Positions 1-64,000 of a stretch of DNA of 64,000 nt are shown here, piece by piece (the stretch's first letter is position 1; the number at the start of each line of letters is the position of its first letter). A program made the position numbers and the translations under genes. The notes below the pieces were generated by a model. It did not search any database and had not been told where the DNA came from. It saw nothing but the letters and a program-made list of their open reading frames with translations. Source of the stretch: Prevotella sp. (lineage in GTDB: Bacteria; Bacteroidota; Bacteroidia; Bacteroidales; Bacteroidaceae); assembly GCA_017475265.1 (NCBI GenBank), contig JAFVFY010000019.1, forward strand, positions 1 to 64,000. The letters are read 5' to 3'.

Positions 1-90
1 AGATATGGTCTTGTACTACAAAAGATATGGTCTTGTACTACAAAAGATATGGTCTTGACTACAAAAGATATGGTCTTGTACTACAAGACC
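1..90. repeat. 22-bp tandem repeat array ending in a palindrome
   Basis: Four units of a 22-bp repeat with core AGATATGGTCTTGTACTAC; the third unit has lost two bases. The last unit runs into GGTCTTGTACTACAAGACC, an odd-length perfect palindrome. The array begins at the window edge and may continue outside it. Function unknown. Confidence 0.85.
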
Positions 91-607
91 ACCTTTTTCG
101 GTAAAAACCGACTAAAACGAAACAGTTTTAAGGGGCAATTAGTCCATAGCTGAGCAGTAGCGTGAAAAACGCGGAAACACCACCCGTCAAAACTGGCCCA
201 TACGCATCCACTAAGCACCTCATTCAAAAAATCGGATTCTCAGAGGGGTCAATGTAAAGATTTTTCAGCACGACCTTTGTTAAACTCTACGGATTATTTT
301 ATTGTCTACGGAGATTAGGAGGAAGGGAGGGCTGCGCGTGGCTTCTCCTTATCTCCAAATCTCCGTAGAATATATTGTCTAAGCACTGAATTAGGGTTGG
401 CAACGCCCGAAAACGAGGCCAAAATAACAAAATTCTATATCTTTGTTTATCAAAGGTTTACGAATTTGTTATATGGAAGGAATTTAGGAATTTAGGAAGC
501 TGCGCGCAGCCACTCCTTGATTCCTTGACTCCTTAGACATAGACTGTTCCTTAGGGGATGACGACCTTAGGAGGCTGAGCAAAGGGATATGAGTATGAAG
601 AAGATGC
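91..607. repeat. Intergenic region with two long imperfect hairpins
   Basis: No convincing gene. Two imperfect inverted repeats are visible: 306-368 (arms beginning CTACGGAGATTAGGAGG) and 477-535 (arms beginning AAGGAATTTAGGAA around a GCTGCGCGCAGC centre). Both lie just past the 3' end of aroB on the minus strand and could act as processing or termination structures, but they resemble the palindromic repeats scattered elsewhere in the window. Confidence 0.55.
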
Positions 608-1708
608 CTACCCCTCACGGTAGAAGTCAAGAGCCTCGGTGATTTCCTCCTTGGTGGCCGTCTGATCGATGCGAATGTCGCCGATAGCGCCGAGGAGGGT
701 GAAGTTGATGGTGCCGGCGGTATTCTTCTTGTCATGGGTCATCAGCTCTAGCAGAAGGGGATAGTCATCGCAGGTGATGGGCATGCGACCGTAGTTCTCG
801 TGAATGAAGCTTACCGTCTGTCTCATTCTGTCCACGGGGAAGCCCGTCTTCATGACGCTGAGATACAGCTCGCATACCAGGCCGTAGGCCACGGCATAAC
901 CATGGAGTATTGGGTTCCGCTGCATGGCCAGCGACTCGAAGGCATGACCAATGGTGTGCCCGAGGTTCAGGGCCTTGCGGATGCCATGCTCCGTGGGGTC
1001 TTCTTCCACGATGCGCTGTTTTACGGCTACGCTACGGGCTAGCATCTGCTGGAGGTGGCGCAGGGATTCCAGATGGGCCAGAGACCCCGGGGCTGCTGGG
1101 GCAACGCAATCCTCTGGGCAGAAGTTCAGCAGCTCGGCCCATGTTTCATCGTCGCTGATGAGTCCGTGCTTGAGCATCTCGGCATAGCCGGAAAGGATGT
1201 TCTCGCGGTCAAGGGTGCGCAGGAAGGTGGTGTCGAGCAGGACACGGCGGGGGATGCTGAACACGCCAATCTCGTTCTTCAGGCCGCCGAAGTTGAAGCC
1301 CGTCTTGCCGCCCACAGAGGCATCGACCATGGAGAGCAGCGTCGTGGGAATATTAATATATTGTATACCTCTTTTAAAGGTGGATGCGGCAAAACCTCCG
1401 AGGTCGGTCACCATGCCGCCGCCCAGGTTAATCATCAAGGAGTGGCGCGTGGCACCAAGTCGTTGCAACTCGCTCCACACATGACAGACAGACTCCAAGC
1501 TCTTGTTCGTATCGCCGGCAGGGATGGTGATCATGCCGGCACCGGACAGACAGCCAAAGTCCTTCACCACAGGCAGGCACAGGCTGAGCGTGGTCTCGTC
1601 GGTGAGCACGAAGAAGCGGTCGGCCTTGCACGCGCCGATGGCCTCGCCGAGCTCGCGCTCCAAGTCCGTGACCATGATAACGTCACCTTTGTCTTTTGCT
1701 TTCATCAT
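608..1708 (-). CDS. aroB: 3-dehydroquinate synthase
   Basis: Catalyses NAD-dependent cyclisation of DAHP to 3-dehydroquinate, step two of the shikimate pathway, in the cytosol. The 366-residue length fits the family. The glycine-rich NAD-binding stretch GGGMVTDLGGFAASTFKRG (about residues 95-113) and the metal-binding signatures SGYAEMLKHG, LNLGHTIGHAFE and HGYAVAYG (Glu and two His ligands) are intact. The start codon overlaps the stop of the upstream S41 peptidase gene by four bases (ATGA), so the two are translationally coupled. The first residues allow a second start at Met2. No sign of decay. Confidence 0.96.
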   Translation of the reverse strand: MMKAKDKGDVIMVTDLERELGEAIGACKADRFFVLTDETTLSLCLPVVKDFGCLSGAGMITIPAGDTNKSLESVCHVWSELQRLGATRHSLMINLGGGMVTDLGGFAASTFKRGIQYINIPTTLLSMVDASVGGKTGFNFGGLKNEIGVFSIPRRVLLDTTFLRTLDRENILSGYAEMLKHGLISDDETWAELLNFCPEDCVAPAAPGSLAHLESLRHLQQMLARSVAVKQRIVEEDPTEHGIRKALNLGHTIGHAFESLAMQRNPILHGYAVAYGLVCELYLSVMKTGFPVDRMRQTVSFIHENYGRMPITCDDYPLLLELMTHDKKNTAGTINFTLLGAIGDIRIDQTATKEEITEALDFYREG

Positions 1709-3414
1709 TGCTCGCGCTTCAGTATTCCGTTATAACGTTCAGTATCTTTCAGGAGTGCAACGGCCTCCTGATAGACCTTGTCGTATGCCAGCCCGGCCTC
1801 AATGGAGCCTGTCTGGAAATAGTAAGCCGCGATAATATCTAGTTCGAGCACCTCCTGAATGGTGCTTCGATGCTTGTCCAGCTCCGAGGCGAGGTCATGG
1901 CGCAACCGCTGGCCAAGGGCATCGAAGGCCTCGCGGGCATCATCATAGTAGCCCTCGTACTTCGCGGTCTTCACCAGCTCGTCGAACTGCTTGCGCGACT
2001 GGTCATCGTAGGTGAACCCGCTGTCGATGACCTTCTGGCGGAACTCCTGCCAGTCCTCGTCGGTAAGGTGGAACTCCTTTGCCGGAGCTATCTGCGGGTG
2101 GCGGTCGATGTAGGAGACCACGTAGTCGAAGAGCACCTCGGTGGAATCCACACCACCCGCCGAGAGATAGTAGGCGATGTTGGGCATGGTGTCGTTCTTT
2201 GCCTCGATGTCGGGCTTGATGCCTCCACCATCGCGCACCTCACGACCGTGGCGTGTATAGAACACATGGGTCAGCGAGTCGGGCGTGCGGTCGGCATATA
2301 GGCTGCTGTTCCTTACGGTTCTGCGGTCGGTGGTCGACTCACGCCGCTTGGCATAGTTGATGGCCTGGATGCAACGGCCCGAGGGGATGTAATATTTCGA
2401 GGTCGTAATCTTCACGTTCGTGTTGTAGGGCAGGTCCATCGGCACCTGTACCAGACCCTTTCCGTAGGTACGCGTACCCATGACAACGGCACGGTCGAGG
2501 TCCTGCAGCGCACCGCTGGTGATCTCGCTGGCCGAAGCCGTCTCACCATTGACGAGCACGACGAGGGGCATCACCGTGTCCACGGGTTCCAGGTGCGTGG
2601 TGTAGGTGCGGCTGGCCTGACGAATCTTTCCACGGTTCTCCACGACCATCTGCTCCTGCGGCACCCAGATGTTCACCAGGTCCACGGCTTCTATCTCGGC
2701 ACCGCCGCCGTTGCTGCGCAGGTCGAGCACCATGCCTTTGGCTCCCTGCTTCTTCAGGTCGATGAAGGCCCGGCGCACCTCCTTGGCGCTACCCTCGGTG
2801 AACTGGTTGAAGTTGATGTAGCCAATGGAGTCGGCCGAGAGGCCGTAGTAAGGCATCTCCGGGAGCTTGATGTTGCGGCGCGTAATCTTGAACTTCATCT
2901 CCTTCTCCTTGCCTCCGGCCTGCGGACGCAGCACCTTCAGCACGAAGGTCGTTCCGGCGTCGCCGCGAAGGTGACTGCTCACGTAGCTGACGTTCTTGTC
3001 GGTCATGAGGGAATCATCGATGGAGACGATGATGTCGCCCTTCTTCAGCCCCACCTCCTGTGCGGGCATACCCGCATAAGGCTCGTCGATGACCACGCGC
3101 TTCAGCCGCGAGTGGTATTTCACCAGTGCGCCGATACCGGCATACTTGCCCGTGAGCATCATCTTCAGGTTCTTCGTATCCGAGGCGGGGTAGTACTCCG
3201 TGTAGGGGTCTAGCGAGCGGAGCATGCCGTCAATAGCCGCCGTCATGGTGACGGCAGGGTTCAACGTGTCGACATAGAGCAGGTCGAGGTTGCTGTAGAG
3301 CGAGGTGAAGATGTCGAGGTTCTTGCCCACCTCCAGATTGTGGTTGGCGTCCTGCGCCTTTGTTGAGGTGGCGATGATGATGGCCAGAAGGAGCGGCCAG
3401 AGTTTCTGTCTCAT
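1705..3414 (-). CDS. S41 family C-terminal processing peptidase
   Basis: A secreted or periplasmic serine protease of the CtpA/Prc type, 569 residues. It has an N-terminal signal peptide ending near ThrLysAlaGln, a PDZ domain at about residues 85-170 with a YAGIGALV substrate-groove motif, and the S41 catalytic core: Ser in VNGETASASEITSG and Lys in GTRTYGKGLVQ. A helical C-terminal extension of about 150 residues follows, as is common in Bacteroidetes members. First gene of a two-gene operon with aroB; a TACCTTTG box on the minus strand (3498-3505) lies about 85 bp upstream. Substrate unknown. Confidence 0.92.
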   Translation of the reverse strand: MRQKLWPLLLAIIIATSTKAQDANHNLEVGKNLDIFTSLYSNLDLLYVDTLNPAVTMTAAIDGMLRSLDPYTEYYPASDTKNLKMMLTGKYAGIGALVKYHSRLKRVVIDEPYAGMPAQEVGLKKGDIIVSIDDSLMTDKNVSYVSSHLRGDAGTTFVLKVLRPQAGGKEKEMKFKITRRNIKLPEMPYYGLSADSIGYINFNQFTEGSAKEVRRAFIDLKKQGAKGMVLDLRSNGGGAEIEAVDLVNIWVPQEQMVVENRGKIRQASRTYTTHLEPVDTVMPLVVLVNGETASASEITSGALQDLDRAVVMGTRTYGKGLVQVPMDLPYNTNVKITTSKYYIPSGRCIQAINYAKRRESTTDRRTVRNSSLYADRTPDSLTHVFYTRHGREVRDGGGIKPDIEAKNDTMPNIAYYLSAGGVDSTEVLFDYVVSYIDRHPQIAPAKEFHLTDEDWQEFRQKVIDSGFTYDDQSRKQFDELVKTAKYEGYYDDAREAFDALGQRLRHDLASELDKHRSTIQEVLELDIIAAYYFQTGSIEAGLAYDKVYQEAVALLKDTERYNGILKREQ

Positions 3415-3418
3415 TTAG

Positions 3419-3488
3419 ATTTGAGATTTGAGGTTTGAGATTTGAGATTTGAGATTTGAGGATTGAGATTTGAGGATTGAGATTTGAT
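3419..3488. repeat. Short tandem repeat GAGATTTGAG family
   Basis: About seven degenerate copies of a 9-10 base unit (GATTTGAGATTTGAG). The complementary sequence (CAAATCTCAAACCTC) recurs in frame inside the beta-galactosidase and rhamnosidase genes. Confidence 0.9.
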
Positions 3489-3497
3489 AATTTCGTG

Positions 3498-3505
3498 CAA
3501 AGGTA
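3498..3505 (-). promoter_or_regulatory. Bacteroidales -7 box upstream of the S41 protease gene
   Basis: TACCTTTG on the minus strand, matching the TAnnTTTG consensus, about 85 bp before the start codon. Confidence 0.65.
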
Positions 3506-3589
3506 GGCTATTTTTCCAACCCCGCCAAATTTTTTAACTGCTTTTTGGCTTTCACAATATATAATAAATACCTCTTTATTACGTTTTAA

Positions 3590-6883
<3,294 letters not shown>

Positions 6884-6892
6884 TTAAGTAAC

Positions 6893-6994
6893 TTCGTAAA
6901 TCATAAATTAACCGAGGTTTCAGTAACAAATCGTAAATCGTAAATTCGTAAATCGTAAATTCGTAAATCGTAAATCGTAAATCGTAAATCGTAA
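6893..6994. repeat. Short tandem repeat AAATCGTAAATTCGT family
   Basis: Degenerate copies of AAATCGTAAATTCGTAAATC fill the whole gap before greA, ending at its start codon. The family recurs at 37430-37465 and 45640-45680. Confidence 0.88.
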
Positions 6995-6995
6995 A

Positions 6996-7460
6996 TTGGA
7001 ATACATGTCACAAGAGGGCTACGACAAGCTCGTAGCCGAACTGCACCAGCTGGAGAGCGTCGACCTGCCACAGGTGCGTGATGCCATTGCCGAAGCCCGC
7101 GACAAGGGCGACCTCAGCGAGAACTTCGAGTACCACGCCGCCAAGCGCGAACAGGCACGCATCCTCAGCCGCATACGTTTCAAGCAGCGCGTCCTGGAGT
7201 TTGCCAGAGTCATAGACACGTCAAGACTGGACAGCAATAGCGTAGGACTGCTCAGCAAGGTGGAACTGTCGAACCTGACCACCAACAGCCGCATGACCTA
7301 CACCGTGGTCAGCCCCCATGAGGCAAACCTGCGTGAAGGGAAAATCTCCATCAAGTCGCCCATTGCCCAGGCCTTGCTGAAGAAGAAAAGCGGCGACATC
7401 GTCGACGTGCGCGTGCCAGCAGGTGTGATGAAGTTACGCATCGAAAGTGTCAGCCTCTGA
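6996..7460 (+). CDS. greA: Transcription elongation factor GreA
   Basis: Stimulates RNA polymerase to cleave backtracked transcripts. 154 residues, the usual length. The N-terminal coiled coil carries the tip signature ARDKGDLSENFEYHAAKREQ (about 34-53) with the acidic catalytic residues; the C-terminal FKBP-like domain ends in SPIAQALLKKKSGD. The start taken is a TTG whose product MEYMSQEGY aligns with the usual GreA start MAYMSEEGY; the next ATG (7005) would remove three residues. The TTG lies at the edge of the AAATCGTAAATT repeat, so the repeat appears to have invaded up to the start and left no clear ribosome-binding site. Confidence 0.95.
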   Translation: MEYMSQEGYDKLVAELHQLESVDLPQVRDAIAEARDKGDLSENFEYHAAKREQARILSRIRFKQRVLEFARVIDTSRLDSNSVGLLSKVELSNLTTNSRMTYTVVSPHEANLREGKISIKSPIAQALLKKKSGDIVDVRVPAGVMKLRIESVSL

Positions 7461-7498
7461 CCGTGTAGGGGCAGCCCCTACCAGACCGCCAGAACAAC

Positions 7499-10060
7499 AT
7501 GAAGAAGATTGCAGCATTACTAACGGGCATCCTTCTGCTCGCCGGGATAACCGTCAGTGCTCAGTGTAACCTTCCCGAGGAGTTCGCCAATGCGCAATGG
7601 ATTGCGATGGATGCCGACTCCACCATCCTCTTTCCACACGTGCACCTGCTGAAGGCGAAGTCTGAGAAGGGACAATCGCTGAAAGCCTACGAGCTGCCCG
7701 TGCTGACGAAGACCGCCACCCTGAAGGAGGGAAAGGTGAAGCGTGCTTGGGTGGACATCTGCGGGCTGGGGCAGTACGAGCTATACATCGGCGATAGTAA
7801 GGTGGGCAACTATTTCCTCAGTCCTGGCTGGACGATGTACGACAAGCGGCTGCTCTACAATGAGCTGGACGTGACCAGCCATCTCAAATCTCAAACCTCA
7901 AATCTCAAACCTCAAACCTCAAAACTCAAAACTCAACCCTCAAACCTCAAATCTCAAATCACCATCAAGGTAATGCTGGGCGGTGGCATGTACGACATCC
8001 CCCTCAAGGGCTACCACAAGATGGGTGGCTCATGTGGTGCGCCGAAGCTGTTGTTTTGTCTGCACGTGGAGTTTGAGGATGGGAGCACGCAGACCATCGT
8101 CAGCGACGAGACGTGGGAGGCCGAGCCCAGCCCCGTGCGCTATGCCAGCATCTACGCCGGAGAGCACCACGATGCGAGTTTTCAGGCAAAGAGGAAGCCC
8201 GTTGTGCTGACCAAGCCCCATTGGGACGTGCCCTTGGTGAGGCAGCAGGAAGGAACGTTCATCAAGGTGAAGCAGGAACTGCTCGCCGCTCAGCTCAACG
8301 ACAACCTTTACGACCTGGGGCAGAACTGCTCGGGCATTGTCCGCATCAAAGTGCGTGGCAAGGGGGGCCGGAGCATCACCCTCCGCCCTGCCGAGGTGCT
8401 CAAGGACGGGAAGATCTACCAGCGGTGCATGCCGGGATACGAATGGAAGTACACCCTCGGTGGCGAGGTAGTAGCCCACGCTTCCCAGCGTGGGACTGGC
8501 GAAGATTGTCACGCTGGGAAGCGTGACCTACTAGAGACCTGGCAGCCGCAGTTCTCCTACACGGGTTTCCGCTACGTCGAGGTACAGGCCGACGAGGGCG
8601 TGGAACTCTTAGAGCTGACAGGACTCCACACTACCACCGATGCCCCGGAGGTGAGTTCTTTCGAGTGCTCCGACACATTATTTAATAATATACACTCGCT
8701 CATCGACTGGGCCATCCGCAGCAATCTTGTCAGCATCACCACCGACTGCCCTACTCGTGAAAAACTGGGCTGGCAGGAGCAGAACCACCTGATGGCCTAC
8801 TCCATGATGTACCGGTACGACATGCGTCCGCTGATGAACAAGATTGCCGACGACTTGGCCGACTCGCAGCACGACGACGGAGCCATCCCAACCATCGCAC
8901 CTGAATATGTACAGTTTGACGCGGGCAGCGGCTTTGAAGACACGCCCGAATGGGGAGCCTCGTTCATTCTCTGCCCTTGGTACACTTACCAATGGTATGG
9001 CGACGACTCCGCCCTTCGCAAGCACTACGACGGCATGAAACGCTACATTGACTATCTGCTTTCACGTGCCGATGGCTACATCCTCGACTACGGCCTCGGC
9101 GACTGGTTCGACATGGGGCCAGAACGTCCGGGTAAGGCACAGCTCACCAGCGTAGCACTCACGGCCACAGCCATGCTCTATTACGAGCTGAAGACCATGC
9201 AGCAGATTGCCCTCCACCTAGGTCACGATGCCGATGCAGCACAGTTTGCTGAGATATCCGCCAATGTAAAGCAAGCCTTCAACCTGCATTTTTCCACTGG
9301 CGATGAGCACGTCTATGAGAATGGCAGCCAGACTGGCCTGGCCATGGCACTCTACATGAACCTCGTCACCGACAGCACCCGACAGCCCGCCCTCGAAGCC
9401 CTCGTGCGCGACATCGAGCGACGCGGCTACGCCCTGACAGCCGGCGACGTAGGCTTCCGCTATGTTCTCCAGGCCCTTCAGCAAAACGGACGTAGCGACA
9501 TTATCTACAAGATGAACCACAATGACTCCGTGCCCGGCTATGCCTATCAATTGAAGAACGGGGCAACGGCTCTCACCGAGAGCTGGCAGGCATACGACAA
9601 CGTGTCGAACAACCACCTTATGCTCGGCCACCTCATGGAGTGGCTCTACGGCGGACTTGGAGGCATCCGACTCCCCTCCCATCAAAGGGACTACGCGCAG
9701 CCGCTCCCCTCCCATCAAGGGGACTACGCGCAGCCGCTCCCCTCCCATCAAGGGAAGGGGCCAGGGGAGAGGTCAAACGCCTGGCAGCACATCTTAATCG
9801 CTCCGCAAATGGTGGGCGACATCACATGGGCAAAGACCTCACTCAACACACCCCACGGACTCGTTTCCTGTCACTGGACAAAGACACCTCAATCCTCCGC
9901 TCTGCCCAACGGGACGCTTGCCCAAGCAAGAACTCTCAATTCTCAATTCTTCTGGTCTATCGAGGTGACCATCCCCGAAGGCTCAGACGCCGAAATAGTC
10001 CTTCCCGACGGCAGACGAGTGAACGTCAAGGAAGGCAAACACACTTTTAATAACCAATAA
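7499..10060 (+). CDS. GH78-type alpha-L-rhamnosidase, exported, repeat-riddled
   Basis: Predicted to release alpha-L-rhamnose from pectic or glycosidic substrates in the periplasm. 853 residues; signal peptide ends near ValSerAlaGln. An N-terminal beta domain is followed by the (alpha/alpha)6 catalytic domain with DCPTREKLGWQEQNHLMAY (about 417-435) and the GDWFDMGPERPG segment, then a C-terminal beta domain. Four unrelated repeats are inserted in frame: residues 128-155 (CAAATCTCAAA family), 324-345 (paired CACGCTTCCCAGCGTG palindromes), 724-758 (three 33-bp units, each LPSHQGDYAQP) and 801-816 (GCTTGCCCAAGCAAG palindrome plus CAATTCTCAATT). The frame is open throughout, but whether the enzyme is active is uncertain. 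Confidence 0.9.
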   Translation: MKKIAALLTGILLLAGITVSAQCNLPEEFANAQWIAMDADSTILFPHVHLLKAKSEKGQSLKAYELPVLTKTATLKEGKVKRAWVDICGLGQYELYIGDSKVGNYFLSPGWTMYDKRLLYNELDVTSHLKSQTSNLKPQTSKLKTQPSNLKSQITIKVMLGGGMYDIPLKGYHKMGGSCGAPKLLFCLHVEFEDGSTQTIVSDETWEAEPSPVRYASIYAGEHHDASFQAKRKPVVLTKPHWDVPLVRQQEGTFIKVKQELLAAQLNDNLYDLGQNCSGIVRIKVRGKGGRSITLRPAEVLKDGKIYQRCMPGYEWKYTLGGEVVAHASQRGTGEDCHAGKRDLLETWQPQFSYTGFRYVEVQADEGVELLELTGLHTTTDAPEVSSFECSDTLFNNIHSLIDWAIRSNLVSITTDCPTREKLGWQEQNHLMAYSMMYRYDMRPLMNKIADDLADSQHDDGAIPTIAPEYVQFDAGSGFEDTPEWGASFILCPWYTYQWYGDDSALRKHYDGMKRYIDYLLSRADGYILDYGLGDWFDMGPERPGKAQLTSVALTATAMLYYELKTMQQIALHLGHDADAAQFAEISANVKQAFNLHFSTGDEHVYENGSQTGLAMALYMNLVTDSTRQPALEALVRDIERRGYALTAGDVGFRYVLQALQQNGRSDIIYKMNHNDSVPGYAYQLKNGATALTESWQAYDNVSNNHLMLGHLMEWLYGGLGGIRLPSHQRDYAQPLPSHQGDYAQPLPSHQGKGPGERSNAWQHILIAPQMVGDITWAKTSLNTPHGLVSCHWTKTPQSSALPNGTLAQARTLNSQFFWSIEVTIPEGSDAEIVLPDGRRVNVKEGKHTFNNQ
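7880..7962 (+). repeat. In-frame short tandem repeat in the rhamnosidase gene
   Basis: About nine degenerate CAAATCTCAAAC units coding for alternating SerAsnLeuLysSerGlnThr segments. Same family as 3419-3488 and 5972-6011. Confidence 0.9.
8468..8533. repeat. REPIN-like pair of inverted palindromes inside the rhamnosidase gene
   Basis: CCCACGCTTCCCAGCGTGGG preceded by TAGTAG (8468-8494), then a 15-base spacer and the reverse complement, CACGCTGGGAAGCGTG followed by ACCTACTA (8510-8533). Two inverted palindromes close together is the REPIN layout. A full copy of the palindrome lies at 45930-45961. Confidence 0.85.
9671..9772 (+). repeat. Three 33-bp tandem units inside the rhamnosidase gene
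   Basis: Units begin at 9671, 9704 and 9737 with CTCCCCTCCCATCAAGGGGA followed by a CTACGCGCAGCCG segment. The 33-bp period keeps the frame (11 codons). Confidence 0.92.
9911..9950. repeat. GCTTGCCCAAGCAAG palindrome plus CAATTCTCAATT repeat
   Basis: A 23-base palindromic segment (9911-9933) matches the reverse complement of 27895-27917 at 22 of 23 positions, where it breaks a DUF4160 gene. It is followed directly by CTCAATTCTCAATT. Confidence 0.85.
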
Positions 10061-10106
10061 CCAATAAACAATAACCAATAAACAATAGCCAATAACCAAT
10101 AAACAA
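10045..10106. repeat. Short tandem repeat AATAACCAATAAACA family
   Basis: Copies of AATAACCAATAAACAATAAC flank the palindromic element on both sides (also 10340-10380). The same family encodes a membrane helix in the sensor gene at 59749-59785. Confidence 0.9.
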
Positions 10107-10107
10107 A

Positions 10108-10338
10108 ATGATTATCCGCATTTATCCGAGTGAAAGCCCCGAAGGGGCGATGAGAGCACAGGCAGGGCATGGAACCCCGAAGGGGTGGAATCCCTGCAAA
10201 GGGCATTCCGTATATGGAATGAGCGCCGAAGGTGCGACAGATTATGTTCTGTCACCCCTTCGGGGTTGTTTTTCACCGTTGCCGTTAGCAGGGATTCCAC
10301 CCCTTCGGGGTTCCATGCGGACGATTGCGGATAATCAT
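10108..10338. mobile_element. MITE-like element with 13-bp terminal inverted repeats
   Basis: ATGATTATCCGCA (10108-10120) and TGCGGATAATCAT (10326-10338) form perfect terminal inverted repeats around 205 bp of nested palindromes (GGAACCCCGAAGGGGTGGAA and its complement near 10295-10315). The 80-codon reading frame through it is a by-product. A 106-bp relative with the same ends lies at 45890-45995. Confidence 0.75.
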
Positions 10339-10380
10339 TATAAACAATAAACAATAACCAATAAACAATAACCAATAAAC

Positions 10381-11589
10381 ATGGACATCGCAATTTACAC
10401 CCTTACCTCTGAGCTACATAACGAAGCCGCCGTTGCAGCCGTCACCAAAGAATTTCTTGATGGGCTTGGTATTGACTTCGACTTCATGGGCAGCAACTAT
10501 GAAGAGTTCGGAACTCATCCGCTCGACCTGATTTACGTGCGGACTGGAGGAACGGAGGGCATCTTCAAACGACTGCTGCCCGAACTACAGAAGAAGTATG
10601 ACAAGTCCTTCTACCTGCTCACCTCTGGCAAGAGTAACTCCCTGGCAGCTTCGATGGAAATCTTATCCTATCTGAACCAGCAGGGCATCAAGGGTGAAAT
10701 TCTTCACGGCACCACTGAATATATTCGCAATCGCATCGCCATCCTCGTAAAGGTGAGTGAAGCAAAAGAAAAGCTCAGGGGCTGCCGCCTAGGTGTCATC
10801 GGCAAGCCCTCCGACTGGCTCATCTCCAGCCACGCCGACTACAACATCCTGAAAGAAAAACTAGGACTGGAAATGGTAGACATACCCATGCAGGAGCTTC
10901 TAGATGCCTGTAATAATGACTCCGCAATGGTCAATGGTCAATCATCAATGGTCAATGGTCAATCATCAATGGTCAATGGCCAATCATCAATGGTCAATGG
11001 CCAATCCATCTACTGCGCCCTGAAAACCATTATCAAGAAGTATGCCCTTCAAGGCTTCACCCTCCGCTGCTTCGACCTACTCACCACCATCAAGGACACT
11101 GGCTGCCTGGCCTTGGCCCAGCTGAACTCTGAAGGCTACGTAGCAGGCTGCGAGGGCGACATCCCTGCTTTGGTGACCATGAAGATTGTACAGTCGCTAA
11201 CAGGCCTCTCTGGGTTCCAAGCCAATCCCTCGTCCATCAATCCCGAGACAGGCGAAATACTCTTCGCCCACTGCACCATTCCTCTCAACATGGTGGAACA
11301 CTACGAACTGGACACCCACTTTGAGTCTGGCATCGGTACCGCCGTCCGTGGCTTCATGGCCAAGGGCGACGTCACCATCTTCAAGGTTTCCGGCGACCTC
11401 ACCCGCTCCTTCATAGCCGAGGGAACACTCATCAGGAACGAATCAAAGCCCGACCTCTGCCGCACGCAGCAGGTCATACGCCTCTCTGACCCTAGCCAGA
11501 CCAACTACTTCCTCACCAACCCCATCGGCAACCACCACATCATCGTCCCCGGACACCTGAAGAGCGTCCTCCTCCAGCTCGCGTCATAG
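10381..11589 (+). CDS. L-fucose isomerase-like protein
   Basis: A cytosolic protein of 402 residues with the layout of the fucose/arabinose isomerase fold: an N-terminal Rossmann-like part (GSNYEEFGTHPLDLIYVRTGG, LYLLTSGKSNS-like), a middle part (CRLGVIGKPSDWLISSHADY) and a C-terminal barrel with CEGDIPALVTM and HCTIPLNM. The family converts aldoses and ketoses, but the substrate cannot be read here. Residues 183-209 are four copies of MetValAsnGlyGlnSerSer from an in-frame ATGGTCAATGGTCAATCATCA repeat. It follows the rhamnosidase, suggesting deoxysugar use, but this is inference. A paralogue of the same fold is at 15948-17327. Confidence 0.72.
   Translation: MDIAIYTLTSELHNEAAVAAVTKEFLDGLGIDFDFMGSNYEEFGTHPLDLIYVRTGGTEGIFKRLLPELQKKYDKSFYLLTSGKSNSLAASMEILSYLNQQGIKGEILHGTTEYIRNRIAILVKVSEAKEKLRGCRLGVIGKPSDWLISSHADYNILKEKLGLEMVDIPMQELLDACNNDSAMVNGQSSMVNGQSSMVNGQSSMVNGQSIYCALKTIIKKYALQGFTLRCFDLLTTIKDTGCLALAQLNSEGYVAGCEGDIPALVTMKIVQSLTGLSGFQANPSSINPETGEILFAHCTIPLNMVEHYELDTHFESGIGTAVRGFMAKGDVTIFKVSGDLTRSFIAEGTLIRNESKPDLCRTQQVIRLSDPSQTNYFLTNPIGNHHIIVPGHLKSVLLQLAS
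10927..11007 (+). repeat. In-frame AATGGTCAATGGTCA repeat
   Basis: Four 21-bp units (ATGGTCAATGGTCAATCATC) coding MVNGQSS. The family recurs at 62448-62487 inside another gene and at 63230-63297 beside rimO. Confidence 0.93.
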
Positions 11590-11628
11590 GCGCAACCAAA
11601 CGACTTGTTTAAGGCTGCCGGAAGATGA

Positions 11629-12717
11629 CTATTTTTTCATGTCAGCCTGTAGCCGCTCTACGGCTCCGGTCGTGGGGCTGATCCATAGCTGGGTGGTGTA
11701 GCGTTTGTCGAAAAGCTCGGCACTAAGGAGCTCCACGTTGCCAAACTGTGCAGCAGGGAACTCGGCCTGGCCTATCTGGTCAATGCCCTGATGAATGGTG
11801 CAGCGCATACGACCGGGAACGTTCACGTAGACCCCCGACTCGTAAACCTTCTTTTTCACCTTGGCAGCAGCCTCCTCGTCGACGGGGGGTAGTTCGCTGA
11901 TGTTCTCTATCGTGATGTAGAACGGTTCACCTGAGAGGTCATCGGCATCGACCATGCCCAGCTCTGGGGACAGGCGGAATAGCACCTCGCGACTGACGGG
12001 CTTCTCTGGCAAGAAGGTGAGGACATACTCCATAGTGTCGCACGTGGTGGTACCCTCGAAGAGTGAGCGGAGGGCCTGCTCCTGCGTATCTATCTGACCG
12101 AGCATGAGCTTCAGCTGCTGTCCGTCCTTGGGCATGAAGTCAGCCTGACCCTTGATGAGCAGACTGTGGTTCTCGCGCAGGTCATAGATTTCACGCGAGG
12201 TCAGCTCAGCCATCTTCGCCGTACTGCCCGCAGAGAGTATCTCACCGTTCATGAACTGTCTCGGGTTCAGCGGAGCGGCCTTCGGGGCTGGGGTGAACGT
12301 CGTAGGCTGGGCTTCGGGAACGGCCTCGGCATTGATGGCGAGCAGACGGCCATCTTCAGCAAGGGCCACGTTGGCAGCCACGGTCTTGGCATTGAACTTC
12401 ACAGAATAAGCTTTCTGCTTGTCGGCCTGGCCAAATGGAGCCTGAGTGATGCTCACCACGCGGTGGCTCACCTTAGGTTCCAGACTGACGTTCGGCAACC
12501 GTAGGTAGCGCTGCGCATAGCCAGCATAATCACCCGGCTCGTAGGTTGTACGCTCCACGAGCACGCTGATGCGCAAGGCAGTGCGAGGCAGGTAATAAAC
12601 AGCGCCCTCGGTGGTCACACCCGGGCGGTAGTCACTGACAGTAGTCTGCGCAATGGCGCTAACGCTAAATAATAATGAATAAATAATAAATGATAAACTC
12701 AGCAGTACACGGTTCAT
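11629..12717 (-). CDS. DUF4831 family exported protein
   Basis: Function unknown; resembles the Bacteroidales DUF4831 family. About 362 residues when started at the ATG at 12717, which gives a clean signal peptide (MNRVLLSLSFIIYSLLF, cleavage after IleAlaGln); an in-frame ATG nine codons upstream lies inside repeat DNA. Body motifs include VYYLPRTALRISVLVERTTY, YLRLPNVSLEPK and a C-terminal region ending LWISPTTGAVERLQADMKK. The signal-peptide core is encoded by the AATAATAAATGATAA repeat at 12664-12701. It sits 58 bp downstream of the NAD(P)HX repair gene on the same strand. Confidence 0.8.
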   Translation of the reverse strand: MNRVLLSLSFIIYSLLFSVSAIAQTTVSDYRPGVTTEGAVYYLPRTALRISVLVERTTYEPGDYAGYAQRYLRLPNVSLEPKVSHRVVSITQAPFGQADKQKAYSVKFNAKTVAANVALAEDGRLLAINAEAVPEAQPTTFTPAPKAAPLNPRQFMNGEILSAGSTAKMAELTSREIYDLRENHSLLIKGQADFMPKDGQQLKLMLGQIDTQEQALRSLFEGTTTCDTMEYVLTFLPEKPVSREVLFRLSPELGMVDADDLSGEPFYITIENISELPPVDEEAAAKVKKKVYESGVYVNVPGRMRCTIHQGIDQIGQAEFPAAQFGNVELLSAELFDKRYTTQLWISPTTGAVERLQADMKK

Positions 12718-12719
12718 AT

Positions 12720-12790
12720 CAATAGTAAAATAGTAAATAGTCAAATAGTCAAATCAATAGTAAAATAGTAAATAGTCAAATAGTCAAATT
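12720..12790. repeat. Short tandem repeat AAATAGTCAAATAGTCA family
   Basis: Two copies of a 39-base block built of AATAGTAAAATAGTAAATAG and AAATAGTCAAATAGTCAA fill the gap after the NAD(P)HX gene and supply its last codons (LeuAsnLeuThrIle-stop). Confidence 0.88.
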
Positions 12791-14290
12791 CAAAAACGCC
12801 TTGGGCAGATAGTCGATGATGTCGCTGGCGATGAGGCTCTCCTCGCCGAGGTCGGCTGCGGCAAGGTCGCCGGCCAATCCGTGGAGGTAGACAGCCAGAA
12901 GGCATGCCTCGCGCTGATGATAGCCACGTGCCAGCAGTGCGGTGATGATGCCCGTGAGCACGTCGCCGCTGCCCGCCGTTGCCATGCCGGCATTACCAGT
13001 GGTGTTAAAGGCCACACGACCGTCGGGCATGCAGATGGCCGTGTGATGTCCCTTCAGCACAACGTAGCCCTGCAGCTTATCAGCCAGTTGGAGGGCCTTA
13101 GTCAGCCTTTCGAAGCTGTCCACACACTGGCCTTCGAGTCGGTCCAACTCACGCGGATGCGGAGTGAGGATGATTCCCTTGGGCAGCTGCATGAGCCATG
13201 CGTGGCGTGCGGAGAGGATGTTCAGCGCGTCGGCATCGGCCACCACGGGACAGGTGGCACGGCGCAGCTGCGCTATCATGGCAATGGACGTTGCCTCTGA
13301 GGTGCCCAGCCCCGGCCCTATGCCGATGGCCTGGAAGTCGTCGGTACCCATGGCCTCGCTGAAGGCAGTTTCCTCACGGTCGAGGTGAAGCACTGCCTCG
13401 GGGACAGTGGTCTGCAGGACGGGCACGTTACGCCGAGGCGTGTGCACCGTCACCTTCCCTGCACCTGAGCGCATACAAGCCTTCGCTGCCAGCACGGCAG
13501 CACCGGCCATGCCGTAGCTACCAGCCACAAGCAGGGCGTGACCCATCGTGCCCTTATGGGAGAAAACATTGCGCGGGCGCAGCAGCGGGCGCACATCGTC
13601 AATTTCGGTCATGGTGTAGAGGGCATCCAGGCTGTTTATGCCCTCTTGGCTCAGGCCGATGTCGAGGACTTCCAACTCGCCGAGGAACTGCTGGTTCTCA
13701 GGGAAAAGGAACGACAGCTTCAGCTGTCCAAATGTCAGCGTGACATCGGCCTTGATGATATTCGCACGCACATTGTAGGTATTATCCTCAGTCATCAGAC
13801 CTGAAGGCACATCGATGCTCACCACCTGAGCAGGTGAGGCGTTGATGTATTTCACCAGCGAAGCAAAGCCGCCAGCCAGCGGTTTGTTCAGTCCAGAGCC
13901 GAAAAGCCCGTCAACGACAACCATGCCTTCCTCCAGTCGCGGCGGGTCGAACTCCTGGGTCACTTCTGTGAACAGTGCCCGTCCTTTACGGTCGGTGAGT
14001 CGCTGGCGGTTCACGGAACAGTCGGCAGAGAGCTGGCCGGAGATATTAAAGAGGAACGTCTGCACCTGATAGCCGTCGTCGGCCAGCATACGTGCCACGG
14101 CAAGGGCATCGCCACCATTATTTCCCGGCCCGGCAAACACCACGAAGGGCACCTCCGCTGTCCACCGTTCCATGATGGAACTTGTAACGGCACGGGCGGC
14201 ACGTTCCATGAGGTCGATCGACTTCACTGGCTCATGCTCGATGGTATAACGGTCGAGGTCTTTTATCTGACTACTCGTAAATATTTTCAT
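12776..14290 (-). CDS. nnrD: Bifunctional NAD(P)H-hydrate epimerase / ADP-dependent dehydratase
   Basis: Repairs hydrated NAD(P)H (NAD(P)HX): the N-terminal half epimerises it and the C-terminal half dehydrates the S form using ADP. 504 residues, the usual fused length. The epimerase domain (1-220) has VFAGPGNNGGDALAVARML; the ribokinase-like dehydratase (about 240-500) has GHALLVAGSYGMAGAAVLAA, ADALNIL and the catalytic GNAGMATAGSGDVLTGI. The last residues are encoded by the AAATAGTCAA repeat, so the original C-terminus may have been replaced. A TACTTTTG box (14365-14372, minus strand) is 75 bp upstream. Confidence 0.95.
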   Translation of the reverse strand: MKIFTSSQIKDLDRYTIEHEPVKSIDLMERAARAVTSSIMERWTAEVPFVVFAGPGNNGGDALAVARMLADDGYQVQTFLFNISGQLSADCSVNRQRLTDRKGRALFTEVTQEFDPPRLEEGMVVVDGLFGSGLNKPLAGGFASLVKYINASPAQVVSIDVPSGLMTEDNTYNVRANIIKADVTLTFGQLKLSFLFPENQQFLGELEVLDIGLSQEGINSLDALYTMTEIDDVRPLLRPRNVFSHKGTMGHALLVAGSYGMAGAAVLAAKACMRSGAGKVTVHTPRRNVPVLQTTVPEAVLHLDREETAFSEAMGTDDFQAIGIGPGLGTSEATSIAMIAQLRRATCPVVADADALNILSARHAWLMQLPKGIILTPHPRELDRLEGQCVDSFERLTKALQLADKLQGYVVLKGHHTAICMPDGRVAFNTTGNAGMATAGSGDVLTGIITALLARGYHQREACLLAVYLHGLAGDLAAADLGEESLIASDIIDYLPKAFLNLTI

Positions 14291-14295
14291 AACGC

Positions 14296-14372
14296 CCAGT
14301 TGAAAGTTGAGAGTTTAGAGTTTAGAGTTGAGAGTTGAGTGTTGAGTGTTGAGTGTTGAGAGTGCAAAAGTA
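14296..14372 (-). promoter_or_regulatory. Leader of the NAD(P)HX gene: -7 box plus tandem repeat
   Basis: TACTTTTG on the minus strand (14365-14372) fits TAnnTTTG. The leader behind it is a degenerate GAGTTTAGAGTTGAGAGTTG repeat, so the repeat is probably transcribed. Confidence 0.6.
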
Positions 14373-14411
14373 CAAAAATCTTTCCACTCACGATAAAGAT
14401 TTTACATTATT

Positions 14412-14696
14412 TTACAGTCTTTCTATGATTTGCTTGATGGGTATCTGTTCGTCAAGGTGTTCGCCATGCACCGCCACACGGATGCTTCCGTCGCCCAGCA
14501 GCCCCTTTATCATGTAGTGTTCGTTCTCAATCTTGAAGAACGGCTGAGCCAGCATTTCGAGGAACACCAGCGAGCCGAGTGGACGGAGTTCCATGATGAA
14601 CTCACGACTGACAGGGCGCTCCAGATAGTATTGGAACGCCATCCATCCTGCCTCGGTGCAGGGTTCAGGCGAGCGGGTGATGTTGATAATCTTCAC
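14412..14696 (-). CDS. Conserved small protein of unknown function
   Basis: A 94-residue, probably cytosolic protein with no signal peptide or membrane segment. Visible segments include SPEPCTEAGWMAFQYYLERP, FLEMLAQPFFKIENEHYMIK and a predicted beta-rich C-terminal half ending QIPIKQIIERL. I do not recognise a named family. It lies 54 bp downstream of the cysteine-desulfurase-like gene on the same strand and is separated from it by hairpin/AT repeats; the two could be one transcript. Codon use matches the neighbours. Confidence 0.7.
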   Translation of the reverse strand: MKIINITRSPEPCTEAGWMAFQYYLERPVSREFIMELRPLGSLVFLEMLAQPFFKIENEHYMIKGLLGDGSIRVAVHGEHLDEQIPIKQIIERL

Positions 14697-14776
14697 TATT
14701 CTTTATTCTTTATTCACTATTCATTAGCGAAGCGCACTATTCATTATTCACTATTCATTATTCATTAGCGAAGCGC
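14695..14776. repeat. ATTCACTATTCATT repeat with GCGAAGCGC mini-hairpins
   Basis: AT-rich tandem units (ATTCACTATTCATTATT) each capped by TTAGCGAAGCGC, a small hairpin. This composite recurs near 19620, 21330, 58725 and 61570-61630 (there with GGCCGAAGGCC). Here it supplies the final codons of the cysteine-desulfurase-like gene (AlaSerLeuMetAsnAsnGlu-stop). Confidence 0.85.
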
Positions 14777-15890
14777 AAATATCACTGACGGCCTGCACCA
14801 GGGCTTGGAGGTCTTGCAGGGTGGTGAAGTCGGAGAGGGAGGCACGCACAGTTCCGAACTTCTCCGTACCCAGACGGTGATGGATGAGGGGAGAACAGTG
14901 AAGACCAGTGCGCACAGTGATGCCGTAGCTGTTCTGTAGGATATATCCCACGTCGGAAGGATTGAGCCCCTGGATGTTGAAACTCACGACTGGCCCTTGG
15001 ACATCGGCTGTTGGCGCTACGTAGAGCTGCACCCTCTCAATGCCCCTTAACTCGTTAATGAGCCATTGCGTGAGCTGCAGCTCCTTTGTGCGGATGTTCT
15101 CCACGCCGCGCTCCAGCACATAGTCCACGCCAGCCATCAGCCCTGCCAAACCAGGCATGTTTTGTGTGCCCACCTCGTACTCCCATTCGTCGCCGTCGCC
15201 ATACTCAATGATGCTGCTATCGCGCCCTGTGCCACCAAACTGCGAGGGACGAAGGTCGATGCCACGGCGCACATAATAACCGCCCGTTCCCATAGGGCCG
15301 AAGAGACCTTTGTGCCCTGTGAACACCAGGATGTCAACACCCCAGCCGTCCACGTCGATGGGTATACAGCCGGCACTCTGGGCAGCATCGAGAATGAGCA
15401 ATTGACGATTTTCTGATTGTCGATGTACGATTGGATAGTTTTGCCACTCTCGTCCGATATCGCAAATCTCGCCTGTCACGTTGCTGCAATGGTTCAGGAA
15501 CAATGCATCGTAGTGGGCCGCTCGGCTCGTCCGCTTGGCTCGTCCAAGAACGCTTCCTAGCGTTGCGTTCCCAGAGTACGGGGTCTTGTTTGCCAACGGC
15601 CTCAGCACGCTGTTATGGCTGTCGATGGAATAGTCATACGAATGGAGCTTCAGTCCGTCCACGATACGGTTGAAGGCATCCGTCGCGCTGCTACAGAAGA
15701 ATATCCGCTCACAGTCGCTGATATGGAACAGCCGTCCCAGCTTCTGCCTCAGTTCCGTCATCAAGTCATCAGACGCCGACTTGTTACTACGCAACGCGCT
15801 CACAGGTTCACGCGTCAAGGCCGCCGTCACAGCCTCGATGACTGACGGCGGCTTTGGCCAACTCGTTGCAGCATTGTTCAGATAAACCAT
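14751..15890 (-). CDS. Cysteine-desulfurase-like aminotransferase class V protein
   Basis: A PLP enzyme of the SufS/NifS-like family, 379 residues, cytosolic. Family features present: N-terminal YLNNAATSWPKPPSV, Asp and Gln in ILDAAQSAG, the PLP Lys in FTGHKGLFGPMGTGG and a Cys loop TVRTGLHCSPLIHHRLGT. The region between HNSVLRPL and LNHCSNVTGE is short compared with relatives and is built partly from palindromic DNA (AACGCTTCCTAGCGTT at 15549-15564), so a structural segment may have been replaced. The C-terminal residues come from an AT/hairpin repeat. Activity as a sulfur donor is therefore uncertain. Confidence 0.85.
   Translation of the reverse strand: MVYLNNAATSWPKPPSVIEAVTAALTREPVSALRSNKSASDDLMTELRQKLGRLFHISDCERIFFCSSATDAFNRIVDGLKLHSYDYSIDSHNSVLRPLANKTPYSGNATLGSVLGRAKRTSRAAHYDALFLNHCSNVTGEICDIGREWQNYPIVHRQSENRQLLILDAAQSAGCIPIDVDGWGVDILVFTGHKGLFGPMGTGGYYVRRGIDLRPSQFGGTGRDSSIIEYGDGDEWEYEVGTQNMPGLAGLMAGVDYVLERGVENIRTKELQLTQWLINELRGIERVQLYVAPTADVQGPVVSFNIQGLNPSDVGYILQNSYGITVRTGLHCSPLIHHRLGTEKFGTVRASLSDFTTLQDLQALVQAVSDICASLMNNE
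15549..15564. repeat. REP-type palindrome inside the desulfurase-like gene
   Basis: AACGCTTCCTAGCGTT, a diverged member of the ACGCTTCCCAGCGT palindrome family found at 8478-8525 and 45933-45958. Confidence 0.65.
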
Positions 15891-15947
15891 TCTTTCGGGA
15901 AAGCGTTATAACGAAATGACGTTAAAACGAAATGAAGTAATAACGAA

Positions 15948-17327
15948 TCACTTATGCTCCATGACACGGAACCCCATTACCTCGCTTATCTGGTGCAGCA
16001 TCTTCGTATAGTCGCCAAAAATCAGCACCTGATGGTGGCCGAAGCTCGCCAGCTGGTGCATGAAGCCCCGGGCATCGTTCATCTTTATATAATAATATGG
16101 TGAACAGTAGACGGCGTCGAACTCCGACTTGATGACCTCGCCACGCTTCACGCTCATGGTGTCGGCCAGGGGGTTAAAGCGGCCCAGAGTGACATACTGC
16201 TCCTCGTTCTCCGTGAAGTCCACCTGCAGTTTCCCACCAAAGCCTTGTCCGGTGAAGGCCCACAGCTTATACTTCAGGGGCTTCTTGCCGTAGCCGTTCA
16301 TACACAGCGCAGGCACGGCATGGTGGATGCGCAGCAGCTCGTCGGTCTCCATGTTCGGGTTGCCCATGAACGCCGGGCGTATGGCGGCAGCCTGCATGAT
16401 GGTCATCGCCAGCAGGGCGTTCAGGTCTTCTTCACATCCACTGGGGTAGCCCTCGTCCTTCAGCAGCGAGTGAGTGGTGCAGGGGGTGAACTTCCGCTGC
16501 TGCGGAATCTCCGACGTGCATAGCTCGTGGCATGCCGTGGAGAAGGCGTTGCAGTCATAGTCATCCATCATCCGCTTGGCAGCGAGATAGTATTTGATGT
16601 CGTTCAGGAACCAGTCCTTGTTCACCTTCGTCTCCAGCGAACTGCCCAGGATGCGCTCGGCGATAGGCCTTGCTTCGCCATCGGTCACCTCGTCCATATA
16701 TTTAAAGATGTCGCGGAAAGGCAGCTTCACGATTTCCATGCCGTAGCGTGAGCGGATGAGCTCCGGGTCACGGATGACGCTCTGCAGTCCGAACGTTGGC
16801 ATCGAACCGTGGGTAAGCACCAGCGCACGGGTATTGGCCACCACCTTGCGCACCCAGAGGGCATGTGCTATCTCATTCAGATCGCGGAGGTCCATGCAGA
16901 CATAGGCCTCCACACCTATCGAGCGGCAGTAGGCACCGAAGTCAATACCCTCGTTGCCGTTCTGCAGGATGACCACGGGCTTACGATAACGCTCCAGCTT
17001 GGGTATGCGCCAGTTCATACAAAGGAAGAAGTCCACCTCGTCCATACCCTCCTCTATCTGGGCATAGACCTCACGGGGCACCACGAACTTCTCGTCGTAA
17101 CGGGCATCGACGGCGGGCAGCATGTCAATCTCTGCCGTCGCGCCTTTCAGCATCTCCACGGCCTCATGGAAAGCCTTGTCGGCAGCGGCAGCCTCGGCCT
17201 CGGGAGTCATATCCTTGGCATAGCCGGCGCGGCAGGGGCCTTCCCAGAAATGGGAGTGTGTGAGACATCCCACGATGGGGCGCACCACCAGTTTCAAGTT
17301 CATTGCTTTTTCTTTCATAGCTTTCAA
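15948..17327 (-). CDS. L-fucose isomerase-like protein (paralogue)
   Basis: A 459-residue cytosolic protein of the fucose/arabinose isomerase fold. Visible blocks: GCLTHSHFWEGPCRAGYAKD at the N-terminus, RKPVVILQNGNEGIDFGAY, ALVLTHGSMPTFGLQSVIRD, GCEEDLNALLAMTIMQAAA (equivalent to the CEGDIPALVTM block of the 10381-11589 paralogue) and the C-terminal HHQVLIFGDYTKMLHQI. Substrate not determinable. The start may be Met1 or the internal MNLKLVV. A TATTTTTG -7 box lies at 17353-17360 on the minus strand. It diverges from the GH43 gene, hinting at pentose or uronate use. Confidence 0.68.
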   Translation of the reverse strand: MKAMKEKAMNLKLVVRPIVGCLTHSHFWEGPCRAGYAKDMTPEAEAAAADKAFHEAVEMLKGATAEIDMLPAVDARYDEKFVVPREVYAQIEEGMDEVDFFLCMNWRIPKLERYRKPVVILQNGNEGIDFGAYCRSIGVEAYVCMDLRDLNEIAHALWVRKVVANTRALVLTHGSMPTFGLQSVIRDPELIRSRYGMEIVKLPFRDIFKYMDEVTDGEARPIAERILGSSLETKVNKDWFLNDIKYYLAAKRMMDDYDCNAFSTACHELCTSEIPQQRKFTPCTTHSLLKDEGYPSGCEEDLNALLAMTIMQAAAIRPAFMGNPNMETDELLRIHHAVPALCMNGYGKKPLKYKLWAFTGQGFGGKLQVDFTENEEQYVTLGRFNPLADTMSVKRGEVIKSEFDAVYCSPYYYIKMNDARGFMHQLASFGHHQVLIFGDYTKMLHQISEVMGFRVMEHK

Positions 17328-17352
17328 TACGGTTGTTATGACTATTAGGCTG

Positions 17353-17360
17353 CAAAAATA
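17353..17360 (-). promoter_or_regulatory. -7 box for the isomerase-like gene
   Basis: TATTTTTG on the minus strand, 26 bp from the first possible start codon. Confidence 0.5.
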
Positions 17361-17445
17361 GTCAAAAGATTACAAAGAAACCGCTTACTTTACAAGTTTT
17401 TCAGCTTTTTTTTATTTCTAATGATGATAATCTATAAAAAATGCG

Positions 17446-17453
17446 TACATTTG
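17446..17453 (+). promoter_or_regulatory. -7 box for the GH43 gene
   Basis: TACATTTG followed by CAC, a strong TAnnTTTG match 42 bp before the GH43 start codon. Confidence 0.75.
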
Positions 17454-17494
17454 CACGCGAAACACCCTAGTTGAAATAATAAAGAGCAACGACT

Positions 17495-19009
17495 ATGAAG
17501 ATTACACTTTTGAAAGGGGCACTACTGGCTTGGCTGGCCACCCTGTCCTTTACAGATGCCTGGGGACAGAATCCTATCATCTGCGACCGCTACACCCCTG
17601 ACCCAGCACCCTACGTGCATGGCGACACACTCTATCTCTTCGTGGACCATGACGAAGACCAGACCCTGAACAACTACTTCACGATGAAGGACTGGTTGCT
17701 CTACAGCACAGTGGACATGGTGAACTGGACATATCGGGGCACGCCACTGACGTCGGCCACATTCTCTTCCTGGGCCAAGCAAGACAACGACTGCTGGGCC
17801 AGCCAATGCATAGAGCGCAACGGCAAATGGTACTGGTACGTGACGGCCACCATCAAGGGACAGGCCTATCCCGGCATTGGCGTGGCCGTGGCCGACTCGC
17901 CCGCCGGTCCATATACAGACCCCATCAAGAAACCCTTGGTGAAGGGATGGTTCAAAATAGACCCTAGCGTGTTTATCGATGACGACGGCCAGGCTTACCT
18001 CTTCTACGGCAACAACATGCTTTGGTATGCTAAGCTGACTGAGAGCATGACAGCCATCACCGGCGGCGAGAAAGAGGTGAAGACAAAGGATGAAAGTGCT
18101 TTCGGTCCCTACAAGGGATACAACGACGACGGCACGCCGAAGACCAACTTCGAAGAGGCATCGTGGATATACAAGCGCGACGGTAAGTACTATCTGGAAT
18201 ATGCCGCCGGCGGTGTGCCCGAGCACTGGGCCTACTCTACTGCCGACAAGATCACGGGACCGTGGACCTATCAGGGGAAGGTGATGGGACAGGCACAGAA
18301 CAGCTTTACCATTCACGGTGGCAGCGTGGAATACAAGGGTCACCACTACATGTTCTACCACAACGGAAACCTGCCGGGTGGCGGCGGCTACAAGCGCTCC
18401 ACCTGCGTAGAGGAGTTCACGAGAAAAGACGATGGTTCACTGCCCTTTATTTCCTTTACCACACAAGGCGTGGAACCCCTGCAGACGCTCAATCCCTACG
18501 AGCTGCAACAGGCCGAGACCATCAACCAGAGTCAGGGCGTGAAGTGCGAGGGCGACTACAACGGTTGCTACGTTTCAGACATCAGTTCGGGCGACTACAT
18601 CAAGGTGCGCAACGTGGACTTCGGCGAGGCTGGTGCCCAGGCTTTCTCCGCCAGACTACGCGTCGAGAAGCAGGGAACGCTTCAGATACGCATCGGGTCT
18701 AAGTCGAGCACCATCAGGGCACGTATAACAGCAGAGCCTACCAATGGTGAGTGGCAGGACTTCACCTGTGAACTGAACACGCCCATCACAGGCGTTTGCG
18801 ACCTGTACTTCAGGTTCGCAGGTGATGCCTCCACCCAGATGGATTTCGACAGCTGGCAGTTCTACACACAGCCCACCACCATCCGCTCGGCCGAAGGACG
18901 CTTGCAAGGCAAGAAAGCCTCTTACGACCTAAGCGGCAGACAGATTAACACAAAGAATAAAAAACAGTCCATCCAGATAGTCGATGGAAAAATCATCATA
19001 AACAAATAA
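17495..19009 (+). CDS. GH43 glycosidase with CBM6, exported
   Basis: Likely an arabinofuranosidase or xylosidase acting on arabinoxylan side chains. 504 residues: signal peptide (cleavage near AlaTrpGlyGln), five-bladed GH43 propeller (about 25-325) with base Asp in YTPDPAPYVHGDTLYLFVD, Asp in KIDPSVFIDDDGQAYLFYGN and acid Glu in FEEASWIYKRDGKYYLEY, then a CBM6-type jelly roll (about 345-470, YELQQAETINQSQGVK, DFDSWQF). The C-terminus (YDLSGRQINTK...IVDGKIIINK) resembles the short C-terminal sorting tails of Prevotella secreted proteins, so the enzyme may be surface-exposed. First gene of a plus-strand series through 22572. Confidence 0.92.
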   Translation: MKITLLKGALLAWLATLSFTDAWGQNPIICDRYTPDPAPYVHGDTLYLFVDHDEDQTLNNYFTMKDWLLYSTVDMVNWTYRGTPLTSATFSSWAKQDNDCWASQCIERNGKWYWYVTATIKGQAYPGIGVAVADSPAGPYTDPIKKPLVKGWFKIDPSVFIDDDGQAYLFYGNNMLWYAKLTESMTAITGGEKEVKTKDESAFGPYKGYNDDGTPKTNFEEASWIYKRDGKYYLEYAAGGVPEHWAYSTADKITGPWTYQGKVMGQAQNSFTIHGGSVEYKGHHYMFYHNGNLPGGGGYKRSTCVEEFTRKDDGSLPFISFTTQGVEPLQTLNPYELQQAETINQSQGVKCEGDYNGCYVSDISSGDYIKVRNVDFGEAGAQAFSARLRVEKQGTLQIRIGSKSSTIRARITAEPTNGEWQDFTCELNTPITGVCDLYFRFAGDASTQMDFDSWQFYTQPTTIRSAEGRLQGKKASYDLSGRQINTKNKKQSIQIVDGKIIINK

Positions 19010-19012
19010 GCT

Positions 19013-19583
19013 ATGAAAAAAATTCTTACCCTAATGATGGCACTGAGCTGCACAATGATGCTCTCGGCTGCTAAAGATTCCATCGCCGACAAGGACAGCT
19101 TCATCGTGGCCTACCCACAAGGTCTCCAGACTGTATTCCCCGGACTGGGCGGCATGCAGGCTCCCGGCTGGACATCGACAGGCGAGGAGAACTTCGACAC
19201 CGACTTCCTGAAAGCCGTCGTCGAGGATATTGACGCAAAATACACCCTCGACCGCCAACGCCTCTACTGCTGCGGATTCTCCAACGGCGGCATGATGACC
19301 TACGTCATGGCCAACACCTGTAGCCACATTTTCGCTGCCTACGCCGCCATTAGTGGCTACCCCATCAACGAGTTCCACCTGCACCACACCAGCTGGCGAC
19401 CTGTGCCCTTCCTGCATATTCACGGCAAGGCCGACGATTTCGTGAAGTACGCCCTAGTACCTAACGTCATCGAGGACATGGTAGACCGTAATGGAGCCAA
19501 CCCCGTTCCGACGGTGACCACTAAGAGCCTTCCCAGCACGGCATCTACATCAAGAACGGAAAGAAAACGGTAGTACGTAGGTA
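19013..19583 (+). pseudogene. Decayed CE1-type esterase (internal deletion and frameshift)
   Basis: Encodes a signal peptide (MKKILTLMMALSCTMMLSAA) joined directly to the middle of a feruloyl-esterase/PHB-depolymerase-like fold: FIVAYPQGLQ, the nucleophile motif GFSNGGMM and an Asp segment HIHGKADDFVKYA. The first strands with the oxyanion His-Gly are missing, and so is the catalytic His. Near 19530 the frame shifts; read in the other frame the DNA gives QHGIYIKNGKKTVVRR-stop (19583), a typical Prevotella secreted-protein tail. In the open frame the protein ends at 19573 after 186 residues. A deletion plus frameshift in a once complete esterase is the simplest reading. Confidence 0.75.
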
Positions 19584-19584
19584 A

Positions 19585-21246
19585 ATGCGGACATTGGTTT
19601 CGTTATTTCTCATTCTTCATTTTTCACTCTTGATTAGCGAAGCGCCAATGTGCCTTTGCTGGACAGGAGCCAGTATGCAAGCGGCTGAGCGACATCTCTA
19701 CGTGAAGCCGCAGGGAAAGACGCGTATGGCCGAGGGTGTTTTCGCTACTGTGCAGGAGGCCCTGCGCCATGCGGAGACACTCGTCGGCGACAGCGTGTGG
19801 ACAACCATCCACATCGAACCTGGTGTCTACTGGATGGACAACCCCGACGACCCCGACGTGCGCAAGCCGGAGGAGGGCGAGAACACCCCCTTCGGCATGA
19901 AGCTGAGACTCAGCAAGACACGCCTCATCGGAATGGGCGACACGCCTGAGGACGTAGTACTGGCCTGCAACCGCGGACAGACACAGGGAGCGATGGGCAA
20001 TTTCACCATGCTGCATATCACGGGCGATCACATCGTGGCCGAGAACCTCACCTTCGGCAACTACTGCAACGTGGACCTGGATTACAAGCGCGACCCAAGC
20101 CAGAGCCGCAAGCGGCGTGCTGATGCCATCGTCCAGGCGCAGCTAATCATCTGTCACGGCGACCGCTACGAGGCGCGCCGCTGCCGGTTTATCTCAAGGC
20201 TCAACCTTTGCCCGTTTGCGGGTGCACGCCATGCATTGTTCGAAGACTGCTACTTCGAGTGCACCGACGATGCCCTCTGCGGCACAGGCACCTACCGTCA
20301 CTGCCGTTTCACGTTCTTCAGCAGCAAGCCCTTCTACTGCACGTCGCCGCAAGGAGCTGTTTTCGACGACTGCGACATCCACACGAAGACACAAGGAGTG
20401 CAGTACCTGACGAAGGTGTCAGACCCCGTAACGATGCGCAACTGCCGCTGGACGAGCGATGACCCGAACCTCAGAATAGAATGGACACGCAAGCCCGACC
20501 CGAAGAAACGCTGTCTGATGGAGAACTGCACCCTGAACGGAAAGCCGCTCGACGTGCCACCAACACCCGATGTGCCGATGCCCGTAACGACTCCCCTGCT
20601 ACCATTAGTCAACCAGCCGGCGATAGCACCAGGACGCTGGACGCTGGATGCCTACAAGCCAAAAGATACAGCCGAATACGACTGGAACGTGACCTCCGAC
20701 CGCTCTGCATGGTGCTACGGCGAGGGCGTTGATGGTGCGGAAGGCTGCTACGGCATGATTCAGAACGTGCGCGGAGCAAGGATGATATACACGGGCAGAG
20801 ACGGCGAGCAGTACGACGGACAGACGCTCACCGTGGAGCTGTCGCCCTGCAAGTCGGCCGGACAGGGCTTCGGAAGTGCCACTGGCCAGTATCTCGACCT
20901 CTGCATCAAGTTCGACACGCAGACACTCACCGGCTATGGTCTCCGCTTCGTCCGCACACCCGCTTACGACCATGCCGTAGAGGTGGTATTGGTGGAATAC
21001 CAAGGCGGCATCGTCACACCTATTTGTCAGCCGGAGAAGTGTAGCCTTTTCAAGAAAGGCTGCCGAGTGACAATCACCACAAATGCCAATACCTTTTCTG
21101 CTCACATCGAGAATGGTGAGCTCTCCCAGCATCTCACGGCTCCCATGACCCATCCCAACAGCTTCGGCGGCATCCTCATCCAGCACACCGGCTCAACAGG
21201 AGCCTCCGCCACCGTCATCCAGTCCATCAACAACAAATATTTTTGA
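19585..21246 (+). CDS. Exported right-handed beta-helix (pectinesterase/pectate-lyase fold) protein
   Basis: 553 residues. Segments FATVQEALRHAETLVGDSVW, IHIEPGVYWMDN and ENLTFGNYC are those of a pectinesterase-like parallel beta-helix (about 35-340), followed by a C-terminal jelly-roll (about 345-553, WCYGEGVDGAEGCYGM, YDHAVEVVLVEYQGG). A pectin- or glycan-modifying role is inferred from fold and neighbours; I could not assign pectinesterase Asp/Arg catalytic residues with confidence. The signal peptide (LILHFSLLI) is coded by repeat DNA containing ATTAGCGAAGCGC (19600-19650), so the true start is uncertain; a later Met is at residue 22. It follows the esterase remnant by two bases. Confidence 0.75.
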   Translation: MRTLVSLFLILHFSLLISEAPMCLCWTGASMQAAERHLYVKPQGKTRMAEGVFATVQEALRHAETLVGDSVWTTIHIEPGVYWMDNPDDPDVRKPEEGENTPFGMKLRLSKTRLIGMGDTPEDVVLACNRGQTQGAMGNFTMLHITGDHIVAENLTFGNYCNVDLDYKRDPSQSRKRRADAIVQAQLIICHGDRYEARRCRFISRLNLCPFAGARHALFEDCYFECTDDALCGTGTYRHCRFTFFSSKPFYCTSPQGAVFDDCDIHTKTQGVQYLTKVSDPVTMRNCRWTSDDPNLRIEWTRKPDPKKRCLMENCTLNGKPLDVPPTPDVPMPVTTPLLPLVNQPAIAPGRWTLDAYKPKDTAEYDWNVTSDRSAWCYGEGVDGAEGCYGMIQNVRGARMIYTGRDGEQYDGQTLTVELSPCKSAGQGFGSATGQYLDLCIKFDTQTLTGYGLRFVRTPAYDHAVEVVLVEYQGGIVTPICQPEKCSLFKKGCRVTITTNANTFSAHIENGELSQHLTAPMTHPNSFGGILIQHTGSTGASATVIQSINNKYF

Positions 21247-22572
<1,326 letters not shown>

Positions 22573-22654
22573 ATTCGTCTCTTTACCTTCGAATTGACAC
22601 TAATCAAACAAAATTATCAATCGACAGATACGTCCGAAAAGATAATATAGAAAT

Positions 22655-22699
22655 AATCCCGCGATTCTTTTGTGAGTTGTGGGATTTTTTGTAACTTTG
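22655..22699 (+). promoter_or_regulatory. Terminator-like hairpin followed by a -7 box
   Basis: AATCCC (22655-22660) pairs with GGGATT before a T run (22681-22690), a weak terminator for the esterase gene. TAACTTTG (22692-22699) immediately after is a good -7 box that would drive the intron-remnant region. Confidence 0.55.
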
Positions 22700-22779
22700 C
22701 CGCCGAACGTGCGAATTGACAAAAATTAAACACTAATTATCAATAATTTATTAGAACGAGAATTAATTCAGAATTATGC

Positions 22780-22851
22780 GAGCCGTGTGCGGTGAAAGTC
22801 GCTTGCACGGTTCGTAAAGGGGAAAGCGGGGGAAACCCCGCCGACCTACTT
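22780..22851 (+). ncRNA. Group II intron 3' remnant (domains V and VI)
   Basis: 22780-22813 is exactly 34 nt and has the domain V pattern: GAGCCGTGTGCGG at the 5' strand, a GTGAAAGTC loop region, and GCACGGTTC at the 3' strand. It is followed by a domain VI-like hairpin (GCGGGGGAAACCCCGC) and the 3'-end-like CCGACCTACTT. No reverse transcriptase gene is nearby, so this is a truncated or ORF-less intron. A GTGCGA at 22710, matching the GUGYG 5' intron consensus, could mark a deletion derivative. The 69-codon frame overlapping it is not a gene. Confidence 0.72.
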
Positions 22852-23230
22852 GGAAGTAAGAGTCCTAAGGAACTCTTAATTTATTTAACGCTGAATAAAC
22901 GAAGAAAATATGAAGAGAAATATCAGTTTTTGCTTACCTTATGTTGTAGAAAGGAAAGATTAACTGCCAGAGGCCACCCTTGCGTCCCTTCAAGGCCATG
23001 AGCCTAACTACCGCTTTAGGCCCCCCTGGATTTCAAGCTGCAAATTCCAAATTGGAAGGTAGGCTCGAAGCCTAATTAAAGTAATAGACATCCACAGCTT
23101 TCCTTCAGTTAATCGCTTCCTGTAATTAAAACAGGTACAAAGGCATATTTCTTGGGATAACAAGCGCCTCTGGCGTTAAAAGTATAGAAAGCGGGTAGAG
23201 AAAGCAACAGAGAAATTCACAATAAACTAT
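22852..23230. other. Intergenic region without recognisable gene
   Basis: About 380 bp after the intron remnant. It contains a small inverted repeat (AGAGTCCTAAGGAACTCT, 22859-22877) and several GGC/GCC-rich short palindromes near 22970-23070, but no convincing reading frame. It may be intron debris or a structured RNA. Confidence 0.4.
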
Positions 23231-23279
23231 AAATCCCAAGGCGAAATCAACATGCTTTGGGATTTATTTCGTATATTTG
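23231..23279 (+). promoter_or_regulatory. Hairpin plus -7 box for the GH67 gene
   Basis: AAATCCCAA (23231) pairs with TTGGGATTT (ending 23265), a terminator-like hairpin; TATATTTG (23272-23279) is a strong -7 box 27 bp before the start codon. Confidence 0.65.
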
Positions 23280-23305
23280 CCGAACAAAGTTAAGACTAGA
23301 AGAAT

Positions 23306-25330
23306 ATGAAAGCAAAATCACTCATTATCTCTACATTCCTCCTGCTGATGGCAGGATGGAATACTGTTTATGGCGAGGACGGAAGCTGGCTGTGGCTGCG
23401 ACTCGACAGTGTGAACGCAACAGCCAAGGTTACAGGCGTGAAGGGTACGGCCATGATCGAGTTGCAAAGCTACTGGCAGGGCGGGTCCGTGGTGCTGAAA
23501 CGTCAGAAGGGCATCGCGAAGGACGGCTACACTATCCAGAGTCAGGGTGGCAATACCGTGATTGCAGCGGCCAATGATGCCGGTCTGCTCTACGGAGCCT
23601 ATCACCTGCTGCGCCTGCAGCAGACCGGGCAGCCGTGCGACCAACTCGACATCAGCGAGAAACCTTTCTACGACCTGCGCATCCTGAACCACTGGGATAA
23701 TCCCGACGGCACCTGTGAGCGAGGTTTCGCGGGCAAGAGCATCTTCCTGAATCCTGACCCCGCAAGAATAAAGATGTACGGACGAGCCAATGCCTCTGTC
23801 GGCATCAACGGCATCGTGCTTAACAATGTGAACGCCAAGCCCGAGGCTCTTTCTACCGGGAGTCTGGAGAAGGCCAAGGCCATTGCCGACCAACTGCGTC
23901 CCTACGGCATACGCGTCTATCTCTCCATCAATTTCGCCTCGCCCATCAAAGTGGGAGGGCTGGAGACTGCCGACCCGCTGGACGCCAAGGTCGTCGGTTG
24001 GTGGAAGGAGAAGGTGAACGAGATATACCGTCTGATTCCCGACTTCGGCGGTTTCCTCGTGAAGGCCAATTCCGAGGGCGAGCCCGGGCCTCAGGACTTC
24101 GGACGCACACATGCCGACGGGGCCAATATGCTGGCTGGCGTCCTGAAGCCCCACAAGGGTATCGTGATGTGGCGCGCCTTCGTCTATGCGCCCCAGAGTC
24201 CTGACCGCGCCAATCAGGCTTATTTGGAGTTTATGCCTCTCGACGGACAATTTGCTGACAATGTCATTATCCAAATCAAGAACGGTCCCGTCGATTTCCA
24301 GCCCCGCGAACCTTACAGTCCGCTGTTTACCGCCATGCAGAAGACGCAGATGATGGTGGAGTTCCAGCTCACGCAGGAGTATCTCGGTGCTGCCAACCAC
24401 CTCGTCTATCTCGCCCCGATGTGGCAGGAGTTCTTCTCGTTTGTGAAACCCGCGAGCCTGAAGGCGATGGCTGGTGTGGCAAATATCGGCGACGACACGA
24501 ACTGGTGCGGGCACCATTTTGCCCAAGCCAACTGGTATGCCTTCGGGCGTGCTGCATGGAACCCTGCGCTGAAACCGGAGGAGATTGCCGACGAGTGGCT
24601 GAAAGCGACCTTCGGCCGTAATGGACAATTGACAATAGATAATGGACAGGGAGCGGCGGCAGCAAATTCTCAATTCTCAATTGTCAATTCTCAATTAGTC
24701 AAACTGATGCTTGACAGTCGCGAGGCTGCCGTGAGCTATATGATGCCGTTGGGACTCCATCATATCTTTGCCGGGGGGCATCACTACGGACCTGAACCCT
24801 GGTATGAGCCTCGGGGCTTGAGAGCCGACTGGACACCGCCTTACTACCACAAGGCCGACAGCATCGGACTGGGCTTTGACCGCACATTGACAGGTTCTGC
24901 CAATGTCAAGCAGTATCCCGAGGCGCTCTGCCGGCTCTATAACGACATCAACACCTGTCCAGAGACACTCCTCACATGGTTCCACCACGTCCCTTGGAAT
25001 CACAAGATGAAGAGCGGTCGCACGTTCTGGGACGAACTCTGCCACAAATACGACGACGGCGTACACGAGGCTCGCCGCTTCCTCGCCATCTGGGATGCCA
25101 TTCAGCCCTACGTCGACCAGCAGCGTTTCAGCGAGGTGCAGCGCAAGCTCCGCATCCAGGCCCGCGACTCTGAATGGTGGCGCGATGCCTGTCTGCTCTA
25201 CTTCCAGACGTTCTCCCACCGTCCCATCCCGCAGGACGTGGAACATCCCGTCCACAACCTCGACGAGATGATGAAGTTCCGCATCCCCATCACCATGTAC
25301 GAAAACCCCGAGTGCGGATATAACAAGTAG
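23306..25330 (+). CDS. aguA: GH67 alpha-glucuronidase, exported
   Basis: Removes 4-O-methyl-glucuronic acid from the ends of xylooligosaccharides. 674 residues, normal for the family. Signal peptide ends near ValTyrGly; N-terminal glycoside-hydrolase-20b-like domain (about 25-120), TIM barrel (about 130-435) with the acid Glu in ANSEGEPGPQDFGRTHADGA and barrel-end carboxylates near YLAPMWQEFFSF, and the C-terminal helical domain. Residues about 439-465 are repeat-derived (TIDNGQ, NSQFSIVNSQL from AATTCTCAATTGTCAATT DNA) at the junction before the C-terminal domain. Has its own promoter. Acts with the neighbouring GH43 and CE1 enzymes on substituted xylan. Confidence 0.94.
   Translation: MKAKSLIISTFLLLMAGWNTVYGEDGSWLWLRLDSVNATAKVTGVKGTAMIELQSYWQGGSVVLKRQKGIAKDGYTIQSQGGNTVIAAANDAGLLYGAYHLLRLQQTGQPCDQLDISEKPFYDLRILNHWDNPDGTCERGFAGKSIFLNPDPARIKMYGRANASVGINGIVLNNVNAKPEALSTGSLEKAKAIADQLRPYGIRVYLSINFASPIKVGGLETADPLDAKVVGWWKEKVNEIYRLIPDFGGFLVKANSEGEPGPQDFGRTHADGANMLAGVLKPHKGIVMWRAFVYAPQSPDRANQAYLEFMPLDGQFADNVIIQIKNGPVDFQPREPYSPLFTAMQKTQMMVEFQLTQEYLGAANHLVYLAPMWQEFFSFVKPASLKAMAGVANIGDDTNWCGHHFAQANWYAFGRAAWNPALKPEEIADEWLKATFGRNGQLTIDNGQGAAAANSQFSIVNSQLVKLMLDSREAAVSYMMPLGLHHIFAGGHHYGPEPWYEPRGLRADWTPPYYHKADSIGLGFDRTLTGSANVKQYPEALCRLYNDINTCPETLLTWFHHVPWNHKMKSGRTFWDELCHKYDDGVHEARRFLAIWDAIQPYVDQQRFSEVQRKLRIQARDSEWWRDACLLYFQTFSHRPIPQDVEHPVHNLDEMMKFRIPITMYENPECGYNK
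24617..24700 (+). repeat. In-frame CAATTGTCAATTCTCAATT repeat in GH67
   Basis: TAATGGACAATTGACAATAG and CAATTCTCAATTGTCAATTC, two related families in tandem, coding NGQLTIDNGQ and NSQFSIVNSQL. Frame is preserved. Confidence 0.88.
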
Positions 25331-25333
25331 TCC

Positions 25334-25341
25334 TACCTTTG
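25334..25341 (+). promoter_or_regulatory. -7 box for the secreted 189-residue protein gene
   Basis: TACCTTTG followed by CAC, starting four bases after the GH67 stop codon and 16 bp before the next start codon. Confidence 0.7.
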
Positions 25342-25349
25342 CACGTGAT

Positions 25350-25919
25350 ATGAGACAGGCTTTCCTGATTACGCTCATCATATTCAGTATGTTGCCCGCG
25401 GTGGCGCAACAGGCGGGAACGGGAGCTGCTGATAATGACAGTCTGGCAGCGTGGTACGACCTCGCCGCCCTCGGCATCGAGACGTGGGTGTTGAAAGCCC
25501 GCCAGCAGGCCGTGAAGGCGCTCAACCTCGTGGCCGTGCGCGTCGATAACGAGAGCGCCAAGGTGAAAAACAGTGCAAGCCGAGAGCAGAGCCAAGCTTG
25601 CTTGAGCTATGCCGAGGCGCAGCCTGTTTTCGCCCGTAAGTGCAAGGGCGAACTGGCCGATGCCCGCAAGGCCACCGACGAGGCCATCCGCCGCCTCTAC
25701 GACGTGCTGAACGCCCTGGCCGTGCTGCAGCCCAGCGAAGGCCTGACCCAGCTCATCCAGCAGCTGCAGGCCATTGAGGACCGCGCCCGCCAGTACTACA
25801 TCAGCAGCGGCAAGCCCAGCACCGACCCGAAGCCCGAGCCGCAGCCCGAACCCGACGGCGGCGACGACCAGCAGGACGGCGACAGCGACGGTGAAATGAC
25901 ACCCGTGACGCCCGAATGA
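25350..25919 (+). CDS. Exported helical protein of unknown function
   Basis: 189 residues. Signal peptide (MRQAFLITLIIFSMLPAVAQ), a helix-rich middle with heptad-like Leu/Ala spacing (about 45-150, AVKALNLVAVRVDNESAKVK, EGLTQLIQQLQAIEDRARQY) and a low-complexity Pro/Glu/Asp tail (KPEPQPEPDGGDDQQDGDSD). No family recognised. It has its own -7 box and is not obviously part of the xylan block. Likely periplasmic. Confidence 0.72.
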   Translation: MRQAFLITLIIFSMLPAVAQQAGTGAADNDSLAAWYDLAALGIETWVLKARQQAVKALNLVAVRVDNESAKVKNSASREQSQACLSYAEAQPVFARKCKGELADARKATDEAIRRLYDVLNALAVLQPSEGLTQLIQQLQAIEDRARQYYISSGKPSTDPKPEPQPEPDGGDDQQDGDSDGEMTPVTPE

Positions 25920-26009
25920 CCTAAAACCGGCGGCTGAAACACCGCCTTGCAACGAGAAAGTAGCGACGCTCCACCCCGGAGCGCCGCTACTTTCAATATG
26001 CAGAAATCA

Positions 26010-26165
26010 CGTTCAAGGGTCGAACGATGCTTCTGTGAATTGCAGAAGGTCGTTTCAAGGGGTGAAACGTGCTTCTGTCACGTGACATAAGCCCATTTCA
26101 GGGGTAGAGTGTCGCTTCTGAAACCTGTTTTTGTCCGTTTCAAGGGTAGAGTGTTGCTCCGTTCA
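26010..26165. repeat. Four-unit tandem repeat of about 42 bp
   Basis: Units beginning near 26011, 26052, 26094 and 26137 share TTTCAAGGGGTAGAGTG and GCTTCTG. Unit length 41-43 bp and low conservation in the second half. The shared and variable parts do not behave as CRISPR repeats and spacers. Lies between the 189-residue gene and the RAYT palindromes. Confidence 0.7.
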
Positions 26166-26211
26166 GCCGAATTTGCAATTCGGCTGCATGGAGTATAAGC
26201 ATTTGCAATGC
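26164..26211. repeat. Two adjacent REP-like palindromes beside the RAYT gene
   Basis: CCGAATTTGCAATTCGG with three more paired bases on each side (26164-26186) and GCATTTGCAATGC (26199-26211), both centred on ATTTGCAAT. They start 20 bp beyond the RAYT stop codon; the matching inverted copies are at 27305-27351. Confidence 0.75.
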
Positions 26212-26230
26212 GCCTATGAAAAACACCGCT

Positions 26231-26770
26231 TTAGAAATGCAGAATCTCCACGTCCAGTAACCCCTTTTCGCCCACATAGTTCTGTGCCGAGCTGTATAGA
26301 TAGTCCTCTGCCCGCGTCACAATCTCTGCCCGGACGGGATTCTGATGGATGTAGTTCACCTTCTGCCACAGGAACTCCGCCGTGTATATCTCCTCAACGT
26401 GGTTGCCCTCCTGCCAGAAGCGGTAGTTCGTGATTCGGCGGTCGTTGGCTCCGGCGAAACGGAATCTATCGAGCATCCACACGCGGCGGCTCTCGTGTTC
26501 GTCTTCCTCCAGTGCCTTGAGTATCTTCTTATTCGTAAACTTCTTGAAGTCGCGCAGAATGTCGCCCACCGTCTGCCCGCCCTCTGCTGAGACCACCATG
26601 TGCAGGTGGTTTGTCATCAGCACCCAGGCGTAAATCCTTAGCCCCTTCTGCCGCTGGCAGTAGTCGAGCGACTCAACGACGACGTGGCGGTACGACGGAC
26701 GCGAGAAGATGTCCACCCAGTCGATGACCGTTGAGGTAGTGAAGTAGAGCGTTGTGGTGAGGGGAGTCAT
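26231..26770 (-). CDS. REP-associated tyrosine transposase (RAYT, Y1/HUH family)
   Basis: A single-strand DNA nuclease-like protein of the TnpA-REP family, thought to move or maintain REP palindromes. About 179 residues from the Met at 26770 (an upstream Met at 26791 overlaps the preceding gene by 17 bp). The HUH motif is LMTNHLHMVV, and the C-terminal region has FWQEGNHVEEIYT and VNYIHQNPVRAEIVTRAEDYLYSSA, typical of the family, with catalytic Tyr candidates there. Flanked by ATTTGCAAT-centred palindromes. It and the next gene upstream form a unit bounded by inverted palindromes. Confidence 0.88.
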   Translation of the reverse strand: MTPLTTTLYFTTSTVIDWVDIFSRPSYRHVVVESLDYCQRQKGLRIYAWVLMTNHLHMVVSAEGGQTVGDILRDFKKFTNKKILKALEEDEHESRRVWMLDRFRFAGANDRRITNYRFWQEGNHVEEIYTAEFLWQKVNYIHQNPVRAEIVTRAEDYLYSSAQNYVGEKGLLDVEILHF

Positions 26771-26774
26771 GGGC

Positions 26775-27287
26775 CTACTTATCAAAATCATATGGCTCCA
26801 TCAACGCGCTCAAGCCTTCTTGGTAAATGATTAAATAGTGACCTTTCGGCAAGTCCTTGATGTTAATGCGATAAATATTTTCCCTGATAGGATAAAGCGT
26901 CGTAGGTATGAAATCGCTTGAGCTGTCCTTGACACCTAACGGAGAGTTTGACCAGCATGTCGCCTCTCGGTTGCCTTTTTTAACTTTCAGTTTCATCACT
27001 CTAAAAAACTGTGGCTTCAATTGTAAAGTGTCCATGACTTCTATGAAGATGTCGTCTGTATTGGTCAATTCCGTTTTGGCTTTATCACCGAGTAAAACTA
27101 TCTTGGCCTTGTGTACCATGAAACCGGTAAGTTTTGTGGAAGCATGCTCATTCTCTGGAATAACTATCCGGATGCTGTCCTTGTCATAATAAAATGCTTT
27201 GAACAAATGCTCCACAGTTTGAGAATCCTGTGCCCATCCTGTGCTGGCAATGAGTAGAAATAATGTTAGCTGTAGTAATCTTCTCAT
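26775..27287 (-). CDS. Exported protein of unknown function linked to the RAYT gene
   Basis: 170 residues with a signal peptide (MRRLLQLTLFLLIASTGWAQ). The rest is predicted beta-rich: VHKAKIVLLGDKAKTELTN, IFIEVMDTLQLKPQFFRVMK, and a C-terminal strand KDLPKGHYLIIYQEGLSALM. No family recognised. Its end overlaps or abuts the RAYT start, so the two are probably co-transcribed, and both sit between the inverted palindromes; it may be a passenger or the neighbour the RAYT invaded. Confidence 0.7.
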   Translation of the reverse strand: MRRLLQLTLFLLIASTGWAQDSQTVEHLFKAFYYDKDSIRIVIPENEHASTKLTGFMVHKAKIVLLGDKAKTELTNTDDIFIEVMDTLQLKPQFFRVMKLKVKKGNREATCWSNSPLGVKDSSSDFIPTTLYPIRENIYRINIKDLPKGHYLIIYQEGLSALMEPYDFDK

Positions 27288-27304
27288 GTGTTCTGATATT
27301 TAAT

Positions 27305-27351
27305 CGAATTACAAATTCTTATACTCACGGCTGGCGAATTGCAAATTCGCC
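27305..27351. repeat. REP-like palindromes upstream of the RAYT unit
   Basis: GAATTACAAATTC (imperfect, about 27305-27318) and GGCGAATTGCAAATTCGCC (27333-27351). They are the inverted counterparts of those at 26164-26211. Confidence 0.75.
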
Positions 27352-27432
27352 TGAACAGCAGTAAACGCTTCCTTATATCGTTCTATGTCTGTCGGTCTAT
27401 CCGCTCATGTCGTTGTTCGTTTTCGTTAGTTA

Positions 27433-27690
27433 TTACGCCGCCTTGCCCAGCTCGTAAAGATGCTCGGGGGCGATGTCCACGGTGCCGTCGAGCCATGTGA
27501 CCGTCCAGCCGTCGAGGGCGAAGCGGGCGAACACATCCTTGTCGCGCAACGGGGCGAAAAGCTTGTACTGCGAGATGAGCGGCTGGCAGTCGAAGACGAC
27601 GCGGCGGCCGTCGTTGAAGTCCAGCTCCAGCAGGTAGTCGCCCACGACGCGGGCGGCAGTGACCCATTTCAAAGTGTTTGCCTGTTCCAT
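27433..27690 (-). CDS. DUF2442 domain protein
   Basis: 85 residues, cytosolic. Matches the DUF2442 layout: LKWVTAARVVGDYLLELDFNDGR at the start and FARFALDGWTVTWLDGTVDIAPEHLYELG at the end. Members usually occur as the second gene of a DUF4160/DUF2442 pair often suggested to be toxin-antitoxin-like; that role is unproven. Here the first gene of the pair is broken upstream, so this protein may be an orphan. It follows the DUF4160 remnant by six bases. Confidence 0.85.
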   Translation of the reverse strand: MEQANTLKWVTAARVVGDYLLELDFNDGRRVVFDCQPLISQYKLFAPLRDKDVFARFALDGWTVTWLDGTVDIAPEHLYELGKAA

Positions 27691-27696
27691 ATCGTC

Positions 27697-27986
27697 TCAA
27701 TCAAGGGGGTTAATCTTAGCCAGCGTCTCACCGTTCTCCATGCGCTTCCAGTTTTCCATCAGTTCGTCCTTGTGCTGGTCGAGCCAGTCGAAGACGAGGT
27801 GCAGGGCGCGGCGCGGCATCTGCCCCGTCACCTCGCCCGTCTGTATGTCGATGGTGGCGCGGTACTCGTTGTAGCGCACGTGGAAGTGCGGTGGGTTCTT
27901 GCTTAGGCAAGCGTCCCAAGGGCCGAGCGGTGGTCGGGCAGATACATCGTGATGACGATTCCGTAGAAGTGGCAAATCTCTGGCAT
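27697..27986 (-). pseudogene. DUF4160 gene interrupted by a palindromic repeat
   Basis: Starts correctly at 27986 with MPEICHFYGIVITMYLPDH, then is interrupted by about 32 bases that add a stop codon at 27903-27905. The family sequence resumes in another frame with NPPHFHVRYNEYRATIDIQT and continues to NGETLAKINPLD at 27697. DUF4160 proteins normally read DHNPPHFH without a gap, so the insertion is clean. The inserted DNA contains the CTTGCCTAAGCAAG palindrome (27895-27917). A TACCTTTG box on the minus strand (28016-28023) would transcribe the pair. Confidence 0.82.
27895..27917. repeat. Palindromic repeat that breaks the DUF4160 gene
   Basis: 23 bp (core GCTTAGGCAAGC) identical at 22 of 23 positions, in reverse orientation, to 9911-9933 inside the rhamnosidase gene. 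Confidence 0.85.
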
Positions 27987-28015
27987 AATCTTTCTTGTTT
28001 TGTTGTTTACGGGGA

Positions 28016-28023
28016 CAAAGGTA
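28016..28023 (-). promoter_or_regulatory. -7 box for the DUF4160/DUF2442 pair
   Basis: TACCTTTG on the minus strand, 30 bp before the DUF4160 start. Confidence 0.7.
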
Positions 28024-28080
28024 AGCATTTATTTTCAATTATCGTCCGTTTTTCCCGTTAAACTAACAAAACGCCGCCGT

Positions 28081-28148
28081 TTCACCCGCGATTTTTCCCG
28101 CTTCACCCACATTATCGTACTATATCGCGCGAGAAAGATGTAATTTTG
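28081..28148 (+). promoter_or_regulatory. Candidate LytTR operator and promoter of the TolC-like gene
   Basis: TTCACCCGCGATTTTTCCCG (28081-28100) then a second TTCACCC at 28102, 21 bp after the first. A TAATTTTG -7 box starts at 28141, 39 bp after the second repeat. The same element with the same geometry precedes the genes at 39047 and 42683. Confidence 0.75.
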
Positions 28149-28152
28149 CGGC

Positions 28153-29517
28153 GTGATTATGAAAAGAATGAATATGAACGGACTAAGGAAGATATGGATG
28201 ATGGCGGCGGGGCTGTGGTGTATGATGACGGCGTCAGCTCAGACGGCAGACTCGACAGCGTGGCGAAACGTCTTTACTGACCCACAATTAAGGAATTTGA
28301 TAGAGACGGCACTGGAGCGGAACGCTGACCTGCGGACTGCAAACCTGAACGTGGTGCAGGCAGAGGCGCAACTGAAGGCTGCAAGGCTGGCATTCCTGCC
28401 ATCGCTGACGGTTGGCGCTGAAGGACAATTGTCGGATACAAAAGGGCAGCCGACGCAGAAGACGTACAACATCCCTGTGGCGATGCAATGGGAAATAGAC
28501 CTAGCAGGACGGCTGCGCGGCGAGAAACGGGCGGCATTGGCCAGCTATTGGAGCACGGCAGAGGCTGAGCGGGCGGTGCGGCTACAACTGATAGCATCGG
28601 TGGCAACACACTACTATACGCTGGTGATGATGGGCGAGCAATTGCGCGTGACGCGCCAGAGCATGAACAACGCACTTCAGACGGTGGAGGTGCTGGAGGC
28701 TCTGAAAGAGGTTGGTATGCAAAACGAAGCCGCTGTCAGTCAGGCTCGTGCGGCTTATCTCAATATAGCTGCATCCGAAAAGGGGCTTTTGCAACAATTG
28801 AAAACCACGGAGAATGCACTGATGGTACTTATCGGCGAGAAGCATGACAGCATCTGCCGCGCTACATGGGGAAACACAGATGTCTGCATAGCAGATACCA
28901 CGACATACGCCATTGAAACACTTGCCAACCGTCCCGATGTGAAAGCAGCGGAATACGCATTGAAAGCGCAGATGGCACAGGTGAATGTGGCGCGAGCGGC
29001 ATTCTATCCGCAACTGACGATTTCAGCATCGGCAGGATGGACAAACAGCGTGGGTGAAATAGTGAATCCTGGTCAGATACTCCTGAATGCCATCGACTCG
29101 CTGGTGCAACCTCTGTTTAACAAAGGTCAGAACCGTGCCAACCTACGCATTGCCAAAGCACGACAGGAACAGGCACTGGTAGCCTTTAATCAGGCACTGC
29201 TGGCAGCTGGCGGTGAACTGAGCGACGCGCTCTCGGCCTGCCGACTAAGCAGCGAACGACTGGTGCTACGTCAGCAGGAAGTGGCCGCCGCAGAGCGTGC
29301 ATACGAGGTGAGCAAAGTCGTGATGCAGAACAGTTCAGCAACCTACCTCGAAGTGCTCACCGCCCAATCCACTCTGATTCAGTCACGCCTATCCATAATT
29401 ACCGACTGGCTTGACCATATACAAGGAAAAATCAACCTTTTTAAAGCCCTCGGCACAGATGCTGCAGATGTTCCGTCAGAACATGCAGACGATGGAACTG
29501 CGCAGTGTCATCGATGA
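28153..29517 (+). CDS. TolC-like outer membrane efflux protein (OMF), orphan
   Basis: A trimeric outer-membrane channel of the OEP family for tripartite efflux. 454 residues; the signal peptide (cleavage after ThrAlaSerAlaGln) lacks a lipobox Cys. Two OEP repeats are visible: IETALERNADLRTANLNVVQ to LVMMGEQLRVT, and VLEALKEVGMQNEAAVSQAR to TYLEVLTAQSTLIQSRLSII. No membrane-fusion or pump gene adjoins it, so its partners must be elsewhere. After KALG the last 20 residues read into DNA that belongs, in another frame, to a Crp/Fnr fragment, so the C-terminus is a fusion junction. Carries the LytTR-type operator. Confidence 0.88.
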   Translation: MIMKRMNMNGLRKIWMMAAGLWCMMTASAQTADSTAWRNVFTDPQLRNLIETALERNADLRTANLNVVQAEAQLKAARLAFLPSLTVGAEGQLSDTKGQPTQKTYNIPVAMQWEIDLAGRLRGEKRAALASYWSTAEAERAVRLQLIASVATHYYTLVMMGEQLRVTRQSMNNALQTVEVLEALKEVGMQNEAAVSQARAAYLNIAASEKGLLQQLKTTENALMVLIGEKHDSICRATWGNTDVCIADTTTYAIETLANRPDVKAAEYALKAQMAQVNVARAAFYPQLTISASAGWTNSVGEIVNPGQILLNAIDSLVQPLFNKGQNRANLRIAKARQEQALVAFNQALLAAGGELSDALSACRLSSERLVLRQQEVAAAERAYEVSKVVMQNSSATYLEVLTAQSTLIQSRLSIITDWLDHIQGKINLFKALGTDAADVPSEHADDGTAQCHR

Positions 29518-29716
29518 GCATCTGCTTAGCCAGACTCAGGCCCGCTATGTTGACCTCCACCGCGCCACGACCCGCGAGCGCTACGAATTGCTGCTACAGC
29601 GTTGTCCCGGCATCGTGCATCACCTTGCCTTGCAGGGCCTCGCCTCTTTTCTCTGCGTCACGCCCAATTACCTGAGCACCATCCGCAAGGATATCACGTT
29701 CGAAGCGAAAAAATAG
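29459..29716 (+). pseudogene. C-terminal fragment of a Crp/Fnr-family regulator
   Basis: Only about 85 residues remain: the end of the dimer helix and the winged HTH (TTRERYELLLQRCPGIVHHL, LASFLCVTPNYLSTIRKDIT). It aligns with the C-terminus of the intact regulator at 30848 (RYRRLLERCPQVVQMLSLKD, IASFLNVTPVYLSKIRKEIT). The cyclic-nucleotide-binding domain is missing and the start overlaps the end of the TolC-like gene in another frame. A terminator nearly identical to that of the intact paralogue follows. Confidence 0.8.
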
Positions 29717-29749
29717 CGCCATTTTCTTTAAGTAGTTTAAGACTTTCAC

Positions 29750-29789
29750 ACTCGGCACCCGATTTCCGGGTTTTGCCGAGGGCTTTTCG
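29750..29789 (+). terminator. Terminator after the Crp/Fnr fragment
   Basis: CTCGGCACCCGATTTCCGGG then TTTTGCCGAG and a T-rich tail: stem CTCGGCA/TGCCGAG. Near-identical to 31478-31519. Confidence 0.7.
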
Positions 29790-29842
29790 TTAAACATTGC
29801 AACTTTTTCGGCGCGATTGCGATTAATTTGCGGAATATTTCG

Positions 29843-29850
29843 TATCTTTG
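29843..29850 (+). promoter_or_regulatory. -7 box for the Rpn-type nuclease gene
   Basis: TATCTTTG followed by CGC, 27 bp before the start codon. Confidence 0.7.
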
Positions 29851-29876
29851 CGCCGTAATTCTAAAGAACAACGAAT

Positions 29877-30767
29877 ATGGGAAAGTATTTAGACCCGAGA
29901 GCCGACCTGACTTTCAAGAAGGTGTTCGGTGAGCACAAGCACCTCGTCATCAGTTTGCTTAACGCCCTTCTTCCTTTGAAGGACGACGAGCGTGTGGAGA
30001 GCATCGAGTACTGGCCAGCCGAGAAAGTACCCGACCGTCCGCTGGCAGAAAAGGACAGCATTGTGGACGTCTGCTGCAAGGATAACAAGAACCGTGAGTT
30101 TATCGTGGAGATGCAGATGACATGGACGGACTCTTTCAAAAAGCGCATCTTGCTGAACGCCTCGAAGGCATACGTGGCGCAGTCGAAGAAGGGTGACGAT
30201 TACGAACTCCTACAGCCCGTCTATGCGCTGAACTTCGTCAACGAGAATTTCATGAACGACGTGGACGAATACTACCATTACTACCACCTCGTCCACGACA
30301 AGTACACCGACAAGGTGATTGACGGTCTGCACCTCATCTTCGTGGAGTTGAAGAAATTTAAGCCGCAAACATACGCAGAAAAAAAGATGCAGGTGCTATG
30401 GCTCCGTTTCCTAACCGAAATCAATGACGACACGCGCGAAGTACCAGCCGAACTGTTAGAGAACGCCGAAGTGAGCGAAGCCCTTGAAATCGTGGAGCGT
30501 GCCGCTTTCGACGATGCTGAAATGCGGGCTTACGACAAGTTCTGGGATAATGTTAGTGTGCAGAAAACGTTAGACAATGCTCGTAAACGAGAGATTAACG
30601 CGGTGAAGCGCGAGGCTGAGAAAGCCAAGGCAGAGGCAGAAGAAGCCAAGGCCAAACTGAAGCAGAAGGATATTGACACTGCCCGTCGCATGAAGGTCGA
30701 CGGTATGGCAGCAGATCTGATTGCAAAATACACCGATCTCACCGCCGAAGAAATCGAGGGGCTGTAA
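29877..30767 (+). CDS. Rpn-family PD-(D/E)XK nuclease / putative transposase
   Basis: 296 residues. The N-terminal domain (1-200) matches the PD-(D/E)XK transposase/Rpn family: DPRADLTFKKVFGEHKHLVI, LAEKDSIVDVCC (Asp), REFIVEMQM (Glu-x-Gln in place of Glu-x-Lys), and the Tyr-rich YYHYYHLVHDK. These nucleases promote RecA-independent recombination in E. coli. The C-terminus is a Lys/Glu/Ala coiled coil (about 235-270) and a short QKDIDTARRMKVDGMAADLI-type helix. Own promoter and terminator; a self-contained accessory gene common in Bacteroidales. Confidence 0.88.
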   Translation: MGKYLDPRADLTFKKVFGEHKHLVISLLNALLPLKDDERVESIEYWPAEKVPDRPLAEKDSIVDVCCKDNKNREFIVEMQMTWTDSFKKRILLNASKAYVAQSKKGDDYELLQPVYALNFVNENFMNDVDEYYHYYHLVHDKYTDKVIDGLHLIFVELKKFKPQTYAEKKMQVLWLRFLTEINDDTREVPAELLENAEVSEALEIVERAAFDDAEMRAYDKFWDNVSVQKTLDNARKREINAVKREAEKAKAEAEEAKAKLKQKDIDTARRMKVDGMAADLIAKYTDLTAEEIEGL

Positions 30768-30790
30768 GAATAACGAAAACGAACGACAAC

Positions 30791-30826
30791 AGCGGATAGC
30801 CCGGCTTCGGCACTATCCGCTTTTTC
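30791..30826 (+). terminator. Terminator of the Rpn-type gene
   Basis: AGCGGATAG (30791-30799) pairs with CTATCCGCT (30813-30821), followed by TTTT. Confidence 0.8.
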
Positions 30827-30847
30827 AATCAAAGGGAGGACAAACTT

Positions 30848-31435
30848 ATGGCACACCAACCAAACAAACACTTCAATACCTACAAGGAGGGGCTGGACCT
30901 GGAGTTCCTGCGGGAGTACTGCATGGAGCACGGGGAGCGGCGAGTGATGGAGCGGGGCGAGACGCTGGAGGAGGCGGGCGAGCCGGCGCAGTGGGTGGCC
31001 TTCGTGGAGCGGGGCTGCTTCAAGTACATGGTTCACAACGACGAGGAGGGTAAGGACTACTGCACGGGCTTCGCCTTCGAGGGCGAGTTCGTGTCCGACT
31101 TCCCCTATTGCCTCGACGGCGACGTGTCAGAGGTGAGCATCGAGGCGGACATGCCGTGCGAGGTGCGCGTCATCAGCGGACAGGAGCTGCAGGCCCTGTT
31201 CGACAACGACCCGAAGATGGCGAAGATGGACGTGAAGATCCTGAAGAACCTGTTCAAGATGGTCTATGGCCGCGACCTCGACCACTACCGCTACACCGCC
31301 CGCAGCCGCTACCGCCGACTGCTCGAACGCTGTCCGCAGGTGGTGCAGATGCTCTCGCTCAAGGACATCGCCTCGTTCCTCAATGTCACACCTGTTTATC
31401 TAAGCAAGATTCGCAAGGAAATCACATTTGGCTAA
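30848..31435 (+). CDS. Crp/Fnr-family transcription regulator
   Basis: 195 residues. N-terminal cyclic-nucleotide-binding-like barrel (about 15-120, VMERGETLEEAGEPAQWVAF, FAFEGEFVSDFPYCLDGDVS) and a C-terminal winged HTH (IASFLNVTPVYLSKIRKEIT). No Cys cluster for an Fe-S switch and no clear cAMP-binding Arg/Ser pair, so the ligand is unknown. A good AGGGAGG ribosome site precedes the ATG. A truncated paralogue with the same terminator lies 1.1 kb upstream, suggesting a local duplication around the Rpn gene. Confidence 0.88.
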   Translation: MAHQPNKHFNTYKEGLDLEFLREYCMEHGERRVMERGETLEEAGEPAQWVAFVERGCFKYMVHNDEEGKDYCTGFAFEGEFVSDFPYCLDGDVSEVSIEADMPCEVRVISGQELQALFDNDPKMAKMDVKILKNLFKMVYGRDLDHYRYTARSRYRRLLERCPQVVQMLSLKDIASFLNVTPVYLSKIRKEITFG

Positions 31436-31477
31436 GAAAAATAGCCCGAATTTATAAAACTAGTTTTAGAGTTGCAC

Positions 31478-31519
31478 CCTCGGCACCCAATTTCCGGGCC
31501 TTGCCGGGGGCTTTTTCGT
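31478..31519 (+). terminator. Terminator of the Crp/Fnr gene
   Basis: CCTCGGCACCCAATTTCCGG then GCCTTGCCGGGGG and CTTTTT; near-identical to the copy at 29750-29789. Confidence 0.7.
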
Positions 31520-31563
31520 GCCTTTTTGTGTAACTTCGCAGCAAAAAAAGCGAAGTGAACGAA

Positions 31564-31621
31564 ATGCAAACAAGATGCAAACAACTATTGCCTCTTTTTT
31601 GCATTGGTTTTATTAGTTTTG
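31564..31621 (+). promoter_or_regulatory. ATGCAAA operator and promoter of the lipoprotein-HTH regulator
   Basis: Two ATGCAAA direct repeats 11 bp apart (31564 and 31575) and an inverted TTTGCAT (31598-31604). The -7 box TAGTTTTG starts at 31614, exactly 33 bp after the last base of the second repeat; the downstream operator has the same spacing. Confidence 0.75.
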
Positions 31622-31639
31622 CGCACAAAAACAAAAAAG

Positions 31640-32665
31640 ATGAAACAAATACTGATTACATTGGCTGCTTGTCTGCTGATTGGGTGCTATTCCAATAACA
31701 GTAGCGACAAATCGAATGTCCTTCAGGGAGCATGGACGCTGCGGCAGGTGGAATATCCCTACGACCGCCCTGATACGTATTACAAACCAGAGAACACCCT
31801 GCTTCGGCTATATGACGGCGACAGCGTGGTGTATCAGTGTTGGCTGAACAAGACAGAGTCGGGGTTCATCATAAGGCCCGAACTGCGGTGCCCTGTGACG
31901 TTGGTCGACAAGGGGCATGGCGAATATGTCTATATAGAGGAGGACAGCCCACGCCCATTGACTATAGCGAACGATTCAACAATAGTTATTCAGCAGCAGG
32001 GAATACTGTACACTTTCCATCGCGCTGATGACATCGAGGAGGAATGGGGCGCTGACATCATTTCTATCATTGCCGAAGGCACAAAAAACGGCCCTTCGGA
32101 GGAAGCGCAGAGCTATGTGCTGTCAGCCAAGGAGCGACATCAAGCCAACGTTATTAACAGCTTTATCCTCTCCACCGTTCTCGTCATAATTCTTATGCTG
32201 CTCATCGTGCGTGTTGCTATTCAATACCGCAGGGACAGGCAAAGACTCCAACTGCAACTTCAGCAGATTCAGGAGGTGCAACAGGAACGTCCACAATCCG
32301 TCAGAAAAGCTATCGAATCAGTGGAAGATGCCTATTTTGCGTCTGGTGATTACGAGGTGCTGCAACGTCGCATCGCCACCGGACAGCGACTGAGGGAAGC
32401 AGACTGGCAAGAGATAGAAAGTCATATCAGGAGGGTATATCCAGGATTCTGTAGTCAGTTGAAGGGTCTGTATGCCATGTCTGAACTCGAATATGAAGTG
32501 TGTCTGCTCATCAAACTCCGTATGGCTCCGAAGGACATCGCCGCCGTGTTGGCTCGCGACATGAGCACCATCAGCACCGTGCGTAGTCGACTCTATGGCA
32601 AAGTGTTCGGTCGTAAGGGAGGAGCAAAGGAATGGGATGATTTCATCCGTTCCATCGGCGTATAA
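31640..32665 (+). CDS. Membrane-tethered lipoprotein-HTH one-component regulator
   Basis: 341 residues from the ATG at 31640. A lipoprotein signal (MKQILITLAACLLIGC, lipobox LIGC at 13-16) leads a beta-rich extracytoplasmic domain (about 30-150, GAWTLRQVEYPYDRPDTYY), one membrane helix (about 171-193, FILSTVLVIILMLLIVRVAI), a basic/Gln-rich coiled coil and a cytosolic C-terminal HTH of LuxR/sigma-4-like type (ALYMSELEYEVCLLI-like start, then IAAVLARDMSTISTVRSRLY). So sensing and DNA binding appear to be in one chain. Upstream and downstream promoters share a phased ATGCAAA operator, consistent with autoregulation and control of the next operon. The exact family name is not known to me. Confidence 0.82.
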   Translation: MKQILITLAACLLIGCYSNNSSDKSNVLQGAWTLRQVEYPYDRPDTYYKPENTLLRLYDGDSVVYQCWLNKTESGFIIRPELRCPVTLVDKGHGEYVYIEEDSPRPLTIANDSTIVIQQQGILYTFHRADDIEEEWGADIISIIAEGTKNGPSEEAQSYVLSAKERHQANVINSFILSTVLVIILMLLIVRVAIQYRRDRQRLQLQLQQIQEVQQERPQSVRKAIESVEDAYFASGDYEVLQRRIATGQRLREADWQEIESHIRRVYPGFCSQLKGLYAMSELEYEVCLLIKLRMAPKDIAAVLARDMSTISTVRSRLYGKVFGRKGGAKEWDDFIRSIGV

Positions 32666-32670
32666 ACTGT

Positions 32671-32750
32671 ATGCCAACAAGATGCAAAGTGAATGCAAAG
32701 TAGATGCAAACTCAAAACCTTGGTCAGGTGGCAGAAAGACCGTACTTTTG
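32671..32750 (+). promoter_or_regulatory. Four-unit 11-bp-phased ATGCAAA operator with promoter
   Basis: ATGCCAA at 32671 and ATGCAAA at 32682, 32693 and 32704: exact 11-bp steps, one face of the helix. The -7 box TACTTTTG starts at 32743, 33 bp after the last repeat base, as at 31614. Confidence 0.85.
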
Positions 32751-32798
32751 CAGCGAGTTAGTTCACTCGAAGTCAAACCAAATTAAAAAGTAAAGCTT

Positions 32799-33296
32799 AT
32801 GAAACGAGTAATGTTAGTGATGGCAGTTGCACTCATGAGTGCGCTGCAGGTGAGTGCCCAAAGCGTGAAGATTGACGACAAGGAACTTGTCGGCGTATGG
32901 CTTATGGAGTCGATGCAATGGGAGGGCGAGAAGAAAACCGTGTGCGGTAGGCAGACAGGCTACACGCAGTTCAAGTACTACGGGGCAGACGGCGAGTATG
33001 CCTGTGCTGAGATTGCCATGACCAAGGACGGCAAGTGTGTGGTGATGCCTCACGAGTATGGCACTTATACATTCAAGGATGGCTGGTATTCAGAAATGGG
33101 ACGTGAGGCCATCAAGGATGCCATCGTATGGGTGGACAAGACCACGACAAAGGGCACATGGCAGAAGCGCCACGACATTTGGAAGAAACAATTGAACATG
33201 CCTGAGAAGCTGCGCAAGTACATCGTGGATTGCTGCAAGATGAAGAATACACCCGATGACATCCAGCAGATGATAAAACAGACGATGTTCAAGTAA
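32799..33296 (+). CDS. Exported lipocalin-like protein of unknown function
   Basis: 165 residues with a signal peptide (cleavage after ValSerAlaGln). The start of the mature part (ELVGVWLMESMQWEGEKKTV) and the strand pattern (YTQFKYYGADGEYACAEIAM, HEYGTYTFKDGWYSEMG) resemble lipocalin-like Bacteroidetes proteins; its GVWLMESM opening also recalls GAWTLRQV of the regulator's sensor domain. A helical tail with KYIVDCCKMKNTPDDIQQMI follows. First gene behind the ATGCAAA operator; ligand unknown. Confidence 0.8.
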   Translation: MKRVMLVMAVALMSALQVSAQSVKIDDKELVGVWLMESMQWEGEKKTVCGRQTGYTQFKYYGADGEYACAEIAMTKDGKCVVMPHEYGTYTFKDGWYSEMGREAIKDAIVWVDKTTTKGTWQKRHDIWKKQLNMPEKLRKYIVDCCKMKNTPDDIQQMIKQTMFK

Positions 33297-33330
33297 CGGA
33301 ATCCTACAAACAACTAAAAACTCACAGGCT

Positions 33331-33828
33331 ATGAATAACAAGAATATTTCATTTTCATGGTTGCGCATAATGTGCGTGGCTGTGGTAGCCCTCTTCTCGA
33401 TGAATACGATGGCGCAAAAAGACGAAAAAATCTTCGACATCGTAGAGCAGATGCCACAGTTTCCTGGTGGCGATGTAAAGTTGATGGAGTTCATTGCTCA
33501 CAACATCAGATATCCTGAAATCGCGACAGAAAATGGCGTGCAAGGCCGAGTGTTAGTACGTTTTGTCGTGGAAAAGGATGGAAGTCTGACAACCCCAGAG
33601 ATCGTAGCAACATCGTCAGGCATCGGTGAGGCAATTCCTATAGATGCAACATCCAAAATGGGCGAGAAAGAACGTCAAAATGCCGAGACTCATAATGCAG
33701 GTGTGAAAGCCCTGCGCGATGAGGCCATCCGTGTAATCAAGTCTATGCCCAAATGGACTCCTGGCAAACAGCGTGGCAAGGAAGTACGATGCAGGTATAC
33801 CATCCCTGTGACATACAGACTAAACTAA
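33331..33828 (+). CDS. TonB C-terminal-domain protein
   Basis: 165 residues: a signal peptide or membrane anchor (about 10-29, LRIMCVAVVALFSMNTMAQ) followed by one TonB_C domain with MPQFPGGDVKLMEFIAHNIR, GRVLVRFVVEKDGSLT and a C-terminal WTPGKQRGKEVRCRYTIPVT. It lacks the Pro-rich periplasm-spanning linker of true TonB, so it is more likely a free or anchored periplasmic TonB_C protein than a working energy transducer. Second gene behind the ATGCAAA operator, 34 bp after the lipocalin-like gene. Confidence 0.85.
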   Translation: MNNKNISFSWLRIMCVAVVALFSMNTMAQKDEKIFDIVEQMPQFPGGDVKLMEFIAHNIRYPEIATENGVQGRVLVRFVVEKDGSLTTPEIVATSSGIGEAIPIDATSKMGEKERQNAETHNAGVKALRDEAIRVIKSMPKWTPGKQRGKEVRCRYTIPVTYRLN

Positions 33829-33979
33829 GCTCAAACGAAAAGTAAAGTTAGTAAATAATACCCCGGGACGATTCTGGAGGCCGCAGTGATGCTCCCTCCA
33901 GATTTTCCAAAAATCGAGAAAAAGATTATGAGTCCATAAGAAAAAGTACAAATAATATCGGAATTTGCAAGATTTTGAG

Positions 33980-33987
33980 TAATTTTG
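33980..33987 (+). promoter_or_regulatory. -7 box upstream of the 34055 gene
   Basis: TAATTTTG followed by CACC; it fixes the start of the next gene downstream of 33990. Confidence 0.65.
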
Positions 33988-34054
33988 CACCCGAATACAT
34001 ATAAGACAAAGCAACCGCAGCTTTTGTTAGTCTCTCGAATTAGCTACTCAAGAC

Positions 34055-34530
34055 ATGAACGAAGCAAGATGGCTGCCTGCTCACGCATTCCTCCACGGAG
34101 GCGTGGGCATTTGGCAGTATCGGATCACCAAGGCAGCCCCGTGTTCATCTATGCCCCAGGCAGCCAGTATGTGGATAAACAGTTTATATTTGATAAGGTG
34201 ACGTGGAAACACCCCGCCCCGCCCGATGGGCACCCCGCCCCTAATAGGGGCGGGGAATTGCCTGATGTTCTCGCCACAGACAAGGCGATGGCACTATGGT
34301 GGAAGGCGCAGCGGGCGGGCCACGTGGATGAGCACTACCAGCCCCTGCTCTCGCGGACGCAGGCGGCACTCCTGGCCGATGCGATGGCGGAGCGGCTGGG
34401 CATCAAGGAGAAGTGGAAGGTGTTCGAGGGCCTCTGGAATCGAAAATATATGCGGAGCGATTACAACTTGGCACTCACCAGAAAGGGATCGCTCGACTTT
34501 CAGGACGAACTGAAGCGGCTGTTTACATAA
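34055..34530 (+). CDS. Unknown protein, probably frameshifted
   Basis: The best start after the promoter is ATG 34055, giving MNEARWLPAHAFLHGGVGIW and then QYRITK. From about 34130 the sensible sequence continues one frame over (GSPVFIYAPGSQYVDKQFIF), through DKAMALWWKAQRAGHVDEHY to a helical C-terminus ending FQDELKRLFT. One missing base near 34130 would join them, and the 476-bp length is one short of a multiple of three. Otherwise translation could begin at ATG 34069 in the long frame. A CCCCGCCCCTAATAGGGGCG palindrome is embedded in frame (34236-34256). Function not recognised. Confidence 0.55.
34236..34257. repeat. CCCCGCCCCTAATAGGGGCGGGG palindrome in a coding region
   Basis: Perfect GC-rich palindrome with a TAATA centre; a partial copy (CACCCCGCCCCGCCCGATGG) directly precedes it. 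Confidence 0.75.
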
Positions 34531-34536
34531 ACAGCA

Positions 34537-34568
34537 AAAAGTCCCGGTGCTCACGCATCAGGACTTTT
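34537..34568 (+). terminator. Terminator, possibly bidirectional
   Basis: AAAAGTCC (34537-34544) pairs with GGACTTTT (34561-34568) between the plus-strand gene ending at 34530 and the minus-strand hicB ending at 34609. Confidence 0.65.
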
Positions 34569-34608
34569 CTGTTCTTGTTCTTGTTTTATGAAATACATCC
34601 GTGCCATC

Positions 34609-35010
34609 CTAACGGAAAGACGCGGCTTGCAGTTCCTTGGTTATACTTGCCATGCAAGCAGTCAGACGCTCGTAGGTCTTTTCGCCTGCCGTCTTGATGC
34701 CCCGCGTGTATTGACGCATCAGCGAGGGGTTAACCCCAGCTCGCTTGGCAACCTCCGTGACATTCAGGAAGGAGAAATAGTCGAAAAACGACTGCAAATC
34801 GTACTGATAGCGGAACTCCACTGGCTCAGCCGTCTTCCCGCTTTCCTCGTAGTCAGCCTTGGCCTCTTCCAGACAAGCCTGCAAGTCTTCCTTGGCCTCC
34901 TTCACCGTCTGGCCTACAGCATTCAGCCCTGCTCCATAGACATCCTTCTCTGTGTGGCACCAGAATGTGCCGTCGGATGCTTGCGATACTGTCACTAATA
35001 CTTTCCTCAT
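34609..35010 (-). CDS. hicB: HicB-family antitoxin with HTH
   Basis: Antitoxin that binds HicA and represses the pair. About 133 residues from the ATG at 35010, chosen because MRKVLVTVSQASDGTFWCHT is the usual partial RNase-H-like HicB start; the longer frame to 35106 would overlap hicA. The HicB fold covers about 1-70 (GAGLNAVGQTVKEAKEDLQA) and the C-terminal half holds an XRE-like HTH (FLNVTEVAKRAGVNPSLMRQ, YTRGIKTAGEKTYERLTACM). It follows hicA by 85 bp on the same strand. Confidence 0.9.
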   Translation of the reverse strand: MRKVLVTVSQASDGTFWCHTEKDVYGAGLNAVGQTVKEAKEDLQACLEEAKADYEESGKTAEPVEFRYQYDLQSFFDYFSFLNVTEVAKRAGVNPSLMRQYTRGIKTAGEKTYERLTACMASITKELQAASFR

Positions 35011-35095
35011 ATATCGAATATTGTTTCTGTCAGTCAAAAAGTGTTCCTGCTTTCCGAACCGTCTGATTTCCGGCTCTCTCAAAAGTGGTCGGGGA

Positions 35096-35278
35096 TTACT
35101 CCCCAACCAACTTTTTCAAGATTTTCTGCGCTGTTCCCGTGGGAACTTCGCCAGCGTGCCGAGGCACCCATTCGGACGCTCCCGTCTTGGGATTCGTCCA
35201 CTTGTCGTGCCTCTTTCCGTTTCGAGCCAGAACGCACCCGGCGTCCCTGAGGCTCTCTAACAATTCAGATGTTTTCAT
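35096..35278 (-). CDS. hicA: HicA-family mRNA interferase toxin
   Basis: A 60-residue YcfA/HicA-like toxin that cleaves mRNA. The double-stranded-RNA-binding-like fold is recognisable from MKTSELLESLRDAGCVLARN, the catalytic-His region GKRHDKWTNP and the C-terminal PRHAGEVPTGTAQKILKKLV. The usual GSHxx His loop reads GKRHDKW here, a common variant. It precedes hicB and has a TACCTTTG box (35313-35320, minus strand) 35 bp upstream. Confidence 0.92.
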   Translation of the reverse strand: MKTSELLESLRDAGCVLARNGKRHDKWTNPKTGASEWVPRHAGEVPTGTAQKILKKLVGE

Positions 35279-35312
35279 AAAACATAGAACACTTTGTCCG
35301 CTTAGGACGGTG

Positions 35313-35320
35313 CAAAGGTA
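35313..35320 (-). promoter_or_regulatory. -7 box for hicAB
   Basis: TACCTTTG followed by CACC on the minus strand. Confidence 0.75.
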
Positions 35321-35446
35321 GCAAAAAAGTTATAAACGAACAAATTTTTAGGTAACTTTTTTGTTATATTGCTATAATTTTAACTATTCAGACCGTAGTA
35401 CCCATGCGTAGTACCCCTAAGGGGAGTTGTAATCAGAAATGTTTTG

Positions 35447-35454
35447 TATCTTTG
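35447..35454 (+). promoter_or_regulatory. -7 box for the VirE-type gene
   Basis: TATCTTTG followed by CCGC, about 90 bp before an ATG at 35545. Confidence 0.7.
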
Positions 35455-35605
35455 CCGCGACTAATCTCTATTTGTATGGATGAGGACAAACCAAAAAAGT
35501 TTTGAGTCCCTTGATAAGGGACGGCTATAAAGCAGGGATAAAATATGAGCAAAAAGAAAAAAAACTGAAACCGCCGGTGAGCGAAAGCCGAACTGGAAGG
35601 AGTAC

Positions 35606-36931
35606 ATGGCCACGGTGGAGGACATTCAGAACTTCCTGATGGACAGGGTTCTGCTGCGGTACAATGTAATTACGGGAAGGGTGGAATACCGGCTGCCAGA
35701 CTCTATGCCCCCTAAGTTAGGGGGCGACAGGGGTCTGAACGAGGGAATGTCCTGCGCTTGTTCAGACCCCCAACCCCCTAACTTAGGGGGCTTGTGGCAG
35801 ACATGGCAACCCATCAACGACCGTATCGTCAATTCGCTGTGGGCCGAACTGTCGGCTACGAAGGTGGTGCGGGTGCAGGACATGTACAGGGTGATAGAGT
35901 CGGACTTCGTGCCGGAATTTCATCCGTTCCGCTACTACCTTGAGCACCTTCCGCCGTGGGACGGGCAGAACCATATCCTGGCGATGTCGGTATCGGTGAG
36001 CGTGAAGGGCGATGTGCAGGAGCAGATGCTCTTCGCCGAGTACCTGACGAAGTGGCTGGTGGGCATGGTGGCGGGATGGGTGGACGACTCGGTGGTGAAC
36101 AACGTCATCCTGGTGCTCATAGGCGAGCAGGGGTCGTACAAGAAGACGTGGTTCAACTACCTGCTGCCGCCGGAACTATCGAACTATTTCTACACGAAAA
36201 CGAATGCCCAGAGGATGGGGCGCGATGACCTCTTGACCTTGGCACAGTATGGTCTGGTGTGCTGCGAGGAGCTGGACACGATGCGACCTTCAGAACTGAA
36301 CCAACTGAAGGCGGCAGTGACCATGCCTTCGATTGACGAGCGGGCGGCGTATGCCCACTTCCATGAGCATCGCAAGCACATAGCGTCGTTTTGCGGAACG
36401 GGCAACAATGCGCAGTTTTTGGCAGACCCGACGGGCAACCGCCGCTGGCTGCCGTTCGAGGTGGAGTCGATAGAGTCGCCCCGAGAGCATCCCTTCGACT
36501 ACACGGGCATCTACTCGCAGGCGTATGCGCTCTACCGTCAGGGCTTCCGCTTCTGGTTCACGCGAGACGAGATTCTGCGGCTGGCCGTGCATAACAAGCA
36601 GTTTGAGACTCCACGGTTAGAGCACGAACTGGTGCAGTTGTATTTCCGTCGTCCAGCGGACAGGAAGCCAGGCGAGTTCATCAGTGTGGCGCTGGCCCTG
36701 CAGATGGTGGGCGCTGGCATCACGCAGAAACTCAGCAGCGTGCTGTTGGGGCGGGCGTTCATGGAACTGGGCTTCGAGCGCAGGACGTGCAGGAACGTGC
36801 GCGGCTACATAGTCGTGCGCCGGTCGGCTGAGGAGATGCGGTCGTTGCGCAACGCGATGGCACAGGAGTCGTCAGACCCCACTCCTGCCCCTGATGCGAA
36901 TACAGATACAGATGATACAGTGATATTCTGA
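35606..36931 (+). CDS. VirE/VapE-type P-loop helicase-like protein (DUF3874 C-terminus)
   Basis: 441 residues in the open frame. Core: FHPFRYYLEHLPPWDGQNHI, Walker A GEQGSYKKTW, Walker B-like VCCEELDTM, and the GTGNNAQFLADPTGNRRWLP signature of VirE/D5-like helicases; the C-terminal part (RRPADRKPGEFISVALALQM) is DUF3874-like. The natural start is probably ATG 35545 (MSKKKK...), but that frame stops after an A8 tract; one A fewer would fuse it to this frame as KPNWKEYMATVEDIQ. Residues 34-61 are repeat-derived (CCCCCTAAGTTAGGGGG). First gene of a module with DUF4248, HU-like, smalltalk and amidase. Confidence 0.85.
   Translation: MATVEDIQNFLMDRVLLRYNVITGRVEYRLPDSMPPKLGGDRGLNEGMSCACSDPQPPNLGGLWQTWQPINDRIVNSLWAELSATKVVRVQDMYRVIESDFVPEFHPFRYYLEHLPPWDGQNHILAMSVSVSVKGDVQEQMLFAEYLTKWLVGMVAGWVDDSVVNNVILVLIGEQGSYKKTWFNYLLPPELSNYFYTKTNAQRMGRDDLLTLAQYGLVCCEELDTMRPSELNQLKAAVTMPSIDERAAYAHFHEHRKHIASFCGTGNNAQFLADPTGNRRWLPFEVESIESPREHPFDYTGIYSQAYALYRQGFRFWFTRDEILRLAVHNKQFETPRLEHELVQLYFRRPADRKPGEFISVALALQMVGAGITQKLSSVLLGRAFMELGFERRTCRNVRGYIVVRRSAEEMRSLRNAMAQESSDPTPAPDANTDTDDTVIF
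35708..35786. repeat. Nested palindromes in frame within the VirE-type gene
   Basis: CCCCCTAAGTTAGGGGG (35708-35724) and CCCCCTAACTTAGGGGG (35770-35786) enclose a second inverted repeat, GGGGTCTGAAC and GTTCAGACCCC. The whole unit is read through in frame. Confidence 0.85.
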
Positions 36932-36940
36932 GAAAATCTT

Positions 36941-36972
36941 CCTGCGTACCTGTGCGCATATATGTACGCAGG
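36941..36972. terminator. Hairpin after the VirE-type gene
   Basis: CCTGCGTAC (36941-36949) pairs perfectly with GTACGCAGG (36964-36972). The related CGCGTAC/GTACGCG hairpin is found in the relic at about 48295-48320. Confidence 0.6.
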
Positions 36973-37020
36973 AGATATTTCCTGAAAACATCTGTATGTA
37001 TCTGTATGTGTATCAATCCT

Positions 37021-37097
37021 AAGTATGGCACTTAGCCCCTGAAAGTATGATACTTAGACATCGTAAACATTATACTTTTGACCCGTAAACAATATAG
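37021..37097 (+). promoter_or_regulatory. 22-bp iteron array upstream of the DUF4248 gene
   Basis: Four units at 37021, 37043, 37065 and 37087, exact 22-bp steps. Core AAGTATGATACTTAG is itself near-palindromic; the last two units are degenerate (AAACATTATACTT, AAACAATATAG). The array ends at the DUF4248 start codon. A second four-unit array is at 48365-48445. Confidence 0.85.
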
Positions 37098-37099
37098 TT

Positions 37100-37285
37100 A
37101 TGAAAGCAATGAGCAAACAACAGTTGGCCGACCGAGCCGGGGTGTCTGTCAGGACACTGAACAGCTGGTGCAGGCCCTACCAGCGTGAACTACAGGAAAT
37201 GGGCGTGACCCCGAGGATGAAGGTGCTGCCGCCGCACGTCGTGATGTTCCTCGCAGACAAGTTCTGCATTGACGTGGCTGGTTGA
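37100..37285 (+). CDS. DUF4248 HTH-like small protein
   Basis: 61 residues. KQQLADRAGVSVRTLNSWCR is a helix-turn-helix-like start, followed by RMKVLPPHVVMFLADKFCID, the conserved DUF4248 end. Likely DNA-binding, and the 22-bp iterons directly in front of its start codon are the obvious candidate site, although this is inference. Sits between the VirE-type and HU-like genes, its usual place in Bacteroidales genomes. Confidence 0.85.
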   Translation: MKAMSKQQLADRAGVSVRTLNSWCRPYQRELQEMGVTPRMKVLPPHVVMFLADKFCIDVAG

Positions 37286-37372
37286 TGTCACACAGAAATC
37301 ACGGAAATCACAGAAAGACTACGTGATATGGCGTAAACGGTAGGAAACGGAAATGGCCCTGACAAAATGTAG

Positions 37373-37380
37373 TACCTTTG
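37373..37380 (+). promoter_or_regulatory. -7 box for the HU-like gene
   Basis: TACCTTTG followed by CAAT; the leader behind it includes the AAATCGTAAATGGTAAATC repeat (37426-37462). Confidence 0.75.
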
Positions 37381-37463
37381 CAATATCAGAGAAACGCTCT
37401 GAGACGACATTGGCAAGCGCGCAGCCAAATCGTAAATGGTAAATCTGTAAATTGTAAATTGCT

Positions 37464-37895
37464 ATGATTCTCTACATTTTGCGTCAGAACAAGAACGAGA
37501 ACTCGGCTTCCTACGGTAAGTATTACGCTTATCCCGTCATCGAGGAGACCATCACGCTCGACGGCCTGGCCGAGCACATGAGTAACCACAACACCCCCTT
37601 CTCGAAAGGAGCCATCAAGGGCACGCTCACCGACATGGTGAACTGCATCAAGGAACTGCTCCTTGAGGGCAAGAACGTGAAGATCGATGACCTCGCCATT
37701 TTCTCCCTCGGCATCAAGAACCGTGGTGGTGCCAACACCGAGAAGGACTTCACCGTGACTGGCAACATCAAGGGCGTGAAGCTCCGTGCACGTGCCACCG
37801 GCGAACTGGTGACGAAGAACCTGAACCTGGAGGCTACGCTGAAGAAGGCCACAGCAACTACTAAGGCCAGCAACAGCGACGACCAGAACCCGTAG
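37464..37895 (+). CDS. HU-family DNA-binding protein (long Bacteroidetes type)
   Basis: 143 residues. The N-terminal extension (MILYILRQNKNENSASYGKY) and the HU/IHF body (GLAEHMSNHNTPFSKGAIKG, NVKIDDLAIFSLGIKNRGGA) mark the HU-HIG-like family; the C-terminus has a helix and a low-complexity Ala/Thr/Lys tail. Probably a nucleoid-like DNA-bending protein of the module. It has its own promoter and is followed by 90 bp of AACGAATTTGACGAATTGAA-type repeat. Confidence 0.9.
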   Translation: MILYILRQNKNENSASYGKYYAYPVIEETITLDGLAEHMSNHNTPFSKGAIKGTLTDMVNCIKELLLEGKNVKIDDLAIFSLGIKNRGGANTEKDFTVTGNIKGVKLRARATGELVTKNLNLEATLKKATATTKASNSDDQNP

Positions 37896-37904
37896 GGCTT
37901 TTCC

Positions 37905-38060
37905 AACAACGAATTTGACGAATTGAACGAATTGTTTTTCCCGACCACAAATTAGACGGATTAAACGGATTTCTCTTTTCTAACACGAATTGCCACAAAT
38001 GAATCACGAATTTTTCATTAATGAATATTTATGGTCAATTAGTGGCAATTCGTTTCAAAC
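37905..38060. repeat. CACGAATTGACACGAATT-family repeats
   Basis: Degenerate ACGAATTGAACGAATTG and ACGGATTAAACGGATT units. Related stretches occur at 41705-41760, 43470-43500 (inside the histidine kinase gene), 45680-45745 and 49599-49696. Confidence 0.8.
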
Positions 38061-38139
38061 AAAGATTTATGGCCAATTCCTGCCAATTTCTTTCCAAATC
38101 AAAAACCGACACAACAAACTAAACTCAGACTTAACGATT

Positions 38140-38250
38140 ATGAAATTCTTGAAAGACCTGAAGACTTGGAAGACCATCATCCAGTTCATCATCACCGTGC
38201 TCACCGCCATTATCAGCTCGTTCTTTGTACAGAGCTGCAAGGCATGGTGA
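38140..38250 (+). CDS. Smalltalk family small membrane protein
   Basis: 36 residues (MKFLKDLKTWKTIIQFIITV then LTAIISSFFVQSCKAW). One hydrophobic helix and a Cys in a VQSC context that looks like a lipobox or a short membrane anchor. NCBI calls such proteins smalltalk protein; function unknown. The longer reading frame from 37990 runs through repeat DNA and is not believed. It directly precedes the amidase gene by 26 bp, which is the position a small holin-like protein would take before an endolysin. Confidence 0.8.
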   Translation: MKFLKDLKTWKTIIQFIITVLTAIISSFFVQSCKAW

Positions 38251-38276
38251 TACGAAACAGATTATTCTGAAATGCT

Positions 38277-38687
38277 ATGAGACGAATTGATTTGATTGTC
38301 ATTCACTGTTCAGCAACGCGCTCGAACCAGAACTTTCCCGTGACAGCCCTCATCCGCTGTCACGCGGAAAGATTCGGATTCACGGGCTACCACTACTACA
38401 TCACCCGCGACGGCCAGACTTACCAGACGCGCCATGAACAGCTGATTGGTGCCCATGCCAAAGGCTACAACCAGCACAGCCTCGGTATCTGCTACGAGGG
38501 AGGTCTTGACGAGCATGGCCATCCCGCCGACACCCGCACGGAAGCCCAGAAACGTGCCCTACTGAAGTTGCTCTCTCGCTTGAAGAATACCCATCCCGAT
38601 GCCCGCATCCTCGGCCATCGCGACCTCCCCAACGTCCACAAGGACTGCCCCTGCTTCGATGCTCAGGAAGAGTATTCGAGCCTCTAA
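38277..38687 (+). CDS. N-acetylmuramoyl-L-alanine amidase (Amidase_2)
   Basis: 136 residues, T7-lysozyme-like, cleaving the bond between MurNAc and L-Ala in peptidoglycan. Zn ligands are His10 in IDLIVIHCSATR, His in KNTHPDARILGHRDLPN and Cys in HKDCPCFDA; the conserved Tyr region is TGYHYYITRDGQTYQTR. No signal peptide, so export would need another route, as with phage endolysins. Last gene of the module; a strong terminator follows. Confidence 0.93.
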   Translation: MRRIDLIVIHCSATRSNQNFPVTALIRCHAERFGFTGYHYYITRDGQTYQTRHEQLIGAHAKGYNQHSLGICYEGGLDEHGHPADTRTEAQKRALLKLLSRLKNTHPDARILGHRDLPNVHKDCPCFDAQEEYSSL

Positions 38688-38798
38688 CCCTGGGTGCAGC
38701 GTCGCCATCCGAGGCCCCGTCCCTCAATGTCAAACCCTCAAACATCGAATGATTATGCATTACATCAGAGACCAACAAGCATAACTTATCCCACATTT

Positions 38799-38836
38799 GG
38801 CGGACAAGGACCAAAAAGTTCTTGCCCGCCTTCTTT
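38799..38836 (+). terminator. Terminator of the VirE/amidase module
   Basis: GGCGGACAAG (38799-38808) pairs with CTTGCCCGCC (38821-38830), followed by TTCTTT. Confidence 0.75.
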
Positions 38837-38960
38837 ATTGATGTAACACAGATACGACAATTTGTCAAACTTGCTTTGAATATCCAAATGCTGCTGTATC
38901 ATTTACAGTCCTGTTGGGACAAAGATACGAATAATAATGTAAAAATAAGGTTATAATGTA
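38837..38960. other. Intergenic, nothing recognised
   Basis: AT-rich stretch between the module terminator and the operator of the outer-membrane barrel gene. No reading frame, repeat or RNA was recognised. Confidence 0.4.
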
Positions 38961-38963
38961 AAC

Positions 38964-39031
38964 TTCACCCCCGATTTTTCCCGTTTCACCTACATTCTTC
39001 TTTTATTTCGCGCGTAAGGGTTGTAATTTTG
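38964..39031 (+). promoter_or_regulatory. Candidate LytTR operator and promoter of the outer-membrane barrel gene
   Basis: TTCACCC at 38964 and TTCACCT at 38985 (21 bp apart) around GATTTTTCCCG; -7 box TAATTTTG starts at 39024, 39 bp after the second repeat. Identical geometry to 28081-28148. Confidence 0.75.
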
Positions 39032-39046
39032 CCACACAAATTCGAA

Positions 39047-41698
39047 ATGACAATGAAGAAAGTAGTTTTTATATTGGTTGCAATGCTGGCGAGCGCTGGC
39101 GCGATGGCGCAGAATAAGGATGACGTTAGGGATACGGTGGTGACAGACACCACAGTATGGAAGAGCCTGGAACTGGAGGGCGTGGTGGTGAAGAGCCACG
39201 CCGTGAAGGTGAAGGTGCAGGGCGACTCGCTGGTGTATAATGCAGCGGCGTATCGCGTGCCGGAGGGCTCGACGCTGGAGGCACTGGTAAAACAGTTACT
39301 GGGCGCGAAGGTGGATAAGGATGGCACCATCAAGATCAATGGCAAGGAGGTGAGCAAGATTCTCGTAGATGGCAAGGAGTTTTTCCTGAACGACAAGGAG
39401 GTGGCGATGAAGAACATCCCCACGGACATGATCGACAAGTTGAAGACCTACGAACGGAAGAGCGACCGATCGCGCGTGACGGGCATCGACGACGGCGAGG
39501 AGGAGACGGTGCTGGACCTGACGGTGAAGAAGGGAATGAAGAACGGCTGGTTTGGCAACGTGAACCTGGGCGCGGGCACGAAGCACCGCTATGCAGAGCG
39601 GCTGAACGTGAACCGGTTCAAGGATGACTTCCAGGCGACGCTCATCGGCAACGCTAACAACGTGGCGGACATGGGATTCGGCGGCGGTGGCGGTCGCTGG
39701 GGATGGGGCAGCGAAGGCCTGAGGAGCAGCAAGGAGATTGGCGCCAACTTCGCCACCGCCAAGCCGAAACTGGAGACGGGCGGTAGCGTGCGCTATCGCT
39801 ACGACGGCAGCGACAATGAGAACGCATCGACGACGGAGTATTTCTATGCCTCGCTGGCACGGTTTGCGCAGGACTACTCGAAGAACATGACGTCGAACCG
39901 CCGGCTGACGAGCAATTTCCGCTTCGAGTGGAAGCCCGACACGATGACGAACATCATCTTCCGTCCCAACCTGACCTATCAGCGCAACCGTGGGCGCGGC
40001 TATTCAACGTCGGGCTCGTACAGCGACCAACTGATGGAGATGGTGGTCAACACGAACGTCAACCGCAACATGAGCATCAACACGAGCACCAACCTAAGCG
40101 GCGAGTTGCAGCTGAACCGCAAGCTGGGCAACAAGGGCCGCAACGTGACGCTGCTCGTCAAGAGCAACTACAGCGACGGCACAAGTCAGCAGCTGTCGGC
40201 GGCACGCATCACTTATGACACGCAGGGCACGTCGCAACAGAACAACCGCTACTACGACACGCCCTCGCGCAACTTCGGCCTGAGCGGACAGTTGGCCTAC
40301 AGCGAACCCATCGCCGACCGCACTTATCTGCAGATGAGCTACACTTACGACTACAGCTACAGCCGCAACGACCGCCGCGCCTTCATCTACGATAGCGACG
40401 CCTATCAGACGCTCGTCGAGAGCATGGCGGCGAACCGCTACGACATCGACGCCGTGCTGCGATTCATGGACGACATGCACTATGTGTTGAACGGTGCAGA
40501 CTCGGTGGCCAACCGTCTGAGCCAGTTCAGCGAGTATCGCAACTACAACCAGACCATCAACCTCAGCTTCCGCCGCGTGCGCGACAACTACAACTTCAGC
40601 GTAGGTCTCGACCTGCTGCCCCAGCGCACCACGCTCAACTATAAGTACATGGGCCAGGAATATCCGGAGGTGACGCGCAAGGTTTTTAACATCGCCCCGC
40701 GAGTGAACCTGCGCTGGAACTTCGACAAGCATACCAACCTGCACTTCCGCTACAACGGTCGCACGCGCCAGCCCAGCATGACCAACCTGCTCGACATCAC
40801 CGATGACTCGAACCCGCTGGTCATCACCAAGGGCAACCCCGGACTGAAGCCCTCGTTCTCACACAACATCATGGCCGACTTCAACACCTTCAACGCCGAG
40901 CGCCAGCAGGGTGTCTACTCATGGCTGTGGTTCAGCGCCACCCGTAACAGCATCGACAACAAGACCACCTACGACAACCAGACGGGCGTGCGCACCACCA
41001 TGCCGATGAACATCAACGGCAACTGGAACGGCGGTGGCGGCGTGGGATTCAACACGGGTCTGGGCGCGAAGAAGCTCTTCAACATCGGCATCGACCTGGG
41101 CGGCGACTACCAGCGCCACGTGGGTTTCTACAACAGCGACGATGCGGCCTGTGACACGAAGACCGTGACACGCAGCATCAACCTGGACGGCGGCCTCGAC
41201 TTCTCCTACCGCACCGACCAACTCAGCATCGCCCTGAACAGTCGACTGATGTACGCCAACGCCAAGAACGACCTGAACGCAATGGCCAACCGCAACACCT
41301 ACGACTTCTCCTACGGCGCCGAACTGGAGTGAACCGCTCCCTGGGGCACCACCCTGACCACCGACATCGGCATGAGCAGTCGCCGAGGCTACGCCCAGAG
41401 CGAGATGAACACCAACGAACTGCTGTGGAACGCCCAGCTCTCGCACTCGTTTCTCCGCGCCCGCGCCCTCACCGTGATGCTTGAAGTGAACGACATCCTG
41501 GGCCAGCAGACCAACATCACCCGCACCATCGACGCCCTGCAGCGCACCGACGCACGCCACAATGCCATCTACCAGTACGGCATGCTCCGCGTCATCTACA
41601 AGTTCAACATCCTCGGTGGCAAGAACACCCTGAAGGAAGAGAAGCGCCGCGACGAATGGGACGGCGACTGGGGAGAATTCGGAGAATGGGGGATGTAG
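39047..41698 (+). pseudogene. Outer-membrane beta-barrel protein with an in-frame stop
   Basis: A TonB-receptor-like barrel (OMP_b-brl family) of 883 codons interrupted by TGA at 41330. Start at ATG 39047 or 39053, which follow the -7 box and give the signal peptide MKKVVFILVAMLASAGAMAQ. The plug-like part has LEALVKQLLGAKVDKDGTIK and DGKEFFLNDKEVAMKNIPTD; the barrel follows. After the TGA the same frame continues as TAPWGTTLTTDIGMSSRRGY to a normal barrel end (RVIYKFNILGGKNTLKEEKR). The context LeuGlu-stop-ThrAlaProTrp fits a TGG Trp codon mutated to TGA. Without readthrough the barrel lacks its last strands and is probably not assembled. Confidence 0.85.
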
Positions 41699-41699
41699 C

Positions 41700-41776
41700 G
41701 CGGCCACGGATGGCACGGATTTTCTTTCCGACCACGGATGGCACGGATTCAACGGATTAGGACGCTGGAAGCGTCC
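41700..41776. repeat. CACGGATGGCACGGATT repeat and GACGCTGGAAGCGTC palindrome
   Basis: CCACGGATGGCACGGATT units, then GACGCTGGAAGCGTC (41761-41775), a shortened relative of the ACGCTTCCCAGCGT family. Confidence 0.75.
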
Positions 41777-41845
41777 CCTCTCAATAGCCGTGGGTACATC
41801 GCCAGATGTACCCATGGTGATGTCGTTGGGGGGTATAGTTGGGGA

Positions 41846-42289
41846 CTACTGCGGAATAGACCTTACATCATCTGGCTTGACAACACTGATGTTGTAGAAC
41901 AGGCGGTAGTCCTTGAAGTTGTTCGTGATGATGATGCTGCACTTCTGTTTCCGTGCCAGCACGTACTGCACGTTGTCCTCGATGTCGCCACCAGTCTCGA
42001 CGAGGGCGGCATCTATGTCACGGGCTGCGAAGTCGATGACGTTGAAACGGTGCTGCAGGTCGCGCACAATGCGTACTATCTCGTCGTTCTTCTTTTTCTT
42101 CTGGAATGTGGAGATGAGCTGCGCCACACTGAGCGTCGATATGTAGAGTTTCTTGCCCGTCAGCGAATAAAGGTAGTGCAGACAGGCCTCGTCCTTCTTG
42201 AAGCGGGCGTCGCCGCTGTAGCCGCCCACAAGGACGTTGGTGTCCACAAAGATGTGGTTGTAATTGAATGGACTTTTCCTGCGTGTCAT
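41846..42289 (-). CDS. PIN-domain ribonuclease toxin
   Basis: 147 residues. PIN signature: IFVDTNVLVGGYSGD (first Asp), KKKKNDEIVRIVRDL, AARDIDAALVETGGDIEDNV (later Asp/Glu cluster) and IIITNNFKDY. Predicted VapC-like, cutting RNA with Mg ions. The start lies four bases from the stop of a small upstream gene, so the two form a toxin-antitoxin-type pair. Confidence 0.88.
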   Translation of the reverse strand: MTRRKSPFNYNHIFVDTNVLVGGYSGDARFKKDEACLHYLYSLTGKKLYISTLSVAQLISTFQKKKKNDEIVRIVRDLQHRFNVIDFAARDIDAALVETGGDIEDNVQYVLARKQKCSIIITNNFKDYRLFYNISVVKPDDVRSIPQ

Positions 42290-42292
42290 CGT

Positions 42293-42472
42293 TCAGAATA
42301 CCAAGTGTGGAAACTGTTTCTTCTCTTCCTCGGTGAGCGTGTGAGCCCAGCTGGTGGCCCAGAAGTCCACGAGGTTATCTACGAGTTGCTTGCGTGTCAG
42401 TCCGTTCTTCTTCAGGAGCAGCTCGACTACGCCCTTGCGCTCCTGTTCAATCAGTTTGTCTCTTTCGCTCAT
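42293..42472 (-). CDS. Putative antitoxin paired with the PIN toxin
   Basis: 59 residues: MSERDKLIEQERKGVVELLL, KKNGLTRKQLVDNLVDFWAT, SWAHTLTEEEKKQFPHLVF. Charged and helical, with KKNGLTRKQLVDNLV looking like a short HTH or Arc-like helix pair. No named family recognised. It ends three bases before the PIN start codon, and a TACCTTTG box (42533-42540, minus strand) is 60 bp upstream. Confidence 0.78.
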   Translation of the reverse strand: MSERDKLIEQERKGVVELLLKKNGLTRKQLVDNLVDFWATSWAHTLTEEEKKQFPHLVF

Positions 42473-42532
42473 ATCTTCTAATATTTAATGAATTGTCTGT
42501 TGGCCGGCTACTGTTTCGCGGCCTTTCGGTCG

Positions 42533-42540
42533 CAAAGGTA
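42533..42540 (-). promoter_or_regulatory. -7 box for the PIN toxin-antitoxin pair
   Basis: TACCTTTG followed by CGAC on the minus strand. Confidence 0.7.
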
Positions 42541-42607
42541 CGAAACTTTCCCCACATTCGCAGCAATCCTTCGGAAAAATCTACAAGATTTAACGGAACG
42601 CTGACGG

Positions 42608-42674
42608 TTCACCCGCGATTTTTCCCGATTCACCCGCTTTTGCTTGGCGGTCTGAGGAAAAAGCAGTATCTTTG
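42608..42674 (+). promoter_or_regulatory. Candidate LytTR operator and promoter of the two-component operon
   Basis: TTCACCCGCGATTTTTCCCG at 42608 and a second TTCACCC at 42629, 21 bp on. -7 box TATCTTTG starts at 42667, 38 bp after the second repeat. Third copy of the element, in front of the kinase/regulator genes themselves. Confidence 0.8.
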
Positions 42675-42682
42675 CACGCAGA

Positions 42683-43513
42683 ATGAAGACGAGACGAATC
42701 ATACACGGGGTGTTGCTGGTGTTGGGGCTGTCGGTGCTGGGACTGCTGTTCTACTACCTGATGTGGCTGATAACCGACGAGGAGTTCAGGGAGATGCTGA
42801 AGTACGGCTGGCCCTGGACGTCGGGAATGATACTCGTGGACTATGCCGCCTGCTGTCTGTTCACCACGGTGGTAACGCTGTACTATTGGCGGTCAAGGGA
42901 GAAGGCTGAACGCGAGCGCGATAAGTTCCGCTTGCAGGCATTGGAGAACCAGTTGAGTCCGCACTTTGTATTCAATAACTTCAGCATCCTTGCCGACCTG
43001 ATAGAGGTGGACCCCAAGCGGGCATCCGACTATCTGATGAACCTCTCGAAGGTGTATCGCTACACACTGTCGCACCTCGACCACAGTACGGTAACGCTAC
43101 AGGAGGAACTGGAGTTTCTGCAGCGCTATCTGGCCTTGTTGCAGCAGCGCTTCGGCGAGGGCATACAGGTAAGGATAGCCGACGAGGTGAAGGATTGCGA
43201 AGGCTCACTGCCGCCCGCCGCCCTGCAGATGCTTATCGAGAACGCCATCAAGCACAATGAGCACACCACGGCTCGTCCACTCGTCATCGACGTGACGACT
43301 GACGGCCAGCGCATCAGTGTGAACAACAGGAAACAACCTATCACAACGGGTGAGAGCACGCACGTGGGCCAGCACAACATCGCTGAGCGTTATCGATTAC
43401 TGACGGACAAGAAGGTAGAGATATGCGAGACGGCGGACGACTATTGCGTGACGATACCGCTGATTATTTTCAAAACAACGAATTTCACGAATTACACGAA
43501 TTGTCAAGTATGA
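42683..43513 (+). CDS. LytS-type sensor histidine kinase
   Basis: 276 residues. Two membrane helices near the N-terminus (HGVLLVLGLSVLGLLFYYLM, and MILVDYAACCLFTTVVTLYY) with almost no periplasmic loop, so the signal is probably membrane-borne. The His_kinase domain has phospho-acceptor His in NQLSPHFVFNNFSILADL; the ATPase has ENAIKHNEHTT. The C-terminal FKTTNFTNYTNCQV is encoded by an AACGAATTTCACGAATTACA repeat. It overlaps the response-regulator start by four bases (ATGA). Confidence 0.92.
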   Translation: MKTRRIIHGVLLVLGLSVLGLLFYYLMWLITDEEFREMLKYGWPWTSGMILVDYAACCLFTTVVTLYYWRSREKAERERDKFRLQALENQLSPHFVFNNFSILADLIEVDPKRASDYLMNLSKVYRYTLSHLDHSTVTLQEELEFLQRYLALLQQRFGEGIQVRIADEVKDCEGSLPPAALQMLIENAIKHNEHTTARPLVIDVTTDGQRISVNNRKQPITTGESTHVGQHNIAERYRLLTDKKVEICETADDYCVTIPLIIFKTTNFTNYTNCQV

Positions 43514-44289
43514 ATATACTGATAATAGAGGACGAACAGAGTAGTGCCGACCGCCTGAAGCGTATGCTGGAGGGTGAACACGAGATTGTAGGTGTATGTG
43601 CCAGCAATGCCGAGGTGAGGGCGTTTTTTGCTGATGGGCAACATGTTGAGGTGAATCTGATTCTGAGCGACATCCAACTGGGCGACGGACTAAGCTTTGA
43701 GTCGTTAAAGACGGTGCCGACTGCTATTCCCGTTATCTTCACCACGGCCTTCGACCAATACGCTGTACAGGCCTTTCAATTCAATAGTCTCGACTATCTA
43801 CTGAAACCCATCGACAGCGAGGAACTGCAGGCCGCCTTAGCAAAGGTAAAGCCCATTATCAATTCTCAATTATCAATTGTCAATTCACCCTCCACCACCG
43901 ATGCCATCGCCCAACTGCTGGCTTCCGTAAAGAGTCAGACTATCCGCTATCGCGAGCGCTTCTTGATTCCCCATCGTGCCGACGAATACTTGATTGTTCC
44001 TGTGAGCGACGTGAGCCATATCACCATCCGCGACGGCGTAGTTCGCCTGTTCACCCTCGACGGCAAGTCCCACGCCCTGAACATGACCCTCGAAGAAGCC
44101 GAGAGCCAACTCGACCCGCAGCGCTTCATGCGTGTGAACCGTCAGTTCATCGTTAGCGCCGCTGCTGTCAGCAAACTCTCCACCTATTTCCTCGGTAAGA
44201 TGCGCATCCACGTCGCCGCCTTCCCCGACGTCGAAATTATCGTCAGCAAGGACAAAGTTGCCACCGTCAAACGCTGGTTAGATTCGTAA
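43510..44289 (+). CDS. LytTR-family response regulator
   Basis: 259 residues from the ATG overlapping the kinase stop. Receiver domain (1-115) with acidic pair EDEQ, phospho-acceptor Asp in LILSDIQLGDGLSFES and Lys in YLLKPIDSEE; C-terminal LytTR DNA-binding domain (about 155-255, RERFLIPHRADEYLIVPVSD, RFMRVNRQFIVSAAAV). The linker IINSQLSIVNSP is repeat-derived (43859-43884, CAATTATCAATTGTCAATTC). LytTR proteins bind direct repeats about 21 bp apart, as found in front of this operon and two other genes in the window. Confidence 0.93.
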   Translation: MNILIIEDEQSSADRLKRMLEGEHEIVGVCASNAEVRAFFADGQHVEVNLILSDIQLGDGLSFESLKTVPTAIPVIFTTAFDQYAVQAFQFNSLDYLLKPIDSEELQAALAKVKPIINSQLSIVNSPSTTDAIAQLLASVKSQTIRYRERFLIPHRADEYLIVPVSDVSHITIRDGVVRLFTLDGKSHALNMTLEEAESQLDPQRFMRVNRQFIVSAAAVSKLSTYFLGKMRIHVAAFPDVEIIVSKDKVATVKRWLDS

Positions 44290-44309
44290 ATAATACACAT
44301 GAGTACACA

Positions 44310-44474
44310 ATGATACAGAACGTAAGACTTGTACCTCTGCAGCCATCAGACCGCAAACAGTTTGTCCTTGACAATCAGGAGGCTTTCTTCTCATCGCTCT
44401 TAAACGTTGTCTGCGAAATTACTCCCTACTTGTTGCTGGGATTCTTCATCGCGGGGCGTATTTGTGCCGAATAA
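44310..44474 (+). pseudogene. Chimeric fragment: GNAT start joined to a permease start
   Basis: A 54-codon frame. MIQNVRLVPLQPSDRKQFVL and DNQEAF look like the beginning of a GNAT acetyltransferase; FFSSLLNVVCEITPYLLLGF then FIAG looks like the beginning of an SO_0444-type efflux permease. The rest of both genes is absent. Probably a deletion scar. Confidence 0.5.
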
Positions 44475-44600
44475 GTTCTATGCCACCCGGTATAGATAAA
44501 GCCGTTTTCTCCACCAGAGCAAGCCATTTTCTCTCATAGACCAAACCGTCGACAATGGAAATACTGCCGAAACAATAAATTGATTTAAGTTTCTCGCGTA

Positions 44601-45629
44601 TTATTTCTTTGTGAACAGTCTGACGTTCTTCAGAAGCGGGTTCTTTCGGTCGAGGATGCAAATTTCGAGGATGATGAGCAGTAGGGCCACGATGCCGAAG
44701 ATCTGGAAGTGGTCCTCGAAGTCGCTATAGATAGTTGTCTCGCCCTTCTGCAGCTTGTCCAGCTCTTCTTCGAGCTGCCGCTGCGCGCTGCTGTTGTTCT
44801 CCACATGGATGAAGGCTCCGCCACCGGCCTGGGCAATGTCGCGACACATCTGGTCGTTGAGACGCGACATGACGGTCTCGCCGTGGTTGTCGGTCATGAA
44901 GCCGCGGCCATCAGGACTGGGGATAGGCGAGCCTTTCGTGGAACCGATGCCAAGCACATAGACCGTGCGGCCGCTCTCCTTGGCTCCCTTGGCGGCCTCA
45001 AGGACACCGCCTTCATGGTCCTCACCGTCGGTGATAACGATGATGGCCTTGCCCACCTCCTCCTGCTGGGTGAAGCACTGGTTGGCCATGTTGATGGCTT
45101 TGGCGATGTCGGTGCCCTGATTGCGAATCATCGAGGGGTCGATGCTGCTGAGGAACATCTTTGCAGAGACGTAGTCGCTGGTGATGGGCATCTGAAGGAA
45201 AGCATCGCCGGCAAAGACAATGATGCCAATCTTGTCGTTACTGAACCGTTCAATCATGTTCTCAATCAGCATCTTGGCACGCTGCAGACGGTCAGGGCTG
45301 ACGTCCTGTGCCCGCATGGAGTTACTCACGTCCATACAGATGACGGTCTCTATGCCCCGCCGCTCCTCGCTGCTGATACTCCCAGCCTCCTGCGGACGGG
45401 CAAGCATGATGATGATGAACACCAAGGCCAGCTCCAACAGACAGAACTTGATGAGCGGACGCCACCGCGACACGTCGGGCATGAGCTGTTTTAACAGCTC
45501 CGGGTCACCAAACTTCTTCAGTCGCTTGCGCTGGTTGAAGTAGGTGATGAAGCGCACCAAGGCCAGCACAGCCACGACAATCAACAACCACAGGTATTCT
45601 GGACTCTCGAAACGGAAATTCTCTAACAT
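44601..45629 (-). CDS. batB: BatB-type VWA-domain membrane protein
   Basis: 342 residues: N-terminal membrane helices (YLWLLIVVAVLALVRFITYF; LELALVFIIIMLARP), a VWA domain (about 88-300) with MIDAS motif CMDVSNSMRAQDV and Asp in ITDGEDHEGG, and a C-terminal helix (IFGIVALLLIILEICILD). Part of the Bacteroides aerotolerance cluster, thought to help stress resistance. Separated from batA by 2.9 kb and provided with its own minus-strand -7 box (45760-45767); batC and batE are not in the window. Confidence 0.92.
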   Translation of the reverse strand: MLENFRFESPEYLWLLIVVAVLALVRFITYFNQRKRLKKFGDPELLKQLMPDVSRWRPLIKFCLLELALVFIIIMLARPQEAGSISSEERRGIETVICMDVSNSMRAQDVSPDRLQRAKMLIENMIERFSNDKIGIIVFAGDAFLQMPITSDYVSAKMFLSSIDPSMIRNQGTDIAKAINMANQCFTQQEEVGKAIIVITDGEDHEGGVLEAAKGAKESGRTVYVLGIGSTKGSPIPSPDGRGFMTDNHGETVMSRLNDQMCRDIAQAGGGAFIHVENNSSAQRQLEEELDKLQKGETTIYSDFEDHFQIFGIVALLLIILEICILDRKNPLLKNVRLFTKK

Positions 45630-45639
45630 CTATTTAATT

Positions 45640-45745
45640 TACGATTTACGAATTAACGATTTACGATTTACGAAATTTCAACAACGAATTAAGACGAATG
45701 GCACGAATTGACACGAATTGTTTTCAACCACGAATTGACACGAAT
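45640..45745. repeat. AATTTACGATTTACGAATT and CACGAATTGACACGAATT repeats
   Basis: Two families in tandem form the whole batB leader. Confidence 0.8.
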
Positions 45746-45759
45746 TATCTATTGCGCCG

Positions 45760-45767
45760 CAAAAGTA
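45760..45767 (-). promoter_or_regulatory. -7 box for batB
   Basis: TACTTTTG followed by CGGCGC on the minus strand, 131 bp upstream of batB. Confidence 0.55.
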
Positions 45768-45889
45768 GTAAGAATAATCGACATAGCCAAACTTTTTCGC
45801 ATGGTTTAACTTTGGCTACAGACAGGGCAATCCGAAAAAAGACTTTCCAAAGTTTATTTTCGGCAAAAAAAGACTTTCCAATATTGTTT

Positions 45890-45995
45890 ATGATTATCCG
45901 CAATCAACCGATAACGATTTGCGGTAACTCAGTAGCCCACGCTTCCCAGCGTGGGCTACTACGGCAGTCCGACTATCGGGTATATGCGGATAATC
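45890..45995. mobile_element. Short MITE-like element sharing ends with 10108-10338
   Basis: ATGATTATCCGCA (45890-45902) and TGCGGATAATC (45985-45995) enclose the perfect palindrome CCCACGCTTCCCAGCGTGGG, extended by GTAG/CTAC arms (45931-45961). Ends are identical over 13 and 11 bases to the larger element; the inner palindrome is that of the rhamnosidase REPIN. Confidence 0.72.
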
Positions 45996-46186
45996 TGTAC
46001 CTTTGTGCCCGCTTTCCCAAACATATTCAGGCCATAGAAAGGAAATCAATAGACACATAAAATTAGCGGCCAACCTCACGGCCAGCCGCCAACATCAACT
46101 AATTAAATTTTTTGCGTATACACCCTTGCGGGTGCCAACTAATTAATAATTAAAAAACGCCGGAGTTTCACAACTCGGGAAGATTA

Positions 46187-46345
46187 TTATTCTTCTTCGT
46201 CGTCCCAGGAGCTGTTGCCACGGCGGCTGTCAGCTGAACCGGAACTCATGTCTGCACCGACACCCATTTTTGACGTTGTTGTCATCACGTTCTGTGTCTT
46301 TAATAATATTGCCTTGGCATAAGGCTTGATATAGGTCTTTTTCAT
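46187..46345 (-). CDS. Small acidic-tailed peptide of unknown function
   Basis: 52 residues: MKKTYIKPYAKAILLKTQNV, MTTTSKMGVGADMSSGSADS, RRGNSSWDDEEE. This resembles small Prevotella peptides with a MKKxYxKP leader-like start and an acidic end, usually of unknown role. It lies 52 bp downstream of the starch-binding-like gene on the same strand and is probably co-transcribed. A ribosome site AGGAAG lies just before the ATG. Confidence 0.65.
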   Translation of the reverse strand: MKKTYIKPYAKAILLKTQNVMTTTSKMGVGADMSSGSADSRRGNSSWDDEEE

Positions 46346-46397
46346 GATTTCTTCCTTTATTGATTGTTAAACATTCTATTTTCGATTTCTCTTGCGT

Positions 46398-47705
46398 TTA
46401 CTTCATCAGCATCTTCTTGCCGTTTACGATGAATAAGCCCTTGTTGGCTCCAGTCACGCGCTGGCCCTGAAGGTTATAGATGGTGTAACCATTGCCCTTC
46501 TCGGTCTGAACGCTTTCGATGCCCGTTGACTCGTCGAGACCCATGAAGATGGCACCACGGGAAGTGGCTTCAGAAATGCCAGTAAGTGTGATGTAAGCCT
46601 TGTACTGACCCACGGTAACAGCATCACCAGTAACCTTGTGAATCTCGTTTCCAGATACTACATAGCTGTTCAGCGGAGCGTAAGTATTAGTAGCTGACAG
46701 ATTGCCAAGCATTCCGTTGGCATCAGTAGCTATAGCGCGGTCACCAGAAGTTGTTGCGGTTATTTTATTTGCAGTAGCCTTAAAGATATATGCCTTGCCA
46801 GCCTCCAGACTTGATACAGATTCCAAATTAATACCCGTCATAACGCTATTTTTGACTACTTTGCTTACAATCTTATACACAGTAGCACCTTCAATTGTGG
46901 CTGCGAAAGGTAGGCAGATGGTACCAAAGTTACCTATTGTCAGACCCGAGCGCTCGTAATCGTCCAACCAGCCACTAGGTTTTCCAATGGAAGTTGTTGT
47001 TCCGCCATTCTCATTGACATATGTGTACCAATATTCGTTGCTGTTTTTGTCTATCTCAATAATGCCGGTCTGATTTCCACTTCCAGTATTTCCATTATTA
47101 AAAATAATGTACGCATAAGGCTTCGTTACAGTATAATCATACCATCCTTCATTCCATGGATTTTCAGAAATCTCAGCACCTGGCCATCCAGGATTGATGC
47201 CTCCTTTATATTCATATGCATTGCTTGGTACCCAAGGAGTAGCCCATGTGTTTGAAGCTTGTATATGATATTTTATATTCAATGTACCATCATATTCATA
47301 ACTATTCCATCCTTCACCATGTACAAACATTTTACCGTTATAGTTTGTTACATCTGTCCAAACCCAATGAGTTCCCCCATTCTCAGCATAACCCACGCCA
47401 TAATCTTGACTTTTCCAATCATCCCCATCGTATAGCTGGAATAACATAACACTTACACCGCCATACAAATCCGTGTATGAATAGGAATAAATATCATACC
47501 CCAAATAGGTCTGGCTTGTTTTGTTCATGTCATAACTGTGCCAGTTATTAGCATCACTTTGAAAATTCACATTGAGTTTTACTGTATAAGAACCCACAAC
47601 ACTAGAAGGCACTGCATAGTATACAGTTGTTGCTGTTGCATCACCTGCACTCGCCGTGCTCACCATCCCCGCCAAGGCGAGGAGCAAAGTAATTAATTTT
47701 TTCAT
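46398..47705 (-). CDS. Exported protein with starch-binding (CBM26-like) modules
   Basis: 435 residues. Signal peptide (MKKLITLLLALAGMVSTASA), then two repeats resembling starch-binding module 26: VKLNVNFQSDANNWHSYDMN to DDWKSQDYGVGY, and IKYHIQASNTWATPWVPSNA to AYIIFNNGNTGSGNQTGIIE, both rich in Trp and Tyr. A beta-rich C-terminal domain (about 250-400) ends in the short sorting-type tail YTIYNLQGQRVTGANKGLFI. No catalytic domain, so a surface glycan-binding role is likely. It interrupts the bat gene order and has lower GC than its neighbours (visible AT-rich codons), suggesting transfer. Confidence 0.82.
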   Translation of the reverse strand: MKKLITLLLALAGMVSTASAGDATATTVYYAVPSSVVGSYTVKLNVNFQSDANNWHSYDMNKTSQTYLGYDIYSYSYTDLYGGVSVMLFQLYDGDDWKSQDYGVGYAENGGTHWVWTDVTNYNGKMFVHGEGWNSYEYDGTLNIKYHIQASNTWATPWVPSNAYEYKGGINPGWPGAEISENPWNEGWYDYTVTKPYAYIIFNNGNTGSGNQTGIIEIDKNSNEYWYTYVNENGGTTTSIGKPSGWLDDYERSGLTIGNFGTICLPFAATIEGATVYKIVSKVVKNSVMTGINLESVSSLEAGKAYIFKATANKITATTSGDRAIATDANGMLGNLSATNTYAPLNSYVVSGNEIHKVTGDAVTVGQYKAYITLTGISEATSRGAIFMGLDESTGIESVQTEKGNGYTIYNLQGQRVTGANKGLFIVNGKKMLMK

Positions 47706-48253
47706 AAGCGTTAATTGTTTTGTTGTTAATTAAATAATGTATAGATGTTTGTTCATTCTTCGTATGGAGACATATAGGGATGCAGCATTGGCAACGGCGG
47801 TCTGATGACGGCTGCTGCGCTGTATGGACTCTCAAATTCGCAAATGGTTTGGGGATTAGTTGTCCTTGTTGTTACACAAAAAGAGCGCAGAATAGCCGTA
47901 CTTGACCCTGTCTCTTATACGAGGCTCTGGAATGCCCATCAACAAAGACATAGTGATACAACAATTCCACGCCTATAGACGTGGAGAAGTCATTTCACAT
48001 CATCTTGTGTTGATTGAAATTTTCCAGATTTCGTATAACAAGACGAAGCGTTTGCTTCTACCTAAAATACCCTCGATGTTATTGGAGTCAGACTAGCCTC
48101 ACGGCCACCCTGCACACCCTCTCCGGGGGCAGTCTGCACAGGAAGTGCAAAAACTCCGCGGCAAAAATATACAAAAACAACGAACCACCAAAATATTTTT
48201 CGATAATTTTACATTCCATCTCAAAATAATTGACCTATGTTCATTCCAGAGAG
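47706..48253. other. Gene-poor region with possible IS remnants
   Basis: No convincing gene. CTGTCTCTTATAC at about 47908-47920 resembles the outer end of IS4-type elements, and the frame after it (MPINKDIVIQQFHAYRRGEV) has no recognised relative. An AT-rich stretch and an inverted GGGGGCA-type segment near 48120 complete it. Confidence 0.35.
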
Positions 48254-48445
48254 GGACAGTAGACAGTAAAGGACAGTAACTTTTAAACTTTTCTCGCGTA
48301 CGTGTGCGCGTGTGTACGCGAAGAAGTTTACATTTCCTACTGTCTTTACTGTCTACTGTCCCACAAGTATGGTATTTAGCCCTCGTAAGTATGGCACTTA
48401 GCACACGTAAGTATGATACTTAGCACAGGTAAATATGATACTTTT
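48254..48445. promoter_or_regulatory. Relic control region of a VirE/DUF4248 module
   Basis: GGGACAGTAGACAGTAAAG (48254-48272) and its perfect inverted copy (48344-48362) enclose a CGCGTAC/GTACGCG hairpin like the one at 36941-36972. Four 22-bp iterons follow at 48365, 48387, 48409 and 48431 (core AAGTATGATACTTAGCACAC). Directly after them comes GTCACACAGAAAGCACAGAA, like the DNA behind the DUF4248 stop codon at 37289. The DUF4248 gene itself is missing. Confidence 0.78.
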
Positions 48446-48507
48446 TTGTCACACAGAAAGCACAGAAATCACAGAAGGCTGCGCGATGGAATAGGGGCAC
48501 ACAGAAA

Positions 48508-49506
48508 TCACGGTATCCGTCGGAAAACGGTGATGCGGAGGAGCACTTCTAAGAGGAGGGCGAGCAGGGCACCGAGGGCGAAGGGCTGGTAGGCCTCGTA
48601 GCGGCGGCTGAAGTGCTGGACGTCGATCTTCGACTTCTCCAGCTTGTCAATCTCCTGATAGATCTCGCGCAGCTCCTTGGCGTTGGTAGCACGGTAGAAC
48701 TTACCGTCGGTGCCACGGGCAATGTCGCCGAGCGTCTTGGTGTCTATCTCCACGGGGATATTCACGTACTGCGTCTGACCGCCGGCGGTCAGGGGGTAGC
48801 GGGCCATGCCGTTGGTGCCCACGCCGATGGTATAGACGCGGATGCCGAGGCTCTTGGCTATGTCGGCGGCAGTCATGGGCGAGATGTCGCCCCGGTTGTT
48901 AGAGCCGTCGGTGAGCAGGATGACGACGCGGCTCTTGGCTTTCGAGTCCTTCAAACGTCCTACGGAGTTGGCAAGACCCATGCCGATGGCGGTGCCGTCC
49001 TCGATGAGACCACGGGCGGCGATGTCGGTGCGCACGTTCTTCAATTGTGACAAAAGGGCGGCATGGTCGATGGTCATGGGGCACTGCGTGAATGCCTCAC
49101 CGGCGAAGATGGTCAGGCCGATGTTGTCGTTGGGACGACCGGTGATGAACTCAGCGGCCACGCTTTTAGCTGCCTCGATGCGGTTGGGCTGCAGGTCCTC
49201 GGCGAGCATCGACGTCGAGACGTCCATGGCCAGCATCATGTCGATACCCTCAATGGTCTCGCTCTTCAGCGAGTCGTGGGTCTGGGGACGGGCCAGGGCG
49301 ATGACCAGCAAGGTGAACGCCGCGATGCGCAGCAACAGCTGCACAGGCATGAGCACCACCTTCCACGAGCGGGGGGCATAGCGGAACGCAAAGGTGTCGG
49401 CCATGCGGATGGTGGGCTCGGTCTTCTTGCGCCACATCACATACCACACTATGTATGGCAGGATGAGCAGCAGCAACAGTAGATATTCTCTATTGGCAAA
49501 TTCCAT
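48508..49506 (-). CDS. batA: BatA-type VWA-domain membrane protein
   Basis: 332 residues: N-terminal helices (YLLLLLLILPYIVWYVMW; LLLRIAAFTLLVIALARP), VWA domain with MIDAS LAMDVSTSMLAEDL and Asp in LLTDGSNNRGDISP, and a C-terminal helix (FALGALLALLLEVLLRI). Works with MoxR, DUF58 and BatB-type proteins in the aerotolerance cluster. The usual neighbour batB is displaced 2.9 kb downstream. Confidence 0.93.
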   Translation of the reverse strand: MEFANREYLLLLLLILPYIVWYVMWRKKTEPTIRMADTFAFRYAPRSWKVVLMPVQLLLRIAAFTLLVIALARPQTHDSLKSETIEGIDMMLAMDVSTSMLAEDLQPNRIEAAKSVAAEFITGRPNDNIGLTIFAGEAFTQCPMTIDHAALLSQLKNVRTDIAARGLIEDGTAIGMGLANSVGRLKDSKAKSRVVILLTDGSNNRGDISPMTAADIAKSLGIRVYTIGVGTNGMARYPLTAGGQTQYVNIPVEIDTKTLGDIARGTDGKFYRATNAKELREIYQEIDKLEKSKIDVQHFSRRYEAYQPFALGALLALLLEVLLRITVFRRIP

Positions 49507-49509
49507 TTT

Positions 49510-49577
49510 TAGACTTCAGAGTTTTGACTTTAGACTTTAGACTTTAGACTTTAGACTTTAGACTATAGACTTTAGCC
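49510..49577. repeat. TTTAGACTTTAGACTTTAGAC repeat
   Basis: About seven 9-10 base units, leader of batA. Confidence 0.88.
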
Positions 49578-49598
49578 TGAATTGTTCGTAATCTTTTT

Positions 49599-49696
49599 AA
49601 CAACGGATTTTACGGATTACACGGATTTTACGGATTATAATTGATTTCACGGATTATAATCCGTAAAATCCGTGTAATCCGTTTTAATCCGTTGTT
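49599..49696. repeat. Large hairpin with about 42-bp arms
   Basis: ACGGATTACACGGATTTTAC on the left arm and its reverse complement on the right, nearly perfect over about 42 bp with a 12-base loop. Between batA and the BatD-like gene. In RNA it would be a very stable stem, a possible RNase III or attenuation site. Confidence 0.85.
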
Positions 49697-49723
49697 CTTC
49701 CATATTGTCATGAATAATGTAGG

Positions 49724-50800
49724 TTAAAGGAGGTCTATCACACAATATATTATATATATGAAGAGCACGGCGGAGGCCACGGCGAGGACGGTGATGGAGG
49801 TCTTGAGCGTGGTGCGGCTCTTCTTCGTCTGTTTCTCCTCCTCGGTGAGGTCTTGCTTGATGACCTGCTGCTCGGGCGGCACCTCGACTTTCGTGCGGTT
49901 GATGAAGTCGATGGCCGAGACGAGGTTAGCGTCGTTCTCGTTGATGAGCGTGGAGTACTTGGCGAACTTCACCAGGTCGGCGGTCTGGAAGAGCTGCGAC
50001 AGCTCGGCCAGCGACTCCGGGTCGGCCTGTTGCAGGCGGTCGATGATTTCCGAACTGGTCATCTCCATGGCGTAGAAGCCGTAGCGCTCCTCGATGTACT
50101 TGCGTAGGGTGTCCGTCAGGCGTGTATAGTACTCCTTCGGATCTTCGGCGGTAACCATCTTTTCAGCCTTGATCTCCTCGATGGCCTGCATGGCCTTCTG
50201 GTGGGGCAGCAGCCGACGGATGAATCGCGGACGGGCGATGACGGGCTTGTTGTCGCGCAGACGCAGGTAGAGGTAGTAGGTCACGGCAAGCATGACGAGC
50301 ATGAGCACGCTGAGCCAGAAAGGCACGGCCCACTCGTCGAGCTCCCAGTTGAAGGGGTTGTCCTGTATGGTCTTGGGGCCGTAATACTTCTCATAGTCGG
50401 TGGTATCGACATCGACGGTGAGCACCTTCAGCGCCAGCTTCTTCGTCTCGTACTCCTTGCCGTCGACATTGACAGTCATCGGCGGGATGTAGTAGAGCGT
50501 ATCTTCAAAGGAGGTCAAAACGTAGCCCCGCTGGTAGAGCACCTGTCCGTTGCCAGCCTTCTCCTCGGGCATCTCCACAGCTCCCATGAACTCGATACCC
50601 GCTGGCAGCAGGGCCTCCTGAGGGAACGTCACGGTGGCACCCTCGTCGGCAGTGGCCGACACGGTGAGCATCACCTGCTGACCCACCAGCATCTCCATGG
50701 CACTGATGGTCGATTCCACCTTCACTTGTGCCCGCAAAGAGAGAAATGAAAAGTGAGAAATGAGAAATATGATTACCAACGCAATCATGTTCTCCCTCAT
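49724..50800 (-). CDS. BatD-like membrane protein of the moxR/bat cluster
   Basis: About 358 residues from the ATG at 50800 (the 50857 start is inside repeat-like DNA). Signal peptide (ALVIIFLISHFSFLSLRAQ) coded by the GAGAAATGAGAAATGAAAAG repeat. N-terminal beta domain of BatD type (STISAMEMLVGQQVMLTVSA), a membrane helix (WLSVLMLVMLAVTYYLYL), a cytosolic helical domain (LPHQKAMQAIEEIKAEKMVT, YTRLTDTLRKYIEERYGFYA) and a C-terminal helix. Its place between DUF58 and batA is usual. Confidence 0.82.
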   Translation of the reverse strand: MRENMIALVIIFLISHFSFLSLRAQVKVESTISAMEMLVGQQVMLTVSATADEGATVTFPQEALLPAGIEFMGAVEMPEEKAGNGQVLYQRGYVLTSFEDTLYYIPPMTVNVDGKEYETKKLALKVLTVDVDTTDYEKYYGPKTIQDNPFNWELDEWAVPFWLSVLMLVMLAVTYYLYLRLRDNKPVIARPRFIRRLLPHQKAMQAIEEIKAEKMVTAEDPKEYYTRLTDTLRKYIEERYGFYAMEMTSSEIIDRLQQADPESLAELSQLFQTADLVKFAKYSTLINENDANLVSAIDFINRTKVEVPPEQQVIKQDLTEEEKQTKKSRTTLKTSITVLAVASAVLFIYIIYCVIDLL

Positions 50801-50879
50801 TTTTCTCTTATCATGTCTTTTTCTGAGTCTATTCATCAAAGTAATCATATTTATCATTTATCACCTCTCATTTGTCGTT

Positions 50880-51749
50880 TTAACTGCGTTGTCTGAACAG
50901 TCCGAGCAGCGACTTCACATAGTCGCCGTCGGTGGCGACACTTATGCTGTCCACGTTGCTCTTGGCGAAGGTCTCGCGGAGGTCGGCCTGGCGTTTCATC
51001 CAGTAACGGTGATAGCTGTCGCGCAGCTTACGGCTGCTGGTATCTACATACTGCTCGAAGCCAGTCTCGGCATCGACCACCTTCATCAGTCCCACATCGG
51101 GCAGCTCGGCAGCACGACGGTCATAGACCTGTATGGCCACCACATCGTGCTTGCGGCTGGCAATGGTGAGCTGTTGCTGGAAGTTCTGGCGGTCATAGAA
51201 GTCGCTGAGCAGGAAAGCCGTACAACGCCGCTTACTGACGCCGGTGAGGAACTCGATGGCCTGGGCCACATCAGTACGGCGGCTGTCGGCATGGAAGTCG
51301 AGCATCTCGCGTATAATATATAAGATGTGCTTGCGCCCTTTCTTCGGCGGGATGTACTTCTCAATCTTGTCGGAGAAGAAGATGACGCCAATCTTATCGT
51401 TGTTCTGTATGGCCGAGAAAGCCAGCGTGGCGGCAATCTCAGTCACCATGTCGCGCTTCATCTGCTTCTGCGTACCGAAGTCGAGCGAGCCGCTGACGTC
51501 GACGAGCAGCATCACCGTCAACTCGCGCTCCTCCTCGAACACCTTCACGTAGGGCTTGTTGAAGCGTGCCGTCACGTTCCAGTCGATGTCGCGCACGTCG
51601 TCGCCATACTGGTACTCGCGCACCTCGGAGAAGGCCATGCCTCGACCCTTGAACGCGGTATGGTACTGTCCGGCAAAGATATTATTGCTCAGGCCACGAG
51701 TCTTAATCTCAATCTTGCGGACTTTCTTGATTATTTCGCTTGTTTCCAT
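50880..51749 (-). CDS. DUF58 domain protein
   Basis: 289 residues. Signature RGMAFSEVREYQYGDDVRDI, then DWNVTARFNKPYVKVFEEER and a VWA-like half with LLVDVSGSLDFG and SDKIEKYIPPKKGRKHILYI. DUF58 proteins lie next to MoxR ATPases and VWA proteins and are proposed assembly factors. Normally it directly follows moxR; here a four-helix-bundle gene intervenes. Confidence 0.93.
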   Translation of the reverse strand: METSEIIKKVRKIEIKTRGLSNNIFAGQYHTAFKGRGMAFSEVREYQYGDDVRDIDWNVTARFNKPYVKVFEEERELTVMLLVDVSGSLDFGTQKQMKRDMVTEIAATLAFSAIQNNDKIGVIFFSDKIEKYIPPKKGRKHILYIIREMLDFHADSRRTDVAQAIEFLTGVSKRRCTAFLLSDFYDRQNFQQQLTIASRKHDVVAIQVYDRRAAELPDVGLMKVVDAETGFEQYVDTSSRKLRDSYHRYWMKRQADLRETFAKSNVDSISVATDGDYVKSLLGLFRQRS

Positions 51750-51758
51750 ATTCTTTAA

Positions 51759-51806
51759 GGAGTGAAAGGGAAGTGAAGGGGGAGTGAAAGGGGAGTGAAA
51801 GTGACG
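51759..51806. repeat. Left inverted repeat of the four-helix-bundle element
   Basis: GGAGTGAAAGGGAAGTGAAG and further GGGGAGTGAAAGTGACG units. It abuts the stop codon at 51807. Arms match the reverse complement of 52245-52293. Confidence 0.9.
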
Positions 51807-52208
51807 TTACTTTTGGCCTTTGTCATCATCATCGTCCTTAACACCATTGTTGTTAATGACTCCCTGGCAGTATTTGTTCAAGAACCAGCTGGCTTGTTCC
51901 AATTGCTGATAGAGCAGCTGGACAGTGTCGGCATCTGCCAAGCACAGGTCACGTGTCAGCAAGATATAATTACGACACTCTTCAAGGCTTCCCTGGGAAA
52001 TGTTGAAGAAACGAAGTTTGTCTGCTTTACTTAGTTTCTTATAACCTTCAGCAATATTAGCTTCGATAGATACGGCTGCCCTTCGGAACTGCGATGTCAA
52101 TCCATAGACCTCTTCTTTGGGGAAGTTTCGGGTAATAGTATAGACACTAACAGTGAAAACATGAGCCTTTTGCCATGCCACAACGTTCTCAAAACTGTAT
52201 AATGCCAT
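51807..52208 (-). CDS. Four-helix-bundle protein (S23/IVP, bAvd-like)
   Basis: 133 residues, the fold of the protein coded within 23S rRNA intervening sequences and related to the DGR accessory protein Avd. Signature: SFENVVAWQKAHVFTVSVYT, TSQFRRAAVSIEANIAEGYK, NISQGSLEECRNYILLTRDL. An acidic tail ends DDDDDKGQK. The gene sits between about 48-bp inverted repeats and has its own TACTTTTG box (52236-52243, minus strand), inserted between moxR and the DUF58 gene. No reverse transcriptase or variable-repeat pair was seen, so it is not a DGR here. It looks like a self-contained insert. Confidence 0.85.
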   Translation of the reverse strand: MALYSFENVVAWQKAHVFTVSVYTITRNFPKEEVYGLTSQFRRAAVSIEANIAEGYKKLSKADKLRFFNISQGSLEECRNYILLTRDLCLADADTVQLLYQQLEQASWFLNKYCQGVINNNGVKDDDDDKGQK

Positions 52209-52235
52209 AATAAAAAACTGTTTCTACTCTATATA

Positions 52236-52243
52236 CAAAAGTA
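52236..52243 (-). promoter_or_regulatory. -7 box for the four-helix-bundle gene
   Basis: TACTTTTG on the minus strand, immediately inside the right inverted repeat. Confidence 0.65.
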
Positions 52244-52244
52244 T

Positions 52245-52293
52245 CGTCACTTTCACTCCCCCTTCACTTCCCTTTCACTTCCCTTTCACTCCC
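52245..52293. repeat. Right inverted repeat of the four-helix-bundle element
   Basis: CGTCACTTTCACTCCCCCTT and further CACTTCCCTTTCACTTCCC units, the reverse complement of the left arm. A solo copy including flanking AAAGTATCGTC lies inside rimO (63374-63427). Confidence 0.9.
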
Positions 52294-52299
52294 TTCAAA

Positions 52300-53295
52300 T
52301 TAAGGTACCTCCACCTTATTTATAATCTTGCTGACTATTTCCTCGCTGGTGATGCTGCTGGCCTCTGCCTCGTAGGTCAAGCCGATGCGGTGGCGGAGCA
52401 CGTCGTGGGCAATGGCGCGCACATCCTCGGGCACCACGTAGCCGCGACGCTTGATGAAGGCGTAGGCGCGGGCGGCCTTGGCCAGGTTGATGCTGGCACG
52501 GGGCGAGCCGCCGAAGGAAATCATCTCTTTCAACTCCTTCAGGCCGTAGCGGTCGGGATAGCGGGTGGCGAAGACGATGTCAGCGATGTACTGCTCAATC
52601 TTCTCGTCGATATATACCTCGCGCACCACCTCACGGGCCTTCAGGATGTCCTTGCCCGACGTGACGGGCGTCACCTTGGGCAGGCCGCCACCGATGTTCT
52701 CGCGGATGATTTTCTTCTCTTCGTCAAGCGAGGGATAGTCGATGACCACCTTCAGCATGAAACGGTCCACCTGTGCCTCGGGCAGCGGGTAGGTACCCTC
52801 CTGCTCGATGGGGTTCTGAGTGGCCATCACAAGGAAGGGGCTGGGCAAGTCGAAGGTCTCCGAACCGATGGTCACCTGCTTCTCCTGCATAGCCTCGAGC
52901 AAGGCACTCTGCACCTTTGCCGGGGCACGGTTGATTTCATCGGCCAGCACGAAGTTGGCAAACACGGGGCCTTTCTTCGTGAGGAACTTCTCATCCTTCT
53001 GCGAGTAAATCATCGTACCCGTTACGTCGGCCGGCAACAGGTCAGGAGTGAACTGTATGCGGCTGTACTGTGCATCGATAAGCTGCGACAGGGTCTTGAT
53101 AGCCAATGTCTTGGCCAGGCCGGGAACACCCTCGAGAAGGATGTTGCCGTCGCTCAGCAGACCGATGAGTAATGAGTCAACGAGATGTTTCTGACCGACA
53201 ATGACGCGGTCCATGCCCGTCACTAAATTGGTGACGAAGCCACTTTGCTGTTCTATCCGCATGTTCAGTTCGCGGATGTCAATGTTTTCTGCCAT
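52300..53295 (-). CDS. moxR: MoxR-family AAA+ ATPase
   Basis: 331 residues. Walker A ILLEGVPGLAKTLAIKTL, Walker B FVLADEINRAPAKVQSALLE, sensor-1 VMATQNPIEQEGTYPLPEAQ, and lid-domain motif SFGGSPRASINLAKAARAYA. Probably remodels or activates the VWA proteins of this cluster. First gene of the moxR-DUF58-BatD-batA series; the upstream region holds the inverted repeat array 53340-53512. Confidence 0.95.
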   Translation of the reverse strand: MAENIDIRELNMRIEQQSGFVTNLVTGMDRVIVGQKHLVDSLLIGLLSDGNILLEGVPGLAKTLAIKTLSQLIDAQYSRIQFTPDLLPADVTGTMIYSQKDEKFLTKKGPVFANFVLADEINRAPAKVQSALLEAMQEKQVTIGSETFDLPSPFLVMATQNPIEQEGTYPLPEAQVDRFMLKVVIDYPSLDEEKKIIRENIGGGLPKVTPVTSGKDILKAREVVREVYIDEKIEQYIADIVFATRYPDRYGLKELKEMISFGGSPRASINLAKAARAYAFIKRRGYVVPEDVRAIAHDVLRHRIGLTYEAEASSITSEEIVSKIINKVEVP

Positions 53296-53339
53296 TTTCT
53301 TTATAATTTAATGTTTATTACTTTCAAATCCATTCCTCA

Positions 53340-53512
53340 CACTAATTGGGATAAATACTTTACACTAATTGGGATAAATGCTTTTGCACTAATTGGGATA
53401 AATTCTATTACACTAATTTGGACAAATATTTATCATAATTAGCGTGAAGATTTATCATAATTTGTGTGAAGTTTTATCATAATTTGCGTGAAGGTTTATC
53501 ATAATTTGCGTT
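53340..53512. repeat. Eight-unit head-to-head repeat array upstream of moxR
   Basis: Four units CACTAATTGGGATAAAT at 53340, 53363, 53387 and 53411 (23-24 bp steps), then four units TTTATCATAATTTGCGTG at 53429, 53451, 53473 and 53495 (22-bp steps) in the opposite sense. It fills the gap between moxR and the HU gene. Confidence 0.85.
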
Positions 53513-53852
53513 ATAGCTCCACTCCATCGTTGAGCATCACCGTCTCGAAGGCCGAGAACGGTCGGTTCACCAGTTCCTTCATCGCCGTGTCTGGGATAAA
53601 CGAGAGTTTCTGGTGCCCTTCTATCATCACGCGCTCGCCAGTATTCACGCTGACGCTCTCGCGTGCATCCACGTCAATCAGCTTGAACGTTCCCAGTCCC
53701 TTCACTTTCACCAGCCCGTCGTCAGCGATACCCTTCTGGATGGTCTCCACAAGGACTTTCAGAAACAGTTTTGCCTGCTTCTGACTGCTGTCGTGCTTTG
53801 CGGCCAACTCCGTGGCCAGTTCGTCAATGTATATTCTCTTTCCCATCTCCAC
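53511..53852 (-). CDS. HU/IHF-family DNA-binding protein
   Basis: 113 residues: EMGKRIYIDELATELAAKHD, KGIADDGLVKVKGLGTFKLI, and the arm region RESVSVNTGERVMIEGHQKL with the usual Pro position replaced by Glu-Gly-His. Probably one half of an IHF-like pair with the adjacent upstream gene, three bases away. Its C-terminal extension (KELVNRPFSAFETVMLNDGV) is longer than in E. coli HU. The gene ends at the moxR repeat array. Confidence 0.88.
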   Translation of the reverse strand: MEMGKRIYIDELATELAAKHDSSQKQAKLFLKVLVETIQKGIADDGLVKVKGLGTFKLIDVDARESVSVNTGERVMIEGHQKLSFIPDTAMKELVNRPFSAFETVMLNDGVEL

Positions 53853-53855
53853 TAA

Positions 53856-54140
53856 TCACTTCCCCAACTCCTTCAGCGCGAGGTGAGGCTTGAACCCCAG
53901 CACCAGCTTTGGCGGCACGAGCATGCGCTGTCCCGTAGCAGGATTGACGATGACGCGCTCCATCTTCTTGCGCACCTCAAAGGTTCCCAGGCCAGCCAGC
54001 TGCACGCTGTCGTCCTTGGCGAAATGGTCGCCCATCAGCATCGTGACGGTTTCCAAGAGCCGTCCTGCGTCGCCCACTTTGCTTCCCGTGGCGGCTGCCA
54101 ATGCCGATATGAGTTCCTTATTATTCATTGCACGCGTCAA
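53856..54140 (-). CDS. HU/IHF-family DNA-binding protein
   Basis: 94 residues, normal HU length. MNNKELISALAAATGSKVGD, KDDSVQLAGLGTFEVRKKME, and arm RVIVNPATGQRMLVPPKLVL with the intercalating Pro. Start probably at the Met of MNNKEL (54128) rather than 54140. Own TACCTTTG box at 54149-54156, minus strand. Translated just ahead of the second HU gene. Confidence 0.92.
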   Translation of the reverse strand: MTRAMNNKELISALAAATGSKVGDAGRLLETVTMLMGDHFAKDDSVQLAGLGTFEVRKKMERVIVNPATGQRMLVPPKLVLGFKPHLALKELGK

Positions 54141-54148
54141 ATATTATG

Positions 54149-54156
54149 CAAAGGTA
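54149..54156 (-). promoter_or_regulatory. -7 box for the HU gene pair
   Basis: TACCTTTG followed by CATAATA on the minus strand. Confidence 0.7.
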
Positions 54157-54239
54157 GGACGGAAACGACCAATTAACAAAGGGGAATAACATTCTTTAAT
54201 CAATATTACGTTAATTATTTCAATAATACTGTGGACTCG

Positions 54240-56036
54240 TTATTGCAATGGTGTCAATGGGTAAACGATGTTGACAATAAAGATGTTAGCAGCCAGGATG
54301 ATGATGTTCATCAGCAGACCTATGCGCATGAAGTCGCTGAAGCGGTAGCCGCCAGGACCGTATACCAGCATGTGTGTGGGCGACCCGATGGGCGTGGCAA
54401 AACTGCTACTGACGCTGACCATCAAGGCGATGAGGAAGGGATAAGGCTCGTAGCCTAGCTTCTCGGCTGCCTCATACATGATGGGGAAGAACATGGCTCC
54501 CGCCGCCGTGTTAGAAATGAACTCGGTGATAAACGTTCCCACGAAACAAATGGCCGTCATGACCACGATGGGATTGTTACCACAGGTGTCGAGGACGCCA
54601 AAGGCCAACTGCTCGGCAATGCCAGTCTTCTGGATGGCAGTTCCCAAGACCACCGACCCAGCAAACACCATCAGTATATCCCAGTTGATGGCCTTCATGG
54701 CCTGGTCGGGATTGCAGCAGCGGAACAGGAGCATGGCTATTGCAGCAATGAAAGCACACTCCAGCAACGGGATGACATTGAGAGCTGAGAGCACCACCAT
54801 CGCAATCATAATCGTGGTAGAGATGAGTGTCTTTCGGCTGATATTGGGCACTTGTTCTGAGTCGAAGAAGTGTAGCTGTGAAGACAGCTCCTTGGTATTG
54901 ATATTCACACGTGGCGGACATTCTAAGAGCAGCGTGTCGCCGGCCCGTAGCACCACTTCACGGGGTGACATGTTGATGCGCTTACCACGTCGGGCCACGG
55001 CCACAAGCGTCATGTTGTTGTCTTTCTCGAAGGTGGATTTGCCTATGGTCTTGTTGATGAGACTGCTTTCGGGGGTGACATAGGCCGTACGCAGCTGACG
55101 GTTCCTGCTCACCTCGCTCATCGTAAACACGTGGTGGTCGGCGTTGACAAAGCCATGACTCTTCTTCAAGGAGAGAATCTCGTCAATCTGTCCGGCAAAA
55201 ATCAGACGGTCGCCACCCATTATCGGCTCGTCGTTATCGAAGGGGGTAACCATCTCGTCAAAATGAATGATTTCAATCAGATGGCCGCCACGTATATCGT
55301 TCAGCCCTGCCGCAGCAAGGGTCTTTCCGATATTGGGATTGTCCGACGGCACCAGCAACTCGACGGTATATTCGGACGTAGCCTCGAAGGCAGCCTCAGG
55401 AGCCGTACGGTCGGGTAACAGTCGGCGCATGGCAATGATGGAGAGCACGCCGATGAACAGGCAGAACAGACCGGGAATCGTGGTCGCCAGCACGTTCATC
55501 GCTGTGCCCGTCTTGTCGGCATAGAGTCCGGAGATAATCAGGTTAGGAGGCGTACCTATCAGCGTACAGACACCACCCATGCCCGAGGCGTAGCTTAACG
55601 GTATGAGCAGCTTCGATGGCGAGATGTTCAGCTTCTTCGACCACATCTTCACGATGCCCACGAAGAGTGCCACCACCGTCGTATTGCTCAGGAACGAACT
55701 CAACGCAGCCACTGGTACCATCAGTCGCACAACGGCCTTGCCATAGCTAGTCGGCTGTCCCAACAAGTTCTTAACTATCCATTGAAGCACGCCAGTATGC
55801 GTCAGGCCCGACACCACCACAAACAACACACCGACAATGACCACCGAGGTGTTGCTGAAGCCCGAGAAGGCTTCTTTAGCATCCAAGACTCCCGTCACAA
55901 AGAGGACGGCGATGGCTCCAAGAAACACCAAGTCGGAGCGCAACTTTGTGAACAGCAGTATGCTGAACATCGATAATACCGTTACTATCGTTATCCACGC
56001 ATTAATGTTAAAACCTAAAAGTTCAAAAGTTTCCAT
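54240..56036 (-). CDS. SLC13/DASS-like transporter with RCK_C domains
   Basis: 598 residues. Two transporter halves, each with the family motifs (ALSSFLSNTTVVALFVGIVK, GGVCTLIGTPPNLIISGLYA; FITEFISNTAAGAMFFPIMY, SSFATPIGSPTHMLVYGPGG), separated by a cytosolic region with two TrkA-C-like domains (about 215-390, MGGDRLIFAGQIDEILSLKK, VVLRAGDTLLLECPPRV). Probably a sodium-coupled anion carrier (dicarboxylate, sulfate or phosphate); substrate not determinable. Stands alone between the HU pair and the TonB operon. Confidence 0.9.
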   Translation of the reverse strand: METFELLGFNINAWITIVTVLSMFSILLFTKLRSDLVFLGAIAVLFVTGVLDAKEAFSGFSNTSVVIVGVLFVVVSGLTHTGVLQWIVKNLLGQPTSYGKAVVRLMVPVAALSSFLSNTTVVALFVGIVKMWSKKLNISPSKLLIPLSYASGMGGVCTLIGTPPNLIISGLYADKTGTAMNVLATTIPGLFCLFIGVLSIIAMRRLLPDRTAPEAAFEATSEYTVELLVPSDNPNIGKTLAAAGLNDIRGGHLIEIIHFDEMVTPFDNDEPIMGGDRLIFAGQIDEILSLKKSHGFVNADHHVFTMSEVSRNRQLRTAYVTPESSLINKTIGKSTFEKDNNMTLVAVARRGKRINMSPREVVLRAGDTLLLECPPRVNINTKELSSQLHFFDSEQVPNISRKTLISTTIMIAMVVLSALNVIPLLECAFIAAIAMLLFRCCNPDQAMKAINWDILMVFAGSVVLGTAIQKTGIAEQLAFGVLDTCGNNPIVVMTAICFVGTFITEFISNTAAGAMFFPIMYEAAEKLGYEPYPFLIALMVSVSSSFATPIGSPTHMLVYGPGGYRFSDFMRIGLLMNIIILAANIFIVNIVYPLTPLQ

Positions 56037-56136
56037 TTGTGTTAAATTATTTCCGATTTCAAATAATTAAACGTATAAGCGTAGCCATTTATTATAAATA
56101 TCTTCTGATAGCTCCTAACATGCAGAACATGTATGA

Positions 56137-58686
56137 TTAAAACCTGATTCCGACACTGCCTAGGAACCAACGCCCCTGCTGGGGGATGAGGTTGGTGTTC
56201 ATACCGCTGCGATAGTAACGAGTGCCAAAAAGATTGTGGACGTTCAGGCCGAAGGTGACAGGGCCGAGCGTGTATTCGCCACCGATGTTGACAATGGCCC
56301 GGGCAGGCATATCCTTGTGCATGGTGATCTCGCTGGCGGTATCAACAGCCCTCTGCCAGGCAGCCTCGGCTTTCTCCATCTGGTCCTCTACAATGTATGT
56401 ATTGAAATCTTCGAGACTAGATATGGTCTGGACCAGCTTCACGAGGTCAGTATTATACGACGTCTGTTTGCCTTCAAAGAGCAGATGCGTGTGAAGCTTC
56501 AGCTGTGGCAAGGCCTGCCATCCAAGCACGAGGTTTGACATGATGGCAGGCGTATTGTTGTTGGTATCGAGGTCAGTAGAATAGAGGGGGAATAATTCTT
56601 CGGGAACGCCGAGGTCGATGAGGTTCGACTCAAAGGTTTTCATCCAGGTGAAGTTCCAGTTGACACTGTACTTCGGCTGTTTATAGCTGGCCATCAACTC
56701 CACACCGCAGGTTTTGTTCTTACCAACGTTTTCATAGTTGCTGATGCTGGTCTGGATGAGATTGGTAGCACTGTTATAGAAGCCGTTGAGATCCAGGCTA
56801 AGCCCCCTCACCCAGTTATTGCCGGCAAAGGAAAGCTGGACAGAGTGTACACGTTCGGGCGAGAGGCTGGTGGCATCTTCACCCAGCATGAGCGATGACA
56901 TGACGTTGGCCTTGCGGTAGATATAGGGCGCATCGACGAACGACTTGGAGTAGCTCAACTTGACGTTCCACTTAGGGCGCAGCAGGATGAGGGCCACGCG
57001 GGGTGACAGTTCACGTACCTTACTGTCGTCATAACGTGTCTTATAGTCGTAGCGCATACCAGCATTGAGGATGAGTGAACGCCACTGATGCTTCAGTTGC
57101 AGATAGGCATTGGCACTGTTCTCGCTTCCCTTGCCGGCATTACGCATGACTGGGTCTTCATAGAAGGTCCACTCGAAGTCGTAGCCAATCTGGTAGCGGA
57201 TGTCATCGAGCTGGAAGTGGTCGTACTCGGCACCGAAGCCGATGTTACCCTTATGGTCATCCCCCAGGGTGTAGGCATAGTTGCCTTTCAGCTGGAAGCC
57301 ATAGTCTTGCTCCTGGCCGTTGACGTAACGGAAGATACCGCCCTCGGTTTCGAACACCTCTTTCATGAGGTCGGGCATTGGGATAACCGTGCTCAGTGTT
57401 GGTATCGCATCGTCGCTGATGACTTGATAGCGTGTGAGGTCTGCCTTGTCGTATGTGGCGGCGGCCTTCCATTGAATATTGAACAATGACCATTGATAAC
57501 TCAGGTCGGCATGGCGTGAATAGACGCCGAAGGAGGGTTCCAGACCGTTGAAGGTGCGATAGCGGCCATGGTCGTAGGAGAGGGCCAATGATGCTATGGT
57601 GAAGGGTGCAACGACCTGCGAGAAGTGGGTGTCGAACATGAATTGCAACCCCTTATAGCCAAGTTGCACTCCGAAGTCGTAGGTAGGGTGCTCACCTATA
57701 CGCCCGATGCGGATGTGATCTACGGGCATAGGGAAAGGTCCCTCGCCGACGCGCTCGTTGGTGACGTCGTATTTCTCACCAGTATTGCGATAGACACTGC
57801 CCCATACAAGCATGTCGATGTCGAAATACCGCTTTCCTAAGACGGCATCGCCCTTTATCTGTCCATAGTTGCCGGCGGCAATCCTTGCCTGCATACCGTC
57901 CACGTCGAGGCCCTGCTTGGTGATGATGTTGACCACTGCCGTCAGGGCCACGCCACCGTATAGTGACGAGGCAGGACCGCGCAGCACTTCTATCTGCTTC
58001 ACCTTCTCAAGCGAGATACTGAAGTCGGGGGCGGCCGTGTTGGTGGCATAGCTGTTCAGACGGTGGCCGTTGAGCATGATGAGGATTTTCTCCTGCGTAT
58101 TGCTGTAGATACCGCGCATGGCGATGTTGATGTCGTCGTTACAGTCGATGATGTTCATACCTGGGACGAAGGCAGCCAGCACTTCCTGCAGGTTGCGGGC
58201 CCCGCTGTCCTGAATCATCTCGGCGGTGATGAGCGTGGTGGGGACAGGCACCTCGGCCAGACTCTCGGCCTGACTGGAGGCAGTGGTAATGGTGGCGGTC
58301 ATGCCAGCCTTGATATTGTCGACGATGTCGGCAAAGGTTGCCGGGTCACCAGACGACGGACTGTAGTATGGGTTTTCCTGTAGCAAGAGCGAGGTGTAGT
58401 GCTCGGTCTGTTCAATATCGAAACGCGCCAGATAGCTGAGAGCAATGAGCCTGAGTGCGTTCTGGCGCAAAACACCATGGAAGGTGTCGAGGTTCTGCAA
58501 CAGCGCGTCGCGAGCCTGCTCTATGCGGCCTATCTGGTAGTCGTTCTCTGCCTGAGTCAATACTTCGCGTGTCCCCTGCGCCACTGCGGGGCTAAATGAC
58601 AAATAAAAAATAAATAATAAAGCCACTGCGGGACGTGTCATTCCCACTATTGTATTCCTTATCATTCTTTGCATAGTGTCCTGCAT
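56137..58686 (-). CDS. TonB-dependent receptor
   Basis: 849 residues. Signal peptide LLFIFYLSFSPAVAQG encoded by AT-repeat DNA; a short helical domain (about 40-125, EVLTQAENDYQIGRIEQARD) replaces the usual carboxypeptidase-like domain; plug (about 145-270, TLITAEMIQDSGARNLQEVL, GPASSLYGGVALTAVVNIIT) and a 22-strand-type barrel ending GRWFLGSVGIRF. Imports an unknown ligand with TonB energy. First gene of an operon with a propeller kinase-like protein and a coiled-coil propeller protein 34 bp and 48 bp apart is not exact order: those two lie upstream on the minus strand, so this gene is the last of the three. Confidence 0.88.
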   Translation of the reverse strand: MQDTMQRMIRNTIVGMTRPAVALLFIFYLSFSPAVAQGTREVLTQAENDYQIGRIEQARDALLQNLDTFHGVLRQNALRLIALSYLARFDIEQTEHYTSLLLQENPYYSPSSGDPATFADIVDNIKAGMTATITTASSQAESLAEVPVPTTLITAEMIQDSGARNLQEVLAAFVPGMNIIDCNDDINIAMRGIYSNTQEKILIMLNGHRLNSYATNTAAPDFSISLEKVKQIEVLRGPASSLYGGVALTAVVNIITKQGLDVDGMQARIAAGNYGQIKGDAVLGKRYFDIDMLVWGSVYRNTGEKYDVTNERVGEGPFPMPVDHIRIGRIGEHPTYDFGVQLGYKGLQFMFDTHFSQVVAPFTIASLALSYDHGRYRTFNGLEPSFGVYSRHADLSYQWSLFNIQWKAAATYDKADLTRYQVISDDAIPTLSTVIPMPDLMKEVFETEGGIFRYVNGQEQDYGFQLKGNYAYTLGDDHKGNIGFGAEYDHFQLDDIRYQIGYDFEWTFYEDPVMRNAGKGSENSANAYLQLKHQWRSLILNAGMRYDYKTRYDDSKVRELSPRVALILLRPKWNVKLSYSKSFVDAPYIYRKANVMSSLMLGEDATSLSPERVHSVQLSFAGNNWVRGLSLDLNGFYNSATNLIQTSISNYENVGKNKTCGVELMASYKQPKYSVNWNFTWMKTFESNLIDLGVPEELFPLYSTDLDTNNNTPAIMSNLVLGWQALPQLKLHTHLLFEGKQTSYNTDLVKLVQTISSLEDFNTYIVEDQMEKAEAAWQRAVDTASEITMHKDMPARAIVNIGGEYTLGPVTFGLNVHNLFGTRYYRSGMNTNLIPQQGRWFLGSVGIRF

Positions 58687-58691
58687 AGTTT

Positions 58692-58735
58692 ATTATTTTT
58701 TATTTATTCATTATTCATTATTATTTAGGCCGTAG
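58692..58735. repeat. TTATTTATTCATTATTCATT repeat with GGCCGTAGGCC hairpin
   Basis: AT-rich units plus mini-hairpin between the TonB receptor and kinase-like genes; provides the last codons and stop of the latter. Confidence 0.82.
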
Positions 58736-61549
58736 GCCGCTATTGGCCCCAGGCAGCGTGATGGTAATCTCCGTATATTCGTCCTTGACACTTGCCACGC
58801 TGATGTCGCCGCCGTGGTTCTGAATGACCTCACGGCTCAGGTAGAGTCCTACACCAGCCGCCTCGTCTGTGGTCTTGGTGGTAAAGAAGGGGTCGAATAT
58901 CTTGCCAAGGATTTTCTCTTCGATACCGATGCCGTTGTCGCGAATCTTCACGATATATTGTCCGTCGACAATGGTGGCGGTCAGCGAGACCTCGGGGATG
59001 TAGCTCGTCTCCATTCCAAGAATGACAGGCTGGTTTTTAAACATCCTTTGCGCCTTCTTGATGACGGCGTATGTAGCATTTCCCAGTATGCTCATGATGG
59101 TCTTGCTGAGCATTTCGGGATTGCCGTGCAGGGGCATGGAAGCGTCAGGCAAGGTGAACGGCGTATGGATATGATACTGCTCTTTCTCCTTCGCATAGAA
59201 TTTGCTGAGTATCTCCTTGTCCTGATGAAGCACGGGCAACAAGTCCATACTGATATAATCGCTAGTACGGTCTTTCAGCATCTCTTCCATCGCCTTCAGG
59301 ATGCGCGTGGTGTTCTGGCCGTACTTGTTGACACTCTGCAGGTTGTCCGTCAACATGCCAAGCACGTCCAGCGTGTCTTCATAGTCATCCTCGTTGATGT
59401 TGTCCTTGTTGTTATCGATGTTCTCCTTGAGGTCTTTCAACAGCTCGTTGGACATCTTGGAGAAGTTGATGATATAGTTCATCGGATTCAGGATGCGGTC
59501 GATGAGACCCTCTGTCAGCTTACCCACCGTGGCCATCTTCTCTTGGCGTATCAGCTCGTTCTGGGCATTATTCAGTTCGTCGAGGGCTTTCTCCAGACTC
59601 TTTGACTTCTCCTCAATCTCGTCCTTCTGTCTTACAATCTCGTCTTTCTGCTTGACTACCTCCGAGGTACGCTCTTCCACTATCTGCTCCAGTTTGATTT
59701 TCTCCTTTTGCAGCCGCTTCAGACGGTAGCGGAAAAGCAGATAGACAAGTACAATAAACAATAGGCAATAAACAATAACCATGTACCAGCGCATCAGCAG
59801 AGGATAGGCGATGCTGAAGTCCACGGAAGCCACCTCCGACAGTTCGCCGTTGGCCAACTGGGCCTGTACACTGAGCGTGAACGAGCCGTAGGGCAGGTTG
59901 AGGTACTCCAAGTCCTGCTTGTCAGTCCAAGCACTCCATTTATTGCTGTTCAGCTTGTAGCGATAGAGGGTCTTGCCTGAGAGCGGCGCATATTCCAGGG
60001 CATAGAAGAAGTGCAGATGGCCTTCGTCGCTGTCCAGCTCCTTCAACTTCTTAGGCATGTCTCCGTATCCACCCCATAGCACGCTGTCGTTGCCCATGAG
60101 GATGGAACAGAAGCGCACGTTACGGTTGTCGGTAAGTGTAGCAAGCTCCTTTTTGCTGGTGTCGATGATGGCAAGCACTTCATCACCGCCAATCCAAATC
60201 TGGTCGCCGTGACGGAATTGTGCTTGAATCTCTATGTCGCTGATAGGCGTGAGCAGATGGGGAGACAAGTCGGCAACAGGTTCGTAGGGCTTGCCGGGGT
60301 CTGTGCCTTTGGTCTCGCCGTGAACATTTCGGAACCAGAGGTTGCCATGAGCATCCTGACGGATTTCAGTCACCAATGGCAGCTCGGCCACCTTCTGACC
60401 ATTGACCATCTTGCTTGCTTCATAACAGTAGACAGCATCGGGTTCTCCGGCATACACCTTGTCACCATCCACCAGCATGGCGGTGGTGGCGTTAGAGGTC
60501 AGCCTGGTGACATTACCTCCCGGTGCAATCTTGTAGATGCCGCTGGAGGTAGCCACAAGCAATGCGCCGCGGCTCTGGCACAACGTCCAGCAGATATTGT
60601 TGATGTCGGGAATACGCTTGCACTGCCTCGAGGCGATGCTGAAGAGGCCATTGGTGCCGCCCACGTATATTTTGCCGTCGAAGGCCGCGATGGCATGAAC
60701 CTCGCCTGAAAGACCGTCCTTGGGCAGGAAATAACTGTAGACCGAGGGGATTTCAATGGAGAAGATGCCATGTGCAGTGGCTCCCCAGAGCATGCCATGA
60801 CCGTCGTAGGCCACGTAGGCCACCTGGTTAGAGCACAGCCCATTGGCCTCTGTGATGGAGTATAGGTCGCGGCCCAGGTTGTCACAAATAATCAGACCGT
60901 AGTTTTTCTTTACTTTCACCCGAAGGCCGCCGTCCAGGTCTTCTGTCTGGGTGATGTCATCCAGAATGACGTCTTCACCGCCCTCTTTCAGTGCCTTCAA
61001 CGATATGACATCTGACTCCACGCCAGGACTGAAGTTGGCTTTCGTGTGTTCCTTCAGCGATATGGTGCTGCCCTTAACTTTATAAATATTGTTGTCGCTG
61101 GCTACGAACTGGAGCAAACCGTCTTCCTCAAAGATTTCCATCACTTCGCCATCGAACTGGCCGTCCTGCCCCAACTGTTGCATATACAATTCACCATTGG
61201 CCCGTTGCTGCAGACGGGCAAAGAAGTTGTAGCCACCCACCCAGAGCGTGTCCTTGCTGTCGCGATAGACCACCGTGATGCGGCTGATGTCGGGTGTATA
61301 GATGATGCGCCATCGCACACGGTCGTAGTAGAGCAATCCTTCAAAGTTGGCAACGAACACCGTACCGTCCGCGCCTATCTCAATATCGTAGCTACGGTTA
61401 TGCCCGCCATATTCTGCCGCCGAATAGTTGCGGATAAGGGGAAGGCCTTGCGCCCCTGCAGGGCTAAATGATAAATAATAAATAATAAATGATAAAGCCA
61501 CGGCGGGACGTAGCGCTATCTCCAATAATGTTCCTATTTTCCTCCGCAT
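58721..61549 (-). CDS. Propeller sensor kinase-like protein lacking the phospho-acceptor His
   Basis: 942 residues. Signal peptide SFIIYYLSFSPAGAQG (repeat-coded), a periplasmic two-propeller sensor (about 35-510, AAYDGHGMLWGATAHGIFSI-like blades), a Y_Y_Y domain (about 515-575), one membrane helix (about 586-606, coded by an AATAAACAATA repeat), a long coiled coil, a DHp-like region and a full HATPase (LGNATYAVIKK; RDNGIGIEEKILGKIFDPFF). The H-box reads GKLTEGLIDRILNPMNYI: the His-Glu of the usual AHEINNPLN is Asp-Arg. So ATP binding is retained but autophosphorylation on His is not expected. The last residues are repeat-derived. Confidence 0.86.
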   Translation of the reverse strand: MRRKIGTLLEIALRPAVALSFIIYYLSFSPAGAQGLPLIRNYSAAEYGGHNRSYDIEIGADGTVFVANFEGLLYYDRVRWRIIYTPDISRITVVYRDSKDTLWVGGYNFFARLQQRANGELYMQQLGQDGQFDGEVMEIFEEDGLLQFVASDNNIYKVKGSTISLKEHTKANFSPGVESDVISLKALKEGGEDVILDDITQTEDLDGGLRVKVKKNYGLIICDNLGRDLYSITEANGLCSNQVAYVAYDGHGMLWGATAHGIFSIEIPSVYSYFLPKDGLSGEVHAIAAFDGKIYVGGTNGLFSIASRQCKRIPDINNICWTLCQSRGALLVATSSGIYKIAPGGNVTRLTSNATTAMLVDGDKVYAGEPDAVYCYEASKMVNGQKVAELPLVTEIRQDAHGNLWFRNVHGETKGTDPGKPYEPVADLSPHLLTPISDIEIQAQFRHGDQIWIGGDEVLAIIDTSKKELATLTDNRNVRFCSILMGNDSVLWGGYGDMPKKLKELDSDEGHLHFFYALEYAPLSGKTLYRYKLNSNKWSAWTDKQDLEYLNLPYGSFTLSVQAQLANGELSEVASVDFSIAYPLLMRWYMVIVYCLLFIVLVYLLFRYRLKRLQKEKIKLEQIVEERTSEVVKQKDEIVRQKDEIEEKSKSLEKALDELNNAQNELIRQEKMATVGKLTEGLIDRILNPMNYIINFSKMSNELLKDLKENIDNNKDNINEDDYEDTLDVLGMLTDNLQSVNKYGQNTTRILKAMEEMLKDRTSDYISMDLLPVLHQDKEILSKFYAKEKEQYHIHTPFTLPDASMPLHGNPEMLSKTIMSILGNATYAVIKKAQRMFKNQPVILGMETSYIPEVSLTATIVDGQYIVKIRDNGIGIEEKILGKIFDPFFTTKTTDEAAGVGLYLSREVIQNHGGDISVASVKDEYTEITITLPGANSGLRPK

Positions 61550-61630
61550 ATTTATTATTTATTCATTATTATTTAGGCCGAAGGCCGCAATTATTCATTA
61601 TTCATTATTATTTAGGCCGAAGGCCGCATA
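61550..61630. repeat. Double ATTCATTATTATTTAGGCCGAAGGCC repeat
   Basis: Two tandem copies of an AT tail with a GGCCGAAGGCC hairpin. The first is intergenic, the second encodes AlaAlaPheGlyLeuAsnAsnAsnGlu-stop at the end of the coiled-coil propeller gene. Confidence 0.88.
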
Positions 61631-63217
61631 CGGGATGCCTTTCCCCACGTAGTAGTTCCATTCGTCCTGTGTGAAGTCGCGTTTGATGTTCTCCCGCAGA
61701 CGCTGGGCAATCTGAGGCAGCGAGATAAGATATTCGGTGATGGTACCGTTGTACTCGCCTGTCCAGATGTAGTCCTTGTCGGTACTGAAGGTGAAGCTGG
61801 TAATCCAACTGCTGCATTGGAACAACGTGATGGGCTTTATCTGCGAGTCGCCGGTCATCCAGAAGAGCATCTTGCCGTCGTAGCTGGAGGAATAGAGACG
61901 ATACCCATTAAAACTCATCTTCGTCACCTGCGAGAGGTGTTCCACGAGCCTGTATGTCTTGCCCTTCCCGTCAATCAGCCAGATAGTGCCGTCCGCCATA
62001 CCGTAGGCAGAGAACCCCGTGTTCTTGCTGCTGGCAAAGGCGGTGACCTGTCCTGCCACGGGAACCCTATCATCCGTCATGTTGTCAAGGTCGCTGACGA
62101 GATGCATGCCTCCACGATTGTCGAAAAGCAGGGGCTTCTTGTCGCGCCTGCCCGTGCTGACCACACGGAAGTTAAGGTGGCGCGTGCCAATGATTCTATC
62201 TGTGGCAATGTCGAGCAGGGCGATGCTGTTCTCGCCGACGATGAGCAGCTGGTTGCCATCATTCATGCTTTCCAAACTAAAGGGGCGGTCAACGCCCTCC
62301 AGAAAAATGACGCGGTTGACGGTTTTCCCGTCAACAACCACCAAGTGGCCGGTATGGCTGATGGCGTAGTCTTTGCCGTTCTTCGCAGCAAAGCCGTCGC
62401 GGAAGCAATAGTAGTTGTCGCTCATCACCCGCGTGGTATGTAATGCCGAATGGTCAATGGTCAATGCTGAATGGTCAATGGTCAATGCAGAATCGTCCTG
62501 CATCCTGTGGGTGAAAATCTCGCCGTAAGTGCTTACCGTCAGCAGATGACCGTCCTTGGGGGAAATCTCCGTGCACGTTATACTTCCGCCATGCACACTC
62601 CAGTTGCGCCGGCCACCAGCCGATTGTGTCAAGGCCCGGAACACGGCGGGGATAAAGAGGTCGCCACCGTAGTTGATGGTGTAGAGATAGGAGGCGTAGG
62701 CCAGCATATTGCCCAGTTCCGTTTCGCCCGCCTGGTAGATGGAGTACGACTGCGAACCAAGGTTGCGTGCCAGCGAGATATAGTTCAACGTGTCGGCCAC
62801 CAGCTTGGCATGTTCGGCCTCCCTGCGCTGCTCTTCAGCTTCCACGCGCTGCTGCTCAGCCATCTGATAGGCAGCCATTGCCTCCTCGGCCGCATCCTCG
62901 GCAAGCCCCATTATCTTGATGGCCCTCTGTCGCTCCTTCTCAGAGCGGAGCGTCATCTCCTGAGCAATCTCCGACTGGCGGATGGCTTCCTGGCTGCGCT
63001 CCTCCGAGAGGGTCTGCTGGCCGTATGCCAACTCCTCCATCTGTTTGCTCACACGTCGGTCCACCGCCGACTGTTTCTCATGTTCACGCAGCTCCACAAT
63101 CTGCGACTCCAGCTCGCTGATACGCTCACCATCGCCATGATGCAAGTAAAACCCTGCCACCACCGGCGACAGTAGCAGTACGCCCAAACATATTATTATA
63201 GCACTCTGTCTATTCAC
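61598..63217 (-). CDS. Membrane-anchored coiled-coil and WD40-like propeller protein
   Basis: 539 residues. N-terminal membrane helix (IIICLGVLLLSPVVAGFYL), long Glu/Gln/Arg coiled coil (about 30-135, MAAYQMAEQQRVEAEEQRRE), then a WD40-like propeller (about 200-500, SVHGGSITCTEISPKDGHLL, WTGEYNGTITEYLISLPQIA) and the C-terminal TQDEWNYYVGKGIPYA found after WD40 repeats in STAND-like proteins. The repeat ATTGACCATTCAGCATTGAC inserts ALTIDHSALTIDHSA at about 244-257. First gene of the three-gene minus-strand operon. Function unknown; possibly a scaffold. Confidence 0.75.
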   Translation of the reverse strand: MNRQSAIIICLGVLLLSPVVAGFYLHHGDGERISELESQIVELREHEKQSAVDRRVSKQMEELAYGQQTLSEERSQEAIRQSEIAQEMTLRSEKERQRAIKIMGLAEDAAEEAMAAYQMAEQQRVEAEEQRREAEHAKLVADTLNYISLARNLGSQSYSIYQAGETELGNMLAYASYLYTINYGGDLFIPAVFRALTQSAGGRRNWSVHGGSITCTEISPKDGHLLTVSTYGEIFTHRMQDDSALTIDHSALTIDHSALHTTRVMSDNYYCFRDGFAAKNGKDYAISHTGHLVVVDGKTVNRVIFLEGVDRPFSLESMNDGNQLLIVGENSIALLDIATDRIIGTRHLNFRVVSTGRRDKKPLLFDNRGGMHLVSDLDNMTDDRVPVAGQVTAFASSKNTGFSAYGMADGTIWLIDGKGKTYRLVEHLSQVTKMSFNGYRLYSSSYDGKMLFWMTGDSQIKPITLFQCSSWITSFTFSTDKDYIWTGEYNGTITEYLISLPQIAQRLRENIKRDFTQDEWNYYVGKGIPYAAFGLNNNE

Positions 63218-63229
63218 TTTCTCTTCTAA

Positions 63230-63297
63230 TGTTCAATGCTCAATGTTCAATGCTCAATGTTCAATGTTCAATGGTCAATGCTCAATGGTCAATGGTA
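63230..63297. repeat. AATGTTCAATGCTCAATGG repeat
   Basis: Seven to eight 10-11 base units of AATGGTCAATG type; their reverse complement ends the rimO frame (ThrIleAspHis-stop). Confidence 0.88.
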
Positions 63298-64000
63298 ATA
63301 ACCTCCCCGTAGAGATCAAACTCCTCGGAGTCGGTAATCCTCACATTATATATATTGCCTATGACTGGCATGAAAGTATCGTCCCTTTCACTCCCTTTAA
63401 CTCCCCTTTCACTCCCTTTAACTCCCCATAATGGAATCAACACCTCCGGATCTACTTCAGGTGAGCAGAACTCCGTACGGCCGACGTAGTAGTCGCCCTC
63501 CACGCGGTCGATGATGACGGGCATCACGGTGCCCACCTTTGCAGCCTCAATCTCGGCGCTGATGTTCTGCTGTACGCGCATCAGCTTGTCCAATCGGCGC
63601 TGCTTCACGTCCTCGGGCACATTGTCCTCATAGTGAGTGGCAGACCAAGTACCATCCTCCTCGCTGTAGGCAAAGGCACCGAGACGCTCAAAGCGTGCCC
63701 ATTTCACGAATTCTATCAACTCCTGGAAGTCCTCTTCCGTCTCTCCCGGGAAGCCCACCATCATCGTCGTTCGTAGATGGATGCCTGGCACCTCGCGGCG
63801 CAGACGCTCCACGAACGCCACCGTCTCCTCGTGAGTGATGTTGCGCTTCATGCGAGACAGCACGTTGTCGCTCACATGCTGCAGGGCCACGTCGATGTAT
63901 CGGCAGACGTTCCGTTTCTCGCGCATCACGCGAAGCAGCTCCCAGGGGAAGTTCGTCGGGTAGGCATAGTGCAGACGTATCCACACCACGCCCTCAATGT
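63282..64000 (-). CDS. rimO: Ribosomal protein S12 methylthiotransferase RimO (C-terminal part)
   Basis: Adds a methylthio group to Asp of ribosomal protein S12, a radical-SAM reaction. Only the C-terminal 235 or so residues are in the window; the 5' end, with the CxxxCxxC cluster, is past 64000. The visible part is diagnostic: HYAYPTNFPWELLRVMREKR, YIDVALQHVSDNVLSRMKRN, GIHLRTTMMVGFPGETEEDF, GAFAYSEEDGTW, then the TRAM domain (VIIDRVEGDYYVGRTEFCSP). After EVLIPL the frame reads WGVKGSERGVKGSERDDTF, coded by a GGAGTGAAAGGGAGTTAAAG repeat inserted in the TRAM domain. The stop lies in another repeat. Confidence 0.94.
   Translation of the reverse strand, partial: IEGVVWIRLHYAYPTNFPWELLRVMREKRNVCRYIDVALQHVSDNVLSRMKRNITHEETVAFVERLRREVPGIHLRTTMMVGFPGETEEDFQELIEFVKWARFERLGAFAYSEEDGTWSATHYEDNVPEDVKQRRLDKLMRVQQNISAEIEAAKVGTVMPVIIDRVEGDYYVGRTEFCSPEVDPEVLIPLWGVKGSERGVKGSERDDTFMPVIGNIYNVRITDSEEFDLYGEVITIDH
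63374..63427. repeat. Solo copy of the four-helix-bundle inverted repeat inside rimO
   Basis: AAAGTATCGTCCCTTTCACT and CCCTTTAACTCCCCTTTCAC units. It matches the right arm at 52238-52262 including the non-repetitive AAAGTATCGTC next to it. Confidence 0.75.

Follow-up and report, generated by a model that had tools for sequence, protein, structure and literature searches.

A candidate two-promoter sensory module built around a predicted membrane-embedded regulator with a probable LuxR-type domain and helically phased TGCAAA arrays in a rumen-type Prevotella genome

A regulator gene located near the middle of the window (the whole stretch of DNA analyzed here, 64,000 nucleotides) and the gene that follows it probably constitute a locally acting sensory module with two promoters, in which a transmembrane one-component activator bearing a LuxR-type helix-turn-helix (HTH) domain would control both its own gene and its neighbor; we place the probability of this reading at roughly three in four. 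Within it, we infer direct binding of the DNA by the regulator, activation as opposed to repression, clustering of the protein on its sites, and a ligand shared between the regulator and its target. The module comprises the following features, all on the + strand.

31564..31581 (+): operator array of the regulator, two ATGCAAA words (31564 and 31575) with an 11-bp step (sequence; homologues)
31614..31621 (+): -7 box of the regulator promoter, TAGTTTTG, 32 bp past the last word (sequence; homologues)
31640..32665 (+): regulator gene, 341 residues (translation; alignment of 22 homologues)
31640..31687 (+): signal peptide whose lipobox, LIGC, ends in a presumably lipidated Cys16 (sequence)
31721..32038 (+): sensor domain, approximately residues 28-133, homologous to target 1 (hhalign)
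32147..32230 (+): membrane helix, approximately residues 170-197 (hydropathy)
32441..32662 (+): C-terminal HTH domain, approximately residues 268-341 (profile bridging via paralogues)
32671..32710 (+): operator array of target 1, ATGCCAA, ATGCAAA, ATGCAAA, ATGCAAA, in 11-bp steps (sequence; homologues)
32720..32723 (+): -33 box of the target promoter, TTGG, 9 bp past the last word (sequence; homologues)
32743..32750 (+): -7 box of the target promoter, TACTTTTG, 32 bp past the last word (sequence; homologues)
32799..33296 (+): target 1, 165 residues, exported and related to the sensor domain (hhalign)
33331..33828 (+): second gene of the operon, TonB_C domain (Pfam, 3.8e-17)

Homologous loci were gathered from a scan of contigs, which returned 23 related loci, all from uncultured Bacteroidales (the host animals that were named were ruminants), and from a second search, covering the window's genus with 398 genomes, that supplied further relatives. 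After late-starting matches and duplicates were dropped, 66 distinct full-length relatives remained in addition to the window, and these were divided into a close set of 55 (at least 45% identity, window included) and a divergent set of 12. An operator array was counted wherever two or more TGCAAA words stood at a lag of 11 bp, with one word exact and the others carrying at most one mismatch.

The regulator is built, from its N terminus onward, of a signal peptide with a lipobox, a sensor of about 105 residues, a single membrane helix, a polar linker, and the HTH domain. The lipobox and the lone membrane helix had both been proposed in an earlier note on this DNA and were both recovered: LIGC occupies residues 13-16 of the translation, and one hydrophobic stretch, at about residues 170-197, reaches a hydropathy of 2.95 over 19 residues. 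The polar stretch behind the helix appeared, by eye, to be possibly coiled. Searches of Pfam and NCBIfam found no kinase or receiver families in the regulator, and a membrane helix and a DNA-binding domain are joined in one protein, as in transmembrane one-component regulators. We infer that it would reside in the inner membrane with the sensor outside and the HTH in the cytoplasm, where in most cases a lipid at the N terminus would anchor it a second time.

The sensor domain and target 1 are homologous over more than the GVW-type strand that had originally drawn attention to them. With the signal peptides removed, hhalign aligned the two over 104 columns (95.4%, score 51.7), and 30 column shuffles scored at most 17.4. 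No convincing Pfam or NCBIfam match and no significant PDB match was obtained for the fold of either, and a weak Lipocalin_4 match (E 0.041) appeared in one of 17 target 1 homologues; the beta domain that the earlier note read in the sensor is thus putative. Target 1 was found downstream of the regulator on the same strand in 53 of the 66 relatives, including 52 of the 54 close ones. Among the 398 genus genomes, 71 had a regulator match at E ≤ 1e-30; the regulator was counted as present at E ≤ 6e-78, which gave 45 genomes (G271 being partial at a contig end), and the remaining matching genomes held divergent or sensorless relatives. Target 1 (E ≤ 1e-10) was present in 46 genomes, namely all 45 with the regulator plus G032, whose copy is without its N-terminal third and without an array. 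Owing to the common ancestry of the genomes, the Fisher value computed for this co-occurrence should not be read as a probability. A second, divergent regulator-target pair lies side by side in G166:C38 (L157), with 26.6% and 32% identity to the window proteins. In another locus (L158, G034:C9), the 3' part of an open reading frame matches the end of target 1, and its 5' part resembles, by eye, the Crp-like protein before the module. The TonB-like second gene is unsupported as a constant part of the module, an open reading frame similar to it having been found by eye directly after target 1 only in the window and in L041 among 23 loci.

Both the homology of sensor and target and their presence together in 45 of 45 regulator genomes would also suit a regulator that senses target 1 itself, whether its amount, its folding or its occupancy, with the sensor being a captured copy that reports on its paralogue; the L157 pair, which stays side by side despite its divergence, agrees with this as well. 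However, in the divergent set target 1 was found beside the regulator in only one of 12 homologues (L134), and the next gene is mostly no relative of target 1, so a sensor of this kind can function with no paralogue as its target. We consider sensing of target 1 unlikely, though by no means negligible. The divergent set also bears on the idea of double anchoring by lipid and helix: a lipobox is usual, with a Cys within residues 11-34 in 54 of the 55 close homologues and a strict lipobox in 44, but it is dispensable, the Cys being present in seven divergent homologues and absent from five. Because these five are without the Cys and the next genes of the divergent set are mostly unrelated, neither lipidation nor sensor-target paralogy is general.

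The probable identity of the C-terminal domain emerged through its paralogues. Pfam yielded no GerE match for the window regulator and a weak one (E 0.047) in one of 22 homologues, and a profile of close relatives alone found no LuxR-type chain in the PDB. The regulator does match the paralogue L030 at 4.7e-8, and GerE is detected in L030 at 4.9e-9 and in a further paralogue, L034, at 3.3e-5; the regulator profile compared with these two paralogues reached 97.6%, against at most 6.9% in 40 shuffles, and a mixed profile extended to LuxR-type chains (best 5.6e-4). The HTH that had been read from the sequence is thereby placed, by way of these paralogues, in kinship with LuxR/GerE domains, and its recognition helix in the window is STISTVRSRL (residues 309-318). 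At L007, a paralogue from the window's own genome, the regulator is preceded by an inverted repeat resembling GTCGAGGTGATGGA...TCCATCACCTCGAC and the next gene by nearly the same sequence, an own-plus-neighbor logic like that of the module but with a palindromic site.

The pair of ATGCAAA words 11 bp apart before the regulator was confirmed, and of the four said to precede the next operon, those at 32682, 32693, and 32704 are exact and the unit at 32671 departs from the word by one mismatch. In both promoters, exactly 32 bases intervene between the final A of the last word and the TAnnTTTG box, so the distance of 33 bp given previously is correct when the first base of the box is counted. Single ATGCAAA words were neither rarer nor commoner in the window than chance (11 seen, 10.4 expected), and ATGCAAA-N4-ATGCAAA matched three times in the whole 4.75-Mb assembly, each time within the two arrays, with no matches for the reversed control. 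A search of the same genome for a larger regulon, allowing up to two mismatches, returned one further place only (G000:C104, with two mismatches).

The phased array recurs in the same register before the close homologues and before their neighbor genes, an outcome that favors the earlier note, which had proposed this check. It precedes the regulator in 51 of 55 loci and the next gene in 47 of 55, counts that are not independent events because the loci are related to each other; 20 rounds of dinucleotide shuffling gave means of 0.3 and 0.8 loci, respectively. Other lags from 7 to 21 occurred in 0-11 loci, and the double lag of 22 in 10 (regulator) and 40 (next gene). TAnnTTTG follows the last word at a gap of 32 in all but one of the 47 target promoters, and the gap is 32 or 33 for 43 of the 51 own promoters of regulators. 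A count that also accepted TGCGAA and required the register gave 52 of 55 own and 48 of 55 target promoters. We aligned 46 target promoters that had been chosen because a word occupied the 32-bp position and the adjoining position resembled one; matches of at least five of six bases were found at the next word in all 46, at the third in 27, and at the fourth in 35, and TTG stood 9 bp past the last word in 43. Consecutive units at this threshold numbered two in 45 loci and three to five in seven for own promoters, and four in 23, two in 19, three in five, and six in one for target promoters; relaxing the threshold to four of six bases gave two units in 37 of 51 own promoters and four units in 35 of 47 target promoters. 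Some divergent homologues are without an own-promoter array (it was found in one of 12, L134), although phased or paired words often precede their next genes.

This geometry is relevant to whether the regulator might instead repress, sitting on the array and blocking RNA polymerase until a signal releases it. The target array does adjoin the -33 box, and sequence cannot give the direction of control, but the array lies upstream of both the -33 and the -7 box and covers neither, and a fixed 32-bp register combined with helical phasing is what contact with polymerase would be expected to select. We accordingly find repression improbable and retain activation as the preferred reading.

Under the count that accepted TGCGAA, seven of the 55 loci were missing a countable target array. 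Three of them (L125, L086, and L132) lack an intergenic promoter. Their target 1 begins 30-65 nt past the regulator, and their units precede the regulator at a gap of 32: four in L125 (the third weak), three plus one that is a base out of step in L086, and five in L132 (the third weak). In L073, the regulator and target 1 are parted by two genes of 137 and 571 codons, and the array lies immediately upstream of the displaced target 1 (L156). In L133 there are six phased units of TGCGAG words, the third weak, at a gap of 32 to the box TAATTTCG, which the count missed; in L053 the words follow right behind the regulator stop on a contig without target 1; and in L050 target 1 is present and an array was not found. 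The loci with a displaced target and those with no intergenic promoter show that the array belongs with the target promoter and not with the 3' end of the regulator. Own arrays were absent from the count in L053, L118, and L133, for L118 at the stated threshold.

Sensorless sister regulators (L009-L012, L015, L016, L143-L150, L152-L154) also keep a TGCAAA word, with at most one mismatch, 32 bp upstream of the -7 box, as seen in 17 of 22 loci, and the gene after them is, by eye, NfeD-like. Here the words are paired at a distance of 10 bp, and most pairs are inverted. Because the sister loci keep the 32 bp but with 10-bp pairs, the register looks like a trait of the family and the 11-bp array like a trait of this branch. 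The HTHs of the sisters may thus read the same word, and the array could in principle be read by another protein, such as a sister regulator with the same helix motif, with the linked regulator acting elsewhere. We regard this as very improbable: the sister loci do not have the 11-bp array, almost every close homologue has arrays at the promoters of the linked regulator and of its target, and the word is changed in a clade whose own helix has changed.

That clade consists of four loci (L052, L053, L132, and L133) in which the helix has [ST]-[LM]-RKRL in place of RSRL, and it is nested among the TGCAAA regulators with a tree support of 100/100; STISTVRSRL itself, together with TGCAAA words, occurs in 49 of the 67 regulators. 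In L052, the regulator's promoter carries TGCGAAC and the target promoter TGCGAAC/TGCGAGC, both at a gap of 32; in L132, the units of the only promoter are TGCGAAC and TGTGAAC/T; and L133 and L053 have TGCGAGC words behind the regulator. In L056 and L057, where the helix is STISNIRRRL, TGAAAAC words in 11-bp steps precede the next gene. The joint change of word and helix hints at a specificity link and not at a solved code, and it is suggestive only, because each change represents one evolutionary event.

A broader generalization, which we offer tentatively as being slightly more likely to fail than to hold, is that membrane-embedded LuxR-type activators in Bacteroidota read a word of six to seven bases at a fixed 32-bp register to the -7 box. 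Two or three helix residues would set the word, and the remainder of the protein would dictate how many words there are and how they are arranged, as an 11-bp direct array here and as inverted 10-bp pairs in the sister branch. In this branch, the sensor would be a captured target gene in a protein anchored by lipid and helix. Were this true, the captured sensor would make regulator and target a self-contained sense-and-respond pair.

That the arrays reflect chance or an interspersed repeat, as a loose pattern found in 207 of 398 genomes and partly derived from a tandem repeat might suggest, can be dismissed given the 51 and 47 of 55 loci at lag 11, where shuffles yielded means of 0.3 and 0.8, the exact pair that is unique to the two promoters in its own genome, and the gap fixed at 32. 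The loose pattern in question (three units, up to two mismatches) was rejected as a genome-wide marker of the regulator; it is non-specific because TGCAAAGATAATGCAAA-like sequences occur outside the module, and one of four inspected places with the pattern was an unrelated tandem repeat. Such sequences were seen in L093, L106, L100, and L098 (genomes G366, G149, G126, and G024, respectively), and in G366 they belong to a roughly 66-bp tandem repeat present at several sites of that genome.

In the activator module that we favor, an extracytoplasmic signal would alter the pairing or clustering of the regulator through the membrane helix and the polar stretch, and the HTH domains would bind in head-to-tail order along TGCAAA words spaced by one helical turn. 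The nearest word lies 32 bp upstream of the -7 box and 9 bp upstream of the -33 box, from where a bound HTH could touch RNA polymerase. Target 1, with up to four or more words, would then be switched on, and the regulator's own gene, with usually two, would be switched on more weakly. Because target 1 is a relative of the sensor domain, the exported protein probably binds the sensor's ligand, which would provide feedback or ligand handling.

Elements of this arrangement have parallels in known systems. MalT, an activator whose HTH is of the LuxR type, forms clusters on direct repeats near the promoter, but it is soluble, binds ATP, and uses other words and spacing. BlaR1 and MecR1 are membrane sensors whose sensor domain is related to the protein of the controlled gene; they differ in acting by proteolysis of a separate repressor and in having no DNA-binding domain of their own. 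In ToxR and CadC, the DNA-binding domain is N-terminal. These last two typify the transmembrane transcription regulators, a known class reported to be enriched in Bacteroidota (PMC10269533); the window regulator likewise combines a sensor with a membrane helix and a DNA-binding domain on a single polypeptide but differs in its C-terminal HTH, N-terminal lipobox, and phased array operator, and the words lipoprotein, LuxR, and GerE are absent from the text of that paper. SusR-like regulators of Bacteroides, as characterized in PMC3878776, are also membrane proteins with a periplasmic sensor, a C-terminal DNA-binding part, and predicted direct-repeat sites; their targets concern carbohydrates and their predicted repeats are 67 or 77 bp apart, unlike the 11-bp arrays of the window module, a comparison made by description. 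ArcA boxes in Escherichia coli comprise two to five direct repeats with an 11-bp center spacing (PMC3798270), a likeness of operator layout only, since ArcA is an unrelated protein, a soluble response regulator of the OmpR/PhoB type. No description of the module was found in the open-licence papers searched; membrane-embedded one-component regulators in general form a known class (PMC10269533).

How membrane-held proteins find their DNA sites is an open question for transmembrane regulators, and here protein, operator, and target change together across many species. The natural experiments among the loci (the switch of word, the displaced target, and the missing inner promoter) make specificity and register testable. 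The module would allow operators to be predicted for related, largely undescribed regulators of Bacteroidota, and it would yield a small sensor component for use in commensals of the gut and rumen.

The surroundings of the module in the window include the following genes.

29877-30764: PD-(D/E)XK family transposase-like nuclease (Pfam)
30848-31432: protein with a cyclic-nucleotide-binding domain (Pfam)
34609-35004 (minus strand): reading frame without a Pfam match that adjoins the HicA gene and may be its HicB partner
35096-35275 (minus strand): HicA toxin family protein (Pfam, 5.1e-8)
35606-36928: VapE-like protein (Pfam)

A recurring stretch, actagttttagagttgcaccctcggc..., was noted by eye at 31440-31530 of the window and also beside L043, L052, L053, and L158.
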